Origin: an uncultured Bacteroidales bacterium
GTDB taxonomy: Bacteria; Bacteroidota; Bacteroidia; Bacteroidales; UBA932
Assembly (NCBI GenBank): GCA_944323505.1
Contig: CALUST010000029.1
Span: 1-63,124, forward strand
Direction: 5' to 3'
Length of the DNA stretch: 63,124 nucleotides
Shown one piece after another: positions 1-63,124 of the stretch. Made by a program: the position numbers and the translations under genes. The stretch's first letter is position 1, and each line of letters opens with the position of its first letter. The notes beneath the pieces are model-generated. The model had not been told where the DNA came from. It made no database searches and was given only the letters and a program-made list of their open reading frames with translations.

Positions 1-296
1 ACGGGATGTCAATATCCTCGTTCCGGCGGAACTTCTCTGTGCCGATGACGGACACCCGGCTCATCCTGTCCATCCCGAAAGTCTTAAGTTCTCCGTCAGT
101 ATCATAGCCTGCCAGATACCACCTCTGCTGCGACTCCTTGAGGGATGGTTCTGAGCGAAACTGACCCCATGCGCTCATCCAGAAGCCTTGCCCTGTCAGA
201 TACATATTCGACAAGTGCCTCAGGAGTCATACCGTGGCCGCTCCTCAATCTGTTAAGGATAAGAGCCATCCTTTTCAACGGGAATAATTTCGCCAT
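1..296 (-). pseudogene. Remnant of a WYL-domain transcriptional regulator (internal deletion and frameshift, cut by window edge)
   Basis: Reading leftward from the ATG at 296, about 45 residues resemble the N-terminal winged-helix part of Bacteroidota WYL regulators (MAKLFPLKRMALILNRL, then a second helix ending near DERMG). That frame stops at 102. A different minus-strand frame from about 165 down to base 1 encodes the core of a WYL domain (RWYLAGYDTDGELKTFGMDR), the strand and Arg/Asp pattern expected there. In an intact protein roughly 100 residues separate these parts, so the sequence shows a joined deletion plus a frame change. WYL proteins are ligand-sensing regulators of DNA repair, defence and metabolism. 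A promoter and palindrome still precede it. A sequencing or assembly error cannot be excluded. Confidence 0.72.
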
Positions 297-315
297 AACC
301 TGTGTCTTTTAGGGT

Positions 316-327
316 CTGTCATGACAG
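316..327. promoter_or_regulatory. 12-bp perfect palindrome, candidate operator
   Basis: CTGTCATGACAG is a perfect inverted repeat. It sits between the -7 box at 352-359 and the start codon at 296 of the broken WYL regulator, so it lies in that gene's 5' leader. Autoregulation by a dimeric regulator is an inference from position only. Confidence 0.35.
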
Positions 328-351
328 TCTGACTATCAGTACCGGAATATA

Positions 352-359
352 CAAAGGTA
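352..359 (-). promoter_or_regulatory. -7 box of the WYL regulator remnant
   Basis: On the minus strand this reads TACCTTTG, a match to the Bacteroidota -7 consensus TAnnTTTG. No convincing -33 TTG is present at the expected distance. It is placed about 55 bases upstream of the ATG at 296. Confidence 0.45.
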
Positions 360-467
360 ATCCAAATCCGCACATTATGAAAATGCCGTACCGACATTAT
401 CACAACTTCCCCGAAAAGGAGCCGGCCGTGAATTTTGCGAAATTTCGAAACAATTTACAACTTTGCA

Positions 468-475
468 TATATTTG
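468..475 (+). promoter_or_regulatory. -7 box for the lipoprotein/DPP IV pair
   Basis: TATATTTG matches TAnnTTTG and ends 14 bases before the ATG at 490. It decides the start of the lipoprotein: an in-frame TTG at 463 lies upstream of the expected transcription start and can be dismissed. The -33 element is weak. Confidence 0.55.
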
Positions 476-489
476 AAAAATACAGCATC

Positions 490-1248
490 ATGAAAAAGAC
501 ATTTGCACTTCTTGCAATAATCTCAGCAGCCGCAGCCGTCCTGACGTCCTGCAGCCAGGAATTCCGGACCGGGAAAACGGAATTTTCCGAAAATTTCGCC
601 CTTACTGACGGGCGGACAGACTCTCTGCACATCTCCGTCTCTGTTGAATATCCGGTATCCGGCCAAGATGCGGATGCGAGGATGAAAACCTCCACGGCGA
701 TAACAGCAGCCCTTTTCGGTGAAGAATATTCGGGTATGGAGCCTGAGGCGGCGGCCGGCAGCTACCGCGATGACCTGGTCGAAGAATACCGGGCAGAGAA
801 CCTGCCTCTTGCAGAAAGCGAGGAGTTCCACGAGTCGGCATTCCGCTGGGACGATGACATCTCGGGACATTTCGGTCCGGCCAGCGACGGCATGGTGTCA
901 TACATTGTCACACATTTTTCTTACAGAGGCGGTGCTCATGGCATAACTTCCGAGATTGCATACAATTTCGACCTGAAAACAGGAGAGACTGTGGCCGAAA
1001 GCGACTTTTTCTCCCCGGGCTATGAAGAGCCTCTCTCAAGGCTGCTTACGGCACGCCTGCCTGAATCCCTGGAAACTCCTGCGGACACATCCATGATGTT
1101 CATCAGGGAAATAGGCCCGAACGGCAACTTCTCTGTCTCGGAAGATGGTGTCACATATATCTACAATCATTATGAAATCGCACCTTATGCAATGGGAATC
1201 ATCAGAGTGACCCTGCCATGGGACGATGTAAGAGAATTATTGAAATAA
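490..1248 (+). CDS. RsiV-like lipoprotein (DUF4163/DUF3298)
   Basis: A 252-residue predicted lipoprotein. It begins MKKTFALLAIISAAAAVLTSC, a signal peptide with an LTSC lipobox. The mature part carries the DUF4163-like motif YRGGAHGITSEIAYNFDL and, near the C-terminus, the DUF3298-like segment YNHYEIAPYAMGIIRVTLPW, both typical of RsiV/YdaF-type proteins. In Bacillus RsiV this fold is an extracytoplasmic anti-sigma factor that binds lysozyme, but this protein has no cytoplasmic anti-sigma domain. It is therefore more likely a surface or periplasmic protein of unknown ligand. It is followed after 13 bases by the DPP IV gene and probably co-transcribed. The family call is firm; the function is unknown. 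Confidence 0.8.
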   Translation: MKKTFALLAIISAAAAVLTSCSQEFRTGKTEFSENFALTDGRTDSLHISVSVEYPVSGQDADARMKTSTAITAALFGEEYSGMEPEAAAGSYRDDLVEEYRAENLPLAESEEFHESAFRWDDDISGHFGPASDGMVSYIVTHFSYRGGAHGITSEIAYNFDLKTGETVAESDFFSPGYEEPLSRLLTARLPESLETPADTSMMFIREIGPNGNFSVSEDGVTYIYNHYEIAPYAMGIIRVTLPWDDVRELLK

Positions 1249-1261
1249 CACAATACTGAAA

Positions 1262-3709
1262 ATGAGGATATTATCAGGATTGCTTGCCCTCGGTCTCATG
1301 GCAGGCTACGCCGTGGCTGCTGACGCTGAAAATACCGGCAGCAACACTCCACGGCCCAATTACGAACTCGCAGAAAGATTCTCCCAGAAGAAAATCTCAC
1401 AGATGGTGTTCTCGACATCCATCAGACCCAACTGGTTCAAGGACTCGGACAGGTTCTGGTACGAATGGAAGACCTCTGACGGAACAAAATATTATATAGT
1501 AGATGCCCGCACCGGCAAGAAACAGCCGGTCTTTGACATGGACAGGCTTGCAATGCAGATAACCTCCATCGTGAAAGACCCTTTCGACGCCAGGCATCTC
1601 CCGCTTCAGGCATTGAAACTGAAAGACGACAAGGTATTCACTTTCCGGGTGCAGAGTTCGCTGCCCGAGAAAGACTCCGCAAGGATTGAAAGGTTCGGGA
1701 AGAAGAAGACATATTCTTTTGAATATGATTTCACTACAGAAGCCCTGACGGACATCACCGGCAAGGAAGAAGAAGAGAAATACCCGTCATGGGCAAATGT
1801 CTCTCCTGACGGGAGGATAGGAGTGTTCGCCAAAAATGCCAACCTGTACTGGATGGACGCCGAGAATCTTGCCAAGGCAGCAAAAGACCCAAAGGACAGT
1901 ACCATAGTCGAGCATCGAATCACCACTGACGGGACTCGGGAATTTTTCTGGGGAGCGGACAGTTATATGGGCTGGACAGAGCAGGATACCTCTGCAAGGT
2001 TATGCCCTTACTATCTGGTGTGGTCTCCTGATTCAAGGCACTTTGCTGCCATGAAGTATGACATGAGCCCGGTCAAGGAGTTCTGGGTGATAAACTCGCT
2101 CAGCCAGCCGAGACCGACACTGGAGACCTACAAATATCAGATGCCTGGAGAGCCTGGGCCGAAAGAATATATGTACGTGTTCACGACAGATGACATGTCA
2201 TCAAAGCAGGTGAAGATAAATGCCTTCAAGGATCAGTCGACCGAATTTGAGACAATGCCTGAGACCAATGCGGACGCATACGAGGACTTCATCACCAACA
2301 GATGGCTCGGGGACAATGACGGATTCTATATCCTGAGGATGAGCCGCGACCTGAAGAGGATGGACATCTGCCGGGTAGATGTCGGGGCCGACTCGACAAG
2401 GACAGTCATATCCGAAAGGATGAATACCTATGTGGAATACCGGCCATTGAGACTCGTGAACGGAGGGCGGCAGATGATCCACTGGTCAGAAAGGAACGGC
2501 TGGGCCAATCTCTACCTCTACAATGCAGACGGGACTCTTGCCAACCCTATTGTCGAGGGGGCCTTCCATGTGGAGGACGTACTGGCTGTCAATGAGAAGG
2601 AAGGGTATCTGATATTCAGTGCATGCGGATATGACAAAGACGAGAACCCGTATCAGATGCATACCTTCCGCGTAGGCCTTGACGGCAGCGGACTCCGCCA
2701 GATAGACATGGAGGACATGGATGTAAAGGCATCCGTAAGCGACAACGCGAACTACATCGTCTGCAACTATTCAAGAGTGGATGCAGTCCCGGCATCAGCT
2801 CTGTACGGCAGTTCCGGGAAAAAGATTGCGGATCTTGAGACCGCCGACCTGTCCAGGCTGTTCGAAGCCGGATACAAGATGCCGGAAAGATTCACCGTGA
2901 AGGCCGCAGACGGCATCACAGACCTCTACGGAGTGATATACAAACCGTTTGACTTCGACTCCACAAAAGTCTATCCGATCATCGAATATGTCTATCCCGG
3001 GCCACAAGTGGAGGCCAACAACATCTCCTGGAGTTCAAACATGACACGCACCGACCGGCTGGCACAGATGGGATTCATAGTAGTGACTGTCGGCAACCGG
3101 GGAGGACACCCGAACCGTTCGAAATGGTACCACAACTACGGATACGGCAACCTGCGGGACTACGGGCTTGAAGACCAGAAGACCGCCGTACAGAAACTCG
3201 CCGCCAGATACCCTTGGATTGACGGGACCAAGGTCGGCATACACGGACATTCTGGAGGAGGATTCATGTCCACTGCTGCTATCCTGAAATATCCTGACTT
3301 CTATACGGCCGCCGTGTCTTGTGCCGGGAATCACGACAACAGCATCTACAACAGATGGTGGAGTGAGCAGCATCACGGGATACTTGAGAAAATCACAGAA
3401 AAAGGCGACACGACATTCGTATATAAAATCGACACCAATCCGGAAATCGCCTCAAACCTGAAAGGGCACCTGCTTCTCGTACACGGGGACATCGACAACA
3501 ATGTGCACCCGGCCAACACCATACGGGTAGTCAATGCCCTCATCAGAGCCAACAAGAGATTTGACATGCTCATCCTGCCGGGGCAGCGTCACGGGTTCGG
3601 CGATATGAACGAGTATTTCTTCTGGAGGCTGGCAGACTGGTTCAGCGAATACCTTCTGGGGGAAAGCCGGTCTGACGAAGTGGATATCATCCAGTTGAAC
3701 AACGACTGA
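1262..3709 (+). CDS. Prolyl dipeptidyl/tripeptidyl peptidase, family S9 (DPP IV type)
   Basis: An exported serine peptidase of 815 residues with signal peptide MRILSGLLALGLMAGYAVAA. Residues about 60-550 form the DPPIV_N beta-propeller and 560-815 the alpha/beta-hydrolase. The catalytic triad is complete: Ser664 in GHSGGG, Asp745 in HGDIDNNVH and His777 in PGQRHGF. Family members cleave Xaa-Pro di- or tripeptides from the N-terminus of peptides in the periplasm, feeding amino-acid fermentation. I could not place the Glu-Glu pair that binds the substrate amino group, so dipeptidyl versus tripeptidyl specificity is open. The gene lies 13 bases behind the RsiV-like lipoprotein gene and appears to share its transcript. 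Confidence 0.93.
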   Translation: MRILSGLLALGLMAGYAVAADAENTGSNTPRPNYELAERFSQKKISQMVFSTSIRPNWFKDSDRFWYEWKTSDGTKYYIVDARTGKKQPVFDMDRLAMQITSIVKDPFDARHLPLQALKLKDDKVFTFRVQSSLPEKDSARIERFGKKKTYSFEYDFTTEALTDITGKEEEEKYPSWANVSPDGRIGVFAKNANLYWMDAENLAKAAKDPKDSTIVEHRITTDGTREFFWGADSYMGWTEQDTSARLCPYYLVWSPDSRHFAAMKYDMSPVKEFWVINSLSQPRPTLETYKYQMPGEPGPKEYMYVFTTDDMSSKQVKINAFKDQSTEFETMPETNADAYEDFITNRWLGDNDGFYILRMSRDLKRMDICRVDVGADSTRTVISERMNTYVEYRPLRLVNGGRQMIHWSERNGWANLYLYNADGTLANPIVEGAFHVEDVLAVNEKEGYLIFSACGYDKDENPYQMHTFRVGLDGSGLRQIDMEDMDVKASVSDNANYIVCNYSRVDAVPASALYGSSGKKIADLETADLSRLFEAGYKMPERFTVKAADGITDLYGVIYKPFDFDSTKVYPIIEYVYPGPQVEANNISWSSNMTRTDRLAQMGFIVVTVGNRGGHPNRSKWYHNYGYGNLRDYGLEDQKTAVQKLAARYPWIDGTKVGIHGHSGGGFMSTAAILKYPDFYTAAVSCAGNHDNSIYNRWWSEQHHGILEKITEKGDTTFVYKIDTNPEIASNLKGHLLLVHGDIDNNVHPANTIRVVNALIRANKRFDMLILPGQRHGFGDMNEYFFWRLADWFSEYLLGESRSDEVDIIQLNND

Positions 3710-3754
3710 CACGGACACAATGCCATGCCGCATACATTGTAACACCATACGACC

Positions 3755-4330
3755 ATGAAACCTTTGCCCGAATGGATCATTACCCGAGTGGACGGGAAAA
3801 TCGCAGCAGTATCGACTGACTACAGGCTGTTTGCAGCCGTGGCGGAAAAAATCGCAAGACTCCCGGCGGAGAAAACCGGTTCGGTCACCTGCACAAAGAC
3901 AAGTACCGCCGATCTCTTCAGACTGTCCGAGACCGTCACGGCAGATGACCTGGTACTGTTCGGGTCAAAATTCCAGAACATGGTATGGAGCAGGCTTTTC
4001 AGCCTGACGCATCCTGCGAAGGGAGAAGGATGTCCAGGCAGGAAAAGACTGATGAGCTATACTGAATTCGCCGGATACTGCGGATGTCCTAACGGTGTGA
4101 GGGCAGTCGCTCATGCGGTGGCAAAGAACCCGATACTTGTCATCATCCCATGCCATCTGATAATCCCAAAGGAGACGATGGACAAGATACATGAGACAGA
4201 AAAAGAGGCAGAGACCACGTTGTTCGGAACAGATGGTCTCTGCCTTGATCCGTCTCTCCATTTCGGGGACTACAGACTTGGTCCGAATTTGAAGCACAGG
4301 CTCATTTTTGAGGAATTCAATGCCGGCTGA
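3755..4330 (+). CDS. Methylated-DNA-cysteine methyltransferase-like protein (OGT/MGMT family) with PCHL active site
   Basis: A 191-residue protein whose second half matches the DNA-binding/active-site domain of O6-alkylguanine-DNA alkyltransferase: FGSKFQNMVWSRLFSL, then YCGCPNGVRAVAHAVAKNPI, then IIPCHLII with the acceptor Cys at residue 133. Canonical enzymes have PCHR-V/I; here the Arg after His is Leu, clear in the codons CCA TGC CAT CTG. Repair by direct alkyl transfer to Cys is the family role, but the altered motif leaves activity uncertain. It starts 45 bases after the peptidase gene. Its end overlaps the convergent acyl-CoA synthetase gene by 14 bases. The Bacteroidota versions I recall are similar in size. 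Confidence 0.82.
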   Translation: MKPLPEWIITRVDGKIAAVSTDYRLFAAVAEKIARLPAEKTGSVTCTKTSTADLFRLSETVTADDLVLFGSKFQNMVWSRLFSLTHPAKGEGCPGRKRLMSYTEFAGYCGCPNGVRAVAHAVAKNPILVIIPCHLIIPKETMDKIHETEKEAETTLFGTDGLCLDPSLHFGDYRLGPNLKHRLIFEEFNAG

Positions 4331-6044
4331 CACTGCTGTTGTCATCTGTGGCTGAGCCACCGGAGACAGAGTCCTTGTCAGGAGTCCCATGATCAGGTTT
4401 TCTGTTCTTGTACTTGAACCTCCTGATCTTCTGTGTTGCCGTCTTTTCAAACGGCTCTTTCATCACTTCAACCTCCTTTATCTTGGAGAATTTGTTGACA
4501 TGCTTGTTGACATAGTTGAGGATGGCTTTCTTCCTGGCTTCCAGTTTTTCGAAGAACTGGTCCTCTCCCTCCTGATCCCAATCTATGATGTTGTCATTGA
4601 ACTGTACGAGAGCCACCAGCCGTCCGTCTCTTTCGAGGACTATGGATTCATTGACCTCATCCATGTTGTTGATGACATTCTCAATCTCCTCAGGATAGAT
4701 ATTCTCCCCTGACGGGCCGAGAATCATATTGCTGAGACGTCCCTTGATGTAATATCTGCCCTTCTCGTCCACCGTGGCGAGATCATTGGTCCTGAACCAT
4801 CCGTCATCGGTAAATACCGTCCTCGTCCGCTCCGGATCCTTGTAATACCCGAGCATGACATTGTCTCCCTTTGCTGCAATCTCGCCCTCTCCTGTCTCAG
4901 GATTGACATTCAAGAGTCTTACTGTCACTCCGTAAGCAGCCACACCCGTCGAGCCAGGCTTTGTGAACTTGACTCCGGCATTGCAGATAAGAGGGGCGGT
5001 CTCTGTCAGGCCGTATCCGATGGCATACGGGAATCCTGCCTTCTTGAGGAACTCCTCCACCTGGATATCCAGTTTTGAGCCCCCGATGCCGAAAAACTTC
5101 AGCCTCCCGCCGAATGTGGCCTTGAGTTTCATGCCGATGATGCGGTACAGCAAGGTAGGCATCTTCTTTCTCATCCACCTCAATACCCGGCTCCGTCTTA
5201 TCGTCGGGATGACACTGTTCCTGTAGATTTTCTCTATTATCAGCGGCACGGACAGCATTATCGTAGGCCTGACTTCCTTCAACGCGGCAAGAAGCACCGT
5301 AGGTGTAGGCGGCTTCTGTATATAGCAGACGCAAGCCCCGCAGAAAATCGGATAAAGCACACCTATGCTCAGTTCGTAAGTATGAGCCATAGGCAATATT
5401 GACAGCCAGACATCCTTCTCATTGCACTTCTGGGCATGGAAGGATGCGATGATGTTGGCACACAGATTCCTGTGGCTGAGCATCACGCCTTTCGCATTTC
5501 CTGTCGTCCCGGAAGTATAGATGATAGTGGCCAGGTCATCAGGCTGCGGCTGTCTCACACGACCGTCACAAGTAAACGACGAGTCATCCCTCCTGATGAT
5601 TTCAAAGGTCTCGATATCGATGACAAGCACCATCCTGTCCATGCATTCCGCACTGAGCTTGGGAAGCATCCTCTTTGAAATGAATATGGCCTTGCTGCCT
5701 GAGTGGGTCAGGATGTTCGTCACCTCATTCTCTGAAGAATCCGGCAGAATCGGGACTGACACCCTGCCGAAAGGCACAAGAGAAAACATTGCGACTGTCC
5801 AGTTGGGCATATTCTGCGAGAGTATGGCCACCCTGTCGCCCGCGCCGATGCCATATCTTGACAGTCTGGCGGAAATCTCGTCACATTTCTTGCGGAACTC
5901 CTTGTAGGTATATCCCATGTCCGAGCCTATCATCCTGGACAGACGGTTATTCTCGTATATCGCCGTCGAATACTCGTATAGTTTGCCCAAGGTGTCGATA
6001 TACCGTTCCCTGAACTTCATCAATGTCTTAAATAAAAAATTCAT
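4317..6044 (-). CDS. AMP-binding acyl-CoA synthetase (long-chain fatty acid-CoA ligase type)
   Basis: A 575-residue adenylate-forming enzyme. The ATP-binding P-loop YTSGTTGNAKG is at residues 176-186, followed by GYGLTETAP and by the DGWFRTNDLA / YYIKGR motifs that end the large domain. The C-terminal domain has the conserved lysine region (EKTATQKIRRFKYKN). The family activates fatty acids as acyl-AMP and transfers them to CoA at the inner membrane face. The highly charged C-terminal tail (about 25 residues) looks disordered. The 3' end overlaps the convergent alkyltransferase gene by 14 bases. It lies 32 bases downstream of the TolC gene on the same strand, so read-through from the RND operon is possible. 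The exact acyl chain length cannot be read from the sequence. Confidence 0.9.
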   Translation of the reverse strand: MNFLFKTLMKFRERYIDTLGKLYEYSTAIYENNRLSRMIGSDMGYTYKEFRKKCDEISARLSRYGIGAGDRVAILSQNMPNWTVAMFSLVPFGRVSVPILPDSSENEVTNILTHSGSKAIFISKRMLPKLSAECMDRMVLVIDIETFEIIRRDDSSFTCDGRVRQPQPDDLATIIYTSGTTGNAKGVMLSHRNLCANIIASFHAQKCNEKDVWLSILPMAHTYELSIGVLYPIFCGACVCYIQKPPTPTVLLAALKEVRPTIMLSVPLIIEKIYRNSVIPTIRRSRVLRWMRKKMPTLLYRIIGMKLKATFGGRLKFFGIGGSKLDIQVEEFLKKAGFPYAIGYGLTETAPLICNAGVKFTKPGSTGVAAYGVTVRLLNVNPETGEGEIAAKGDNVMLGYYKDPERTRTVFTDDGWFRTNDLATVDEKGRYYIKGRLSNMILGPSGENIYPEEIENVINNMDEVNESIVLERDGRLVALVQFNDNIIDWDQEGEDQFFEKLEARKKAILNYVNKHVNKFSKIKEVEVMKEPFEKTATQKIRRFKYKNRKPDHGTPDKDSVSGGSATDDNSSVSRH

Positions 6045-6076
6045 GTCATGATAGAATCTGCACCGCGAAGGTAAGG

Positions 6077-7531
6077 TTATTTTTCAGTCCTGTCAAGGTA
6101 CGACCTCAAAGCGGTAACATAATTTATGCTTTGGTCAATGTAGTCATTCTCGGCCTCCTGAAGCCTTGTCTGTGCCTGAAGAAGTTCAGACAGAGGGGAC
6201 ATCCCGGCCTTGTAATATGCCGTAAGGTCCGCCACGTCAACCTTGGCGACACTGACGCTCTCTTCCGCTACCAGCAGCTGTTCCCATGCCGACTCCAGAT
6301 CAATCCACAGTTTCCTTACCTGCAGGACGAGCTGGGCGTCAAGGTATTCTTTCTCATTCATGGCTTTCTGCAACTGATAGTCATATCTCTGCATCTTGCG
6401 CGCAGTCTTGCCCCAGTCGGACAGCGGGATCTGTACCATGGCATATACTGCCCCGTTCATCCTGCCGTCGGTCACCATCTCAGAATACCCGTATGATGCC
6501 CCGATGCCTACCTTCGGCAAGGCCTCCCCCATGGCCATCTTCTTTTCCAACTGCTTTGACCGGACAGATATTTCCAGCAGACGGGACTCGTCCTGCCGGG
6601 CCGCGACCTCTTCCTCCGGCTGATAATACATGTCCGGCGAACCTTCAACCTCCAGCCTGTCTGTCAGGATGATATCATCAATATACGGAATCGAGTCGTT
6701 CCTGACCGACCTGTATGGATTGTAGCGGACTCCGATGGAGTTGCACAGATTCATCTTGGACACACGGATGCCGTTCCTCAACTGTATCTTCCCCGTCCGC
6801 AGCTCATTCTTTTTCAGACGCACCTGAAGCAGGTCATTCATCGTCGCGAGACCTGCAGACCATGCTGCATTGACATCTCTGTACAGCGTATCGACCAGAG
6901 ACGTCATCTGGTCAAGAGTCTTCATCTTCTCTTCAAGCGAGATTATCTGCCAGTATGCCCTCTCGACATCCTCGGAGGTATTCCTCTCTATGACATTCTT
7001 CTGGAGTCCGGCCGCTTCCAGCCCCAGAGCAGCAAGCCTGTTCCCGTTGACAATCCTGCCTCCGGCAAAAATCGGCTGCATCACAGAGACATTGGCCGTG
7101 ATGCCATGCTTGAGTGTGGAATATACCGGATCGAAGCCGTATGTGGAGGCGAAACTGTTGAGATAGTTCTGGAGCGTGTTGCTGAAATCAGACTCCCCGA
7201 TAATATCCTTCAGCCCTATTTCGAGCATCGGGTCAAACGCATAGAAAGCAAAGGCATTGACCGAGACTTTCGGGAAATATTCCGCCAGAGCCTCCTGTTT
7301 CTGTGCACGGGCTGCATTGACATCAAGTGCGGCATTCCGTACATAGGCATTATTCTCCAGTGCCATATTGCGGCACTGCTCCAAAGAGAGCCTGCACTGA
7401 GGGACGGCAGCATCCACGGCGACAAGCGTGTCCCCCGCAGGAGATTCACGGACGGGCAGCGTCCCGGCCGACATCCACGGCTGTGCGAGAACCAGCCCTG
7501 CCACAAACATTATTATCAGTCTATTTTTCAT
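6077..7531 (-). CDS. TolC-family outer membrane efflux protein of the RND operon
   Basis: A 484-residue exported protein with signal peptide MKNRLIIMFVAGLVLAQPWMSA. Two repeats of the outer membrane factor fold are visible: the first begins SLEQCRNMALENNAYVRNA and the second ends with the typical YKAGMSPLSELLQAQTRLQEAENDYI helix. It forms the trimeric channel through the outer membrane and periplasm for the adjacent RND pump. Its first 11 bases overlap the end of the pump gene (7521-7531), which indicates translational coupling. It is the last gene of the adaptor, pump, channel operon. Confidence 0.92.
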   Translation of the reverse strand: MKNRLIIMFVAGLVLAQPWMSAGTLPVRESPAGDTLVAVDAAVPQCRLSLEQCRNMALENNAYVRNAALDVNAARAQKQEALAEYFPKVSVNAFAFYAFDPMLEIGLKDIIGESDFSNTLQNYLNSFASTYGFDPVYSTLKHGITANVSVMQPIFAGGRIVNGNRLAALGLEAAGLQKNVIERNTSEDVERAYWQIISLEEKMKTLDQMTSLVDTLYRDVNAAWSAGLATMNDLLQVRLKKNELRTGKIQLRNGIRVSKMNLCNSIGVRYNPYRSVRNDSIPYIDDIILTDRLEVEGSPDMYYQPEEEVAARQDESRLLEISVRSKQLEKKMAMGEALPKVGIGASYGYSEMVTDGRMNGAVYAMVQIPLSDWGKTARKMQRYDYQLQKAMNEKEYLDAQLVLQVRKLWIDLESAWEQLLVAEESVSVAKVDVADLTAYYKAGMSPLSELLQAQTRLQEAENDYIDQSINYVTALRSYLDRTEK

Positions 7532-10500
7532 CTGCGACCGCCTCCTTTTCCGAATTTTTGAATATCTGCCAATATGAGACAGGCATTATCAGAGTAATCA
7601 ATATTATCGACAGCATTGTACCGAAACATATCACGACTCCCATAGGCATCCAGAGCGCATCCCCGCTGATAATCATCGGAAGCACCCCCAACGCAGTCGT
7701 ACATGAAGTCAGGAAAATCGGACGCATCCTGCGCCGTCCCGCTTCCAATGAGGCAGACTTCACATCCCAGCCTTTCTCAAAACGCAGTTCCTCGGCATAC
7801 TCGAACATCAGTATCCCGTTCCTCACAATGATACCGACGAGGCTTATCAGGCCGAGTACGGAGGTAAGCCCGAAATCAAGGCCGAATATCCACAGTCCGA
7901 AAAACGCCCCGAAGAGACAAAGCGAACTGAGGACAAGCGTCAGCACCGCAATTGAAATCTTCTTGAAATGTATCAGCAGGAAAATGAATAGAATGGCCAC
8001 TGCGCAGATGAATGCCATGAAAATCTCAGGACCGACATCCCCGTTCATGGATGAAAGTCCCCCGTAAGATATGGTGACACCGTCCGGAAGACCAGGCTCA
8101 ATCTCCTTTTTGACATACTCTTTTATCGCTTTCATCGCCTCTGGCTGGCTGATGCCGAACCGCATGTCCGCTCCGACAGTGATTGATTCCACCCCGCCGG
8201 TCCTTACGAATGTCTCCGGTCGCCACTCTGGAGAGACGTCAGCCACTTGTCTCAAAGGGACTGAGACTCCAGGTATGGATGTAGGGACAATCTGGTTAGG
8301 GACAGCACTGTAAGACATGGAGTCCGATACAGAGCGGCTGTACAGGTTGACAGGTACCTTGACATCGCCTTCCCACAATGTCGCCACCGGGACTGAATTG
8401 AATGCCCCGGCAAGAGACATGGAGAGCATGGTTCTGCTGACCCCGAGTCTTGACGACTCGTCAGGATCAGGCTTGACATCCACAAATGCCGAAACCCCTT
8501 CGCTGTCAGTATGTATCCATTGCAGTTTGTCAGACAGGCTGGTGTACATGAAATGCTTTATCGTATCAGCCACAGCCTGCAATATTTCGTAGTCCTCTCC
8601 TTTTATCTCCACCTCTACAGGAGCGGACACCGCCTGATAGTCCATCTGCTTGAAACGGACAAGGGCATTGGTGAAATAATGCTGGTAAGACGACTCATAG
8701 TCCCTGAGTACGGATTCCGTAGCCCTGGTGGAGACCGTGTTGACAATGAACTGGGCAAAATCAGGAGAAGGAGTCTGCGGGGCATAGGTGGCATGGAATC
8801 GCGGCGAACTGATCCCGACGAATGACGTCACGGACTTTATTCTCCTGTCCTTAAGGAGGATGCTGCGGAGGGAATCACTCACAGCCTTGGTCTTGTCCAG
8901 CCCGGAGCCGCTCTCCATATAGATTTCAACCACAAAGCATTCCCTTGCCGCCTTAGGCATCATCTGGATATTGACATTAAGGAACATCAGTATCCCGAGA
9001 GCGACTGCGACAAATCCTGCCAGGATAGTGAGCCGGGGATGCCTGAAACAGGCTTTCTCCATCTTTTCATACCCTTTCTGCATGCCATTGAAAAAGAAGG
9101 CCTGTCCACGTGCAAACCAACCCTTGTCCGAACTCTTGGAAGAATTGATATAACGAACCTCCAATGACGGGACGACCAGCACGGCATAAGCAAGCGAAGC
9201 TCCGAGCGCAATGGCCACAATCCACGGGAAACTTGTGACGAAATCCCCGAGATAGCCAGTAATCAGGGCTTTGGCAGGAAAGAACATGACGCTGATGGCG
9301 AATGTCGCGGTAAACATCGGCATGAACAGTTCCTTGGCACTTGCACAGGCCGCGTCAATCTTCGACATCCCCCGTCCCAGTTTGTCCATATATCCGTCCA
9401 TCGTGATGATGGAGTCATCCACTATCATTCCCAGGACCACTATCAGAGCGGCAAGAGTCACTGTATTCAGATCTATGCCCGTAACGAACATTACTGCCAC
9501 AGCAACAGCCGTACACACCGGTACTCCGGAACTGGCTATCAGTGCCGAACGTATCGGGAAAAGGGCAAGCATGACAAAAATGACAACGAGCATCGATATG
9601 ACAAGGTCGCGGAGGAAAGAAAGAACCGAAGACCGGACCACATGAGGCTGGTCTGTAATCTTGCTTATGCCGACACTGTCCGGCAATGTCTGCTCAAATG
9701 CATCCAGGACTTCGTCCACTTCCCTGCCGAAGGCGACGATATTATTGTCCGGCCTCATCTCCACAGAAAGGATGATAGCCGCGTTCCCGTTATGATCAAC
9801 AAGGGATGATGCCTCCTGATACCGCCTCTCTATCTTCGCGACATCCTTGAGTCTCAACACATTCCCGTCCGGGTCCGAATATATGATTTTCTCGGCAATC
9901 TCCTGCTCCGTGGAAACGGTATTCTCAACCCTTATACGGGATGATATGTAGTCTGTATCGAATCCTCCTGCAGCAGGCTGGAATCCCGAAGACTGACAGG
10001 CCAGCATGACGGATGCCGGGCTTATCCCGTATGCTGAAATCCTTTCCATATCCAATGTCACCGCGATTTCTTCCGTCTGCTCCCCGACAATCCTCACATT
10101 GGCCAGGTCCGGAATCTCCCGCAGGCGATAACTCAGTTCATCGGCATAACCCTTCAACTCCCCGTAGCCCTTGTCATCCGACTCCAATGCCATCAGGATA
10201 GAAGAGACAGCACTGAAATCATCCATGACAGCCACGGCAAGCACTCCGGACGGCAATGTCTGCTTTGCCGCATCAAGCCTCAGTTTTATCTTTGACCAGA
10301 CCTCATTCTTGGTCGATGCCGGAGTGGAAAGGTCGGTGTATATGTAGCACATCCCGTTCCTGGAATAAGATGTCGTGTTCTCCCGGCTTATCTCAGAAAA
10401 AGAGAACAGCACATCTTCCAGAGGCTTTGTCAACTGCTCTTCGACTTCCTTGGCATCGGCTCCCGGGTAGACGCCCACAATCAGACCATTCTTGATCTCA

Positions 10501-10628
10501 AATGTAGGGAATTCATCCTTGTTCATATACACAAGTCCCGTGATGCCGAGGGCAATGAGTACGGCCACAGCGAAATAGACCATTTTCTTATGGCCTATGG
10601 CGCCCTTTACTATATCTGCGACATCCAT
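7521..10628 (-). CDS. RND multidrug efflux permease (AcrB/HAE1-like)
   Basis: A 1035-residue inner membrane pump with the duplicated RND layout: TM1 near residue 15-35, a large periplasmic loop, TM2-6 at about 330-490, TM7 near 530, a second loop, and TM8-12 at about 860-1015. The proton-relay aspartates are in GMIVDDSIITMDGY of TM4. The TM10 counterpart is GIIVRNGILMFEYAEEL, with Arg in place of the usual Lys, a difference seen in metal-like and Bacteroidota HAE members. It uses the proton gradient to export drugs, bile salts or fatty acids via the adaptor and TolC encoded beside it. The substrate cannot be told. Codon use matches its neighbours. Confidence 0.94.
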   Translation of the reverse strand: MDVADIVKGAIGHKKMVYFAVAVLIALGITGLVYMNKDEFPTFEIKNGLIVGVYPGADAKEVEEQLTKPLEDVLFSFSEISRENTTSYSRNGMCYIYTDLSTPASTKNEVWSKIKLRLDAAKQTLPSGVLAVAVMDDFSAVSSILMALESDDKGYGELKGYADELSYRLREIPDLANVRIVGEQTEEIAVTLDMERISAYGISPASVMLACQSSGFQPAAGGFDTDYISSRIRVENTVSTEQEIAEKIIYSDPDGNVLRLKDVAKIERRYQEASSLVDHNGNAAIILSVEMRPDNNIVAFGREVDEVLDAFEQTLPDSVGISKITDQPHVVRSSVLSFLRDLVISMLVVIFVMLALFPIRSALIASSGVPVCTAVAVAVMFVTGIDLNTVTLAALIVVLGMIVDDSIITMDGYMDKLGRGMSKIDAACASAKELFMPMFTATFAISVMFFPAKALITGYLGDFVTSFPWIVAIALGASLAYAVLVVPSLEVRYINSSKSSDKGWFARGQAFFFNGMQKGYEKMEKACFRHPRLTILAGFVAVALGILMFLNVNIQMMPKAARECFVVEIYMESGSGLDKTKAVSDSLRSILLKDRRIKSVTSFVGISSPRFHATYAPQTPSPDFAQFIVNTVSTRATESVLRDYESSYQHYFTNALVRFKQMDYQAVSAPVEVEIKGEDYEILQAVADTIKHFMYTSLSDKLQWIHTDSEGVSAFVDVKPDPDESSRLGVSRTMLSMSLAGAFNSVPVATLWEGDVKVPVNLYSRSVSDSMSYSAVPNQIVPTSIPGVSVPLRQVADVSPEWRPETFVRTGGVESITVGADMRFGISQPEAMKAIKEYVKKEIEPGLPDGVTISYGGLSSMNGDVGPEIFMAFICAVAILFIFLLIHFKKISIAVLTLVLSSLCLFGAFFGLWIFGLDFGLTSVLGLISLVGIIVRNGILMFEYAEELRFEKGWDVKSASLEAGRRRMRPIFLTSCTTALGVLPMIISGDALWMPMGVVICFGTMLSIILITLIMPVSYWQIFKNSEKEAVADEK

Positions 10629-10657
10629 TTCTCTGTCGGTTTAACAACCCTGGCCTC

Positions 10658-11680
10658 TTATTTCACAGAGACAGCCATCCCGCTGCTCACTTTCTGCATA
10701 CCCTCGCAGATGACCCTGTCTCCAGAGACCAGCCCGTCCGTAATAATCACCCCTTTCCCGGAGAAACCGCCTGGGGCGACATGGCGCTTTCTCACTTTGC
10801 CGTCCTCAACAATCCACACATACCTGCCGTCCTTGTCGGTCCTCACGACAGCAGCAGGAATCACAAGTGCGTCCTCAGTGCCGGAAAATGTCACCTTGCA
10901 CACCATTCCGGGCATAAGCCCCTCCACACGGGTGGAAGGCACAAGTGTGCATTTGTAACTGTGAGACAAGGCAGACGCGACAATGCCCTTGGTCCTGAGA
11001 CTTGCAGGGAATCCGGCATAGTCGAGAGCGGGGACAGAGACCTCTGCCAATGCCCCTTCTTCCATCTGTCCGATTTCTCCCTCGGGAACGGAAATTTCTA
11101 TCTCAAGCCCTGAAATATCAAGTATGCGAACCAATGGTTCGACAGAGGAGACATCAACGCCTTCTTCAGTAAACACATCACCTATCACACCATCAAAAGG
11201 AGCCTTGACCACGCAGTCTTCCAACGCCTTGTCGGCAGCCTCGGCCGAAGCCCTGGCCTTAGTGAGTTCAGTCTCGATCTCTATCATCTTGACATCGGCC
11301 ACACTTCCGCTGTCATGTACCTGGACAAGACGCCTGTATCCGTCTTCTGCCTGTCTGAGAGAAGCATGTGCCATCTCCCAGGAACTTCTGACAGCCCTGG
11401 AGTCAATCACGGCGACTGTATCCCCTTTGCACACCCTGTCCCCTTCAGAGACATGAAGCGCGACAAGTGTCCCGGGATAACGGCAAGACAGCACCGCCGA
11501 TTTGGACGGCTGTACTGTCCCGACATACACATCCGACTCCGTCCCGCCCGTATGCTCAACTGTAAAGACCCTGACAGGAACGGGACCACGCCTGTCAGCA
11601 CCTTCTTTTTTCTGCCCGCAGCCGCCCAGAAGCATCAGGGACGCAGCCGCGACACACAAAAACCCGATTTTCCTATTCAT
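10658..11680 (-). CDS. RND efflux periplasmic adaptor lipoprotein (AcrA/HlyD_D23 family)
   Basis: A 340-residue membrane fusion protein. I place the start at 11680 because it gives the lipoprotein signal MNRKIGFLCVAAASLMLLGGC. The frame is open further upstream, but that stretch overlaps the end of the helicase remnant. The first biotinyl-lipoyl half is around SCRYPGTLVALHVSEGDRV, a coiled-coil hairpin follows, then the second lipoyl half (KAPFDGVIGDVFTEEGVDV) and the beta-barrel and membrane-proximal domains. It bridges the RND pump to TolC. The pump gene begins 29 bases downstream, so this is the first gene of the efflux operon. Confidence 0.92.
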   Translation of the reverse strand: MNRKIGFLCVAAASLMLLGGCGQKKEGADRRGPVPVRVFTVEHTGGTESDVYVGTVQPSKSAVLSCRYPGTLVALHVSEGDRVCKGDTVAVIDSRAVRSSWEMAHASLRQAEDGYRRLVQVHDSGSVADVKMIEIETELTKARASAEAADKALEDCVVKAPFDGVIGDVFTEEGVDVSSVEPLVRILDISGLEIEISVPEGEIGQMEEGALAEVSVPALDYAGFPASLRTKGIVASALSHSYKCTLVPSTRVEGLMPGMVCKVTFSGTEDALVIPAAVVRTDKDGRYVWIVEDGKVRKRHVAPGGFSGKGVIITDGLVSGDRVICEGMQKVSSGMAVSVK

Positions 11681-11699
11681 ATCCTTGCCTTTATTTCTT

Positions 11700-13135
11700 T
11701 CATTCCTCCAAATTGCCGTCAGTGCCGCATAATTTATGCCTGACAAAATGAATCCGAGGAAGAATTATCCTTATCTCGTCTGTCATTTCATTGTTCTTCC
11801 ACATGAGGACAGTATCGACTTCCGCTCTCTCTGGCACATATCCTTCAGCCTGTAATTTGCCATATTCCTTACTGAATCTGGATGAAAACCTGAGAGCCTG
11901 CCTGTCATATTTGTCACAGAGCATCGCATCTTTCACATATAAAGGATCTCCCGCAAAAAATTTTGACACCACAGCCTGTCTTCTGGAGAAATCGCTTAGC
12001 CAGACATCCTGCATTCCCAAGACCAGGTCGACCTCATCAGGCCTGCTATATTCAGCATTATCATATTTCCTGACCAGACCATCGGCATCAATCCCGTCCA
12101 GTAGCCCGGTATTCAGATGTATCGCCAGATTATTCTTTGCCCGGGTAAATGCGACATACAGCAGACGCCTCTCCTCGTCTTTGTCACATTTGAAATTGTC
12201 AAGCATGATGACAACATTGTCATACTCCTTGCCTTTTGTCTTATGCATCGTAGAGACAATTATCTCCGAAGTGCCTGTCTCCACAAAATCCTCAGCAGAA
12301 GATTCGCGAACAAATACCTCGAAATCCGATTTGTACCTGGACTTCCGGTATTCAGACTCAAATGCCTTTATCAACCCGGCACAAAGCTCGTATCTGGAAC
12401 TCCGTCCATATACTGAATACAGATTTCGCTTGGACTCTTCCCATTCTTCCTCATCTATTGCCGCCCCGTCTTCATGGAGACCTATACATTGCATGAAATA
12501 CCTTATTTCCACCAGATTATACAACGAAAAGCCTTCATTTGCCTGAATGAGCCTTGCAGGTAATCCGGCTTTCAAAAGCATTCCGGTGATTTGTAGAGCC
12601 TCAACATTTGTTCGTGTAAGTACTGCAACCGAGCCTTTAAATCGGCTTTCTGACAAGAATCTTACAACAGGGCAGAAAAGAATAGTCCCGTCCGGATACC
12701 TCGTTATCTCCAATCCGCCTTTTTCCTGACTTCGGGCTACGACAGGATATCTTTTGAGCCTATGACTTATGGTAGCAGCAAACTTATTGGAAAACTCTAC
12801 GAGATTGGATCTGCTCCGGAAATTCTCGACAAGTTCATATCCGGTCGTCTCCGTTTATGATATGGCTTTTTAGGAAACAGCAACGGAGACAGGTATAATG
12901 TATCTATTGCCTTGTCAAGACCGATTCCGGCATCCTGAACGGCATCTGCCACATATTTCAAGTCATGATTGATGATATTATGGCCGCAGATATAATCACT
13001 TCCCTGAAGGAAAGAAATGAAATCTGCCATATTGGTCCCATGAAAAGACACCCCGTCCGTCCTGACAGCTCCGATGTCAAGTATTTTCCTCGTCCTGGGA
13101 TCTATTTCAGTATCTATGAATGCTACAACCGTCAT
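11700..13135 (-). pseudogene. Remnant of a giant exonuclease/RecQ/UvrD-like helicase protein with the centre deleted
   Basis: From the ATG at 13135, about 93 residues form a DEDD 3'-5' exonuclease N-terminus (FIDTEIDPRTRKILDIGAVR; CGHNIINHDLKY; DTLYLSPLLFPKKPYHK). That frame ends at 12797. In another frame, starting near 12855, the sequence continues directly as the C-terminal part of a UvrD/Rep-type helicase (TGYELVENFRSRSNLVEF, motif V STMHKTKGKEYDNVV, motif VI EERRLLYVAFTRAKNN), ending at 11700. In the large Bacteroidota proteins I recall with this order, roughly 1000 residues including a RecQ helicase lie between. The DNA therefore records a deletion and frameshift at about 12845-12856. 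Neither half should work as a helicase. Confidence 0.8.
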
Positions 13136-13170
13136 TTCTCAAACATGTTTTCAGACTATAATTGCCCGGC

Positions 13171-14118
13171 CTACGACCTGCGGTATTGGAGAGGGGTCAT
13201 GCCGGTGCGGGACTTGAAGAATTTATAGAATGATGCGGAATCGGGGAAACTGAGACCGGAGACAATATCTTTTACCGGCAGGGACGTATATCGAAGCATA
13301 TTCCTGGCCTCCAGTATGACATAATCGTCTATCCAGTCTGACGCAGACTTCCCCGTTGCCTGCTTTACAAGTCTTGAAAGATATTTCGGAGTTATGCACA
13401 ACTTGCCGGCATAGAAAGACACCAGCCTCTCTTTCGTATGATATTCCGCGACAAGACCCAGAAACTTGTCTGAGACTTCCTTGCTCCTGTCCGGGCGGCA
13501 GATCGCCTTTGTCCGATGCCCGGATGAGGGTCCGGACTTACGGTCGGTCCCTGCATCATTCAGCCTCTGCTCAATCACACCTCCGGCGAGAAAAAACACA
13601 GACGAAAGCAGGAGGGATATGCTCTCTCGCTTATAGGAGAGATTGGACTCAAGAATGTCCACGGCAAGCGTCATATACCTTTCGGCTATCTTCTTTTCCC
13701 CGTCTTTGATGACAAAGAACGGATTGCCGAGGAACACCTGCCCGTTCCAGATAAGGTTGGGGACGTCCGTCTTGAGACTGCCCATATATTCCTTTGTCAT
13801 GGCTATCAGAATGACTCGGAGACCTGCCCTCTGATCCTCGCCGATTTCAGGTACGGAAATGATGTTGCCGGGCATGTACACAAACAGGGTATTTTCAGTC
13901 ACATCGAACTCAGTCATATTGACCATGACTTTCATCCGTCCTGATACACAGAACATTGCAAGATACCCGTCAAAACGGCACGGATGCGTCAGGACTGACA
14001 GGCTCCCGTCATATCCGGCATCCACAAGGCACAGGTCATCCCCCATGCATACCCGTTCGGATACAGGGAAAAGCCGGCTGAATTGAGCCAGACCAATAGT
14101 ATAGACCGATGTTTCCAC
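13171..14118 (-). CDS. AraC-family transcriptional regulator
   Basis: A 315-residue regulator with an N-terminal cupin-like sensing domain and a C-terminal pair of helix-turn-helices (LCITPKYLSRLVKQATGKSASDWI; VKDIVSGLSFPDSASFYKFFKSRTGMTPLQYR). I choose the GTG at 14118. A strong Bacteroidota promoter (TTG at 14160-14162, 20-base spacer, TATATTTG at 14132-14139) would lie inside the gene if the in-frame ATG at 14184 were used. The GTG sits about 10 bases from the expected transcription start and is preceded by AAGG. It is transcribed divergently from the TolC-HlyD-ABC-2 operon, 134 bases away, and is its likely regulator. The inducer is unknown. Confidence 0.88.
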   Translation of the reverse strand: METSVYTIGLAQFSRLFPVSERVCMGDDLCLVDAGYDGSLSVLTHPCRFDGYLAMFCVSGRMKVMVNMTEFDVTENTLFVYMPGNIISVPEIGEDQRAGLRVILIAMTKEYMGSLKTDVPNLIWNGQVFLGNPFFVIKDGEKKIAERYMTLAVDILESNLSYKRESISLLLSSVFFLAGGVIEQRLNDAGTDRKSGPSSGHRTKAICRPDRSKEVSDKFLGLVAEYHTKERLVSFYAGKLCITPKYLSRLVKQATGKSASDWIDDYVILEARNMLRYTSLPVKDIVSGLSFPDSASFYKFFKSRTGMTPLQYRRS

Positions 14119-14131
14119 GCCTTGTTTTCTA

Positions 14132-14162
14132 CAAATATAAAAGATTTTGTCCCTTTTGACAA
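14132..14162 (-). promoter_or_regulatory. Promoter of the AraC regulator
   Basis: Minus strand: TTG (14160-14162), exactly 20 bases, then TATATTTG (14132-14139). This is a full match to the Bacteroidota -33/-7 arrangement and is the basis for the GTG start at 14118. Confidence 0.7.
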
Positions 14163-14252
14163 TTTTTGTGGCAATCCGGCGCATAAAACTGGATTTCAGG
14201 GCAATTGATTTGCATGATGCCGCCGTTCTTGAACATTACAGACAAGCCATAT

Positions 14253-15734
14253 ATGAAAATCAGAAAACTCGCCCTGGCAGCCATCATCACATTGCTTCCC
14301 TGGGCAACAAATGCGGCGGAAATCCTTACCCTGCAGCAATGCCGGGACTCTGCCGTGGCAAACAACAAAAGCCTGCAGGCTGCAAGACAGGAAACCGTAG
14401 TGGCAGGATACGACAGGAAAATCGCCCTTGCGAACTATTTCCCGGACGTGTCGGTCTCAGGAGCGTATATGTACAACAGCCGCAATCTCAACCTGCTTCC
14501 GAAAGAAGCCTCGGATGCCCTCTCGGGAATCGGGTCTTCAATGCAGACTTCAGTGCAGAACTCGATAGCGGGACTGCTTTCCGACCCTGTCATCGGTCAG
14601 ATTATCATGAACAACCCGGAACTGATGAACTTTGTCAAAGAGCTGGCGGACGCTGACATTGCCGGGCCGGTCAATGCAATAGGCAATGACATCAACCAGG
14701 CGTTCGAACTCGACATACAGAATATGTTCATCGGGGCGGTCTCGCTCAGGCAGCCGGTCTTCATGGGAGGAAAAATCGTGGCGGCGAACAAGATGGCCGC
14801 ACTGGCGGAAAATCTTGCCGAATCCAGATACGACATCAGCCGGACGGAAGTCATCAACGAAGTGGATAATGCCTACTGGCAGACAGTCTCCATAGCCAAC
14901 AAGAAAAATCTGGCAAAGGACTATGCAGCTCTGCTGGAACAAATGCTGCACGACACTGAGATACTGGAGGAGGAAGGGATGGCGACACAGGCCGACCTGC
15001 TGACAGTGAAAGTCAGGGCCAACGAGGCTGCAATGCTCCTGACAAAGGCATCGAACGGACTGGTCCTGAGCAAGATGCTTCTGTGCCAACTCTGCGGGAT
15101 GGATCCACGCAGCGAGATAGAACTTGCTGATGAGCAGTCTGAGACGCTGCCGCTCCCGTCCCCGGTCATCCATAAAACCGACGAGGAGATCTACGCTGTC
15201 CGTCCGGAGATAAGAAGTCTGGAACTCGCCGAAGAAATATACGGGAGAAAAGTTGCCCTTGCAAGGGCGGACATGATGCCTCAAGTAGCCCTGACGGCAA
15301 ATTACTTCGTGACAAACCCCAATCTGTATCATGGTTTCAGAAACAGTTTCTCGGGGATGTTCAATGTGGGTGTTGCCGTCAATATCCCGATTATCCACGG
15401 ATGCGAGGCAATGCAGAAAGTACGGAAAGCCAAGGCGGAGCAGGTGATTGCAACCTGCCGGCTGGAGGAAGCCAAAGAGAAAATCACTCTCCAGGTGACG
15501 CAACTGCTCCAACAGGAGGAAGAAGCCTACGAAAGGCTCGGCATGGCGGAGAGCAATCTTGACAGCGCTGAGGAGAATCTCCGGACTGCGACTGCAGGAT
15601 ATCGGGAAGGAGTGGTCCCTGCCAACACGGTCCTCGCGGCACAGACAGCATGGATGAAGGCTCACTCTGAATACATTGATGCCGGAGTGGAACTCAGAAT
15701 CACTGCGGGAAGGCTTGCCAACGCGGAAAACTGA
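14253..15734 (+). CDS. TolC-family outer membrane efflux protein of the ABC-2 operon
   Basis: A 493-residue outer membrane factor. The start at 14253 gives the signal peptide MKIRKLALAAIITLLPWATNA; in-frame starts further upstream add residues that do not look like a leader. Two OMF repeats are visible, the first at LTLQQCRDSAVANNKSLQAA and the second around EIRSLELAEEIYGRKVALARA. A long internal stretch near residues 85-150 (SGIGSSMQTSVQNSIAGLL and following) is the extended outer-membrane strand region. It is the first gene of a four-gene efflux or secretion operon, 46 bases ahead of the HlyD gene. It resembles the other TolC in this window only at family level. Confidence 0.91.
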   Translation: MKIRKLALAAIITLLPWATNAAEILTLQQCRDSAVANNKSLQAARQETVVAGYDRKIALANYFPDVSVSGAYMYNSRNLNLLPKEASDALSGIGSSMQTSVQNSIAGLLSDPVIGQIIMNNPELMNFVKELADADIAGPVNAIGNDINQAFELDIQNMFIGAVSLRQPVFMGGKIVAANKMAALAENLAESRYDISRTEVINEVDNAYWQTVSIANKKNLAKDYAALLEQMLHDTEILEEEGMATQADLLTVKVRANEAAMLLTKASNGLVLSKMLLCQLCGMDPRSEIELADEQSETLPLPSPVIHKTDEEIYAVRPEIRSLELAEEIYGRKVALARADMMPQVALTANYFVTNPNLYHGFRNSFSGMFNVGVAVNIPIIHGCEAMQKVRKAKAEQVIATCRLEEAKEKITLQVTQLLQQEEEAYERLGMAESNLDSAEENLRTATAGYREGVVPANTVLAAQTAWMKAHSEYIDAGVELRITAGRLANAEN

Positions 15735-15780
15735 GAGTATAAATGGGAATACTGACAAATAAACATGAAAAATCACAAAA

Positions 15781-16782
15781 ATGGAAAAGAAAAGAAAAAG
15801 CTATAATCTGCTGATCGGGATTATAGCACTGCTGTTCATCGTGGCAGCCGTGGCACTGACAGGATATATAGTATCCAAGCCCGCACCTGAAATAATACAA
15901 GGACAGGCAGAGGCGACAGAATACAGAGTCTCCGGCAAAGTGCCGGGAAGAATCGAGAGATTCTATGCATCCGAAGGTGATTTCGTACACAAGGGAGATA
16001 CTCTGGTGGAAATCGACAGCCCTGAGGTCAAGGCCAAACTGGCCCAGGCAATGGCAGTGAGATCCGCTGCCGAGGCACAGAAATCAAAGGCGTTGACCGG
16101 AGCACGGCAGGAACAGATTGCCGGTGCTTACGAACTTTGGCAGCAGGCTCTTGCCGGTCAGGAGGTGATGGAGAAGTCTTTCTCCAGAGTCAGACGGCTC
16201 TATGAGCAGAAAGTGATCAGTGCGCAGAAATACGACGAAGCCGAGGCGCAATACAAGGCCGCCAAGGCGACCTGCGCAGCAGCAAAATCCCAGTATGACA
16301 TGGCTGTAAACGGTGCCAGAAAAGAAGACAAGGAGACAGCAACAGCACTCGTGGACCAGGCTGCGGCAGCAGTGGCGGAAGTGGAATCCTATCTCGGCGA
16401 ACTGTATCTCACCTCTCCGGCGGACGGCATCATCTCGGCAAGATTCCCGAATCCGGGAGAACTTGTCGGACAAGGCTCTCCGATCATAGCTGTCACAGAT
16501 CTTGATGATGTCTGGTTCACATTTAACATTCGCGAGGATCTGCTCCACGGACTCAGAATCGGGGACAGGCTGACCGTGACAGTCCCGGCACTTGGAGACA
16601 GGCAATACAGGACGAGGATAACCTATATCAGCGTACTCGAATCATACGCGACATGGCGGGCGACTCTCGACACCGGGAGTTTCGATGCCAGGACATTTGA
16701 AGTGAGAAGCGTGCCCGAAGAACGGATTGACGGACTTCTTCCGGGAATGACAGCAATAGTTATACAGGCATCGGACAAATGA
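15781..16782 (+). CDS. HlyD-family membrane fusion protein (YbhG/EmrA-like)
   Basis: A 333-residue protein anchored by one N-terminal membrane helix (residues about 9-31, LLIGIIALLFIVAAVALTGY). The first lipoyl half is RVSGKVPGRIERFYASEGDF, a long alpha-helical hairpin with many Ala/Lys residues covers about 85-210, and the second lipoyl half is LTSPADGIISARFPNPGELV. It links the two ABC-2 permeases to TolC. Its stop is 43 bases before the first permease gene. A short GACCGA/TCGGTC inverted repeat lies in that gap. Confidence 0.9.
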   Translation: MEKKRKSYNLLIGIIALLFIVAAVALTGYIVSKPAPEIIQGQAEATEYRVSGKVPGRIERFYASEGDFVHKGDTLVEIDSPEVKAKLAQAMAVRSAAEAQKSKALTGARQEQIAGAYELWQQALAGQEVMEKSFSRVRRLYEQKVISAQKYDEAEAQYKAAKATCAAAKSQYDMAVNGARKEDKETATALVDQAAAAVAEVESYLGELYLTSPADGIISARFPNPGELVGQGSPIIAVTDLDDVWFTFNIREDLLHGLRIGDRLTVTVPALGDRQYRTRITYISVLESYATWRATLDTGSFDARTFEVRSVPEERIDGLLPGMTAIVIQASDK

Positions 16783-16825
16783 TAAAGACCGACAGGCCGA
16801 ACATCGGTCAAAAAACACAGATCCA

Positions 16826-17995
16826 ATGATTTTCTTGAAAAATGTCAAGGCCTCGATGCTGAGAGAATTGCGCCTTATGCGACAACGTCCTGTCTACCTG
16901 CTGGCATCGGTAGGGGTAATGACATTCTGCTGCATATTCTTCCTTACATTCCTCAGGGACGGGATGCCCGACAATCTGCCCATAGGCATCGTTGACAATG
17001 ACAACTCTTCCCTGTCGAGGAATATCATACGTCAGATTGATGCCACGCAACTCGGAAAGACCGTGGTTTTCGACTCATACGCATCTGCAAGAAAAGCCCT
17101 CCAGACCGGCAGGATAAATGCATTCTGCGTGATTCCGGAAGACATGTACAATGATGTGCTGTCACAACGGCAACCTGTACTCACATTTTATGTCAATTCC
17201 CTGTATTTCGTAGGAGGGGCGCTTGCGTACAAGGACCTGCTGACAATGGCCAATCTTTCCTCGGGAGCCGTCCAGAGAGAGTTCCTGAGGGCAAAAGGCA
17301 TGAATGACAATGCAATTATGGGACAGATCCAGCCTATAGTGATTGATGCTCACCAGATAGGGAACACGACCACCGACTATGGGGTATATCTGACCAATGT
17401 GCTCATGCCGGGAATCCTGGAAATGATTGTCATCCTTGTTACCGTGTATGCCCTCGGCTCGGAATTGAAATACGGGACATCACGGCATCTTCTGGAAAAA
17501 TCCGGAGGCTCGATGACTGCCGCCATGCTCGGGAAACTGATTCCGTACACCGTGCTTTTCACGATACTCGGCATCATCTGCGATCTGATACTGTATGACC
17601 TGGCCGGCTTTCCGCTTGCAGGCTCCATCTGGAACATGTTCCTCGGGACATTTGTGATGGTACTGGCCTGTGAGTCCGTGGCGTTCTTCATTATAGGGGC
17701 GCTACCGATACTACGGCTCGCAATAAGCATCTCCGCACTTTACAGCGTGCTGGGATTCTCTTTGGCCGGATTCACATTCCCTGTGGAGGCAATGCCTCCG
17801 TATATACAAGGTCTCGCAGCGGCTTTTCCTCTGAGACATTATTATCTGATGTATGTACAGGAGGCAGTCTTTGCAAGCGGATTCAACGGCTGGTATCCGC
17901 AGATTGTGTATCTGCTGATATTCATGTTCCTGCCGGCGCTTGTATACAAACGGCTGCGCAATGCCTATCAGAGCCTTTGTTTCCCGAGGAACTGA
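16826..17995 (+). CDS. ABC-2 type transporter permease (YhiI/YbhS-like), first copy
   Basis: A 389-residue membrane protein of the ABC2_membrane_3 type. TM1 is at about residues 25-43, a periplasmic domain of about 140 residues follows (starting DGMPDNLPIGIVDNDNSSLS), and five TM segments lie in the C-terminal half, ending with a hairpin near FPLRHYYLMYVQEAVF. The PIGIVDNDNS motif is characteristic of this permease family. Members form half of the transmembrane channel of exporters for drugs or envelope molecules. The second permease gene follows directly. No ATP-binding subunit is encoded next to it. Confidence 0.9.
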   Translation: MIFLKNVKASMLRELRLMRQRPVYLLASVGVMTFCCIFFLTFLRDGMPDNLPIGIVDNDNSSLSRNIIRQIDATQLGKTVVFDSYASARKALQTGRINAFCVIPEDMYNDVLSQRQPVLTFYVNSLYFVGGALAYKDLLTMANLSSGAVQREFLRAKGMNDNAIMGQIQPIVIDAHQIGNTTTDYGVYLTNVLMPGILEMIVILVTVYALGSELKYGTSRHLLEKSGGSMTAAMLGKLIPYTVLFTILGIICDLILYDLAGFPLAGSIWNMFLGTFVMVLACESVAFFIIGALPILRLAISISALYSVLGFSLAGFTFPVEAMPPYIQGLAAAFPLRHYYLMYVQEAVFASGFNGWYPQIVYLLIFMFLPALVYKRLRNAYQSLCFPRN

Positions 17996-18057
17996 ATCGG
18001 GGCATGATTGGTCAGATTACAGGGGATGATATAGCGATCATATCAAAAATTGTTCAG

Positions 18058-19272
18058 ATGAAAAACAGAATTTCATATCCTGTCCGGTGGTTTTCCGACT
18101 GGTACCGGACATTCTCTCGCGAATTGCTTCATATATTCAGAGACAGCGGCGTGATGGTCATATTCTTTCTTGCAGGACTGGCATATCCGATATTATACGG
18201 CCTGATCTACAGGAACGGCTCCGTTGACAATATGCCTGTCGCCGTCGTGGACAATGCCGGGAGTCCGGAAAGCAGACAATTCATAAGGGATGTCGATGCC
18301 ACAAGAGAATTAAGCGTCAGATATTCCTGTGCTGACATGTCCGAGGCGGAAAGACTTATGCAACAGAGGCTGGTCAAAGGCATAATAATGATTCCCGATG
18401 ATTTCAGTGACAGGCTGGCATCCATGCAGCAGGCTACCATTTCGACCTATGCGGACATGAGCAGTTTCCTGTATTACAAGAATCTGACGATGGGAACGAA
18501 TATGGTGATGCTGAATGCAATCCATAAGATACAGGCAGAGAGATTCTCCGCAGCCGGATACAATGAAGGACAGGTGTCAGCAATGGTGCAGCCGCTCCGA
18601 TATGAGGAGAATATCCCGTACAACCGGACTTTTTCCTACAGTATCTTCTTCCTGTCGGCGGTCTTGCTTATTGTCATCCAGCAGACAATGTTTTATGGCG
18701 TCTCCATGCTCTCCGGCACGATGAGGGAGGAAAACAGGAGTTTCGCAATCCTGCCGGACCACCTTAACGGGCATGGGGTCTCCCGTACCGTACTCGGCAG
18801 AGGTGCGGCCTATTGGCTGCTCTATATAGCCATCGGAGTGTACATCACTTCCATTGTCCCGCGCATTTTCGGGCTGCCTCAGAACTGTCCGTACTGGCAG
18901 ATTTTTGTCCTGCTTCTCTTCTATGTCTCTGCATGCGTGGTATTCAGCCTCACATTCAGCTCCATCATCCGGCACAGGGAGACTGTATTCGTGATTTTCC
19001 TGTTCATGTCCCCGATATGCCTGTTCCTGACAGGATTCTCTTGGCCGACAAGCAGTTTCCCTGCTTTCTGGAAAGTCTTCTCGTACATTTTCCCTTCAAC
19101 GTTCGCAGTGCAGGCATTCATCAACATGAATACAGCCGGAGCAGACCTGTCTCTTGCCTCCCCGCAACTGACAGCCCTGACCGTGCAGATAATCGTCTAC
19201 TACATCCTCTCCTGCACGGCCGTCCTCATCGAGAACCGGATTTCCGAAAAATCAACATGGATTTTCCGTTGA
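18058..19272 (+). CDS. ABC-2 type transporter permease, second copy
   Basis: A 404-residue membrane protein homologous to the preceding permease: TM1 (VMVIFFLAGLAYPILYGLIY), the motif MPVAVVDNAGSPESRQ, a periplasmic domain, then five TM helices with FLTGFSWPTSSFPAFWKVFSYIFPS. I prefer the ATG at 18058 (MKNRISYPVRW). An ATG at 18004 and a TTG at 17977 are in frame, and the latter overlaps the first permease gene by 19 bases. The two permeases probably form a heterodimer. This is the last gene of the operon; a hairpin terminator of the opposite-strand tRNA gene lies about 90 bases on. Confidence 0.87.
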   Translation: MKNRISYPVRWFSDWYRTFSRELLHIFRDSGVMVIFFLAGLAYPILYGLIYRNGSVDNMPVAVVDNAGSPESRQFIRDVDATRELSVRYSCADMSEAERLMQQRLVKGIIMIPDDFSDRLASMQQATISTYADMSSFLYYKNLTMGTNMVMLNAIHKIQAERFSAAGYNEGQVSAMVQPLRYEENIPYNRTFSYSIFFLSAVLLIVIQQTMFYGVSMLSGTMREENRSFAILPDHLNGHGVSRTVLGRGAAYWLLYIAIGVYITSIVPRIFGLPQNCPYWQIFVLLLFYVSACVVFSLTFSSIIRHRETVFVIFLFMSPICLFLTGFSWPTSSFPAFWKVFSYIFPSTFAVQAFINMNTAGADLSLASPQLTALTVQIIVYYILSCTAVLIENRISEKSTWIFR

Positions 19273-19359
19273 TGCGGATTTTCCGTTGATGCCAAAGTCA
19301 GGAGCAGACCGGAACGGCATCACAGTCACGCCAGAGCAGCATAATAGACTGATATATAC

Positions 19360-19386
19360 GAAAATAGCCCCACCGAAGTGAGGCTA
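19360..19386 (-). terminator. Rho-independent terminator of the tRNA-Gly gene
   Basis: On the minus strand the transcript folds UAGCCUCAC-UUCG-GUGGGGCUA, a 9-bp stem with one G-U pair and a UUCG tetraloop, followed by UUUU. It begins five bases after the tRNA 3' CCA. Confidence 0.8.
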
Positions 19387-19390
19387 AGAC

Positions 19391-19466
19391 TGGAGCGGAA
19401 AACGAGACTCGAACTCGCGACCCCAACCTTGGCAAGGTTGTGCTCTACCAACTGAGCTATTTCCGC
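19391..19466 (-). tRNA. tRNA-Gly (GCC)
   Basis: The minus-strand sequence folds as a cloverleaf: acceptor stem GCGGAAA/TTTCCGC, D-arm GCTCAGTTGGTAGAGC, anticodon stem CAACC/GGTTG with loop TTGCCAA (anticodon GCC), and T-arm with GTTCGAGTC. The discriminator is T and the 3' CCA is encoded (19391-19393). Confidence 0.95.
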
Positions 19467-19586
19467 AAAACTTCCATTCTCACGAATGGATTGCAAAGAT
19501 AGGCATATTTTCCTTATCTCCAAAAATATTTTGCATTTTCTGCTTTGTCAAGCAAATATCCATGACGTCACACGGCGACAACAGCC

Positions 19587-19916
19587 CTACTGCATAGGGA
19601 CAACGGCAAGGAATTCCAGATCGGCATCAGAATCGTTGATAAGGCTGTGCGTATGACCTTTCGGACAATAATGACAGATACCTGCCTGCACAACAGACTT
19701 CTCGCCGTCAAAAATGACCGTCCCCTTACCGGCAGTGATGAAAATGATCTCACTACTGTCTTCGTGCGTATGCATTCCTATTGACGCACCCGGGATGAGC
19801 AAGCCTTTCATGATGCGGTTTGTCCCGTCAAAGAACATCTTCGCGCGATATTCCTTCTCCCCACCCTTGAAGGACGGGATGACGGACAGCCCTATCTTGT
19901 CAAAATCTATATTCAT
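19587..19916 (-). CDS. Small cupin-domain protein
   Basis: A 109-residue single-domain cupin. Motif 1 is GMHTHEDSSEIIFITAGKG, with two His and a Glu as metal ligands. Motif 2 is GICHYCPKGHTHSLIN, with the third His. Such proteins bind a divalent metal and may act as isomerases, dioxygenases or sensors; nothing here fixes the substrate. It is 37 bases downstream of pheS on the same strand and may share its transcript. No signal peptide, so probably cytoplasmic. Confidence 0.85.
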   Translation of the reverse strand: MNIDFDKIGLSVIPSFKGGEKEYRAKMFFDGTNRIMKGLLIPGASIGMHTHEDSSEIIFITAGKGTVIFDGEKSVVQAGICHYCPKGHTHSLINDSDADLEFLAVVPMQ

Positions 19917-19953
19917 CGCCTGTCATATCCTGAAGACTGCGGAATCTGCCGCA

Positions 19954-20979
19954 TCAGATGGCTGACTCAAATTCCTTGAGGAACCGCATATCATTCTCGA
20001 AATAGTTGCGGAGATCCTTGACCTGCCATTTGAGCATTGCAATACGCTCCACGCCCATTCCGAATGCAAATCCGCTATACTTGCTGCTGTCAATGCCCGA
20101 TGCCTCAAGCACATTTGGGTCTACCATCCCGCAGCCGAGAATCTCAAGCCAGCCGGTACCTTTGCAGATATTGCACCCCTTCCCGTGACAGATGTTGCAA
20201 CTCACATCGACCTCTGCCGACGGCTCTGTGAACGGGAAATATGACGGACGCATCCTTATCTTGGCGTCAGGGCCGAACATTTCGCGGGCAAAGAGCAGAA
20301 TAGCCTGCTTCAAATCGGCGAACGTCACATTCTCGTCAATATAAAGCCCCTCCACCTGATGGAAAATGCAGTGCGCCCGGGCAGAGATGGCCTCGTTTCT
20401 GAAGACACGTCCGGGACATACTATACGAATCGGCAGAGGAAGAGTCTCCATGGCACGGACCTGCACTGAAGACGTATGGGTCCTCAACAGGATGGGATCA
20501 TGCCCGGAAGTGATGAAGAATGTGTCCTGCATATCCCTTGCAGGATGCTCAGGAGGGAAGTTCAGAGCTTCAAAAACATGCCAGTCATCCTCTATTTCAG
20601 GTCCTTCCGCCACATTGTATCCGAACTTGCGGAAAATGCTGATTATCTCCTCTCTGACAATCGAGACAGGATGGCGGGAGCCGAGTTGGAACGGCTCTCC
20701 CGGCTTTGTGAGGTCAAATCCTGCGGCAGCCGGCTCGGCATTCTCTTCAGAAGCATTCTTGAGAGACTCTATCTTGGCCATCGCTGCATTCTTCAACTGG
20801 TTGAGTTTCTGTCCGTATTCTTTCTTAAGTTCGGGAGCGACGGTCCTGAACTCTTCGAAAAGCCTTGTCACCTCTCCTTTCTTCCCGAGAAGCCGGACTC
20901 TTGCCTCTTCTATCTCCTTGTCTGTCTTGCAGGCGAGAGCGCTGATATCCGCAAGCAAGGCTTCTATTTTCTCTTTCAT
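19954..20979 (-). CDS. pheS: Phenylalanine-tRNA ligase alpha subunit
   Basis: A 341-residue class II synthetase subunit. An N-terminal coiled coil (residues 1-75, MKEKIEALLADISALACKTD onward) contacts tRNA. The catalytic core begins at GSRHPVSIVREEIISIFRKFGY and contains motif 2 (IVCPGRVFRNEAISARAHCIFHQ) and motif 3 (GFAFGMGVERIAMLKW). With PheT it charges tRNA-Phe. pheT is not adjacent; the cupin gene follows instead. The start is supported by a strong Shine-Dalgarno (GGAGGT, seven bases before the ATG) and an upstream -7 box at 21038-21045. Confidence 0.97.
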   Translation of the reverse strand: MKEKIEALLADISALACKTDKEIEEARVRLLGKKGEVTRLFEEFRTVAPELKKEYGQKLNQLKNAAMAKIESLKNASEENAEPAAAGFDLTKPGEPFQLGSRHPVSIVREEIISIFRKFGYNVAEGPEIEDDWHVFEALNFPPEHPARDMQDTFFITSGHDPILLRTHTSSVQVRAMETLPLPIRIVCPGRVFRNEAISARAHCIFHQVEGLYIDENVTFADLKQAILLFAREMFGPDAKIRMRPSYFPFTEPSAEVDVSCNICHGKGCNICKGTGWLEILGCGMVDPNVLEASGIDSSKYSGFAFGMGVERIAMLKWQVKDLRNYFENDMRFLKEFESAI

Positions 20980-21037
20980 ATTACCTCCGTCAAATTGTTA
21001 ATCCCCATTGCCTTCCGACAATCTTCCATGCAAACTG

Positions 21038-21045
21038 CAAATTTA
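21038..21045 (-). promoter_or_regulatory. -7 box of pheS
   Basis: Minus strand TAAATTTG, a match to TAnnTTTG, with transcription expected to begin about 55 bases before the pheS ATG at 20979. A -33 TTG is not evident. Confidence 0.45.
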
Positions 21046-21082
21046 AGCATTTTTTGTTTCCGTTCGCACGGATTCTTCCATC

Positions 21083-21502
21083 TTAAAGCCTCTTCAGCCT
21101 TTCAAGCGCAGCATCTGCCTTGGCTTTCCGCTTTTCCCGAGCCTTCTGCTGCTTTGCAGCCCCGTTCTTAAGGTATGTATCCCACTGCTCCCGGGTGAAT
21201 ATCTCCTTGAATGAATTATCCGTGGCCTCCATCCACTTGTCCTGTACCGACACATACATGGAACGGTTGGAGACCTTGGCTGAACTCAGCCTCATATATT
21301 CTTCCTGCATTGCCTGATAATCGTGTTTGAGCGTGGAATCAACATAGAACAACTGACCACCGTCCAGATTGAGCAACCGCTGCAGGCGGTCGGCCTCGTT
21401 TTCGGCAATCAGAAGAATGTCCGGATCTTCAGGCTCCTGGGCAGCAGAGACTGCCGACCAAAGCACAGGCATTATCGCAGCAACAATAAGAAATCTTCTC
21501 AT
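21083..21502 (-). CDS. Small secreted helical protein, Spy-like
   Basis: A 139-residue protein with signal peptide MRRFLIVAAIMPVLWSAVSA. The mature part is almost all helix: ENEADRLQRLLNLDGGQLFYV, then HDYQAMQEEYMRLSS, then a Lys/Arg/Ala-rich tail (AAKQQKAREKRKAKADAALE). The pattern recalls periplasmic Spy/CpxP-like LTxxQ proteins and small secreted proteins I associate with Alistipes relatives, but the motif match is loose. It lies 18 bases downstream of the C69 peptidase gene and is probably in its operon. The function is unknown; periplasmic chaperone-like binding is only a guess. Confidence 0.7.
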   Translation of the reverse strand: MRRFLIVAAIMPVLWSAVSAAQEPEDPDILLIAENEADRLQRLLNLDGGQLFYVDSTLKHDYQAMQEEYMRLSSAKVSNRSMYVSVQDKWMEATDNSFKEIFTREQWDTYLKNGAAKQQKAREKRKAKADAALERLKRL

Positions 21503-21520
21503 ATCATTTCCTCCGATATT

Positions 21521-23302
21521 CTATTCAACAACTTCTATGACAGAGCCGTGCTCTCTTGCGACAGACTCTTTCCACTTGTCGGTGTAGCCAGGATTGGTGA
21601 TGTCCCCCGGCACGCCGTCATCATAGCCGTTGGTGATGAATGAACCGTCCGGATTCTGCCCCTTGACATTGCCGTCCATGAATTTGAGCAGCAGGAGGAC
21701 CTCCAGATCCGTCCAATCCTTGAACATCTGCTGCGCCGTATTCACCGAATAGCCGGTAAGTATCTTCCTTGTCCCCGCAAACCTGTCGGCAGACTGTCCT
21801 TCATCAGCCTTCTTCTGTCTCTTCGGCGCGGCGTCCTCCACCTCATACATAGCCATAGCCTGCCTGTCAATCTCCGGGATTGCCGCCATCTGGGCATTCT
21901 CAAACGCGTCTATCCTCTCTCTCACGAACGGCGCCATCACGTCATACATCTTATAGCAGGCATTGGCCACCCTGTTGCACATCCAGAATGCGGATGTCGG
22001 AGAATATTCAAGCATACTTCCGTTCCCTTCTGCAAAGCAGCCCGGCACCTCGGTTACGCTGGTATATATCGGGGTAAGATATGACGTGGCGGCATCATCT
22101 GTCCCGAACCAGATGATTCCTCCGATAATGTCAGGCAGATACCCCCGGGCCTGTCCGACAAACCAGAATCCTGTCTGTTGCGTGGCAATGGCGCGTTCGT
22201 TCGTATATGTCTTGCCGTCATACTCAAAATCCATCGGACGCCATCTGTACGGAAGCGCGTTCCCTCCGGCTCCGATGTCCCGGGTCATATCCATAGGCGT
22301 GCCCTCGAAATGGTCACGCATGACATCAGCCACATCCTTGACGGAGATTTTCTTAGCCGGCTTGACGAACAGAGGGAATCTCCTGGTCTTGTCATATCCC
22401 ATCGCATAATCTATATATTCATACGCATCATGCCCAATGAGATTACCTGCGGCATCCTCGTATGCGAAACGGCCGTCACAAAGGATGTTGAAGGCAGACC
22501 ACGCCCTGGCCTCACAGCCCCTCATACCCCCGAAAGTCAAAGGATTGTAGGCGTCACAGAAACTGAACTCCTCATCAGGACCGTCATAATATCCCATCTC
22601 ACGTGCAAAGGAGATGACATCAGGAGCATAAAGGCAGTTCTCCGGATCATCAAGAGGAAAAGTGCTGATGCGGGACTGGTTGGCATGGGCGCAGATATAC
22701 CCGTCAGGGACTCTTCTTGCCACCCATACTATACCTTTGTTGACATTCTTCCCGTCTTCCATCTTGAGTCCTTTACCAATGAGATCCATCACCCAGACCT
22801 CATTCTTGTCGGCAATCGAGAACGACTCTCCGCTCGAATAATACCCGTATGTGTTTGCCAGATCGGTTATCACTTCTATTGCCTCCCTGGCTGTCGTAGC
22901 CCTCTGCAGTGCCACATAGATGAGCGACCCGTAGTCCATGACGCCCGTACTGTCAAAAAGTTCAGGACGTCCGCCGTATGTCGTCTCCGCTATGATGACC
23001 TGATGCTCATTCATATTCCCGACCGTCTGCCAGGTGTGCCTCACCTGCGGGATCTCTCCCAGATACTTCCCGGTATCCCATTCATATATCTTCAGCATCT
23101 CTCCTTTCGCCCAGTCTGCGGCAGGGCGGAAATAAAGTTCTCCGTATAACTGATGGGAATCGGCGGCATAAGATACCATGCAGGAACCGTCCGCGCTCGC
23201 ACCTTTTGTCACAAGGACATTCGTGCAGGCATCTGCATCAGACATGTTGAAAGCCATCGACACGACGGCAACAGATGCCGGAATAATTGATTTGAGATTC
23301 AT
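21521..23302 (-). CDS. Secreted C69-family dipeptidase (PepD-like, Ntn hydrolase)
   Basis: A 593-residue exported peptidase. The signal peptide ends in ADA just before Cys26, so cleavage exposes Cys26 (CTNVLVTKGASADGS) as the N-terminal nucleophile of the Ntn-hydrolase fold. Further family landmarks are QVIIAETTYGG, GVMDYGSLIYVALQRATTAREA and GESFSIADKNEVWVMDL. C69 enzymes release dipeptides or dipeptides' amino acids from small peptides, here probably in the periplasm. The C-terminal 100 residues include a charged Lys-rich linker and a final domain of unclear role. It is preceded by its own -7 box and followed by the Spy-like gene. Confidence 0.92.
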   Translation of the reverse strand: MNLKSIIPASVAVVSMAFNMSDADACTNVLVTKGASADGSCMVSYAADSHQLYGELYFRPAADWAKGEMLKIYEWDTGKYLGEIPQVRHTWQTVGNMNEHQVIIAETTYGGRPELFDSTGVMDYGSLIYVALQRATTAREAIEVITDLANTYGYYSSGESFSIADKNEVWVMDLIGKGLKMEDGKNVNKGIVWVARRVPDGYICAHANQSRISTFPLDDPENCLYAPDVISFAREMGYYDGPDEEFSFCDAYNPLTFGGMRGCEARAWSAFNILCDGRFAYEDAAGNLIGHDAYEYIDYAMGYDKTRRFPLFVKPAKKISVKDVADVMRDHFEGTPMDMTRDIGAGGNALPYRWRPMDFEYDGKTYTNERAIATQQTGFWFVGQARGYLPDIIGGIIWFGTDDAATSYLTPIYTSVTEVPGCFAEGNGSMLEYSPTSAFWMCNRVANACYKMYDVMAPFVRERIDAFENAQMAAIPEIDRQAMAMYEVEDAAPKRQKKADEGQSADRFAGTRKILTGYSVNTAQQMFKDWTDLEVLLLLKFMDGNVKGQNPDGSFITNGYDDGVPGDITNPGYTDKWKESVAREHGSVIEVVE

Positions 23303-23350
23303 TCTTGAATAATTATTGTCCTACTTAAATAAATTTCAGCGTATCAGGTG

Positions 23351-23358
23351 CAAATCTA
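23351..23358 (-). promoter_or_regulatory. -7 box of the C69 peptidase gene
   Basis: Minus strand TAGATTTG matches TAnnTTTG, about 48 bases before the ATG at 23302. No clear -33 element. Confidence 0.45.
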
Positions 23359-23454
23359 TGAAAAATTTTAATTCATATCCGCATTATTACACCCTGAAAG
23401 ATTGCAGGACGTGAAATTTGACCGGCATAAACTGTGAGCGGTAGTTTTAAATTA

Positions 23455-23502
23455 AATGAAAAAAGAAAGACTCCCGCCTATATACCATAAGGCAGGAGTC
23501 TT
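23455..23502 (-). terminator. Rho-independent terminator of clpB
   Basis: Minus-strand stem AAGACTCCTGCC(U)/AGGCGGGAGTCTT, with one mismatch and a 10-base loop, followed by TTCTTTTTTC. It begins 24 bases after the clpB stop. Confidence 0.8.
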
Positions 23503-23525
23503 CAATTGTCCTTATCCGGGACGGA

Positions 23526-25712
23526 TCACTTCTTGTCACTGACGGTGATCTGACCGTCCTTGACATCTATTTCAATGACAGAGTCCTTGTGCACCCGACC
23601 GTCAAGAACTGCCTTTGCAAGCAGATTGACAAGCTCCCGCTGCATCAGCCTCTTGATAGGACGAGCACCGTACGCCGGTTCATAGCCCTTTGTACTCATA
23701 TAGTCCACAAAACCTTCGGTAAACGTTATGGATACCCCGTTTTGCGACAGTTTCTTCTTCAGGTCGTTCATCTGGAGATGAAGGATGTCCCTGATATCCT
23801 TCTGCGACAGAGGCTCGAACATGATAATCTCATCTATCCTGTTGAGGAATTCCGGACGCACCGTCTTCTTCAGGATGTCTATCACATCCTTCTTGCACTC
23901 CAGAAGCATCTCATCCCTCTTCTCCCTGGCAGCCTTTTCAGCAGAAGGGTCCGCACCCTTCAGTCCTACTGCCGGAAGCCTGTCCATATAGGACTGGATG
24001 ACTTCTGCCCCCACATTGGATGTCATGATAAGAATGGTGTTCTTGAAATCTACAGTACGCCCCTTGTTGTCAGTCAGACGCCCGTCATCAAGCACCTGGA
24101 GCAGGATGTTGAACACATCAGGATGAGCCTTCTCTATCTCATCGAGAAGAATGACGGAATACGGTTTCCTCCTGACGGCCTCCGTCAACTGTCCTCCCTC
24201 GTCGTAGCCGACATATCCCGGAGGCGCACCGACAAGACGGCTCACTGAATGACGCTCCTGATACTCGCTCATATCGATACGGGTGATCATGTTCTCATCA
24301 TTGAAAAGGAACTCGGCCAGAGCCTTTGCAAGTTCTGTCTTTCCGACACCGGTAGTACCCATGAACAGGAAAGACCCGATAGGGCGTTTCTCGTTCTGCA
24401 GGCCTGCACGGCTTCTCCGCACCGCATCTGCCACCGCAGCAATGGCCTGGTCCTGACCGACCACTCTCTTGTGCAGTTCGTCCTCCATCCTGAGAAGTTT
24501 CTCCCTTTCGCTCTCAAGCATCCTCTTCACAGGTATGCCTGTCCATTTCGCCACAACCTCAGCAATATCCTCAGGCGTGACAGACTCAGTGATTATCGGG
24601 TCCTTGATGGCGGCCTGTCTTGCCGTAAGTTCGTCTATCTTCTTCTTGGTCTCGGCCATCTTGCCGTATCTGATCTCAGCCACCTTGCCGTAATCCCCGG
24701 CACGTTCGGCATTCTGCGCCTCAATCTTATAGTCCTCTATCCGCTGCCGCGCCTCCTGAAGACCGGACAATATGCCTTTCTCCTCATCCCATTTCTTCAT
24801 CAGCACTTCCCGCTGCCTGTTCAAGTCCGCAAGATCCTCCTTGATCTTGTCCATCTTCATCGACACACCTTCCCTCTTGATGGCCTCCTTCTCGATTTCC
24901 AACTGACGTATCTTGCTGTTGAGGTCATCTATCGGCTCCGGTACGGAATTCATCTCCAGCCTCAGCTTTGAAGCCGCCTCGTCCACCAGGTCTATCGCCT
25001 TGTCCGGGAGGAAACGGTTTGTGATGTACCTGTGCGAAAGTTCCACAGCGGCGATCAGCGCATCGTCCTCGATACGGACCTTGTGGTGGTTCTCATATCT
25101 CTCCTTCAGTCCTCTGAGGATTGATATGGACTCCGCAGGCGACGGCTCATCCACCATCACCATCTGGAACCTTCTCTCCAACGCCTTGTCCGTCTCGAAA
25201 TATTTCTGATACTCGTCAAGGGTGGTCGAGCCGATTGTCCTCAGCTCACCCCTTGCCAGGGCAGGTTTCAATATATTGGATGCGTCCATCGCTCCCGATG
25301 TCCGCCCTGCACCGACAAGCGTATGTATCTCGTCTATGAAAAGGATGATCTCACCGTCGCTGTCAACGACTTCCTTGACCACGCCCTTAAGCCTTTCCTC
25401 GAATTCGCCCTGATACTTCGCACCAGCGATCAGCGCACCGAGGTCAAGCGAATATATCTTCTTGCTCTTCAGATTCTCAGGGACCTGACCGTCAACAATC
25501 TTCTGCGCTATCCCTTCCGAGATTGCAGTCTTTCCGACACCCGGTTCACCCACCAGGATAGGGTTGTTCTTGGTCCTCCTGCTCAGAATCTGGAGCACCC
25601 TCCTTATTTCCTCGTCCCTGCCTATCACAGGATCGAGTTTTCCCTGTGCCGCCTTCTCATTCAGATTGACGGCGAACTTGTTCAGATTTTCCAGTTTATT
25701 GTTGTTCTCCAT
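23526..25712 (-). CDS. clpB: ClpB-type AAA+ disaggregase lacking the N-terminal domain
   Basis: A 728-residue double-ATPase chaperone. Walker A motifs are GEPGVGKT (residues 55-62) and GTTGVGKT (about 452). Arg-rich sensor motifs, the M-domain coiled coil (about 270-390) and the C-terminal small domain are all present. ClpB hexamers thread aggregated proteins with help of DnaK. Usual length is about 860; the Clp_N domain (about 140 residues) is missing here and the protein opens with a short lead into NBD1 ([20 protein letters not shown]). The start is real: AAGGAGATG lies just before the ATG, and no Clp_N-like sequence is seen upstream. Confidence 0.93.
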
Positions 25713-25773
25713 AATACATCTCCTTTTTGATGTCCCTCGGGTAAAGGCGGTGCGGAGACTCCCTCAACGGAAG

Positions 25774-25805
25774 ATAGCCGTCTGCCCGAAAGGACAAACG
25801 GCTAT
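25774..25805 (-). other. Long RNA hairpin upstream of clpB
   Basis: On the minus strand the RNA AUAGCCGU-UUGUCC then UUUC then GGGCAG-ACGGCUAU forms a 14-bp stem with two G-U pairs and a four-base loop. The plus-strand RNA would have mismatches, so the element acts in the secG-to-clpB direction. No U-run follows, so it may be a terminator without a tract, a processing site or a clpB leader element. Confidence 0.5.
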
Positions 25806-25832
25806 AGTCAAATTATATTCCATCGGCCTCAG

Positions 25833-25849
25833 TCTGACATTTTGTCAGA
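25833..25849. promoter_or_regulatory. 7-bp inverted repeat between secG and clpB
   Basis: TCTGACA-TTT-TGTCAGA. It lies just upstream of an AT-rich minus-strand stretch (TATAATTTG at 25809-25817) that resembles a -7 box with one extra base. It could be an operator for clpB or the base of a weak terminator of secG. Confidence 0.3.
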
Positions 25850-25885
25850 AGAGAGCCATCCTGATGTCATGCAGCGATACCGGTA

Positions 25886-26257
25886 TTATTCTGCAGGAGC
25901 GGCCTCTGTAGCCGGGGCATCCTGTGCCGGTGCCTCCTGCTGTACAGGTGCGGTAGGGAACTCCGGAACCTGCTCGGTAGAGGCATTCTCCACTCTCTCT
26001 GTCACGTCAATCTCATTTCTGCCGGAGCCTCCGGTAGTGAATGTAGTCACAATCGAAACCACAAATATGAAAGCGACAAGTCCCCAGGTGACTTTCTCAA
26101 GTATATCTGCCGTCTTGCGGACCCCGAAAGTCTGGTTGCCTACTGCGAAATTACTTGCCAATCCGCCACCCTTGCTGTTCTGAAGCAATACCACTATCGT
26201 CAGAAGCACACTTGCGAGAATCACAAATACCGTAAGAATAGTAAATACGACACCCAT
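25886..26257 (-). CDS. secG: Preprotein translocase subunit SecG
   Basis: A 123-residue inner membrane protein with two TM helices (residues about 3-22 and 56-74) joined by the conserved loop VVLLQNSKGGGLASNFAVGN, then TFGVRKTADILEKVTW. SecG assists SecYE in protein export. The start is the ATG at 26257. The C-terminal tail of about 50 residues is rich in Ala, Pro, Gln and Glu and is typical of Bacteroidota SecG. It is the last gene of the sigma-54 activator, lptE, TPR, secG operon. Confidence 0.95.
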   Translation of the reverse strand: MGVVFTILTVFVILASVLLTIVVLLQNSKGGGLASNFAVGNQTFGVRKTADILEKVTWGLVAFIFVVSIVTTFTTGGSGRNEIDVTERVENASTEQVPEFPTAPVQQEAPAQDAPATEAAPAE

Positions 26258-26268
26258 AATCAATCGTT

Positions 26269-26850
26269 TTATTTGATTTGTTCGTTCAATTTTTCAATAA
26301 GGGCTGCAAAGTAAGCATTTTTTTCCGGATATGCCAAAATTAGTTTGGAATAAATGTCCCGCGCCTGTTCGTAATATCCCTGGTCTGCATATATTTGTGC
26401 AAGTGTTTCTGTATAAAACACCAGGTCTCCGCCAGATGGGGCAGCCTGTCTCTCCTCCGGCACACCGCTTTCCTTGAAGACGAAGCCGGAGAACACGGAA
26501 TCCTCACGTGTGCGCACTCTGTCATACTGCTCCTGGGTAAAATAGTCCCCTCCGGCGACACGTACAGGCCCCGGTCTGAAATCATTGCTTATCTTCTTCA
26601 GCATTTCGGACAGTCCGGCATCAGAGCAGTCCGACTTCTCAGACTCGCGTACAATATCCGCTATGATGCGCCTCGACCCGACATACAGAGCGGCATCCGC
26701 ATACTGGTCCACTCCCCAGTCCCCGCCTCCGGCCTTGCTCATCCTCACGCAGAACTCCTTCCTGGCGGCTCCGAACCACGGGTACAGGTTTACCACCCCG
26801 GCAAGTTCCTCCATTGAGAGCCTTTTCAAGTCTATATAACCGTCCATCAT
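26269..26850 (-). CDS. TPR-like cytoplasmic protein between lptE and secG
   Basis: A 193-residue protein of unknown function with no signal peptide. The N-terminal half starts YIDLKRLSMEELAGVVNLYPWFGAARKEF, a pattern I recall from conserved proteins at this position in other Bacteroidales. The C-terminus has one clear TPR-type helix pair (ETLAQIYADQGYYEQARDIYSKLILAYPEKNAYFAALIEKL). It begins four bases after lptE stops and ends 11 bases before secG, so it is translationally close to both. The location suggests an envelope-biogenesis role, which is inference. Confidence 0.75.
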   Translation of the reverse strand: MMDGYIDLKRLSMEELAGVVNLYPWFGAARKEFCVRMSKAGGGDWGVDQYADAALYVGSRRIIADIVRESEKSDCSDAGLSEMLKKISNDFRPGPVRVAGGDYFTQEQYDRVRTREDSVFSGFVFKESGVPEERQAAPSGGDLVFYTETLAQIYADQGYYEQARDIYSKLILAYPEKNAYFAALIEKLNEQIK

Positions 26851-26854
26851 GCTG

Positions 26855-27379
26855 CTACCAGTTTGCGACCGTCGCGTTGAATATGTCCTCTATCAATGTA
26901 TCTATGATGTCTTCGCAAAGTGTCGCCTCGACGGCGTCGAGTGACTGCATGGAATCGTAGTCCGCATAGGCGGAGAACGACTTCTCGAAATCATCCTCAG
27001 GATATTTCCTGTTTGTGAAATATATCTTCACCGTCACTGTCAGCCTGTTCTGCGCCGCGACCTCATCAGCCGTGACGGCAGTCGCCCGGACATCATAGCC
27101 TGTAATCTCCCCGACAATCTCGAGGTCACCGTCCATATCCACCTGCTCAAGTCTGGTAAGCCGCTGGAACTGGTCCTTCAACGCCTCGGTAAGGTCATTG
27201 CTCAAAGTCGGGTTCACCCTCAGAGCCTTGTATTCAAAATAATTGATCGTCACAGTATTCACATCCGGCTGGATAGATGTCCCGGAAAAAGAATAGATAC
27301 CGCACGACTGGAAAAGCGGCGCCGCCAGCGCGAGAACCGCCATTGCCATACACGAAGAAAAGAATGTCCTCAATTTCAT
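26855..27379 (-). CDS. lptE: LPS assembly lipoprotein LptE
   Basis: A 174-residue lipoprotein. I start at 27379 (MKLRTFFSSCMAMAVLALAAP), giving a signal peptide with lipobox LFQSC; the in-frame ATG at 27430 would overlap the upstream gene. The mature sequence GIYSFSGTSIQPDVNTVTIN and the later GEITGYDVRATAV / NRLTVTVKIYF strands fit the LptE (LptE_Bacteroidota) fold. LptE plugs the LptD barrel that places LPS in the outer leaflet. lptD is not in the window. Confidence 0.88.
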   Translation of the reverse strand: MKLRTFFSSCMAMAVLALAAPLFQSCGIYSFSGTSIQPDVNTVTINYFEYKALRVNPTLSNDLTEALKDQFQRLTRLEQVDMDGDLEIVGEITGYDVRATAVTADEVAAQNRLTVTVKIYFTNRKYPEDDFEKSFSAYADYDSMQSLDAVEATLCEDIIDTLIEDIFNATVANW

Positions 27380-27416
27380 CTTTCTGTCATTTTTGTCCAC
27401 CACGGAAACACGGTCG

Positions 27417-28688
27417 TCATTCGTTGTCAATACTCTTCAGTTTCCTGTACAAAGTCCTCTCGGATATGCCCAATTCCGCTGCAGCCAGTTTCCTGTTGCC
27501 CTTGTATTTCTCCAGGGCCTTCCTGATGAGGTCCGAACCTGCCTTCTGCAGTGACAGGCTGTCTTCATCATGATTGTCCGCAGGCCTTGCCGCTCCTTCT
27601 CCCAGATTTATCACCTTCCCGGTCCATGTACCCGGCATCTCCTGCCCCTCGGCATCCTGCCAGTCAGCATCATCCCCCGGCTCCTGCGCCACACCGGCAT
27701 GCGACTGTTGAACCTGCGGCAACTGCCTCACCGGAGTGCCTGTACCCAGCACAACCTCCTTGAGATAGTCAACCTCCTGCCGCAACTGATAGATCATCCT
27801 GATGATGGCCTCCCGTTCGGACGGATTGACAGTCTCCCCGATATTCGCAGACTTCACAGGAAGCATATTCGGGTCATCCTTCGGGATATATCTTGCCAGC
27901 ACCTCTGCATTGATTTCAAATCTGTCCGTCCTCGACGATATCTTCTCCGATTCCAGTGCGGACACGGTCTCGGCGACATTCTTCAGCTGCCGTATATTCC
28001 CCGGCCATCTGTAGGACTTCAGAAGCGCGACAGCGTCCGGTGCCAGGGAGACCTTCGCCATACCGTATTTCTCCGAGAAATCAGAGGCGAATTTCCTGAA
28101 CAGCAGGTGTATGTCATCCTGTCTCTCTCTCAGTGCGGGCATCATTATCGGCACGGCATTCAGTCTGTAGTACAGGTCCTCCCTGAACTTGCCCTTGGAC
28201 ACCGCATGCATCAGATTGACATTCGTCGCAGCCACCACCCTCACATCAGTCTTGAGCACCTTGGACGAGCCGACACGGATAAACTCCCCGGACTGGAGCA
28301 CGCGGAGAAGTTTCGCCTGGGACGGCATAGGCAGTTCTCCTATCTCGTCAAGGAAGAGGGTGCCGCCGTCCGCCTCCTCAAAATAGCCTTTTCGCATCTC
28401 GACAGCCCCTGTGAAAGACCCTTTCTCGTGCCCGAAGAGTTCCGAGTCTATCGTCCCCTCCGGAATGGCCCCGCAGTTTATCGCGAAATACTTGCCGGTG
28501 CGCCTGCGGCTGTTCTGATGGATGATCCTGGGGATATTCTCCTTTCCCACTCCGCTTTCGCCGGAGATAAGGACCGTCAGGTCCGTAGGAGCCACTGCGA
28601 CAGCGATTTCAAGAGCCCGGTTAAGCGCCGGGTCATTGCCGATTATATCGAATTTGTTTTTTAGACTTTGTAATTCTTGATTCGTCAT
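27417..28688 (-). CDS. Sigma-54-dependent transcriptional activator without receiver domain
   Basis: A 423-residue activator. The AAA+ domain starts almost at once: Walker A GESGVGKE (residues 43-50), the sigma-54 contact loop GSFTGA (90-95, Ser replacing the usual Ala), Walker B GGTLFLDEIGEL (107-118) and the sensor WPGNIRQLKN. A low-complexity linker follows, then a Fis-type HTH at the end (GNRKLAAAELGISERTLYRKLK). No receiver or GAF domain is present, so its control must come from level or partner proteins. The start at 28688 is set by a -7 box three bases or so upstream of the expected transcript start; earlier in-frame ATGs lie upstream of the promoter. Confidence 0.9.
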   Translation of the reverse strand: MTNQELQSLKNKFDIIGNDPALNRALEIAVAVAPTDLTVLISGESGVGKENIPRIIHQNSRRRTGKYFAINCGAIPEGTIDSELFGHEKGSFTGAVEMRKGYFEEADGGTLFLDEIGELPMPSQAKLLRVLQSGEFIRVGSSKVLKTDVRVVAATNVNLMHAVSKGKFREDLYYRLNAVPIMMPALRERQDDIHLLFRKFASDFSEKYGMAKVSLAPDAVALLKSYRWPGNIRQLKNVAETVSALESEKISSRTDRFEINAEVLARYIPKDDPNMLPVKSANIGETVNPSEREAIIRMIYQLRQEVDYLKEVVLGTGTPVRQLPQVQQSHAGVAQEPGDDADWQDAEGQEMPGTWTGKVINLGEGAARPADNHDEDSLSLQKAGSDLIRKALEKYKGNRKLAAAELGISERTLYRKLKSIDNE

Positions 28689-28694
28689 AATGCA

Positions 28695-28702
28695 CAAAGT
28701 TA
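28695..28702 (-). promoter_or_regulatory. -7 box of the sigma-54 activator/lptE/secG operon
   Basis: Minus strand TAACTTTG. The expected transcription start is only about three bases before the ATG at 28688, so the mRNA would be nearly leaderless. Confidence 0.5.
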
Positions 28703-28753
28703 AGAAAAGGAGCGAAAAATATATAAGGAATAACAAAAATTTAAAATTATGCT

Positions 28754-28761
28754 TATATTTG
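28754..28761 (+). promoter_or_regulatory. -7 box of the OmpA/TPR lipoprotein gene
   Basis: TATATTTG on the plus strand, predicting a leader of about 85 bases before the ATG at 28850. It is back to back with the opposite-strand promoter at 28695-28702. Confidence 0.5.
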
Positions 28762-28849
28762 CAATGATTACGCACTCCCCGGAAAGACCGTCTCTGACGG
28801 CTCCGGAGCAAGTCGCGGAAAAAAGACAAACCATTAATTTTATATTGAA

Positions 28850-30493
28850 ATGAAAAGAGGTATCAAACTTTTGTCATCTGTCATCCTGGGTCTCGCTGCA
28901 GTAGCCTGCAGTTCCCCAGAGAAAATGGCGGATATGGCGGAGGACGTGACTGTAAAATGCGATCCTGCCGTTCTTGAAGTCGTAGCCGGCAACATCGACG
29001 CTACAGTATCTGTAACATATCCTGCTGACTACTTCCATCCGAAGGCTATTCTCGAAGTGACCCCTGTGCTTGTATACGAGGGCGGTGAGGCAGCCATGGA
29101 GCCGTTCGTATACCAGGGCGAGAAAGTCACTGACAACTACAAGACAGTTCCGTCCGACGGATCGACAGTGACTGAGAAAGTACATTTCACTTATGTCCCT
29201 GGAATGGAGAAGAGCTATCTCGAACTCCGCGGTGTCGTGAAGTACAAGAACAAGACTGTCAATATGCCTGTCAAGAAGGCTGCTGACGGAGCCAACACCA
29301 CTTACATGCTCGTAGACAAGAGAGGAAAGGTGGACTTCAAGGCAGACAACTACCAGGAGATCATCAAACAGACTGCAGAAGGTCAGATTCTCTATACCAT
29401 CAACAGCTCAACCGTAAGAAACAGCCAGCTCAAATCCGAGTCCATCAAGAGTTTCCAGGCTGCACTCGATGAGATCAAGGGCAACGAGCGCAAAGAACTC
29501 GTAAGCACCGACATCGTAGCCTATGCTTCTCCGGACGGTACCCAGGAACTCAACACCAAACTCTCAGACAGACGTTCAAGCACTGCAGAGAAGGCATTCG
29601 GCAAAGTGACAAAAGGTCATGAGGTAGATGCCCCTGTCAATGTGAAGAGCATCGGTGAGGACTGGGAAGGCTTCCAGGAACTCGTGTCACAGTCTGACCT
29701 CGAAGACAAGGACCTCATCATCCGTGTCCTTTCAATGTACAGCGACCCTGATGTCCGCGAGCAGGAAATCAAGAACATGTCTGCTGTCTACAAGACTCTC
29801 GCAAAGGAGATTCTCCCTGAACTCCGCCGCGCAAGATTCATCGCTAATGTAGAGTTCACCAACTATTCAAACGAGGAACTCCTCCAGCTCATCGAGGAAA
29901 ACATCGACGTACTTGACGAAGAGGCACTCCTCCGCGCAGCATCAGTGGTGAAGGAGAGTGCTGACAAGATCAGCGTCTACAAGAAGGCTGTCGAGAAATA
30001 CAACAGTGACAGGGCTCAGTACAACCTCGCTGTGGTATATCTCAACGAGAACAACGTTGAAGAGGCAAAGGCTGCCCTTGCAAAGGTTCAGGCCAAGGAT
30101 GCCGACTACCAGAACGCCATGGGCGTGGTTGCTCTCAGAGAAGGCAACTCTGCTGAGGCTGTGAAGTTCTTCAATGCCGCTGCAAACCAGACTTCAAAAG
30201 AGAATCTTGCAGTCGTGGACATCCTCAACGGCGAATATGCTGCCGCTGCAGAGAAACTTGCAAGCGCAAAGGACTGCTACAACAAGACTCTGGCCTACAT
30301 CCTCACAGACCAGCTTGACAAGGCTGCCGCTTCAGCAAAATGCTCAGCACCTTGCGTATCTTATCTGAAGGCTGTGATTGCTGCACGTCAGGGCAATGCC
30401 GATGAGGTAAAAGCCAACATCGAGGCAGCAAGCAAGGATGAGAAACTTGCAGAAAGGGCTGCAAAAGACATTGAGTTCGCACAGTACAGGTAG
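28850..30493 (+). CDS. Lipoprotein with OmpA-like and TPR regions
   Basis: A 547-residue lipoprotein (signal MKRGIKLLSSVILGLAAVAC, lipobox AVAC). Residues about 30-150 look like beta-rich Ig-type strands. About 170-260 resembles a degenerate OmpA_C domain (IVAYASPDGTQELNTKLSDRRS), which in relatives binds peptidoglycan. About 350-547 is a helical TPR array (NLAVVYLNENNVEEAKAALAKV; NAMGVVALREGNSAEAVKFF). The codon choice is strongly biased (CTC, GAA/GAG, AAG, ATC), like sdhA and secDF, which suggests high expression. It probably tethers or organises the envelope. Alone in its transcript, with its own promoter and a good terminator. Confidence 0.8.
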   Translation: MKRGIKLLSSVILGLAAVACSSPEKMADMAEDVTVKCDPAVLEVVAGNIDATVSVTYPADYFHPKAILEVTPVLVYEGGEAAMEPFVYQGEKVTDNYKTVPSDGSTVTEKVHFTYVPGMEKSYLELRGVVKYKNKTVNMPVKKAADGANTTYMLVDKRGKVDFKADNYQEIIKQTAEGQILYTINSSTVRNSQLKSESIKSFQAALDEIKGNERKELVSTDIVAYASPDGTQELNTKLSDRRSSTAEKAFGKVTKGHEVDAPVNVKSIGEDWEGFQELVSQSDLEDKDLIIRVLSMYSDPDVREQEIKNMSAVYKTLAKEILPELRRARFIANVEFTNYSNEELLQLIEENIDVLDEEALLRAASVVKESADKISVYKKAVEKYNSDRAQYNLAVVYLNENNVEEAKAALAKVQAKDADYQNAMGVVALREGNSAEAVKFFNAAANQTSKENLAVVDILNGEYAAAAEKLASAKDCYNKTLAYILTDQLDKAAASAKCSAPCVSYLKAVIAARQGNADEVKANIEAASKDEKLAERAAKDIEFAQYR

Positions 30494-30517
30494 TATTTGT
30501 CGGACATCTGAAAGAAG

Positions 30518-30554
30518 AGAGGGCGGGTCAAAAGTCAGACTCGCCCTCTTTTTA
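30518..30554 (+). terminator. Rho-independent terminator of the OmpA/TPR lipoprotein gene
   Basis: Stem GAGGGCGGGTC / GACTCGCCCTC (11 bp with one G-U pair), 8-base loop, then TTTTT. Confidence 0.88.
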
Positions 30555-30682
30555 TTCGCACTCCTATGGAATCCTGTTCCAAATATTCAATTCTCAAAGA
30601 GGAATAATTCCTTTTGGGCCATCCTCTTAAACGTCTTTCTTAGAAAGACCGGACCTGTCCCCTTTTTTTGGGAAATTTTGCG

Positions 30683-30690
30683 TAAGTTTG
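30683..30690 (+). promoter_or_regulatory. -7 box of the fucosidase gene
   Basis: TAAGTTTG, 25 bases before the ATG at 30716. Just upstream lie a small hairpin (GTCTTTC-TTA-GAAAGAC, 30633-30649) and a T7 run at 30663-30669. They may be a second terminator for the preceding gene or a control element. Confidence 0.45.
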
Positions 30691-30715
30691 ACATTATTTA
30701 TTCAAACAGCATCTT

Positions 30716-32044
30716 ATGAAGAATTCTTTTCTTGTAATCGCGGCAGCATTTCTGCTATGCGGTTCTGCATCATTGCACGGACAGACTCCTGATTATGAAC
30801 TGAAAGACTATTCGCCTTCCGAGGAGAATCTTCTCTCCAGAGAACAGTTCCGGGAAGACAGATTCGGGATATTCATCCATTGGGGAGTATACTCCATGCT
30901 GGCCACGGGCGAATGGACAATGACCTCCCGCAATCTCAATTATCTCGAATACGCCAAACTCGCAGGAGGATTCTATCCTGCTCACTTCGATGCGGCGGAA
31001 TGGGTGTCAGACATCAAGGCCTCCGGAGCCAGGTACATCTGTTTCACGACAAGGCACCATGACGGATTCTCCATGTTCGACAGCAAGGTCACTGACTATG
31101 ACATCATGGACGCATCCCCGTTCCGCAGGGACATAGTAAAGGAAATTGCGGATGAATGCCATAGGCAGGGCATCGAGGTGCATTTCTATTATTCCATCAT
31201 CGACTGGGGAAGACCTGACGCCCCGCGCGGAAGGACCGGACTCGGGACAGGCAGACCGACAGACACAGTGGACCAGGACGCCTATTTCGACTTCATGAAA
31301 GCGCAACTGACCGAACTCCTGACCAACTATGGACCTGTCAGGGCCATCTGGCTCGACGGGCATTGGGACCAGGACATCAACCCGGACTTTGACTGGAGAT
31401 ATGATGAACTGTATTCCCTGGTGCATTCCCTCCAGCCGGGCTGCCTTGTCGGGAACAATCATCACCTCGTGCCTTTCGCCGGCGAGGACATCCAGATATT
31501 CGAAAGGGACCTCCCGGGAGAGAACACCGCCGGGCTGTCAGGACAGGCTGTGAGCGAGGCTTTGCCGCTTGAGACATGCCAGACAATGAACGGGATGTGG
31601 GGATATAAAATCACGGACCTGGACTACAAATCCGTCAAGACCCTTGTGCAGTATCTCGTAGGCGCTGCAGGGCGCGATGCCAACCTTCTGCTCAATGTGG
31701 GTCCCCAGCCTGACGGGAATATGCCGTCACAGGCAGTTGACAGGCTGAAAGGTATCGGTGAATGGCTGCAGGAATACGGATGCACCATATACGGCACCAG
31801 AGGAGGAGAGATGCCTCCGCATGATTGGGGAGTGCTGACATATAAGGACAATATCCATTATGTGCATATCCTCAACCTCCAGGACAATTCGCTGTTCGTA
31901 CCGTTCACTGCAGGCAAAGTGAGGAAAGCCACCTGCCTCAATGACGGGGAGGAGATCAGATTCAGGCAAGACAAGGACGGAGTGCTTCTGAAACTCGGAC
32001 GCATCCCTGACGAGATTGACCACATCATACGGCTTGAAATATGA
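30716..32044 (+). CDS. Secreted alpha-L-fucosidase, GH29
   Basis: A 442-residue exported glycosidase with signal peptide MKNSFLVIAAAFLLCGSASLHG. GH29 marks are GIFIHWGVYS, FTTRHHDGFSMFDS (substrate-binding His114/His115) and AIWLDGHWD with the nucleophile Asp214. The (beta/alpha)8 barrel fills residues about 35-350, and a short beta domain ends the protein; there is no extra carbohydrate-binding module. It removes alpha-linked fucose from host or dietary glycans in the periplasm. It stands alone, without SusC/D genes, so import of its products must be encoded elsewhere. Linkage specificity cannot be read here. Confidence 0.93.
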   Translation: MKNSFLVIAAAFLLCGSASLHGQTPDYELKDYSPSEENLLSREQFREDRFGIFIHWGVYSMLATGEWTMTSRNLNYLEYAKLAGGFYPAHFDAAEWVSDIKASGARYICFTTRHHDGFSMFDSKVTDYDIMDASPFRRDIVKEIADECHRQGIEVHFYYSIIDWGRPDAPRGRTGLGTGRPTDTVDQDAYFDFMKAQLTELLTNYGPVRAIWLDGHWDQDINPDFDWRYDELYSLVHSLQPGCLVGNNHHLVPFAGEDIQIFERDLPGENTAGLSGQAVSEALPLETCQTMNGMWGYKITDLDYKSVKTLVQYLVGAAGRDANLLLNVGPQPDGNMPSQAVDRLKGIGEWLQEYGCTIYGTRGGEMPPHDWGVLTYKDNIHYVHILNLQDNSLFVPFTAGKVRKATCLNDGEEIRFRQDKDGVLLKLGRIPDEIDHIIRLEI

Positions 32045-32072
32045 TATCGCCATAAGCGGCGGATAAAAATTT

Positions 32073-32109
32073 GAGAGGGTGACCGACAGTTGTCTCGGAT
32101 CACCCTCTC
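32073..32109. terminator. Bidirectional terminator between fucosidase and beta-barrel genes
   Basis: Stem GAGAGGGTGA / TCACCCTCTC, extended by CCGA/TCGG with a bulged A. The minus-strand side is followed by AAATTTTTA and the plus side by TCTTGTTAT, so it can serve both converging genes. Confidence 0.75.
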
Positions 32110-32142
32110 TCTTGTTATGCCGGGCAGTTATTATCTATGATA

Positions 32143-32874
32143 TCAGAAATTGTATCCTATTGAGATATTGACGTTCCAGTTGTGTACCTTGTCATTGGTA
32201 CCGAAATACGCTCCGGACACTTCATCCGTATTGGCCATATTCAGAAATCCATTGCTATAATGTACTCCGAGAGAGAATTTCTTCCACTGTCCGGTCACTC
32301 CGACTCTGATTCCCAGATCTGAACGGAGAAGATAACCGCCGTCTTCGGTTTCTTCATTGAATTTGCCGAATACCTTGATTTCTCCCTGCTCCGAACCACT
32401 CTGTCCCGAATATGACACTGAATATGAATAGTCATATTTTATTTTTCCGCTTATCCCCAAAGCATAGTAGAGACCCAGACTCGGATAGATGGTGAAATCC
32501 CCTACGTAAAACTTGTAATTGACCATCAATGGTATACTCATATACCAAAGATTATAAATATGTTTTTCTGTCGAAGAGTATCCCGATTCATCATAAGAAT
32601 ATTTTTCGCTGCCTCCGGCCATGGAGAATTCAAGGCCAGTCTCAAGATAGAACGGAAGATTGCTTGTCAGAAGCCGCTGATATGTACCGGCGAAAGAGAC
32701 ACCGGCGCGTGCACCATGCTTGAGTTCCGACGCATCGTAATCATACTTGAAATTCATCCCTGAGGTCACAAGCCCTACTTTAACTCCGAAGATGTTCTCC
32801 TGATAGTCCTGTGCGGACATTACCCCCCCCGCTGCAAATATAAGGGCGGCAGCGGCGATTAAGATTTTTTTCAT
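32143..32874 (-). CDS. Outer membrane beta-barrel protein (PorT/OmpW-like)
   Basis: A 243-residue exported barrel. The start at 32874 gives MKKILIAAAALIFAAGGVMSAQ as signal peptide; an in-frame ATG at 32934 lies upstream of the promoter box. The mature part alternates polar and aromatic strands ending in an aromatic-rich C-terminus (VHNWNVNISIGYNF), as in OMP_b-brl families. Tyr-rich loops (YSYDESGYSSTEKHIYNLWYM) suggest surface exposure. Its function is unknown. The Gly-Gly of the signal peptide is encoded by a run of eight G, a slippage-prone site. Confidence 0.82.
   Translation of the reverse strand: MKKILIAAAALIFAAGGVMSAQDYQENIFGVKVGLVTSGMNFKYDYDASELKHGARAGVSFAGTYQRLLTSNLPFYLETGLEFSMAGGSEKYSYDESGYSSTEKHIYNLWYMSIPLMVNYKFYVGDFTIYPSLGLYYALGISGKIKYDYSYSVSYSGQSGSEQGEIKVFGKFNEETEDGGYLLRSDLGIRVGVTGQWKKFSLGVHYSNGFLNMANTDEVSGAYFGTNDKVHNWNVNISIGYNF
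32823..32830 (-). repeat. Homopolymer G8 tract in a signal-peptide codon stretch
   Basis: Eight consecutive G on the coding strand encode part of AAGGV in the leader of the beta-barrel protein. Gain or loss of one base would frameshift the gene near codon 17. It is the longest G/C homopolymer that I noticed in the window. Confidence 0.9.
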
Positions 32875-32913
32875 AAAAAATAAATTTAAGGTTATGTTTA
32901 TCGCCCGACTCGG

Positions 32914-32921
32914 CAAAGATA
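32914..32921 (-). promoter_or_regulatory. -7 box of the beta-barrel gene
   Basis: Minus strand TATCTTTG, 39 bases before the ATG at 32874. It supports that start over the upstream in-frame ATG. Confidence 0.5.
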
Positions 32922-33035
32922 GAAAACTTTTCAAAAATGCAGGAGGATTCCTCTCAAAAAGAAATAATCAGAAAATCAATTCAGATGACCGGCACCTTTT
33001 CAATTGAGCGGGATAGACGGACTTCTAATGGTCTC

Positions 33036-33087
33036 AAAATAAGAAGAGGCACAAGCGATTGAATTTCAATTTCTTGCACCTCTTCTT
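33036..33087 (-). terminator. Terminator of the tRNA-Ser gene
   Basis: On the minus strand AAGAAGAGGUGCAAG pairs with CUUGUGCCUCUUCUU over 15 bp (two G-U pairs), then AUUUUG. It starts four bases after the tRNA 3' end. Confidence 0.75.
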
Positions 33088-33090
33088 CTG

Positions 33091-33178
33091 CGGTGAGAGG
33101 GGGATTCGAACCCCCGGTACAGTAATCCCGTACGGCAGTTTAGCAAACTGCTGGTTTCAGCCACTCACCCATCTCACC
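33091..33178 (-). tRNA. tRNA-Ser (GCT)
   Basis: An 88-base class II tRNA: acceptor stem GGTGAGA/TCTCACC, anticodon stem GCAGT/ACTGC with loop TTGCTAA (anticodon GCT), a long variable arm (CGTACGGGATTACTGTACCG region) and T-arm GGGGGTTCGAATCCCCC. The discriminator is G and CCA is not encoded. Confidence 0.95.
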
Positions 33179-33294
33179 GGGTATCGTTCTGAAATGTCTT
33201 CCCGCCGGAATGCAGAGCACTATGCCCCATCCGAATCGGGACGACAAAGTTATATCAAAAAGTTCTTATCTGCAAAATAATTATCGCAAAGAAA

Positions 33295-33765
33295 TCAATA
33301 GTCCGTCTCCACAGGCTTGACGTAGATCTTGTTGTCCTCAATCATAACAACCTCTATTTCAACATCGGCACCAATAATTCCCTCAAGGGATTTCACCTCG
33401 CAGTCGATGTCTCCGATTCTTGCAGACCCTGTCGGGGAAAGCCGCGTGAGAGTCATGCCGGTATCACCTACCGCAATCCTGGTCTCGTCAAAGAAACTGA
33501 TCTTGGAATCGATATTCGCATTCAAGGACCTTTTCTTCCTTACCCTGGCACAGAGCATATATATTGCCAGCCCCAGAAGAAGCGCCGCATTGACAATTGT
33601 AACCACAGTCCCTGCCACAGGGCCCAATTCATGAAAGGCGTAGAAACAGGCCCCTCCCAAGGAGACAATCCCGAGAATGCCCGCAACGCCAATCCCCGGG
33701 ATAATCACAATCTCGGCAAGAATCAGCATAAGCCCGAGGGCGACAAGTATGATAATGAATGCCAT
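33295..33765 (-). CDS. NfeD-family membrane protein
   Basis: A 156-residue protein with an N-terminal TM hairpin (LVALGLMLILAEIVIIPGIGVAGILG and two further helices to about residue 72) and a C-terminal OB-fold domain (DTGMTLTRLSPTGSARIGD, then GADVEIEVVMIEDNKIYVKP). It is the short NfeD type without the ClpP-like protease part. NfeD proteins partner with SPFH/stomatin-like membrane scaffolds, and none is visible in the window. It lies 16 bases downstream of the PD40-like protein gene. Confidence 0.9.
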   Translation of the reverse strand: MAFIIILVALGLMLILAEIVIIPGIGVAGILGIVSLGGACFYAFHELGPVAGTVVTIVNAALLLGLAIYMLCARVRKKRSLNANIDSKISFFDETRIAVGDTGMTLTRLSPTGSARIGDIDCEVKSLEGIIGADVEIEVVMIEDNKIYVKPVETDY

Positions 33766-33781
33766 ACGGTTGACAAATATC

Positions 33782-35641
33782 TTATTTCGAAGACATATTT
33801 CCGATTCTGGACACTGTCACATCCCCGACTCCCGCAGCCTTGACGGCAGCCGCCGTCTCCTCGGCTTTTATCCGGCTGCCGAACGGACCGGCCACGAACA
33901 TTATCCTGCCGTTGTCCTCCACCCTGACAATATCCTTGCCTGCCTGCGAGACTGCCTTGATTGCCAGATCCGGAAGGACACCGCCCGACGGGGACATCCG
34001 TATCTGGTATTGTATGTCAATCTCCTTCTCCATAGTCTTGGCAACCGCCATCTTGATCACTTTCCCGTCAAGGAACGGAACGATATATGCCGTCTTGAAT
34101 CCGGCTTTCTTGACCGCGTTCAGCCTGGAAAGCACATCGTTGTATGTCCTGAACACGCCGACCCTGTAGGTGTATTTTCCGGTAGGTGTCCTCGACTCGA
34201 AGACAGGCGAAAGACCGTTCAACTGCTTGACAGTCGCCTTTTTGGATAATGTGAAAATCTGGATCTGATAGACCAGTCCCGGAGGGAGGGTGTTGTCCTC
34301 TGCAAACCGCCCTTCCGGCAGGACCATGAACGAATAATCGAATTTCTTCTCAGGGATCTCGAACTTCAGGGAAAGCCCCTCCCTCGGGTTCATTCTTGTG
34401 AACACGAAGCCTGATTCAGCCCCGACGACCTCTCTGTCCGACTCCGTCTCTATCTTGTCTGGGTCAAGGACAACCCCGTTGAACAGGAACTCCATCTCAA
34501 TTTTCTGGAGAGCTGCCATCGCCCTGTCAAGAGTGTCCCTGATGCCGGGGATCAGAATCTCATTTGCCGCAATCCTCCCAATCAACAAGGTACGCTCCTC
34601 TTCATCCGCACTCTCGGCAAGCCTTCCACGGTCAGTATCGATGGATGCAAGGCAGTCGTACAGCGAATCCCTCAACTCGCGCACCTCCGCCACCTTGTCG
34701 GCATACCTCCTTGTGTCAACATTCTCAGGAATATGATCATCATGGGACGACGCCCCTCCGTCAAGCCCGTCTTCCGGGTCAAGCCGGCACAGTCTGCAAA
34801 GGGCATCCATATCCGTAAACTCCTTTCTGACCGGCATATTGTCATATTCCAGGACAAAGACATCGACACTGTCTGCCGGACAGTACCTGTCAGAGGCAAA
34901 AATGGTGTATTTGCCGTCATCTGTATCAATATACAGGAAATCATTGTATGGGGAAGAGTACGGGAATCCCATATTGACAGGGACGCCCCACTCGCCTTTC
35001 GCCTCATCCCAGGAAGATTTGTAGATGTCGTATCCTCCGACACCGTACAGGCCCGAAGATGCAAAGAACAGGGTCTTGCCGTCTTTTGAAAGCATAGGGT
35101 AGATCTCGTCAGAAGATGATACCATATCCTCGTTAAGCAGGATCGGAAGACTCCAGACGGTATCACGGTCTTCTGTCCTGTATATGTTCATTGCCCCCGA
35201 TGCGTCCGGAGCCGAGAAATATATCTCGTCTGAGCCCTGAGAGACATACGATGCCCGACTGAACCTGTTCTGTCCGAGAGTGTCGAGCTGATTGGGAACA
35301 GCCACCCAGCTGCTGTCCGCAAGAGGATAGTAAAGAAAGAAGTCGTCTATATGGAACCTGTGCCTTGCCACTACTACAGGATCACTCACAAAGCCGGCCA
35401 TATTCTCGCCGTTCTCGGCCAGGAGAAGCCTCTCGGCAATTTCAAGCCTTGCCACGGAATCGGCAGTGGAGGCGATAGCCTCTCTGTACGCTGCAGCCGC
35501 CTCTCCGAATCTGTATTCCATTCTCAGGGAATCCGCCTTGCGCATCAGCTCCCCGGTCCTGTCCTCTTCTCCGCCCATCGGGACAGGCAGGAGCAGGACA
35601 AGGCAAAAAACAGATAAAAACGTCAGCCTGTATGGTTTCAT
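33782..35641 (-). CDS. Exported PD40/WD40-like protein with SPOR-like C-terminus
   Basis: A 619-residue exported protein. I prefer the ATG at 35641 (MKPYRLTFLSVFCLVLLLPVP), which has AAGAAAAGAG just ahead; ATG codons at 35659 and 35665 only lengthen the leader. A TPR-like helix pair (residues about 18-70) is followed by PD40-type beta-propeller repeats (SDEIYPMLSKDGKTLFFASS; NDFLYIDTDDGKYTIFAS). A coiled coil spans about 310-390, and two SPOR-like beta-alpha repeats close it (VYQIQIFTLSKKATVKQLNG and TYRVGVFRTYNDVLSRL). Similar Bacteroidota proteins sit near the outer membrane and may bind peptidoglycan. The precise role is unknown. Confidence 0.78.
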   Translation of the reverse strand: MKPYRLTFLSVFCLVLLLPVPMGGEEDRTGELMRKADSLRMEYRFGEAAAAYREAIASTADSVARLEIAERLLLAENGENMAGFVSDPVVVARHRFHIDDFFLYYPLADSSWVAVPNQLDTLGQNRFSRASYVSQGSDEIYFSAPDASGAMNIYRTEDRDTVWSLPILLNEDMVSSSDEIYPMLSKDGKTLFFASSGLYGVGGYDIYKSSWDEAKGEWGVPVNMGFPYSSPYNDFLYIDTDDGKYTIFASDRYCPADSVDVFVLEYDNMPVRKEFTDMDALCRLCRLDPEDGLDGGASSHDDHIPENVDTRRYADKVAEVRELRDSLYDCLASIDTDRGRLAESADEEERTLLIGRIAANEILIPGIRDTLDRAMAALQKIEMEFLFNGVVLDPDKIETESDREVVGAESGFVFTRMNPREGLSLKFEIPEKKFDYSFMVLPEGRFAEDNTLPPGLVYQIQIFTLSKKATVKQLNGLSPVFESRTPTGKYTYRVGVFRTYNDVLSRLNAVKKAGFKTAYIVPFLDGKVIKMAVAKTMEKEIDIQYQIRMSPSGGVLPDLAIKAVSQAGKDIVRVEDNGRIMFVAGPFGSRIKAEETAAAVKAAGVGDVTVSRIGNMSSK

Positions 35642-35707
35642 ATCTCTTTTCTTGCTCATTAACAACCAACAAAAATAAGAAATACTTTATTTATAAGAAA
35701 AAAATAG

Positions 35708-35715
35708 TAAATTTG
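35708..35715 (+). promoter_or_regulatory. -7 box of secDF
   Basis: TAAATTTG on the plus strand. It predicts a leader of about 100 bases before the ATG at 35821. The frame is open back to 35632, but that stretch lies upstream of the promoter. Confidence 0.5.
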
Positions 35716-35820
35716 TGCCCTATTTTGCGGTCGGCATATATTGCCCGCAATGACCGTGCCCACGCTGACATACGGAGAGAATTTGACCGAAACAAACAAA
35801 ATTTTATAAACGATACAATT

Positions 35821-38800
35821 ATGCAAAGTAAAGGTGCTATCAGATTTGTGGCGATTGTTCTGGCCATTGTCTGTCTCTGGCAGCTTTCGTTCACCCTTGT
35901 GACCCGCATACAGGAGAACAAGGCAGCGGAATATGCCGAGAAAGCTGTTGAGGCTGTGAGACTTTCAGCCGATTTCAGCAATGTTCCCGAAGAAGACAGA
36001 GCCTTCTATCTGGATTCCATAAGCAAGGATCAGAACAGGAGGTATATCGACTCAGTATCATCTGAGAAGATCTATTTGGGTTACACTTATAAAGATGTTA
36101 AGGAGAAGGAGATAAACCTTGGTCTTGACTTGAAGGGAGGTATGAACGTTATGCTCCAGGTCCAGCTCGAAGATCTGGTCCGCGCTCTTTCCGGCAACAA
36201 CCAGTCTCCGGAATTCTCCCAGGCTCTTGCACTCGCCAACGAGCGCAGTGTCACTTCAAGGGCAGACTTCATCACCCTCTTCCAAGAGGCATGGAATGAA
36301 GTCGGCAACGGACAGAGGCTCGCCCAGATTTTCGGGACATACGAGATGAGGGACAAGATCAAGCCGGAATCTTCCGATGACGAGGTAATCGCTGTCATCC
36401 GCGACGAGGCCGAGAGCGCAATCTCCAACTCATTCAATGTGCTGAGAAACCGTATCGACCGTTTCGGAGTGACTCAGCCGAGCATCCAGAAACTCGGAAA
36501 CAGCGGAAGAATCCTTGTCGAACTTCCTGGTGTCAAAGAGCCTGAGCGTGTGAGGAAACTCCTTCAGGGAACTGCATCCCTCGAATTCTGGGCGACTTAT
36601 GACAACAGCGAGATATTCCCGTTCCTCCAGGAGGCCAACAGCACACTTGCCCAGTTGCTTGCAACAACCGATACTGCTGTAGTTGAGGAGGAGACTGCCG
36701 AGGAAGAGACTGCCGCAACGGACACCCTTCTGTCTGAGGAGCTCCGCAACCAGGCTGCAGATGCACAGGAATACGAACAGTACAAGAAAGAGAACCCCCT
36801 CTTCGCTGCCCTCCAGCCTGCAATGTTCAACGGCAGACTTGCAAACGGTGCCTGCATAGGATATGCAAGTTATGTGGATACGGCACAGATCAACCATTGG
36901 CTCAGAATGCCGCAGATTGAAGCCCTCTTCCCTGCAGAATTCAAGGCCTGCTGGACAGTAAAGCCTTCTTCCTACATCCAGGGAGGGAACACATACGAAC
37001 TCGTTGCCATCAAGGCCACCTCACGTGACGGTCAGGCACCTCTTGACGGAGGCGTCGTGACAGATGCCCGCGTACAGTACGGCAACAGCGGCGGTAACCC
37101 TGAGGTGTCAATGACGATGAACGCAGAAGGTGCGAACATCTGGGCAAGAATGACCAAGGACAACATCGGCCGCCAGATAGCCATCGTCCTCGACGGCATG
37201 GTATACTCTTATCCTACTGTCAACACAGAGATTACGGGAGGAAGTTCGCAGATTACCGGCAACTTCACCCTTGAAGAGGCAGAAGACCTTGCCAACGTGC
37301 TCAAGTCAGGTAAGCTTCCTGCACCTGCAACCATCATACAGGAACAGGTCGTAGGTCCTTCACTCGGAGCAGAGTCAATCAACGCAGGTCTCATCTCATT
37401 CGCAATCGCATTCCTGCTCGTGCTCCTCTATATGGCATTCTTCTACCACGGTGCCGGACTTGTCGCAGACATCGCATTGCTCTGCAACGTGCTCCTGCTC
37501 CTCGGTTCTCTCGTGTCATTCGGAGCCGTCCTCACATTGCCTGGTATCGCAGGTCTCGTCCTGACGCTGGGTATGGCGGTGGATGCCAACGTCATCATCT
37601 ATGAACGTATCAAGGAGGAGTTGCGCTCCGGAAAGGGATTGGGCAAAGCCATAGCCGACGGATATTCCAACGCCTACTCAGCCATCATCGACGGCCAGCT
37701 TACCACCATCATCACCGGTATCGTGCTCTTCGTGTTCGGTTCAGGTCCTGTACAGGGATTTGCGACAACTCTTATCATCGGTATCGTCACTTCATTGCTG
37801 ACATCGATCTTCATCTCAAGGCTCATATTCGAAGACAGGCTTGCAAAAGGCAAGAACATCACGTTCGACAACAAGTTCACCCGCAACCTGCTTCAGAATA
37901 CCCATATCAACTTCCTCAACAAGAGGAAATATACCTACACCATCTCAGGTCTCGTGATCATCATCTGCATCGTATCGATGTTCACCAAGGGCTTCACATA
38001 CGGTGTAGACTTCACCGGAGGACGTACATTCGTCGTGAGGTTTGACCAGCCGGTATCGACAGAGGAGATCAGGGAGGCCACAATCGCAGCATTCAGTGCG
38101 GCTGACGCTGCCGACCAGAGCGAGAACTACGGTTCTGCAGTCGAGGTCAAGCAGTACGGAGGAGAGAGCCAGATGAAAATCACCACCCAGTACAAGGTGG
38201 CTGAAGAGTCCACTGAAGTGGATGCAGAAGTAGAACAGATACTCTATGACGCATTGAAAGGCTTCTTTGCAGAAGACCTGACTCTCAGCGAGTTCACTTC
38301 AACACTTGAGAACCCTAACGGAATCATCAGTTCCGACAAGGTCGGCCCTACCATCGCAAACGACATGAAGAGTGATGCAATCATCGCCGTCATCATCGCC
38401 CTGTTTGCAATCTTCGTGTACATCGCATTCAGGTTCAAGAAATGGACATGGGGATTCGGCGGTGTCATGGGTCTTGCCCACACTGCAATCATCGTGGTCG
38501 GATTCTTCTCCCTCTTCTCGGGCATCCTTCCGTTCAGCCTTGACGTGGACCAGACATTCATCGCTGCGGTGCTGACCATCATCGGTTACGCAATCAACGA
38601 TACAGTGGTCATCTTCGACCGTATCCGTGAATACAAGACCCTGCATCCTAAGATGCCTTTGTACGAGAATGCCAACGGCGCGCTCAACAGTACGCTCTCC
38701 CGTACAATGAACACGTCACTGACTACCCTCGTCGTGATGGTTGCCATCGCAATCTTCGGTGGTGAGGTCATCAGAGGTCTTGCAGTGGCCCTCATCCTCG

Positions 38801-38907
38801 GTATCGCAGTCGGTACATACGCTTCCCTCTTCATCGCCACACCGCTCATGTATGATGTGACCATGTGGATTGAGAAAAGGAAAGCAGCAAAAGCAGAGAA
38901 CAGGTAA
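35821..38907 (+). CDS. secDF: Fused protein translocase subunit SecDF
   Basis: A 1028-residue membrane protein joining SecD (to about residue 690) and SecF. SecD landmarks are LGLDLKGGMNVMLQV and TM4 motif LTLGMAVDANVIIYERIKEE; SecF landmarks are YGVDFTGGRTFVVRF and IGYAINDTVVIFDRIREYK. It uses the proton or sodium gradient to pull exported proteins from SecYEG into the periplasm. A Glu/Ala/Thr-rich insertion (VVEEETAEEETAATDTLLSE) near residues 282-302 interrupts the P1 head region. Codon use is strongly biased, as for highly expressed genes. It has its own promoter and terminator. Confidence 0.97.
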   Translation: MQSKGAIRFVAIVLAIVCLWQLSFTLVTRIQENKAAEYAEKAVEAVRLSADFSNVPEEDRAFYLDSISKDQNRRYIDSVSSEKIYLGYTYKDVKEKEINLGLDLKGGMNVMLQVQLEDLVRALSGNNQSPEFSQALALANERSVTSRADFITLFQEAWNEVGNGQRLAQIFGTYEMRDKIKPESSDDEVIAVIRDEAESAISNSFNVLRNRIDRFGVTQPSIQKLGNSGRILVELPGVKEPERVRKLLQGTASLEFWATYDNSEIFPFLQEANSTLAQLLATTDTAVVEEETAEEETAATDTLLSEELRNQAADAQEYEQYKKENPLFAALQPAMFNGRLANGACIGYASYVDTAQINHWLRMPQIEALFPAEFKACWTVKPSSYIQGGNTYELVAIKATSRDGQAPLDGGVVTDARVQYGNSGGNPEVSMTMNAEGANIWARMTKDNIGRQIAIVLDGMVYSYPTVNTEITGGSSQITGNFTLEEAEDLANVLKSGKLPAPATIIQEQVVGPSLGAESINAGLISFAIAFLLVLLYMAFFYHGAGLVADIALLCNVLLLLGSLVSFGAVLTLPGIAGLVLTLGMAVDANVIIYERIKEELRSGKGLGKAIADGYSNAYSAIIDGQLTTIITGIVLFVFGSGPVQGFATTLIIGIVTSLLTSIFISRLIFEDRLAKGKNITFDNKFTRNLLQNTHINFLNKRKYTYTISGLVIIICIVSMFTKGFTYGVDFTGGRTFVVRFDQPVSTEEIREATIAAFSAADAADQSENYGSAVEVKQYGGESQMKITTQYKVAEESTEVDAEVEQILYDALKGFFAEDLTLSEFTSTLENPNGIISSDKVGPTIANDMKSDAIIAVIIALFAIFVYIAFRFKKWTWGFGGVMGLAHTAIIVVGFFSLFSGILPFSLDVDQTFIAAVLTIIGYAINDTVVIFDRIREYKTLHPKMPLYENANGALNSTLSRTMNTSLTTLVVMVAIAIFGGEVIRGLAVALILGIAVGTYASLFIATPLMYDVTMWIEKRKAAKAENR

Positions 38908-38934
38908 TAATCTTTGACTTTCATATTATTGCAG

Positions 38935-38970
38935 GAACGGATGCCCTCTGCCGGACATCCGTTCTTGTTT
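38935..38970 (+). terminator. Rho-independent terminator of secDF
   Basis: Stem GAACGGATG / CATCCGTTC with a 12-base loop, followed by TTGTTTTTC, 27 bases after the secDF stop. Confidence 0.85.
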
Positions 38971-38976
38971 TTCATA

Positions 38977-39007
38977 TTGAATATGGGTGAATTTTTGAGT
39001 ATCTTTG
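38977..39007 (+). promoter_or_regulatory. Promoter of dnaE
   Basis: TTG (38977-38979), a spacer of exactly 20 bases, then TATCTTTG (39000-39007). A full -33/-7 match, 30 bases before the ATG at 39038. Confidence 0.7.
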
Positions 39008-39037
39008 TGACTCTTTGCGCAATAATTCACCTGATAT

Positions 39038-42000
39038 ATGTCATTCGTTCATCTGCACGTACATACTCAATATTCCATATTGGACGGACAGTCGTCCATA
39101 GAGAATCTGTTCAACAGGGCCGAGGAACTCGGAATGCCGGGACTTGCGATCACGGACCACGGCAACATGTACGGAGTCAAGGAATTTTTCAAGTTCGCGA
39201 AGAAACATCCGGGGATAAAACCTATCATCGGGTGCGAAATCTACGTGACAAACCATTATGACCACAGGTTGAAAGACAAGGACCACAGGGCATATTTCCA
39301 TCTTATATTGCTCGCCAAAAACTATAACGGTTACAAGAATCTGATGAAGATAGTCTCCACCGGTCATATCGAAGGCCGGTACTATGACAAGCCGAGGGTG
39401 AGCCACGAGATTGTGGAAAAATATTCAAAGGACCTTATCTGCTGCTCTGCATGCATTGCGGGAGAGATTCCGAGAAATATCATCGCCGGAGATATGACAG
39501 GGGCCGAAAAAGCCATCAGATGGCACAAGGACATCTTCGGAGACGATTACTATCTTGAGGTCCAGCTGCACAGGACTGAGGTTCCCGGACAGTCCCAGGA
39601 AGTGTTTGAACGGCAGAAAATCGCCCTTGCAGGCATAATCGAACTGTCAAAGAAGACAGGGGTGAAGATTGTGGCCACGAATGACGCCCATTTCGTGCGG
39701 AAAGAGGACGGCCCGGCTCATGACAGGCTCATCTGCCTCACCACGAACTCCTATCTTACCGACGAGAAAAGACTGCGCTACACACAGCAGGAATATCTCA
39801 AGAGCGAGGAGGAGATGGCGGCCCTGTTCCCTGACCATCCGGAATTCCTGAGCAACACCCTTGAAATCTGCGACAAAATCGAGAAATATGCAATTGACAG
39901 GGACCACGTGCTCCCTATATTCAAGATTGACTCGGCCTTCCTCGAAAATGTGGACCACTATCTTGACAAGTACAAGGATGTCATCGACGTCGGCAGATGC
40001 GACAGCAAAGGGAATGACAGAGGAAAGGATTTCACGCATTCCGTGGCATACCTGTGCCATCTCTGCTATAAAGGGGCCGAGACAAGATACGGGGAGCTGA
40101 CTCCGGAGCAGGCTGAGCGTATCGACTTTGAACTGAAGACCATAAGCAGGATGGGATTCCCTGACTACTTCCTGATAGTCCAGGACTTCATCGCTGCCGC
40201 AAGACGCAACGGAATCTCTGTCGGCCCAGGTCGTGGTTCGGCGGCAGGTTCAGCCGTCGCATACTGTCTCGGCATCACCAACATAGACCCAATCAAATAC
40301 CAGCTGCTGTTCGAGCGTTTCCTCAACCCGGACAGAATCTCCATGCCTGATATAGACATAGACTTCGACGACGACGGCAGGTACAGGGTATTCAAGTATG
40401 TAGAAGACACCTACGGCAAGGATCACATATCCCACGTGGTGACCTTCGGCACTATGGCGGCAAAGATGGCCATAAAGGACGTCGCCAGGGTAAGCAACAT
40501 GCCTATGGATGAATCCACAAGGCTCACCAAGATGATTCCTGACAAGCCGATAAAGGTGAAAGAGACAAAGGAACTGCCGATGGAGGATGACGAGGAGGTC
40601 GAGGCAGGATTCTCTGTCATAGAAAAGGAAGAGGAGATACCGGACCCGGAACATGAGGGACAGAAGATAAAGGTCATCAAGAGATACAAGAAAGGTCCTG
40701 TAGAAAAGGAATACAAACCGACCCTGCAGAACTGCATCAAATACATCGATGAACTGAAGAACGAGTATGAGAACGGTTCGGAGATGACCCGCGATGTACT
40801 GAAATACGCTCTCCAGCTGGAAGGCTCGATACGCCAGACAGGTGTCCATGCCTGCGCCATGATCATCGGACGCGGAGATCTCACGGACTATATCCCGATA
40901 AGCATCGCCGCAGATAAGGCGACAGGAGAGGATGTATGGGTATCACAATACGAAGGATGCTTCATAGAGGATGTCGGGATGCTGAAGATGGACTTTCTCG
41001 GCCTGAAGACCCTCTCCATCATCAAGGAATGTCTGGAGAACATAAGGAAGAGGCACGGCATAGAGATAGACATCGAGAAGATACCTATTGACGACAAGGA
41101 GACATACGACCTCTACGGACGAGGCGACACCAAGAGCGTGTTCCAGTTCGAGTCCGACGGTATGAAACAATGGCTTCAGAAACTCCAGCCTAACCGATTT
41201 GAGGATCTGATAGCCATGAATGCCTTGTACAGGCCGGGACCATTGGACTATATCCCGTCTTTCGTCGACAGGAAGCAGGGGCGGGAGCCTATTGAATATG
41301 ACCTTCCTGAGATGGCGGAATTTCTGGAGGACACATACGGCATCACAGTGTACCAGGAGCAGGTCATGCTTCTGTCCCAGAAACTCGCAGGATTCACCAA
41401 GGGCGAAGCGGACAAACTGCGCAAGGCTATGGGAAAGAAGCAGTTGGATGTGCTTGAATCCCTGCATGACAAGTTCATTGCAGGAGGCAAGGCCAACGGA
41501 CATCCTGAGAAAGTCCTCAAGAAAATCTGGAAAGACTGGAGGAAATTCGCCCAGTATGCGTTCAACAAGTCACACGCGACCTGCTACGCATGGGTGAGCT
41601 ACCAGACAGGCTATCTCAAAGCTCACTACCCAGCCGAATTCCAGGCTGCCAACCTGAGCAAGAATCTCTCCAACATGGATGAGATCAAGAAAATCATCGA
41701 TGATGCCAAGAAATCGAAGATAAAGATACTCAACCCGGACATAAACGAAAGTGACGCACGGTTCACAGTCAACAAGGCCGGCAACATCCGTTTCGGACTC
41801 GGGGGCATCAAGGGATTCGGGGACAACATTGTGAACGCCATTCTGAAAGAAAGGGAGAGCAACGGTGTCTTCAAGGACATATTCGACTTCGCCGAGAGAA
41901 TGGCCGGGATAGTGAACAAGAAATCATACGAATCCCTGCTGTATTCAGGAGCCTTTGACAGTTTCGGACACAAGCGGACACAGTTCAATCTCCCTTGCGC

Positions 42001-42835
42001 CTCAGGAGACATGTTCCTCGATGCCCTGACAAGATATGCAGACCTGTACAGAAAGGATTCGCTGGACGAAAGCGCGACCCTTTTCGGAGGCTCTGAGGAG
42101 ACCAGACCGCAAAGGCCGGTGATGCCGGAGATGAGAGGGGAAGAAGACACGCTCGAACTGCTCCACAAGGAGAAGGAACTCGTAGGAATGTACCTCTCGT
42201 CCCATCCTCTTGACAAGTATGCCTTTGAAATAGAGAATTTCACCTCCCATCATCTTCCTGACATACAACCTCTGACAGAGAAATGCCATGAAACCGACAC
42301 GCCTCAGAACATAAGAATCGGCGGATTTGTGACTTCCGTGACAGAAGGCACCAACAGGTTCGGCAAGCCGTTCATGAAAGTGGCCATGGAAGATTTCGAG
42401 GGAAGTTATGAGACCGTCCTGAGCGGAAAGGACATTGACACATACAGGGGCAGTTTCAGACAGAATACGGCCATCTTCATAGAGGGCAGCATCGATGCGC
42501 GCTTCAGACGGACAGAGGAAGAGAAGAAAGTGAAAGGGATACCGCAATACGGGCTGAGAATAAGCCGCATAATGCACCTCGGCAATGTGTCGGAGACGTA
42601 TATCAAGGGTTTTGCCATCTATGTGTCCACACCCATGCTCAACAGCGGATTCAGGGAGCATCTTGTAGATGTCATAAGGCATAACAAGGGCACCATCCCT
42701 CTGACAATGGTTCTCCAGGACCCTACGACAAAGTTCAATATCGAATTCCTGTCAAGGAAATTCAAGATAGGCATCAACGTCCCTTTCATAGAAGACCTGA
42801 AAGAGATGAACATAGGATACAAGGTACTGAAATAA
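39038..42835 (+). CDS. dnaE: DNA polymerase III subunit alpha
   Basis: A 1265-residue replicative polymerase. The N-terminal PHP domain (FVHLHVHTQYSILDG) leads into the C-family polymerase core, with GPGRGSAAGSAVAYCLGI and the catalytic acid cluster MPDIDIDFDDDGR. The thumb and tandem HhH region follow (GKKQLDVLESLHDKF; FNKSHATCYAWVSYQ), then an OB-fold domain near residues 1080-1150 (IRIGGFVTSVTEGTNRFGK). An acidic insertion of about 60 residues (ETKELPMEDDEEVEAGFSV and on) is typical of Bacteroidota DnaE. It replicates the chromosome with the beta clamp. Monocistronic from its own promoter. Confidence 0.97.
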   Translation: MSFVHLHVHTQYSILDGQSSIENLFNRAEELGMPGLAITDHGNMYGVKEFFKFAKKHPGIKPIIGCEIYVTNHYDHRLKDKDHRAYFHLILLAKNYNGYKNLMKIVSTGHIEGRYYDKPRVSHEIVEKYSKDLICCSACIAGEIPRNIIAGDMTGAEKAIRWHKDIFGDDYYLEVQLHRTEVPGQSQEVFERQKIALAGIIELSKKTGVKIVATNDAHFVRKEDGPAHDRLICLTTNSYLTDEKRLRYTQQEYLKSEEEMAALFPDHPEFLSNTLEICDKIEKYAIDRDHVLPIFKIDSAFLENVDHYLDKYKDVIDVGRCDSKGNDRGKDFTHSVAYLCHLCYKGAETRYGELTPEQAERIDFELKTISRMGFPDYFLIVQDFIAAARRNGISVGPGRGSAAGSAVAYCLGITNIDPIKYQLLFERFLNPDRISMPDIDIDFDDDGRYRVFKYVEDTYGKDHISHVVTFGTMAAKMAIKDVARVSNMPMDESTRLTKMIPDKPIKVKETKELPMEDDEEVEAGFSVIEKEEEIPDPEHEGQKIKVIKRYKKGPVEKEYKPTLQNCIKYIDELKNEYENGSEMTRDVLKYALQLEGSIRQTGVHACAMIIGRGDLTDYIPISIAADKATGEDVWVSQYEGCFIEDVGMLKMDFLGLKTLSIIKECLENIRKRHGIEIDIEKIPIDDKETYDLYGRGDTKSVFQFESDGMKQWLQKLQPNRFEDLIAMNALYRPGPLDYIPSFVDRKQGREPIEYDLPEMAEFLEDTYGITVYQEQVMLLSQKLAGFTKGEADKLRKAMGKKQLDVLESLHDKFIAGGKANGHPEKVLKKIWKDWRKFAQYAFNKSHATCYAWVSYQTGYLKAHYPAEFQAANLSKNLSNMDEIKKIIDDAKKSKIKILNPDINESDARFTVNKAGNIRFGLGGIKGFGDNIVNAILKERESNGVFKDIFDFAERMAGIVNKKSYESLLYSGAFDSFGHKRTQFNLPCASGDMFLDALTRYADLYRKDSLDESATLFGGSEETRPQRPVMPEMRGEEDTLELLHKEKELVGMYLSSHPLDKYAFEIENFTSHHLPDIQPLTEKCHETDTPQNIRIGGFVTSVTEGTNRFGKPFMKVAMEDFEGSYETVLSGKDIDTYRGSFRQNTAIFIEGSIDARFRRTEEEKKVKGIPQYGLRISRIMHLGNVSETYIKGFAIYVSTPMLNSGFREHLVDVIRHNKGTIPLTMVLQDPTTKFNIEFLSRKFKIGINVPFIEDLKEMNIGYKVLK

Positions 42836-42855
42836 GCGACATTGAAGCCGCCCGG

Positions 42856-43704
42856 TCAGAATACCAGGACGGCTTCGACAGGATAATGGTCTGAGATGAA
42901 CGGCCATTCCCCGAACTTCCTTGTGACCGTACAGAATTGGCTGCACGATGAAAAGCCTGTATAGTAGATATAGTCTATTATCGTTGAAGCCTTTCCCCAG
43001 TTGTTGAAAGTGCTGTGACTGTCCGTCTTTTCAGCATATCTTCTGGCGCTTTTCATCGTACTGTCCAGCCTGTCCAGGACAGGGTCGTCCGGCTCAACAT
43101 TGAAATCCCCGGTCAGGATCACAGGAAGGTTGTCAGTGTTCAGTTCGGCGATTTTCCCGAGAATCAGGTCAAGACCGTGCTGCTGCGCTGCCTTACCGAC
43201 ATGGTCAAGATGCGTATTGACATAGAGGAAAGCATTGCCGGACCTCTTGTCCTTCATCACTGCCCACGTCGCCGTCCTTTTGCAGGCGGCATCCCAGCCC
43301 ATTGAAGGGACATCCGGAGTCTCTGAAAGCCAGAAAGTCCCCCATTTCTTCAAGGATACCGTCTTCTTGTTGTAGAGAATGGCCATGTGCTCCCCTTCCC
43401 GCCTGCCATCCTCACGTCCGACGCCTATTGCCTTATAATCCGACCTGTTTTCAGTGAAGAAAAGTATCTGATAGTCGAATGCTTCCTGAAGCCCCATCAC
43501 ATCAGGCTTCTCCTCATCCAGCATGAGCAGTGATGACGGACACCTGTACCTCCAGGAATTGGTCCCGTCGTTAGCCTCTCCGTATCTTATGTTCAATGAT
43601 ATGACTTTCAGGCAGTCCTGCCCGGTTTCCTGCCTGGCCTCTGATGTCAGGCCGAAGACAGCAGCCATTGTTGTAATGACGGCCGCCAGCAGCATCTTTT
43701 TCAT
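42856..43704 (-). CDS. Secreted endonuclease/exonuclease/phosphatase-family hydrolase
   Basis: A 282-residue exported EEP-fold protein; the first 23 residues (MKKMLLAAVITTMAAVFGLTSEA) form the signal peptide. Catalytic and metal motifs are SLNIRYG, GLQEAF, NTHLDH, LTGDFN and SDHYPV. Family members include DNases, sphingomyelinases and phosphatases. The periplasmic location suggests nucleic-acid or phosphoester scavenging, but the substrate is unknown. It begins five bases after the cydB stop, so it is probably the last gene of the cytochrome bd operon. It converges with dnaE, leaving 20 bases between the stops. Confidence 0.9.
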   Translation of the reverse strand: MKKMLLAAVITTMAAVFGLTSEARQETGQDCLKVISLNIRYGEANDGTNSWRYRCPSSLLMLDEEKPDVMGLQEAFDYQILFFTENRSDYKAIGVGREDGRREGEHMAILYNKKTVSLKKWGTFWLSETPDVPSMGWDAACKRTATWAVMKDKRSGNAFLYVNTHLDHVGKAAQQHGLDLILGKIAELNTDNLPVILTGDFNVEPDDPVLDRLDSTMKSARRYAEKTDSHSTFNNWGKASTIIDYIYYTGFSSCSQFCTVTRKFGEWPFISDHYPVEAVLVF

Positions 43705-43709
43705 AGTCC

Positions 43710-44855
43710 CTAATATTTGTCTGTCGTATTTTCAATTTCTGATGTAGTGATTGGCTTCCTGTCCATCGACCACCAGGCATATACTATGTATGCCAGGACA
43801 ACCGGTATTATGAATGAGACATAAGTCATGACTTTCAGCGTGAACTCGCTGGAACAGCTGTTTGCTATGGTCAGGGATGACTGCAGGTCTGCCGATGACG
43901 GATAATAGGCTGTGCCGTTGTAGCCTGCAATCATGAATACGGCCATCACTGCCAGGACGGTACCTGTGCCAGTCCACCATATTCCTCGCCTGTAAGAACG
44001 GCCTGCCAGGGTCCTTATGATACCATAGAGGACAGAGACTGTCCCGACAAGGAAAATGACAAGGACAGCCGGCATCTGTATCAGATTGTGCCAGTACTTG
44101 TATTTTTCCATATATACGGTCCCGCTGCCGTCAACTGCATAGCCTTCAGAAAGGAGAATTGCAAGCACAAACGCGACAAAGAAGACCACGAAACCTGAGG
44201 AAGTCCACAAAAGGCTTTTTCTGAGATTTGTCTCAAGGGCATCATCGTCAATGTTGGCTGTCATATATAGGCATCCGAGAGTCGCTGCGAGGAACATCAA
44301 TGCCAGTCCGAGAAGCACGTTCCTGATATCTGCCACAGCCTCAAGCCCATGCCATCCGCTTCCCCAGGAACTGATGACAGGAGCAAGACTGTCTCCTGCT
44401 GCAGCCTTGTCAACTATGAAATCCGACCCAGTAAAGAAAGTCCCGACAGCAGTGCCGATAAGAAGCGGGGCAAGGCATCCGTTGATAGTGAGGAACACCC
44501 TGAATGTATTCTTTCCGAGAAGGTTGCCGGCTTTCGTCTGGAACTCGTAGGAGACGGCCTGCAGGACGAACGTGAGAAGAATCAGTATCCACACCCAGAA
44601 CGCACCGCCGAAACTCGTGCTGTAGAAAAGAGGGAATGAAGCGAAGAACGCACCGCCGAAAGTAACGAGCGTGGTGAATGTGAATTCCCACTTTCTTCCT
44701 GTGGAATTGACAATCATCTGTCTCTGTCTGTCATCTTTCCCTGCAAGGAAAATCAGGGCATTGCCTCCCTGTACGAACATCAGGAAGACAAGAAGACCGC
44801 CGAGAAGAGAAATTATGAACCACCAGTATTGCTGAAGAAATCCGTATTCAAACAT
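43710..44855 (-). CDS. cydB: Cytochrome bd ubiquinol/menaquinol oxidase subunit II
   Basis: A 381-residue membrane protein with about nine TM helices, starting FEYGFLQQYWWFIISLLGGLLVFLMFVQGGNAL as in CydB. It supports CydA in the quinol oxidase, which reduces oxygen to water at very low oxygen and protects anaerobes. It lies 28 bases after cydA. It is longer at the N-terminal loops than the E. coli protein, as is usual in Bacteroidota. Confidence 0.94.
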   Translation of the reverse strand: MFEYGFLQQYWWFIISLLGGLLVFLMFVQGGNALIFLAGKDDRQRQMIVNSTGRKWEFTFTTLVTFGGAFFASFPLFYSTSFGGAFWVWILILLTFVLQAVSYEFQTKAGNLLGKNTFRVFLTINGCLAPLLIGTAVGTFFTGSDFIVDKAAAGDSLAPVISSWGSGWHGLEAVADIRNVLLGLALMFLAATLGCLYMTANIDDDALETNLRKSLLWTSSGFVVFFVAFVLAILLSEGYAVDGSGTVYMEKYKYWHNLIQMPAVLVIFLVGTVSVLYGIIRTLAGRSYRRGIWWTGTGTVLAVMAVFMIAGYNGTAYYPSSADLQSSLTIANSCSSEFTLKVMTYVSFIIPVVLAYIVYAWWSMDRKPITTSEIENTTDKY

Positions 44856-44883
44856 ATCTGTCTCTTTTTGATGTCAAACTTAA

Positions 44884-46389
44884 TTATTCACCTGCCACGG
44901 CATCCTCCGGGCCCTTTTCGGGACCTTTTCTTATGGCATTGAGCATTATCCTTATCTCTATGGCGAGAAACAGCGTGAATACTGCCACAAATATGAAGAA
45001 TGTGGTCATCACAGCCCCTTTGTCAAGGCTGGAGACTGCCGCATTCACAGGCAGCAGGTCCTGTATCGCCCATGGCTGCCTGCCCACCTCGGCTACTATC
45101 CAGCCTGCCTGCCCTGCAATATATACAAGAGGGATGGAAACCATCGAAGCCATCTGCAGCCATCTCATCTGCTCTATCCTGTTCTTGTGCTCGAACCATA
45201 GCACAAGCACCATAAGCAGCAGAAGCAGGCATCCCAGTCCTACCATTATCCTGAACGGCCAGTAGACCAGCCATACATCCGGGACAAGATCCTCCTTGTC
45301 CTTGATATATCCGTAGCCGAAATAATCCACATTTTGCTCCAGAATCTTTCTCGCCTCTGCGGCAGCCTCCGGATTGGTATCCCGCGTCTCCCTATACTGT
45401 CTGAAGGCATCCAGGGCTGCATCTCCCCTTGCAATCTTCTCCTCAGCAGACAGACCGGCAACCCCTTCAGGAGTCACATAGCCTTCCAGCAGGTCATTGA
45501 TGCCCGGCACGAATCCGTCTATATCATGTGTGGCAAGAAACGAAAGCATTCCCGGAATCTCAACTCCCGGCACTATCGAGAACGGTGCTCGCGTACCCCC
45601 GTCTTCAAGACCTTCCGCCGCCGCGAGTTTCATAGGCTGATATCGGGCCACATGGACTGCCGAACCGTCACCTGTGAACATCACGGCAAGTGTCCCGACA
45701 ATCCCCACTATAGATGCAACCTTAATGCTTGACCGGGCAAATCTGACATCCCTTTTCCTGAGCAGATACCAGCAGCTGATGCCTATGACCACAATGGCCC
45801 CTGTCATCCATCCGCTCAGCACTGAGTGGAAGAATTTGGTCACGGCTACCGGATTGGATACCACAGCCCAGAAATCCGTCATCTCATGTCTGACAGTGTC
45901 TGGATTGAACTCCATACCCACCGGATGCTGCATCCATCCGTTCGCCACAAGAATCCACAGTGCGGATATTGATGCCCCTATGCCTGTCAGCCAGGTCGAT
46001 GCGAGATGGAACTTCTTCCCCACCTTGTCCCAGCCGAAGAACATCACAGCCACGAATGTAGCCTCCATGAAAAATGCGAATATGCCCTCTATCGCGAGGG
46101 GTGCTCCGAATATGTCTCCGACAAACCAGGAATAATTGCTCCAGTTGGTGCCGAATTCAAATTCCAGGATTATGCCTGTGGCTATGCCAACGGCGAAATT
46201 GATTCCGAAAATCTTCTGCCAGAATCTGGCCGTGCGCTTCCAGAAATCGTCTTTCCTGACCACATAAAGAGTCTCCATGACAGCCATTATGACCGCCAGA
46301 CCGAGTGTCAGCGGCACAAAAAGCCAGTGATAGCAGGCAGTAAGGGCAAATTGGGCCCTCGACCAGCCTATCAATGCAGCATCTACCAT
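44884..46389 (-). CDS. cydA: Cytochrome bd oxidase subunit I
   Basis: A 501-residue haem-bearing subunit. His21 in RAQFALTACYHWLFVPLTLG is the haem b595/d-side ligand position, KFFHSVLSGWMTG carries the second His, and WIVAEVGRQPWAIQ is the conserved quinol-oxidase signature. The Q-loop is of the short type, with a long insertion near residues 265-345 (FLATHDIDGFVPGINDLLEG onward) that is usual in this phylum. Together with CydB it transfers electrons from menaquinol to oxygen. Preceded by the DUF4492 gene in the same operon. Confidence 0.95.
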   Translation of the reverse strand: MVDAALIGWSRAQFALTACYHWLFVPLTLGLAVIMAVMETLYVVRKDDFWKRTARFWQKIFGINFAVGIATGIILEFEFGTNWSNYSWFVGDIFGAPLAIEGIFAFFMEATFVAVMFFGWDKVGKKFHLASTWLTGIGASISALWILVANGWMQHPVGMEFNPDTVRHEMTDFWAVVSNPVAVTKFFHSVLSGWMTGAIVVIGISCWYLLRKRDVRFARSSIKVASIVGIVGTLAVMFTGDGSAVHVARYQPMKLAAAEGLEDGGTRAPFSIVPGVEIPGMLSFLATHDIDGFVPGINDLLEGYVTPEGVAGLSAEEKIARGDAALDAFRQYRETRDTNPEAAAEARKILEQNVDYFGYGYIKDKEDLVPDVWLVYWPFRIMVGLGCLLLLLMVLVLWFEHKNRIEQMRWLQMASMVSIPLVYIAGQAGWIVAEVGRQPWAIQDLLPVNAAVSSLDKGAVMTTFFIFVAVFTLFLAIEIRIMLNAIRKGPEKGPEDAVAGE

Positions 46390-46412
46390 ATATTACCGAT
46401 TAAATAGTGTTG

Positions 46413-46661
46413 TCAATATTCCCCCGGGCATTCATCCGCCTGTACCGCCGACCTGTCCACAAGTTCGCTTCCCACAAAATCGCTTTTCTGCTCATCTGTC
46501 CTGCCAGCAAGCACCGGCTCGAAAAAGAATACACGCAGGACAGCGAAAAGGATGACGAGTTTCAGGATGATGAGATACCACAATGGCCTGCCCCATGTCA
46601 TATTCCTGAAACCGTCGACATAGAATCTGACGACAGACGATATTTCAGTCCACAAACGCAT
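46413..46661 (-). CDS. DUF4492 small membrane protein of the cyd operon
   Basis: An 82-residue protein with one TM helix (PLWYLIILKLVILFAVLRVFFF). The motif FYVDGFRNMTWGRPLWY defines DUF4492, found directly upstream of cydA in Bacteroidota. Its position suggests a role as a small assembly factor or accessory subunit of cytochrome bd, which is inference. I start at 46661 because a full promoter lies just upstream, making the in-frame ATG at 46706 impossible. Confidence 0.88.
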   Translation of the reverse strand: MRLWTEISSVVRFYVDGFRNMTWGRPLWYLIILKLVILFAVLRVFFFEPVLAGRTDEQKSDFVGSELVDRSAVQADECPGEY

Positions 46662-46676
46662 AGGTTGCGATTTCAA

Positions 46677-46706
46677 CAAATGTATGAATATTTGTTCAAA
46701 AAACAA
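46677..46706 (-). promoter_or_regulatory. Promoter of the DUF4492-cydA-cydB operon
   Basis: Minus strand TTG (46704-46706), 19-base spacer, TACATTTG (46677-46684), 15 bases before the ATG at 46661. Confidence 0.7.
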
Positions 46707-46794
46707 TCAGCAGACATTGGTATGGGAGAAATTTACCGGCCCGAACATTCAGGCCTGCATAAGCAAGGGGTATTTTGGAGGATAGTCAAAAAAG

Positions 46795-46802
46795 TATTTT
46801 TG
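46795..46802 (+). promoter_or_regulatory. -7 box of the ThiL-like gene
   Basis: TATTTTTG, with TTTG at 46774-46777 giving a slightly short 17-base spacer. Predicts a leader of about 45 bases before the ATG at 46852. Confidence 0.4.
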
Positions 46803-46851
46803 CGGAAAAATTATTATTGACTAATTTTATGACCTGATAAGACAACTATAT

Positions 46852-47859
46852 ATGGCAGAGGAAAAATTCTCGGAAATAGGCCGTGTGGAGGCTATCGAAA
46901 GGCTTTTTGACGGCACAGGATACAAACCGTGGGACGGATGCTCATTTGAAAGCGGGCAGAAAGGGGACATTGCATACAGCGCGTCAAGACTGCTGCTTGA
47001 AGGCATAGACTTCGATCTTGTATACTTTCCTCTTAAGCATCTCGGATACAAAAGCGTGATAGCGGTAGCCGGGGAACTGTATGCTGCCTTATGCCACCCG
47101 AAGACACTATCGGTGACCCTCGGACTGTCCTCCAAACTTGACTTCATGCAGGTAAAGGAGATATGGGAAGGGATAGTGACAGCCGCAAAAGAACATAAGG
47201 TCCGGAACATCTCCCTCGACCTTGTGCCGTCCCGAAACGGGCTGTGCATCGCGGTATCCATGTCAGGTTGCATCTCCAACCTCACTTCCAAAAGAAGAAT
47301 GCCAGCCAAAAGCATGGATCTTATCTGCATCTCTGACAATCTGGGAGCGGCATTCATGGGGATGCAGATTCTTGAGAGGGAAAAACGGAAGTTCTCCGCA
47401 GAAAAAAACGACAGCAGGCAGCCTGACCTTTCAGAATACAGACACCTTGTAGGTGCATATCTGAAGCCTGAGATCAACCCGTCAACCGTAGACCAGCTGG
47501 AGGATGCGGAAATCATCCCGTCTCACGGATACTTCGTGACACGGGGCCTGTCAGATGCTGTCAGACGGCTTGTCAGGGACAGCGGTCTCGGGGCGAAGAT
47601 ATACGTGGACAAGATACCTTTCCCGGGCAAGATGTTCGATCTGGGCAAAGAACTCAATATAGACCCTGTATCAGCGGCGCTGAACGGAGGGGACGACTAC
47701 AGGCTGCTTTTCACCATCCCGATTGGGAAACATGACAAGTTCAGACGGGACTTCCAGGTGTTTGACATCATTGGACACCTTGCCAGAAAAGAAGTAGGGC
47801 CTGTCATAGTCACTCCTGATGGTGTGGAGTTTCCCATGAAGGCCCAAGGCTGGAAATAG
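46852..47859 (+). CDS. ThiL/AIR-synthase-fold protein lacking the catalytic acidic residues
   Basis: A 335-residue protein clearly related to thiamine-monophosphate kinase of Bacteroidota: EGIDFDLVYFPLKHLGYKS, DLICISDNLGAAFMGMQILEREKRKF, SAALNGGDDYRLLFTIP and the final KAQGWK are all family signatures. The residues that bind Mg-ATP are gone, however. The usual TDMLVEG is SASRLLLEG (residues 43-51), the FSD motif is AGEL (73-76), GGDTT is SLDLV (121-125) and DISDGL is FVTRGL (228-233). It should not be a working kinase. It may be a structural or regulatory pseudoenzyme that keeps the dimer fold. It is alone on the plus strand, convergent with glyS (16 bases between the genes). Confidence 0.82.
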   Translation: MAEEKFSEIGRVEAIERLFDGTGYKPWDGCSFESGQKGDIAYSASRLLLEGIDFDLVYFPLKHLGYKSVIAVAGELYAALCHPKTLSVTLGLSSKLDFMQVKEIWEGIVTAAKEHKVRNISLDLVPSRNGLCIAVSMSGCISNLTSKRRMPAKSMDLICISDNLGAAFMGMQILEREKRKFSAEKNDSRQPDLSEYRHLVGAYLKPEINPSTVDQLEDAEIIPSHGYFVTRGLSDAVRRLVRDSGLGAKIYVDKIPFPGKMFDLGKELNIDPVSAALNGGDDYRLLFTIPIGKHDKFRRDFQVFDIIGHLARKEVGPVIVTPDGVEFPMKAQGWK

Positions 47860-47875
47860 TCAAGGAAATCCTATC

Positions 47876-49417
47876 CTATTTCAATTTCCTGAGAAGATTG
47901 CTCATATTGACTTTGGAGCCGATAAGTGCAGGCAGGTCCTCTATCCTTACACGCTCCTGGGTCATCGTATCCCTGTCACGGACAGTCACACAATGGTCAT
48001 TGAGAGAGTCATGGTCGACTGTCACGCAGAACGGGGTGCCTATGGCATCCTGGCGGCGGTATCTCTTGCCTATGCTGTCCTTTTCATCATACTGGCAATT
48101 GTAGTCAAATTTCAATTCATCCATTATGCTCTGAGCCAGTTCAGGAAGCCCGTCCTTCTTGATGAGAGGCAATACGGCCACCTTGACCGGAGCCAGAGGA
48201 GCCGGGATGCTGAGCACTACCCTGCTCTCCCCGTTCTCAAGCTGTTCCTCATGGTATGAATTTGACAATACGGCAAGCACCATCCTGTCGACGCCGATTG
48301 ATGTCTCGATGACATACGGAGTGTAACTTTCGCCGCTTTCCGGATCGAAATACTGTATCTTCTTCCCTGAGAACTTCTGATGGTTTCCGAGGTCGAAGTC
48401 TGTCCTGGAATGGATACCTTCAAGTTCCTTGAATCCGAACGGGAAATTGAATTCTATGTCCGTTGCCGCATTGGCATAGTGTGCAAGTTTCTCATGGTCG
48501 TGGAAGCGGTAATTGCCGTCTCCCATTCCGAGAGCCTCATGCCATGCAAGGCGGTTCTGCTTCCATGTCCTGAACCAGTCGAGTTCTGTCCCCGGCTTGA
48601 TGAAGAACTGCATCTCCATCTGCTCGAACTCCCTCATTCTGAATATGAACTGGCGTGCCACAATCTCATTTCTGAAAGCCTTGCCAATCTGGGCTATACC
48701 GAAAGGTATCTTCATGCGTCCGGTCTTCTGGACATTGAGATAGTTCACGAATATTCCCTGTGCGGTCTCAGGACGGAGATAGATGACATTGGTGTCATCT
48801 GATGTATTTCCCAACTGTGTGCTGAACATGAGATTGAACTGGCGTACCTCTGTCCAGTTCTTGGTACCTGAAATCGGACATACAATCTCGCAGTCTATGA
48901 TAATCTGACGGAGAGCGGCAAGGTCATTTGCGTTCAAGGCATCGGCCATGCGCTTTCTCACTTCGTCTATCTTTGCCTTATGACGGAGGACATTCGGATT
49001 GGTCTCCATGAACTTTGATTCGTCGAACGCATCCCCGAACTTCTTTCTTGCCTTCTCGACCTCTTTCCTGGTCTTCTCTTCAAGTTTTGCGATATAATCC
49101 TCAATCAGGACATCCGCACGATACCTCTTTTTGGAATCCTTGTTGTCAATGAGCGGGTCATTGAATGCCCCTACATGACCGGAAGCCTCCCAGATCTTAG
49201 GATGCATGAAAATACAGGAGTCAATCCCCACTATATTCTCATGAAGTCTGACCATGGCCTCCCACCAGTATCTCTTGATATTGTTCTTGAGTTCGACTCC
49301 CATCTGGCCGTAATCATAAACGGCTGCAAGTCCGTCATAGATTTCACTTGAAGGAAATATGAATCCGTATTCCTTGCAATGCGCAACCAGCGTCTTGAAA
49401 AGTTCATCCTGTGTCAT
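47876..49417 (-). CDS. glyS: Glycine-tRNA ligase (eukaryote/archaea-like dimer type)
   Basis: A 513-residue class II synthetase beginning MTQDELFKTLVAHCKEYGFI. The active-site landmarks are FNLMFSTQLG, YLRPETAQGIFVNYLNV and FRNEIVARQFIFRMREFEQMEMQFF (motif 2), then TSIGVDRMVLAVL (motif 3). The C-terminal anticodon-binding domain starts near APLAPVKVAVLPLIKKD. It charges tRNA-Gly, whose gene is at 19391-19466. The start at 49417 is chosen because the in-frame ATG at 49468 overlaps folK and lies upstream of the -7 box at 49447-49454. Confidence 0.96.
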   Translation of the reverse strand: MTQDELFKTLVAHCKEYGFIFPSSEIYDGLAAVYDYGQMGVELKNNIKRYWWEAMVRLHENIVGIDSCIFMHPKIWEASGHVGAFNDPLIDNKDSKKRYRADVLIEDYIAKLEEKTRKEVEKARKKFGDAFDESKFMETNPNVLRHKAKIDEVRKRMADALNANDLAALRQIIIDCEIVCPISGTKNWTEVRQFNLMFSTQLGNTSDDTNVIYLRPETAQGIFVNYLNVQKTGRMKIPFGIAQIGKAFRNEIVARQFIFRMREFEQMEMQFFIKPGTELDWFRTWKQNRLAWHEALGMGDGNYRFHDHEKLAHYANAATDIEFNFPFGFKELEGIHSRTDFDLGNHQKFSGKKIQYFDPESGESYTPYVIETSIGVDRMVLAVLSNSYHEEQLENGESRVVLSIPAPLAPVKVAVLPLIKKDGLPELAQSIMDELKFDYNCQYDEKDSIGKRYRRQDAIGTPFCVTVDHDSLNDHCVTVRDRDTMTQERVRIEDLPALIGSKVNMSNLLRKLK

Positions 49418-49446
49418 AATATACGCAAATTCAATTGTACAGCCTG

Positions 49447-49454
49447 CAAAAGTA
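49447..49454 (-). promoter_or_regulatory. -7 box of glyS
   Basis: Minus strand TACTTTTG, 30 bases before the glyS ATG. It lies immediately downstream of the folK stop codon. Confidence 0.45.
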
Positions 49455-49464
49455 CTAAAAATTT

Positions 49465-49926
49465 TCATATCAGCACCTGCATGAGAGGAATTCTGACAAA
49501 ATCCCTTTCATTCATCAAAGGATGCGGAATCTTCAGGTCTTCATCATCAATCCTCCAGTCGCCGATGAGCAGAATGTCAATATCTATGATTCTCGAACGG
49601 TAGATTCTTTTCCCGTCAATACCGTATTCCGGTCCGCCTGTACGGCCCAACGCCCTCTCGATATTCTTGCATATCCCGAGAATCCGATGAGAATATGCGG
49701 GCTCTGATGTTCCCCGTGGAACAGTGACCCGATAGCGCACCGCCGCATTGAGGAATCTGTCTGAGGACACAAAGCCCCACGGCTCTGTCTCGATAAAGTC
49801 TGACAAGGCTTCGTAATGGCATCCTAAAGCCTCATCCATCAACCTCAAAGCCTCTTCAAAATTAGCCTTTCTGTCACCGAGATTGGACCCGAGCCCAAGA
49901 TAAAGAAGCACCTTATTGTCCGGCAT
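49465..49926 (-). CDS. folK: 2-amino-4-hydroxy-6-hydroxymethyldihydropteridine pyrophosphokinase
   Basis: A 153-residue HPPK. GLGSNLGDRKANF is the N-terminal signature, ETEPWGFVSSDRFLNAAV the substrate loop, and RSRIIDIDILLIGD plus IPHPLMNERDFVRIPL the Mg-ATP site. It transfers pyrophosphate from ATP to the pterin in folate synthesis. It is 19 bases downstream of the SufT-like gene and is probably the last gene of the sufS-sufE-sufT-folK transcript. A parS-like palindrome lies inside it (49708-49723), encoding VPRGT. Confidence 0.95.
   Translation of the reverse strand: MPDNKVLLYLGLGSNLGDRKANFEEALRLMDEALGCHYEALSDFIETEPWGFVSSDRFLNAAVRYRVTVPRGTSEPAYSHRILGICKNIERALGRTGGPEYGIDGKRIYRSRIIDIDILLIGDWRIDDEDLKIPHPLMNERDFVRIPLMQVLI
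49708..49723. promoter_or_regulatory. parS-like ParB-binding palindrome, one mismatch (inside folK)
   Basis: TGTTCCCCGTGGAACA. It differs at one central base from the perfect site at 52733-52748. Confidence 0.5.
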
Positions 49927-49945
49927 GTATTGGATTCAGAAAAGG

Positions 49946-50326
49946 TTATTCATCCAGCCCGAGTTCCACAAGAGCCTCCTCGGACATCCTGCTCTTGTCC
50001 CAGGCAGGCTCGAATACAAGTTCGATTTTAGCGCTGACCACTCCCGGAACGTCTTCCACCGCAGCCTTCACAGCATCCACCACATAGTCAGCCATAGGAC
50101 AATTCGGAGCTGTAAGAGTCATCTGTATATACACATTGTGCTCTTCGTCCACTTTCAGTTCGTAGACAAGCCCGAGATCATAGATGTTGACAGGTATTTC
50201 AGGATCATACACCTGCCTCAAAGCCATTATTATATCTCTTTCCAAAGCCATAATCTTCTCCTTCCGAACCTTCTTTTCCTCTTCCGAAAGTTCTCTTTTT
50301 TTCCCGAAAATATTTTTTAACCCCAT
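49946..50326 (-). CDS. SufT/MIP18-family (DUF59) iron-sulfur assembly protein
   Basis: A 126-residue protein with the DUF59 core: VYDPEIPVNIYDLGLVYELKV and LTAPNCPMADYVVDAV. The N-terminal 30 residues are charged. DUF59 proteins help deliver Fe-S clusters to target proteins. The start at 50326 follows a strong Shine-Dalgarno (GGAGGAGG) three bases before the ATG. It lies between sufE and folK on the same strand. Confidence 0.9.
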   Translation of the reverse strand: MGLKNIFGKKRELSEEEKKVRKEKIMALERDIIMALRQVYDPEIPVNIYDLGLVYELKVDEEHNVYIQMTLTAPNCPMADYVVDAVKAAVEDVPGVVSAKIELVFEPAWDKSRMSEEALVELGLDE

Positions 50327-50347
50327 ATTCCTCCTCCGCAATACGGA

Positions 50348-50764
50348 CTACAGATTTTCCGATGCGATTTCTCTGATAGTTGCAATCATAGACACAAGTC
50401 CGTTCGCCCTTGTCGGTGAAAGATTCTCCTTGAGCCCTATCCTGTCCACCACTGAGAAGTCCGACGAAAGAATCTCTTGCGGTGTCCTGCCGGAATATAT
50501 CTTTATCAACAATGATATGATACCCTTTGTTATGATGGCATCACTGTCGGCATTGAGGAAAATCTTTCCACCGTCTATGGAACAGTCAAGCCATACCCTT
50601 GACTGACAACCTTTTATAAGTCTATCCTCTGTCTTCTTATCCTCAGGATAATCTTTAAGAGCCTTTCCGAGTTCGATGAGATACTCGTATTTGTCGAGCC
50701 ATCCGTCAAACATAGAAAACTCATCAACAACCTCATTTTCAACTTCTTGTAAAGATTTTTCCAT
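50348..50764 (-). CDS. sufE: Sulfur acceptor protein SufE
   Basis: A 138-residue SufE fold. The persulfide-accepting Cys53 is in IKGCQSRVWL, followed by DCSIDGGKIFLNADSDA and the closing TRANGLVSMIATIREIA. It takes sulfur from SufS and passes it to the Fe-S scaffold. It is 46 bases downstream of sufS and 21 bases ahead of the SufT-like gene. Confidence 0.93.
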   Translation of the reverse strand: MEKSLQEVENEVVDEFSMFDGWLDKYEYLIELGKALKDYPEDKKTEDRLIKGCQSRVWLDCSIDGGKIFLNADSDAIITKGIISLLIKIYSGRTPQEILSSDFSVVDRIGLKENLSPTRANGLVSMIATIREIASENL

Positions 50765-50810
50765 ATCAGTATATTATTGTTGACTTTTTATCGCCGCCAT
50801 ATCATATTTC

Positions 50811-52037
50811 TTAGCCGAGCATAGAAATGGCTTTATGCAGGCATTCCATGAAATACACGGCCTCTTCCATGGTATTATAAGGTGCCAACGACACCCTGAG
50901 CATACCGGTCACGCCGAACCTGTCCATCAGCGGCTCCGCACACATCTGTCCTGACCTTACAGCCACGCCCATCTTATCCAATATCAAGGCCAGATCCTCA
51001 TGATGCACACCATCAACGCTGAACGAGAACAACGGTATCTTCTCATCCCTGTCATCAGGAACTCCGTACAGCCTTATCCGAGCCTCAGACATTATGGAGT
51101 CCAGCAGAAAATCCCTGACAGAGCAGGAATATCTGTCAAGTTCCCTGTCATCTGATATCTGACTGGCAAGTTCAAGAGCAGGTCTGATGGTGGCAGCCCC
51201 GGCGAAATTCTGGGTTCCGGCCTCGAATTTCAATGGGACAGGAGCATAGGTCGTCCCGCTGAACCGGACTGTCCCGACCATCTCTCCTCCACCCATATAC
51301 GGAGGCATCTTCTCAAGATACTGTCTCTTTCCGTAAAGCACTCCTGTTCCCGGGGCTGCATATATCTTATGTCCCGAAAAAACATAGAAATCACAATCAA
51401 CATCCTGGACGTCCACTTTCGTATGTACAATGCCCTGCGCCCCGTCGATGAGTACCGGCACATTCCTGAGATGACTGATTCTTACTATATCCTTTACAGG
51501 ATTGACCAATCCGAGGACATTTGATATATGTGTCACACAGACTATCCTGGTCTTATCCGTGATGAGGCTGTCAAGTAATCCTGTCTTAAGATGTCCTGTG
51601 TCATCTGTCGGGAGCACCTTCAGTACCGCATTTTTCCTCTGGCACATCATCTGCCAAGGCACTATATCGGAATGATGCTCGCACTCCGAGACAATCACCT
51701 CATCGCCCTCCGACACAAATGCCTCACCGAAAGAAAAGGCTACGAGATTGACAGATGCGGTAGTTCCAGAAGTGAACACTATATTGCTCCTGTCAGGGGC
51801 ATTGATGAACATCCTTACAGACTCTCTCGCTGCTTCATACGCCTCTGTCGCCTCTTCTGACAAAAGATGCACAGCCCTATGGATATTTGCGTTGCTTTCG
51901 ACAGAAATCCTTGTCCACTCATCAATCACAGACTGAGGACGCTGAGCCGTGGCAGCATTGTCAAAATATACGAGAGGCTTTCCGTACACCTTGCGTCCCA
52001 GTGCCGGGAAAAGACTTCTGAGTTCTTTTACATCCAT
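50811..52037 (-). CDS. sufS: Cysteine desulfurase SufS
   Basis: A 408-residue PLP enzyme. The PLP lysine is Lys224 in FSGHKIYAAPGTG. The mobile catalytic Cys366 is in RSGQMCAEPLM, where Gln-Met replace the usual His-His. YFDNAATAQRP and ECEHHSDIVPWQ are family signatures. It removes sulfur from cysteine for Fe-S cluster assembly, with SufE as acceptor. SufB, SufC and SufD are not in the window, so the scaffold genes are elsewhere. It is the first gene of its transcript. Confidence 0.94.
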   Translation of the reverse strand: MDVKELRSLFPALGRKVYGKPLVYFDNAATAQRPQSVIDEWTRISVESNANIHRAVHLLSEEATEAYEAARESVRMFINAPDRSNIVFTSGTTASVNLVAFSFGEAFVSEGDEVIVSECEHHSDIVPWQMMCQRKNAVLKVLPTDDTGHLKTGLLDSLITDKTRIVCVTHISNVLGLVNPVKDIVRISHLRNVPVLIDGAQGIVHTKVDVQDVDCDFYVFSGHKIYAAPGTGVLYGKRQYLEKMPPYMGGGEMVGTVRFSGTTYAPVPLKFEAGTQNFAGAATIRPALELASQISDDRELDRYSCSVRDFLLDSIMSEARIRLYGVPDDRDEKIPLFSFSVDGVHHEDLALILDKMGVAVRSGQMCAEPLMDRFGVTGMLRVSLAPYNTMEEAVYFMECLHKAISMLG

Positions 52038-52056
52038 AATCCGCTCTTTAGGCCGG

Positions 52057-52064
52057 CAAAGTTA
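52057..52064 (-). promoter_or_regulatory. -7 box of sufS
   Basis: Minus strand TAACTTTG, 20 bases before the sufS ATG. It faces the ruvA promoter across about 45 bases. Confidence 0.5.
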
Positions 52065-52107
52065 ACAAAAACAACAATCAATTGGCATCAGCATAAACGA
52101 TTTTTAA

Positions 52108-52115
52108 TATTTTTG
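52108..52115 (+). promoter_or_regulatory. -7 box of ruvA
   Basis: TATTTTTG, 27 bases before the ruvA ATG at 52142; a TTG lies 23 bases upstream, slightly too far for the usual spacing. Confidence 0.4.
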
Positions 52116-52141
52116 CACTCATACTCAAATTAACCGACAGA

Positions 52142-52732
52142 ATGATTGAATACATAAAAGGCCAACTGACAGAACTGAGTCCGACCGATGCAATCGTCGA
52201 ATGCAACGGCATCGGATATCACATCCTTATCTCGCTTCAGACATTCAGCCAACTGGAAAACAAGACTGATGTCACTGTCTTCATTCACCATTATCTGCGC
52301 GAAGATGAGGAATTGTACTACGGTTTCGCCTCAAAAGATGAGAGGGAACTGTTCAGGCTCCTCATAGGGGTTTCCGGGATTGGAGCGGCTACAGCAAGGA
52401 TGATGCTCTCATCTCTCTCTTCAGATGAAATCAGAAATGCAATAATCGCCGAAGACATCAACAGGATAAAAAGCATAAAGGGAATCGGGCTGAAAAGTGC
52501 CCAAAGACTCATCCTGGAACTTAAAGACAAGATCGAAAAAGGTGGAGGAGGCGCAGATATAAGCGCAATATTCGCAAGCAAGGATAATGCTGTTGTCGAA
52601 GAGGCTGTGACTGCACTCGTCCTTCTCGGATTCACCAAAGCCAACGTGACAAAAGCAGTCGCTGCAGTTGTGAAAGAGAATCCTGATGCCGGACTGGAAT
52701 CAATCATCAAATTCTCATTGAAAAGACTCTAA
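52142..52732 (+). CDS. ruvA: Holliday junction DNA helicase subunit RuvA
   Basis: A 196-residue protein: domain I OB-fold (MIEYIKGQLTELSPTDAIVE; YHILISLQTF), the two HhH motifs (LIGVSGIGAATARMML and IKSIKGIGLKSAQRLILELK) and the C-terminal domain III (EEAVTALVLLGFTKANVTKAV), which binds RuvB. It recognises four-way junctions during recombination repair. A perfect parS-like palindrome begins at the base after its stop codon. A small membrane protein gene follows 33 bases on. Confidence 0.95.
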   Translation: MIEYIKGQLTELSPTDAIVECNGIGYHILISLQTFSQLENKTDVTVFIHHYLREDEELYYGFASKDERELFRLLIGVSGIGAATARMMLSSLSSDEIRNAIIAEDINRIKSIKGIGLKSAQRLILELKDKIEKGGGGADISAIFASKDNAVVEEAVTALVLLGFTKANVTKAVAAVVKENPDAGLESIIKFSLKRL

Positions 52733-52748
52733 TGTTCCACGTGGAACA
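52733..52748. promoter_or_regulatory. parS-like ParB-binding site, perfect 16-bp palindrome
   Basis: TGTTCCACGTGGAACA, starting directly after the ruvA stop. It matches the bacterial parS form known from Pseudomonas (TGTTCCACGTGGAAC). It is a perfect palindrome without a following T-run, so it is unlikely to be just a terminator. Confidence 0.72.
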
Positions 52749-52765
52749 AAAATCAGAATAGAATC

Positions 52766-52978
52766 ATGGAAACCGAACAGAAAAAGAAAATCAACTGGAA
52801 AGAGATTGCAACATTGATTTGCACTGTCATTATCCTTGTATGTTCCATCGCCTTCCTTTGGAAACATTATTCAGGCGAGGCCGAAATGACCACATTCACT
52901 GAAATCCTGTGGTGGTTGCTGCTGGTATACTCCGTTTACAGAATCATTGTACAGATAGTATCACGCTGCAGAAAATAA
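52766..52978 (+). CDS. Small two-helix membrane protein
   Basis: A 70-residue protein of unknown function. Two TM segments are visible (residues about 14-32, IATLICTVIILVCSIAFLW, and 46-64, ILWWLLLVYSVYRIIVQIV). A charged N-terminus (METEQKKKINWKE) and an Arg/Lys C-terminus (SRCRK) suggest both ends are cytoplasmic. It lies 33 bases after ruvA, downstream of the parS-like site, and four bases from the convergent mnmG. The start is the first ATG. Confidence 0.65.
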   Translation: METEQKKKINWKEIATLICTVIILVCSIAFLWKHYSGEAEMTTFTEILWWLLLVYSVYRIIVQIVSRCRK

Positions 52979-52981
52979 CAA

Positions 52982-55081
52982 TCATCTGCCGAAATACACA
53001 AGCAGGACAGAAATGTCAGCAGGTGATACTCCTGAAATACGGGAAGCCTGTGCTATCGTCCGAGGAGAATATCTTTTGAGTTTCTGACGGCACTCTATTG
53101 ACAGACTCTCTACCCTGTCAAAGTCGAAATCCTCAGGAATCTGAAGGTTCTCCAACTTCATTATCTTGTCGGCGATTCTCTTCTCCCTTTCAATATATCC
53201 CTTGTATTTGACGGCAATCTCGCAAGATTCAATGACCTTATTCCTGTAATCATCAGCCAGGACAGCATCCATGTCAACATCCCTGACAAGAGAGACAGGA
53301 TAATCAACATTGGATGAAAGAATCTTGAGGGCATCATGATAAGATGTAGACTTGACAGAACTGCAGACAATCTCATCAAGACGTTCCGGCTCTGACAACG
53401 CTTGATAGTATCCCCCCTTTTCCCTGAAGACGTCTTCTGCCGGAGAAGAGAAGGCAGAGTCAAGATTTATTCCGGACTTATCAAAAGTTCCACGTGGAAC
53501 AATATTTATTAGAGACAAGAGACTGACTTGCGGCCGGACAATCAAATCTGAAATCCGCTTCTTTGAATCTGTCGTTGCAGAACCTACAGAAGAGAGATAT
53601 GAATTGACTGTATCCGGTTTCAAAGAAACAGAGTCAAAGAAATCATCCAGTCGAGAGACAGTGTCATACTTTCTCATAGTAAGGTCATATCTTAACTTGT
53701 CAGCAAGACCTATTGAATATGACAGCGGAGTCAGACGGATGTCAGCATCATCCTGTCTGAGAAGAATACGGTACTCTGCCCGAGAAGTGAACATCCTGTA
53801 TGGCTCATCAACTCCTTTGGTGATGAGGTCATCAATAAGGACTCCAATATAAGCCTGGTCACGCTTCAAGATGAAAGGATCCTTGTCATGAACTTTCAGA
53901 TGCGCATTGATACCTGCAACAAGGCCCTGTGCAGCCGCCTCCTCGTATCCTGTCGTGCCGTTGATCTGTCCGGCAAAGAAAAGATTCTCTATAGACTTGA
54001 GTTCAAGAGTAGGCTTGAGTTGCGTCGGATCGAAATAGTCATACTCGACAGCATAGGCCGGGCGGTATATCTTGGCATTCTCCAGCCCCTTTATATGATG
54101 CAAAGCCTCTAACTGCACTTCAAGAGGCAAAGACGATGAGAAACCTTGAAGATAGTACTCATTAGTATTCCTTCCTTCCGGCTCAAGAAACAGCTGATGT
54201 GAATCCTTGTCAGCAAAAGTCCTTAACTTGTCCTCTATGCTTGGACAATATCTGGGACCTATCCCTGTGATCATACCTGAAAACAACGGGGAATCCTTGA
54301 ATCCTGTCCTGAGGATATCATGTACCTCTGGATTGGTATGGACAACAAAACACGGCATCTGAGGAGTGCCGTTCTGGGCAGTGGAAAGAAACGGAAGATA
54401 AGAGAACTTGTCAGGATGCCCGTCGCCGGTCTGCACGGGAAGTGATGTTGTATCGACTGATGAAATATCTATTCTTGGCGGAGTACCTGTCTTCATTCTT
54501 GCTGTCCTGATACCCATCTCGACAAGCCGGGATGTAAGACCGTGTGAAGACAACTCCCCTATCCTTCCTCCCTCGAAAGAGTTTCTTCCTATGAAAAGAC
54601 GACCGTCAAGAAAGGTTCCGGCAGTCAGGATAAGTGTCTGAGAATTGAATATTGCTCCGGTAGTCGTACGACAGCCCGCAATACGCGAACCAGAGAAGAC
54701 AAAATCAATCGCTGTATCTTGGTAAATATCTATGTTACAAGTATTTTCAAGGATTTTTCTCCAATTCAGGCTGAAATGCAATTTATCACATTGTGCACGG
54801 GGACTCCACATTGCAGGGCCTTTGGACCTGTTGAGCATCCTGAACTGGAGAGTCGAAGCATCAGTCACAATACCCATATATCCCCCGAGTGCATCAATCT
54901 CGCGGACTATCTGGCCTTTCGCAATCCCTCCGACAGCCGGGTTGCATGACATCTGCGCAAACCTGCTCATGTCCATCGTTATGAAAAGGACAGACGACCC
55001 GAGCCGAGCCGCCGCCATCGCCGCCTCACATCCGGCATGGCCGCCACCCACAACTATGACATCATAGACTTTCTTTTCCAT
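52982..55081 (-). CDS. mnmG: tRNA uridine-5-carboxymethylaminomethyl modification enzyme MnmG, with an insertion
   Basis: A 699-residue FAD enzyme; members are usually about 620-630. The FAD site is [19 protein letters not shown], with [20 protein letters not shown] and [14 protein letters not shown] further on. The C-terminal [25 protein letters not shown] and [21 protein letters not shown] and [28 protein letters not shown] segments are normal. Between LLSLI and AVKYKGYI, about 100 residues stand where about 35 are usual (about residues 525-625), and the parS-like palindrome encodes their first residues (VPRGT). With MnmE it modifies wobble U34. Its ATG overlaps the ybeY stop by one base. 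Confidence 0.94.
53486..53501. promoter_or_regulatory. parS-like palindrome inside mnmG
   Basis: AGTTCCACGTGGAACA: a perfect 14-bp core (GTTCCACGTGGAAC, 53487-53500) identical to the site after ruvA. The coding strand encodes VPRGT at the start of the MnmG insertion. Confidence 0.68.
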
Positions 55082-55500
55082 CAGACCAATTCTCTCAAAG
55101 ACAGGTAATAATTCTCCTTGGATCTCATGACACTTATATCTTCATCCGTATGGTCATCATAGCCTATCAGATGCAGGAGTCCGTGCACTATGACCCTGTT
55201 GAGTTCATCCTCAAACTCTGTCCCGTACTCTATCGAATTCTCCTTGACACTGTCTACACTGATGAAGAGATCACCTGAAAGCCTGTCTCCTTCACAATAG
55301 TCAAAGGTGATGATATCTGTGAAATAGTCGTGTCCAAGATACCTTCTGTTGATATCAAGTATATAATTGTCAGAACAGAAAATCACAGCAATGTCCCCTA
55401 TCCTTCTTATCTCACTCTCTGCCACAAGTTTGAGCCATCTCCTCGTAAGAGTCTTCTGTCTGAACACAAAAGGTGTCTCTTCAAAATGAAATGTAATCAT
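55081..55500 (-). CDS. ybeY: rRNA maturation endoribonuclease YbeY
   Basis: A 139-residue metalloprotein with the zinc motif [12 protein letters not shown] (three His ligands) and the family helix [21 protein letters not shown]. It matures 16S rRNA ends and takes part in ribosome quality control. The start at 55500 is chosen because the frame extends to 55581 only through a stretch that contains the -7 box at 55516-55523. The stop codon overlaps the mnmG start by one base (TGATG), so the two are translationally coupled. Confidence 0.92.
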
Positions 55501-55515
55501 ACAAGAAATTTTTCG

Positions 55516-55523
55516 CAAATCTA
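55516..55523 (-). promoter_or_regulatory. -7 box of the ybeY-mnmG transcript
   Basis: Minus strand TAGATTTG, 15 bases before the ybeY ATG at 55500. Confidence 0.5.
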
Positions 55524-55605
55524 CAACATATATGGAAAAAATTATGAAATAATAATTATTATTTCTAACTTTACCGGGCAAAAAAGGAAATAAAACACAA
55601 GTAAT

Positions 55606-56298
55606 ATGGAAGTTAAGAAATCAGAAAAGGCTAATCTCGAAAACAAGAAGCTGCTTTTCCTTGAAATCGGACTTATCCTTGCACTTGCTGTAGTCTATGT
55701 GGCATTTGAATGGACAACAGCCGAGAAGCAGGTAGCCGTTCTTGAAGAGACAACACAGGTTGTGGAAGTTGAAGATATGGTTCCTATCACTCAAGAGACC
55801 CCTCCTCCACCTCCATCAGCACCAAGTATTCCTGTGCTTTCTGACCAGATCGATATTGTAGACGATGAGATTCAGGTTGATGACGACCTTTTCATGAATC
55901 TTGAGGACGATGCCAGCATGGGCGTTGAAATCATGGATTACGTAGAGAACGTGGAAGAGGAAGTCGTTGAGGAGGAAGCAATTCCTTTCCAGCTCGTCGA
56001 AGAGAAACCTTCATTCATGGGCGGCGATGCAAACGCCTTCTCGAAATGGGTGAATGAAAGACTGGTGTACCCTGAGATTGCAAAGGAAAACGGTGTATCA
56101 GGACGTGTCACTCTACAGTTTACAGTGAACACTGACGGTACTGTAAGTAATGTGAAAGTACTCCGTGGTGTCGACCCGTCACTTGACAAGGAAGCTGTCA
56201 GAGTGGTTTCAATGTCTCCTAAGTGGACTCCAGGAAAGCAGAGAGACCGTGCAGTGAAAGTGACCTACACATTCCCTGTGATATTCCAATTGAGATAA
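55606..56298 (+). CDS. tonB: TonB-family energy transducer
   Basis: A 230-residue protein with one N-terminal TM helix (residues about 16-34, LLFLEIGLILALAVVYVAF), a Pro run (TPPPPPSAPSIP) and an acidic linker (DDEIQVDDDLFMNLEDDASM; EEEVVEEEA). The C-terminal TonB domain covers residues about 140-230 (FSKWVNERLVYPEIAKENGV; VDPSLDKEAVRVVSMSPKW). It passes the proton-motive force from ExbB/ExbD to outer membrane receptors; exbB and exbD are not here. The start is supported by an A/T-rich leader with a weak TAACTTTA box at 55566-55573. Followed by a terminator. Confidence 0.9.
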   Translation: MEVKKSEKANLENKKLLFLEIGLILALAVVYVAFEWTTAEKQVAVLEETTQVVEVEDMVPITQETPPPPPSAPSIPVLSDQIDIVDDEIQVDDDLFMNLEDDASMGVEIMDYVENVEEEVVEEEAIPFQLVEEKPSFMGGDANAFSKWVNERLVYPEIAKENGVSGRVTLQFTVNTDGTVSNVKVLRGVDPSLDKEAVRVVSMSPKWTPGKQRDRAVKVTYTFPVIFQLR

Positions 56299-56323
56299 GC
56301 AGTTCTTGGAAGATTGCTGAAAG

Positions 56324-56356
56324 GGTGGCAGTATTTCTATACCGGCCACCTTTTTT
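56324..56356 (+). terminator. Rho-independent terminator of tonB
   Basis: Stem GGTGGC / GCCACC with a 15-base loop, followed by TTTTTT. hflX starts 23 bases later, so hflX may depend on partial read-through or on a promoter I do not see. Confidence 0.8.
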
Positions 56357-56378
56357 GATGCCCTCATATAAGTAATAT

Positions 56379-57563
56379 ATGGACAATAGAGAAAAATACA
56401 TCGAAAAAGCGGTATTTGTCGGAGTAATCAAGCAGAACGACGACGAAAGGCAGGTTTTGGAGTATCTTGACGAACTTGAATTCCTTGCAGAGACTGCCGG
56501 AGCTGAAGGAAAAAAGAGATTCATCCAGAAAGTAGACAAGCCTGATACAAGGACATACATCAGAAGCGGCAAACTTGAAGAAATAAAGAATTACATAGAA
56601 GAAAACGGGTCAGATGTTGTCATTTTCGATGACGAACTGACACCGACACAACTCAGAAACATAGAAAGGGAACTGAACTGCAGGATATTGGACAGGACAA
56701 ACCTGATTCTGGACATATTTGCACAGAGGGCAAAGACAGCATATGCCAAGACACAGGTCGAACTTGCCCAGTATCAGTATCTTCTGCCTCGCCTGACAAG
56801 AATGTGGACACATCTTGAAAGACAGAAAGGAGGTATCGGTATGAGAGGCCCCGGTGAGACACAGATTGAGACAGACAGGAGAATAATCCAGGACAAGATA
56901 GCAAAACTCAAGGAACAACTGAAGAAAATTGACAAGCAGATGGCCTCACAAAGGGGGAACAGAGGCTCTCTGGTGAGGATATCTCTCGTAGGATACACCA
57001 ACGTAGGGAAAAGTACCCTGATGAACCTGCTTGCCAAGAGTGACGTTTTTGCTGAAAACAAACTTTTCGCTACACTTGACACGACAGTCAGAAAAGTTGT
57101 CATAGAGAATGTGCCGTTCCTGCTCAGCGACACTGTAGGATTCATAAGGAAACTCCCTACACAACTAGTTGAGGCCTTCAAAAGCACCCTTGACGAGGTA
57201 AGAGAGGCGGATATACTTATGCACGTGGTGGACATCTCTCATCCGAACTTCGAAGAACACATCAGGGTAGTCGAAGAGACACTGAAGGATATAAACGCCA
57301 TAAACAAGCCTATTTTCGTCGTATTCAACAAGATTGACGCATACAGATATGAAGAGTATGACGAGTTCTCCCTGGAGCCTAAAAAGCAGGAAAATTACAC
57401 TCTGGAAGAGTTCAAGAGGAGCTGGATAGCAAAAGAGAACACACCTTGCATATTCATATCTGCAAAAAACAGGATAGGGATAGACAAACTGCGCGCAGAC
57501 CTGTACAAGATGGTCGCGGAAATCCACGCAGGACGCTATCCGTTCAACAACTTCCTCTGGTAG
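56379..57563 (+). CDS. hflX: Ribosome-associated GTPase HflX
   Basis: A 394-residue GTPase. The N-terminal subdomain carries ELTPTQLRNIERELNCRILDRT and the Gly-rich GIGMRGPGETQIETDRRII. The G domain has G1 GYTNVGKST (about residue 205), G3 DTVGFIRKLP and G4 NKID. HflX splits stalled or inactive ribosomes under stress, heat shock included. The C-terminal tail is short. It converges with the BACON lipoprotein gene, with nine bases between the stops. Confidence 0.94.
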   Translation: MDNREKYIEKAVFVGVIKQNDDERQVLEYLDELEFLAETAGAEGKKRFIQKVDKPDTRTYIRSGKLEEIKNYIEENGSDVVIFDDELTPTQLRNIERELNCRILDRTNLILDIFAQRAKTAYAKTQVELAQYQYLLPRLTRMWTHLERQKGGIGMRGPGETQIETDRRIIQDKIAKLKEQLKKIDKQMASQRGNRGSLVRISLVGYTNVGKSTLMNLLAKSDVFAENKLFATLDTTVRKVVIENVPFLLSDTVGFIRKLPTQLVEAFKSTLDEVREADILMHVVDISHPNFEEHIRVVEETLKDINAINKPIFVVFNKIDAYRYEEYDEFSLEPKKQENYTLEEFKRSWIAKENTPCIFISAKNRIGIDKLRADLYKMVAEIHAGRYPFNNFLW

Positions 57564-57572
57564 GAAGTGATG

Positions 57573-58424
57573 TCAGAAACGGGAGATGTCTATGACTGAT
57601 ATCCCGTCAAGATTCTCAATCCTGAACGACTCGGCATCAGAAAGTGATACAGTTACATATTTCCATCGGAGATTGTCATAATCATGCCCTGAAGAAATGC
57701 CGTATTGCTCGAGTACGCCGTCTCCCCAGTCAACCTTGCCGGAAATATCCTGCCCACCGAAAACAGGAAGAGTGAAGAAGTCCCTGTCATGACATATTCT
57801 GAGAACCTTGTTGGACGTCTCCTGTATCACCTTGACCTCATCAGAAATACCGTCCTCAGACTCGAATATGATACATGCCTCCCTCCTGTCGTATCCTGGG
57901 TTAGACTCTACATGAAAAGTATACAATGTCTCAGAAAGAGATTTTGTCGCAACCTCTGAAATCCAGTCAACATCTTCAGCGATGCGGTATCCATAACTTA
58001 TATTTGACATGACTTCAACCGCAATATTGCCTCCTTCGGCCGGAACATACATGACATGTTCCGAAATGATTATGGTATCTTCACCGTTCTGAACAAATAC
58101 CACAGTCTCAGAAAAACCGGAGACCGATATTGTCAGCCTGCCTTCCCTCTCATTCCCCGAATCATTCTGCCCGATATCAACAAGAAGTACCGAATTGTCA
58201 GTGAAATCATCAGGATATACATATCCTATCCAACTGCAGTCCGATGACACGGCCCAGCGTTCATTTGAACCTATATGGACCTCATAGGTACCTCCTCCGA
58301 CAGGCACATTGAAACTCTTGTCAATAATCTGAAGATAGGTCTCCTCAACTTTTGTACATGAGGACACCGCAAGAGACAATATCATGAAAAAAGCAAAGAT
58401 ATATCTGTCCATATCAGAAATCAT
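57573..58424 (-). CDS. BACON-domain lipoprotein downstream of the C10 peptidase
   Basis: A 283-residue lipoprotein (signal MDRYIFAFFMILSLAVSSC; lipobox AVSSC). The start may be the ATG at 58424, which begins at the base next to the peptidase stop, or the in-frame ATG at 58412. Two BACON-like Ig domains cover about residues 30-115 and 118-205 (FNVPVGGGTYEVHIGSNERW; MYVPAEGGNIAVEVMSNISY). The last 75 residues are a different beta domain with VDWGDGVLEQYGISSGHDY, similar to PKD-like modules, ending in short strands. Being fused in an operon to the protease suggests an immunity, inhibitor or surface-partner role, which is inference only. Confidence 0.78.
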   Translation of the reverse strand: MISDMDRYIFAFFMILSLAVSSCTKVEETYLQIIDKSFNVPVGGGTYEVHIGSNERWAVSSDCSWIGYVYPDDFTDNSVLLVDIGQNDSGNEREGRLTISVSGFSETVVFVQNGEDTIIISEHVMYVPAEGGNIAVEVMSNISYGYRIAEDVDWISEVATKSLSETLYTFHVESNPGYDRREACIIFESEDGISDEVKVIQETSNKVLRICHDRDFFTLPVFGGQDISGKVDWGDGVLEQYGISSGHDYDNLRWKYVTVSLSDAESFRIENLDGISVIDISRF

Positions 58425-60257
58425 TTATAATACCAGCGTGAAACAACCTGACCCCGCAGGCGAACTTATCCTGAAAAAATACTCCCCGGGCATGATATCA
58501 TCCCTGGATACCACAATGCGTCCTGACTGATCTGACAATCCTGAGAGAACAGCAGTATCATCCTTATCGATAATTTCCCATTTTATCTCAGGATAAGTGA
58601 TGATAGTGACTGTCCTTGCCAGTGCATCATATTCAAAAGATGTCTTCTCCCCTATATTTACCTCATCTCCGACATAAATCCTGTCATTTACTCCTGAATC
58701 CTTTCCTGCAGTCAGGAATTTCCAGTCACCAGACACTGAATCCCTGTACAGGAGCATTATGGCATCTCCTGACTCTATATCACAGGTGATTTCCGCATCT
58801 ATCTTCTCTCCGGCCCATCCGTAAGATGAAGACAGAGGTCCGTCATCAAATGTCATCAGATTGCCCAGATTCTGCTTGAGATCGCCGTTTATGTCCACAA
58901 GACCGAGGATTATCTCCCCATTGAAGTCAAACATGCCGTAATTCATCAGAATCCCTATAATGACCTGGAAAGGCTGGTTCTTCGTAACATGTGATGTACC
59001 ATAGAGTTCAAGACCGTCTATACCGTTATAGTCTGCCAGAACAAGCATACTACCGCTGTTTTCCTCGCTTTCAAAAGGTTTGATGCCGAGGACAGCCGTC
59101 TGATACTCCTCAAATCCATTCATATCAGGAAATGCATAATAGCCGTTGTCATTGCCTCCCCAGCCCCAGTTGACATGTAGATTTCCCCTGCTGTCAAACC
59201 CGTCTACCACAAAAGTATGCCCGCCTTCGGCAGGGTCGGTACCGGAATACCATACAGGACCTACCTCTCTCAGATTGGAATATATCATTTCAAGCCATTG
59301 CGCTGTGGAATATGAACGCCTGTCACACAATGTCATGCCCCAGTCATACCCCATGTGATCCTTCAATGCCGAGGCATAACTGTAGTCGCTGCTTGAAGTA
59401 CCGTAATCGCCGTAGAACTGGGACTCAAGAGCAAGGGCGCAGTCAAAAATAAGATCAGAGACCGCATCAGCCTGTACCTCAGTATAGACAGGATGGAGTT
59501 CCTCCTTGTCGGAATAATACTTCAAAGGCATATTGTCCCAGTCATAACTGTCCCCTAATGTATGCTTCTCAACATACACATTTCTGCCGCTCATGTCGAT
59601 ATATGAGTATCCTCCTACCTCGCCTTGCCCGCATTCAGGATAAGAAAAATATCTCATGATGATAGCCATGGCCAATGCCCCGCAACCAGTATAAGGACCG
59701 TATTTTGACAACTTACGGCTGTAGGGTGACCCCTGATTCCATAAGGCGGTCTCATACAGCACAGGAGTCATGTCTCCATCAGGCTGTCCTTGCCCGGACA
59801 TGAAATCCTCCCACAAGGATGACGTCCTGCCATCAGGTATGCAACCGGTATTTCTTATATGGTTAATGCCGTCCTTGAGTGTCGAGAACCAGTGACTGAT
59901 ATTGGATGGCATCCCTTCTGTACGGAAAGATGAATCATAGGAATATCCAAGTATTGGCTGCAGACAGTCATCTCCGGATATTATCACAAAGCCTCCGGAT
60001 GTATTCTCGAATACATAGAACGGCGAAGATGCAGAATAGGACTTGGTAAGAAGCGACTCCCCTGTCCATTTGAGTACAATTTCAGATGTCTGCGACTTTG
60101 ACGACGGGACGGAAGAAAAGAAATTCTCCGCAACCTGTCTCGCCTTTACGACACTTACCTCATCGGCACTTGCGCCAATATTCACTGCCAGCAGCAATGA
60201 TATTGATAATGATTTCAATATAGACGAAATCACTCTGCCGGAAACATTTATTCCCAT
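58425..60257 (-). CDS. Secreted C10-family cysteine peptidase (streptopain-like)
   Basis: A 610-residue exported protease precursor. After the signal peptide (to about residue 31, ending GASA) comes a Spi-type propeptide (GFVIISGDDCLQPILGYSYD). The catalytic domain has Cys192 in YTGCGALAMAIIMRY and His347 in EGGHTFVVDGFD, with the oxyanion-side WNQGSPYSRK and the WGWGGNDNGYY motif. The C-terminal 200 residues are beta-rich and end MPGEYFFRISSPAGSGCFTLVL, resembling type-A sorting or Ig-like tails. Relatives (streptopain, Bacteroides Bfp/Btp) cleave host proteins. It is first in a two-gene operon with the BACON lipoprotein. Confidence 0.92.
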   Translation of the reverse strand: MGINVSGRVISSILKSLSISLLLAVNIGASADEVSVVKARQVAENFFSSVPSSKSQTSEIVLKWTGESLLTKSYSASSPFYVFENTSGGFVIISGDDCLQPILGYSYDSSFRTEGMPSNISHWFSTLKDGINHIRNTGCIPDGRTSSLWEDFMSGQGQPDGDMTPVLYETALWNQGSPYSRKLSKYGPYTGCGALAMAIIMRYFSYPECGQGEVGGYSYIDMSGRNVYVEKHTLGDSYDWDNMPLKYYSDKEELHPVYTEVQADAVSDLIFDCALALESQFYGDYGTSSSDYSYASALKDHMGYDWGMTLCDRRSYSTAQWLEMIYSNLREVGPVWYSGTDPAEGGHTFVVDGFDSRGNLHVNWGWGGNDNGYYAFPDMNGFEEYQTAVLGIKPFESEENSGSMLVLADYNGIDGLELYGTSHVTKNQPFQVIIGILMNYGMFDFNGEIILGLVDINGDLKQNLGNLMTFDDGPLSSSYGWAGEKIDAEITCDIESGDAIMLLYRDSVSGDWKFLTAGKDSGVNDRIYVGDEVNIGEKTSFEYDALARTVTIITYPEIKWEIIDKDDTAVLSGLSDQSGRIVVSRDDIMPGEYFFRISSPAGSGCFTLVL

Positions 60258-60283
60258 GTGAAATTATTATGATATACAAGGAG

Positions 60284-60291
60284 CAAATATA
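60284..60291 (-). promoter_or_regulatory. -7 box of the C10 peptidase operon
   Basis: Minus strand TATATTTG, 26 bases before the ATG at 60257; a TTG at 60310-60312 gives an 18-base spacer. The -33 lies inside the neighbouring terminator hairpin. Confidence 0.5.
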
Positions 60292-60296
60292 TAAAC

Positions 60297-60326
60297 AAAA
60301 AAGGGAACACAATGGTCCCCTTTTTA
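60297..60326. terminator. Terminator of the sdh operon
   Basis: Minus-strand stem AAAAAGGGGA / TTCCCTTTTT with one G-U pair, ending in TTTTTTG. It begins 22 bases after the sdhB stop. Confidence 0.8.
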
Positions 60327-60347
60327 TTGATATAATAATCCCGGTGA

Positions 60348-61127
60348 TTATTCCTTGAACTTGGCTGAGATGAATTCTCTGTTGAGACGTGCAATGTGTG
60401 CGACGGTGACGTGCTTAGGACACTCCATCTCGCAGGCACGAGTGTTGGTGCAGGCTCCGAAACCGAGCTCGTCCATCTTTGCGACCATTGCCTTTGCGCG
60501 TTTTGCAGCCTCTACCCTGCCCTGAGGAAGAAGAGCCAGAGAACTTACTCTTGCAGCGACGAAAAGCATTGCAGAGCCGTTCTTACATGTAGCCACACAG
60601 GCACCGCAACCTATGCAGGCTGCACCGTCCATACTCTCCTCAGCTGTCTCGTGAGAGATAGGAATGACATTTCCGTCAGGAACTCCGCCCGAATTGACGG
60701 AAATGAAGCCTCCTGCCTGCATGATCTTGTCAAATGCCTTACGGTCAACCACAAGGTCCTTGATTACAGGGAATACATTGCTTCTCCAAGGCTCAATAGT
60801 GATGGTGTCACCGTCCTTGAACTTGCGCATGTGGAGCTGGCAGGTAGTCACCTCATCATCTGGTCCATGTGCACGGCCGTTGATATAGAGTGAACAGGCA
60901 CCACAGATACCCTCACGGCAATCATGGTCGAACGATACAGGACCGCTGCTCTGGCATCCTCTCTCAACAGCTACCGGATCCATACCTTCATGGATGAGCT
61001 GCTCATTGAGAATATCGAGCATTTCAAGAAAAGAACTGTCTGGAGATATGTTCTTGACCTTATAGGTCTCGAAATGCCCTTTTGTCTTGGCGTTTTTCTG
61101 ACGCCATACTTTCAAAGTCAAATCCAT
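60348..61127 (-). CDS. sdhB: Succinate dehydrogenase/fumarate reductase iron-sulfur subunit
   Basis: A 259-residue electron-transfer subunit. Cluster ligands: [2Fe-2S] Cys70, Cys75, Cys78 and Cys96 ([19 protein letters not shown]); further clusters Cys171, Cys174, Cys177 and Cys181 ([14 protein letters not shown]) plus Cys226, Cys232 and Cys236 ([14 protein letters not shown]). It carries electrons between the flavoprotein and the membrane cytochrome b subunit. It is five bases downstream of sdhA. In anaerobic Bacteroidales this complex mainly runs as fumarate reductase to make succinate. Codon use is strongly biased, as for a highly expressed gene. Confidence 0.96.
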
Positions 61128-61132
61128 TTCAA

Positions 61133-63079
61133 TTAGTCTTTATAGTTTCTGGTAGCTATCTTGATATTCTCGTAAACGAGTGGTTCCTTATGGAGTTCAG
61201 GTTCCTTGTCCTGACCCTTGTACTCCCATGCAGCGACATACATGAAATGCTCGTCATCACGCTTGGTCTCCCCGTCCTCAGTCTGCATCTCCTCACGGAA
61301 ATGTCCTCCGCAGGACTCCTTGCGGTGAAGTGCATCACGTGCCATGAGTTCTCCTATCTCAAGGAAATCTGCAAGTCTGAGAGCCTTTTCGAGTTCCTGG
61401 TTGAATGTGTCCTTGTCACCTGCGACATATACGTCAGACCAGAATTCCTTGCGGAGATCCTGTATCATGCTGATGGCTTTCTTGAGGCCTTCCTCATTAC
61501 GGGCCATACCGACGTATTCCCACATGATGTGTCCGAGCTTCTTGTGGATCTCGTCTACTGTATGCTTTCCTTTGATTGACATCAGTTTGTCAATCTTTGT
61601 CCTGACTGCATTCTCAGCCTCCACAAATTCAGGGGCATTCGTATCAGGCACAGGATATTTGAACTGTGATGCAAGATAGTCTCCGATGGTGTAAGGCAGG
61701 ATGAAATATCCGTCAGCGAGACCCTGCATGAGGGCAGATGCGCCGAGACGGTTTCCGCCATGGTCGCTGAAATTGGCCTCTCCGATGGCGTAAAGACCAG
61801 GAACGGTAGTCTGAAGGTTGTAGTCAACCCAGAGACCTCCCATAGTATAGTGGATGGCCGGATAAATCATCATAGGCTCCTTATACGGGTCTGTATCAGT
61901 GATCTTCTGATACATCTGGAAGAGGTTGCCGTATCTTTCGCGGATCTTGTCGACTCCGAGTCTCTTGATGGCTGTGCTGAAATCGAGGAAGACTGCAAGT
62001 CCTGTCTCGTTGACACCGAAGCCTGCATCGCATCTCTCTTTTGCCGCACGTGAAGCGACATCACGAGGGACAAGGTTTCCGAATGCAGGATACCTGCGCT
62101 CGAGATAGTAGTCACGATCCTCCTCAGGAATGTCTGAAGGCTTTACCTCCTTCTTGCGGAGTCTCATCACATCCTCTTTCTTCTTAGGCACCCATATACG
62201 TCCGTCATTACGGAGTGACTCGGACATGAGTGTAAGCTTGGACTGCTGGTCGCCATGTACAGGTATACATGTAGGATGTATCTGGGCAAAGCAAGGGTTG
62301 GCGAAATATGCCCCCTTCTTATAGCATTGCCATGCGGCTGAACCGTTGCTGTTCATCGCATTGGTTGAAAGGAAATAGGTATTTCCGTATCCTCCTGAAG
62401 CGATAACGACTGCATGTGCGCCGAATCTCTCTATTTCACCTGTGACAAGATTCCTGGCTATGATACCTTTAGCCTCCCCGTTAATGAGCACCACATCAAG
62501 CATCTCATGGCGAGGGTAACTCTTGACAGTACCTTCGGCAATCTGACGGTTCATGGCAGCATACGCACCGAGAAGAAGCTGCTGGCCGGTCTGGCCTCGT
62601 GCATAGAATGTACGGCTCACCTGTGCACCTCCGAACGAACGGTTTGCAAGAAGTCCGCCGTATTCGCGTGCGAAAGGAACACCCTGTGCGACACACTGGT
62701 CTATGATGTTCCCGCTGACCTCGGCGAGACGGTATACATTGGCCTCACGGCTGCGGTAGTCTCCTCCTTTGATGGTCTCATAGAAAAGGCGGTAAACCGA
62801 GTCATTGTCATTCTGATAGTTCTTGGCTGCATTGATACCTCCCTGTGCGGCAATAGAGTGTGCACGACGAGGGGAATCGCTTATACAGAACACCTTGACA
62901 TTATAACCGAGCTGACCAAGTGTGGCAGCTGCAGATGCCCCACCAAGTCCGGTTCCGATGACGATGATCTCAAGTTTCCTTTTGTTGCCAGGGTTGACAA
63001 CACGAAGCTGAGATTTATGCTTTGTCCATTTTTCAGACAAAGGACCCTCAGGAATCTTAGAAATTAGTTTTTCGGCCAT
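61133..63079 (-). CDS. sdhA: Succinate dehydrogenase/fumarate reductase flavoprotein subunit
   Basis: A 648-residue flavoprotein. The FAD site is [20 protein letters not shown] (residues 40-59), and His74 in [17 protein letters not shown] is the covalent FAD attachment position. Catalytic/substrate segments are [22 protein letters not shown] and [21 protein letters not shown]. It interconverts succinate and fumarate, with electrons passed to SdhB. The start at 63079 ([14 protein letters not shown]) is preferred to the in-frame ATG at 63109. The cytochrome b subunit gene would lie just beyond the right edge of the window, 5' to sdhA. Confidence 0.96.
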
Positions 63080-63124
63080 TTTATATCGATTAATGAAATT
63101 TCGGCACAATTTTAATCAATTTTA

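Follow-up and report, generated by a model that had tools for sequence, protein, structure and literature searches.

Three palindromes of the form GTTCCACGTGGAAC, lying within 3.8 kb in a gut Bacteroidales bacterium related to Candidatus Cryptobacteroides, raise the question of whether a set of housekeeping genes in this organism carries the chromosomal centromere, i.e., the parS sites at which ParB is loaded. The DNA analysed is a stretch of 63,124 nucleotides (hereafter, the window) from a draft genome that is 90% complete. Two of the three copies are exact and the third has a single mismatch, as a sequence-only reading of the window had described them (an exact 16-mer, an exact 14-mer and a one-mismatch copy).

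Site 2 (52733..52748) is a perfect 16-bp palindrome, TGTTCCACGTGGAACA, with the 14-mer at 52734-52747, and is located between ruvA and mnmG, immediately 3′ of the stop codon of ruvA (52142..52732, plus strand; TIGR00084, E 7.6e-59). Site 1 (53487..53500) is a perfect 14-bp core within mnmG (gidA; 52982..55081, minus strand, 699 aa; TIGR00136, E 1e-238), where codons 528-532 encode V-P-R-G-T. Site 3 (49708..49723) is the palindrome TGTTCCCCGTGGAACA, with one mismatch, within folK (49465..49926, minus strand; TIGR01498, E 1.7e-25), and its minus-strand reading is also V-P-R-G-T. This third site is in sufS in many relatives and in folK in a few; here, sufS (50811..52037, minus strand; TIGR01979, E 1.3e-145) is without a site, its loop being GVPDDR. 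The neighbourhood consists of the housekeeping genes glyS, folK, sufT, sufE, sufS, ruvA, mnmG, ybeY, tonB and hflX.

Rarity and clustering of the motif

The motif had been described as rare in random sequence, and the counts bear this out. Three matches with at most two mismatches occur in the window, against a mean of 0.20 in dinucleotide shuffles, none of 100 of which reaches three, and two exact copies, spaced 753 bp, are seen where 0.005 would be expected in 1.93 Mb under a first-order Markov model derived from the window. The genome-wide search that the sequence-only reading proposed reveals no similar density across the chromosome: in the 1.93 Mb draft genome (49 contigs), the sites with at most one mismatch are these three only, all within 3.8 kb, and four two-mismatch sites lie on three other contigs, distant from one another.

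A reversed control pattern gives 2 matches in the source genome at up to one mismatch and 12 at up to two, the latter vs. 7 for the motif itself. Because the reversed control also scores, the raw count of loose matches means little in this genome, and two-mismatch counts, for which the control was similar here and sometimes higher, sometimes lower in other genomes, were dropped as evidence. Summed over 37 genomes of the genus, 67 motif sites are found vs. 20 for the reversed control. The argument for parS rests on the exactness, the clustering and the conserved place of the sites.

Partner proteins and the replication origin

The 16-mer TGTTCCACGTGGAACA is identical to parS2 and parS3 of Pseudomonas aeruginosa and to parS of P. 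putida, as given in the passages on parS in two papers (PMC4368675, PMC7022226). The 14-mer is likewise common to this bacterium and Myxococcus xanthus, where it is the core of the ParB-bound consensus (PMC3899335). P. aeruginosa is also similar in that four of its parS sites cluster near oriC and nine of the ten predicted parS sites of PAO1 are in coding sequences (PMC4368675, PMC7022226). The arrangement nevertheless differs from both systems. The present bacterium has its sites at ruvA/mnmG and within folK (within sufS in relatives), parAB is off the 63 kb contig, and five relatives have dnaA far from parS. M. xanthus has 22 sites near parA, in contrast to three sites on a contig without parAB.

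The absence of parA and parB from the window, which the sequence-only reading had remarked on, reflects a pair encoded on another contig: ParB matches TIGR00180 (E 1.5e-52), and a ParA-like ORF, recognised by its Walker motif, adjoins parB. By hand reading of an alignment to Bacillus subtilis Spo0J, equivalents of R173 and G201 are present, and the contact positions 172 and 204, reported to be conserved, are both Lys here. A profile search of six genomes, including the 90% complete source genome, found neither SMC above the cut-off (0/6, with weak partial matches in 6/6) nor ScpA (0/6), i.e., the two partners by which an SMC-ScpAB-coupled ParABS system is recognised.

Origin proximity was read from relatives, the source genome being in 49 contigs. 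In sampled GC skew, mnmG and parS are at or near the minimum in all five single-contig relatives, which agrees with the clustering near the origin that had been predicted. The fine-scale skew switch is ~12 kb from parS in one relative (G158); the agreement is rough in a second (G177), with the switch 55-85 kb from parS, and noisy in a third (G165), where the skew changes sign a second time, locally, near dnaA. Within the window, skew in four-kb tiles over 1-60000 is negative in 14 of 15 tiles with no lasting switch, and DnaA boxes (TTATCCACA), counted in the window and near parS in two relatives, gave no clear origin signature. The position of dnaA, proposed earlier as a further check on the origin, proved unsuitable: in 5/5 single-contig relatives, 1.0-2.3 Mb lie between dnaA and parS, and dnaA would mislead as an origin check in these Bacteroidales.

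The consensus match, the few and clustered copies, the origin proximity (in relatives only) and the presence in this genome of a ParB whose DNA-binding residues are of the parS type together make it very probable that the three palindromes are a chromosomal parS cluster, i.e., candidate ParB-loading sites. The earlier suggestion of a centromere-like segregation region is thereby supported, through identity to published parS, ParA and ParB in the genome and recurrence near mnmG. We infer ParB binding at the sites, spreading and segregation: ParB, whose gene lies with that of ParA on another contig, would load as a clamp at the sites and spread from them, and the ParA ATPase would then separate the newly copied origin regions. 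The sites in this lineage, largely intragenic, may be tolerated as a V-P-R-G-T stretch, and the third, usually imperfect one is probably a weaker ParB site, although this is a guess.

Alternatively, the palindromes could be operators of a transcription regulator of ruvA, mnmG, suf and folK rather than a centromere. Palindromes are typical of operators, and the one intergenic site lies 18 bp upstream of a small ORF (52767-52979, plus strand, 70 aa). However, this ORF has no match at the relatives' loci compared, where the site persists; site 2 lies where ruvA and mnmG converge, and the other two sites are deep in coding sequence. The identity of the motif to published parS in a genome whose ParB has parS-type residues, and a position that tracks the skew minimum in relatives, also argue against operators, which we regard as very unlikely.

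Conserved place and codon constraint

A parS site with at most one mismatch is found in 33 of the 37 genomes of the genus. At the family level, 50 of 55 genomes have such a site within 5 kb of mnmG (none was found near mnmG in the other 5), and 97 of the 105 sites of this kind are within that distance; a site lies up to 150 bp 3′ of mnmG in 34/55 genomes and inside mnmG in 35/55. Among 24 order-level relatives, a site with at most one mismatch is absent genome-wide from 12, one of which (G192) has a GTTTCACGTGAAAC form adjoining mnmG instead. Ten order-level genomes were examined at the locus: in nine, the site is no more than 20 bp from the 3′ end of mnmG, and the tenth (G047) has a site 22 bp upstream of mnmG and another 195 bp downstream of it. 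In Flavobacteriaceae, sites flank mnmG on both sides at 5/5 loci. The third site, whether in sufS or in folK, typically carries a single mismatch, which is central.

The V, P and G codons of the mnmG-internal site are free of synonymous change, which almost every other conserved mnmG codon shows. Codons without synonymous variation number 3/5 at the site vs. 0/224 among the other conserved degenerate columns of mnmG, and a second test gives 4/5 at the site vs. 5/303 other columns. Where the 14 letters do change, the amino acid mostly changes too (CGT to CAT, GGA to AGA, CCA to CTA); one synonymous change, to CGG, is seen in G165. Judged from these codon comparisons, the mnmG-internal site is conserved as DNA letters, not as amino acids.

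This pattern bears directly on the alternative that the mnmG, sufS and folK copies are a V-P-R-G-T protein motif kept for protein function, the DNA match being a by-product. Such a motif would fit the reading frame, which is V-P-R-G-T for nearly all sites in mnmG, sufS and folK (38 of the 39 mnmG-internal sites share the common frame by offset), and the Pro and Arg codons of the sufS site, which vary synonymously; in folK, the columns of the codon test are split by gaps. However, mostly non-synonymous change is the opposite of protein-level constraint, identical letters stand in the intergenic gap that separates ruvA from mnmG, and the peptide is missing in all eight order-level MnmG relatives aligned. 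The protein-motif reading is rejected by the codon test and is, in our view, even less credible than that of operators. Palindromic clusters occur at plasmid partition sites too, but a relict plasmid or integrated element carrying a par system of its own is the least likely source of these sites, given a housekeeping neighbourhood whose gene order is largely kept among the relatives examined and an mnmG site that stays at one codon position.

Relation to known systems and protein context

ParABS, origin-proximal parS and intragenic parS are already known, and the novelty of a chromosomal parS cluster at mnmG is modest: it adds a member to a known kind, one in which the limits set on codons by a probable centromere are clear. 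For 12 gut genomes, including two from Bacteroidetes, a Hi-C study reported that parS is clustered at ori, with ori itself partly defined by the parS cluster, and found that ori and dnaA are not systematically coincident (PMC10197239). Bacteroides caecimuris and Muribaculum intestinale, which share their phylum and clustered parS at ori with the present case, have origin-proximal parS clusters, and a known condensin was found in neither (PMC10197239). The passages on parS in that paper make no mention of mnmG, codon-embedded sites or DNA-level constraint. In a literature search on parS/ParB with mnmG, Bacteroidetes/Bacteroidota and the Bacteroides origin, covering titles and the starts of abstracts with most subscription journals outside its scope, no mnmG-embedded parS is among the matches listed.

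If the parS reading is true, mnmG plus GTTCCACGTGGAAC would be a simple marker of the origin region in draft genomes and metagenome contigs of Bacteroidales, for which dnaA is misleading, and the locus would be a clean natural case of a DNA-binding site dictating the codons of an enzyme. ParB in these bacteria would then seem to work without a recognised SMC-ScpAB; how chromosome arms are handled in such bacteria is an open question (PMC10197239).

As to how the sites arose, the centromere may have become part of housekeeping proteins in this family and altered them. Copies of parS would have appeared repeatedly in variable parts of MnmG (two positions or more), SufS and FolK, nearly always in the frame read as V-P-R-G-T, a peptide that is tolerated, and extra segments would have grown beside them in MnmG. 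The third site, usually imperfect by exactly one central mismatch, would be retained for graded loading of ParB, and the whole would operate without SMC-ScpAB; we offer this scenario tentatively and would put it somewhat below even. In alignments, MnmG has an in-frame insertion of ~80 aa immediately after V-P-R-G-T. When two solved MnmG sequences are aligned, the place of V-P-R-G-T and the insertion fall in an unaligned stretch before the C-terminal domain; in the solved sequences, the main part and this domain are separated there by 9-17 residues. In a single alignment of SufS with a solved structure, the loop is two residues shorter in the latter.

Exactness and clustering of the three sites

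Site 2 (52733–52748) lies directly 3′ of the ruvA stop, site 1 (53487–53500) lies within mnmG, and site 3 (49708–49723), with one mismatch, lies within folK, the gene names at this locus being NCBIfam matches. The positions and forms of all three are exactly those given by a sequence-only reading of this DNA. At up to two mismatches, the window holds three matches versus a mean of 0.20 in shuffled sequence, none of 100 shuffles reaching three, and a first-order model predicts about 0.005 exact copies genome-wide. The suggestion of a local cluster, rather than a motif scattered over the chromosome, also held: in the host draft genome (1.93 Mb, 49 contigs, 90% complete), sites with at most one mismatch are confined to the three-site cluster. 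Four two-mismatch sites lie outside the window, which is contig C29 of this genome, and are spread over three other contigs. The reversed control pattern gives 2 matches at up to one mismatch in the same genome and 12 at up to two, so that loose matches amount to background. The 37 genomes of the genus together have 67 sites at up to one mismatch, versus 20 for the control. The case for parS rests on exactness, clustering and conserved place. An ORF of 70 aa (52767–52979, plus strand) lies between ruvA and mnmG, beginning 18 bp past site 2; as a query against the relatives' loci, it found no match.

The mnmG neighbourhood and the codons of site 1

A site with at most one mismatch occurs in 45 of 61 genomes, our own included (33/37 in the genus, 12/24 in the rest of the order). 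In 9 of the 10 site-bearing order genomes outside the genus in which the position of mnmG was checked (out of 12), the site lies no more than 20 bp from the 3′ end of the mnmG match; genome G047 has one site 22 bp before the mnmG start and one 195 bp past its end. The family sample gave an mnmG match in 62 of 79 genomes, from which G000, G062 and G165 (already examined) and G120, G196, G219 and G225 (fragmented mnmG matches) were removed, leaving 55, three of them of the same genus as the host. A site lies less than 5 kb from mnmG in 50 of these 55, within mnmG in 35 and no more than 150 bp 3′ of it in 34, and 97 of the 105 family sites are near the gene. Five of the 55 (G228, G243, G220, G221, G202) have no site with at most one mismatch near mnmG. 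Since five Flavobacteriaceae loci (L240–L244) each carry 2–5 parS copies at up to one mismatch, flanking both sides of mnmG, the association may extend to the whole phylum.

The mnmG-internal sites are mostly one homologous site, and 38 of 39 in the 55 family genomes are read, as judged from offsets, in the V-P-R-G-T frame. A second position near codon 240, in one other genus (G242:C63:4799, G257:C118:2268, G206:C174:7623), falls in the gap separating two profile matches, which corresponds to a small insertion, and the sole out-of-frame site (G251) occupies a similar place. In the window, about 80 extra residues are inserted in frame into MnmG itself (53249–53486, minus strand), directly after V-P-R-G-T. 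By alignment, this insertion is shared by a subset of the family, other relatives having the site without the insertion, and the two solved MnmG sequences compared lack it.

At site 1, codons 528–532 encode V-P-R-G-T, and the 14 letters run through them as far as the second base of the Thr codon. Codon usage was compared across 21 genomes, G165 and 20 members of the genus, 19 of the 21 being already known to carry a site with at most one mismatch somewhere. Val is GTT in 21/21, Pro is CCA in 21/21, Gly is GGA in 19/19 and Arg is CGT in 16/17, with one CGG; the remaining departures are amino-acid changes, R→H in four and G→R in two. None of 224 other conserved degenerate mnmG columns shows zero codon variation (median heterogeneity 0.73). 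A second set was picked by MnmG similarity rather than by parS, through a search of named genome contigs that gave 37 loci; eight were excluded because they fell outside the Bacteroidales (L240–L245), were truncated (L246) or matched marginally (L248). The 29 that remained, a few of which are incomplete, make 30 with the window. These 29 Bacteroidales/Bacteroidia MAG loci, many from herbivore guts to judge from their titles, have 65–78% MnmG identity, Candidatus Cryptobacteroides merdavium being at 78%, and the two sets overlap partly (L216, L237 / G024, G032). All 30 carry a site with at most one mismatch at the homologous column. V, P, R and G show no synonymous variation versus 5 of 303 other columns, and the departures are P→L in two and R→H in two; the codon counts of both sets ignore shared ancestry, which the comparison columns, lying in the same genes, share. 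Amino-acid departures together with almost no synonymous change are the opposite of what protein-level selection would produce, and the mnmG-internal site is constrained at the DNA level.

The third site in sufS or folK

Among the named loci, the third site lies in sufS in 20 of the 27 genes examined (L213–L225, L229, L231, L234, L236–L238, L247); the window and three loci have it in folK instead, and none has it in both genes. All are in the V-P-R-G-T frame. The 20 sufS sites each deviate at a single position, 6 in 17 of them and 9 in three, with differing bases; none is perfect and none is mismatched at both. The folK sites are likewise mismatched once, at position 9 as read along the gene. 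The pattern is not strict: the eight sufS sites of the first set include two perfect ones (G017, G033) and one differing elsewhere (G016). Selection for a weak third site is one explanation of the single central mismatch, and our guess would be that the third site is a weaker ParB site. The V, G and T codons are invariant in the 20 sufS sites, but the Pro and Arg codons vary synonymously, which makes the case against protein-level selection weaker for the third site than for mnmG.

The exact site, intragenic parS and parS clusters at the origin in this phylum are already known. No mnmG-anchored parS was found in what was accessible on parS/ParB with mnmG, Bacteroidota or the Bacteroides origin, nor, in the same literature on Bacteroidota parS, the codon-level DNA constraint, the single preferred frame or the usually imperfect third site.

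Partner proteins and the replication origin

As established for ParABS, parS is where ParB clamps are loaded; they then slide and gather, and the complex is pulled by ParA, making the origin region the first to segregate. The predicted sites show all testable parS features; ParB loading at the three sites and ParA-driven origin segregation here would go a step beyond sequence, place and partner. The genome encodes a single ParB above the family cut-off, on contig C13, in keeping with the earlier statement that parB is outside the window, and the ORF preceding it reads like ParA, judging from its Walker motif. Of 151 genomes sampled from the order, 149 give a ParB match. Most of the host ParB, as far as the helix-turn-helix region, can be aligned with B. 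subtilis Spo0J. According to the accessible text of PMC7383237, R173 and G201 mark parS rather than Noc-site specificity; in our hand-read alignment, using that numbering, both equivalents are present, and contact positions 172 and 204 are Lys. The usual SMC–ScpAB link of ParABS was not found: in six genomes including the host, SMC gave no match above cut-off (weak partial matches only) and ScpA was not found, which agrees with a statement on two Bacteroidetes in the available text of PMC10197239.

The proposed proximity to the origin could be followed in relatives by sampled GC skew (five single-contig order members, 20 stretches of 20 kb each) and held, roughly in G177 and noisily in G165. 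In G158, G192 and G122, skew changes from negative to positive within the interval containing parS/mnmG, and fine tiles place the sign change about 12 kb from parS in G158; in G177, fine tiles place it 55–85 kb away. G165 has a noisy curve, with a cumulative minimum at the record start, the same place as parS, and a second, local negative-to-positive change at about 1.6–1.7 Mb, close to dnaA. The use of dnaA as a guide to the origin failed, dnaA being separated from parS by 1.0–2.3 Mb of the circular map in all five genomes, and lying close to the sampled skew maximum in G192. The parB–parS distance in single-contig genomes is 0.055–1.66 Mb. Of the 15 four-kb tiles covering 1–60000 of the window itself, 14 have negative skew, which would fit a possible origin to the right of the window.
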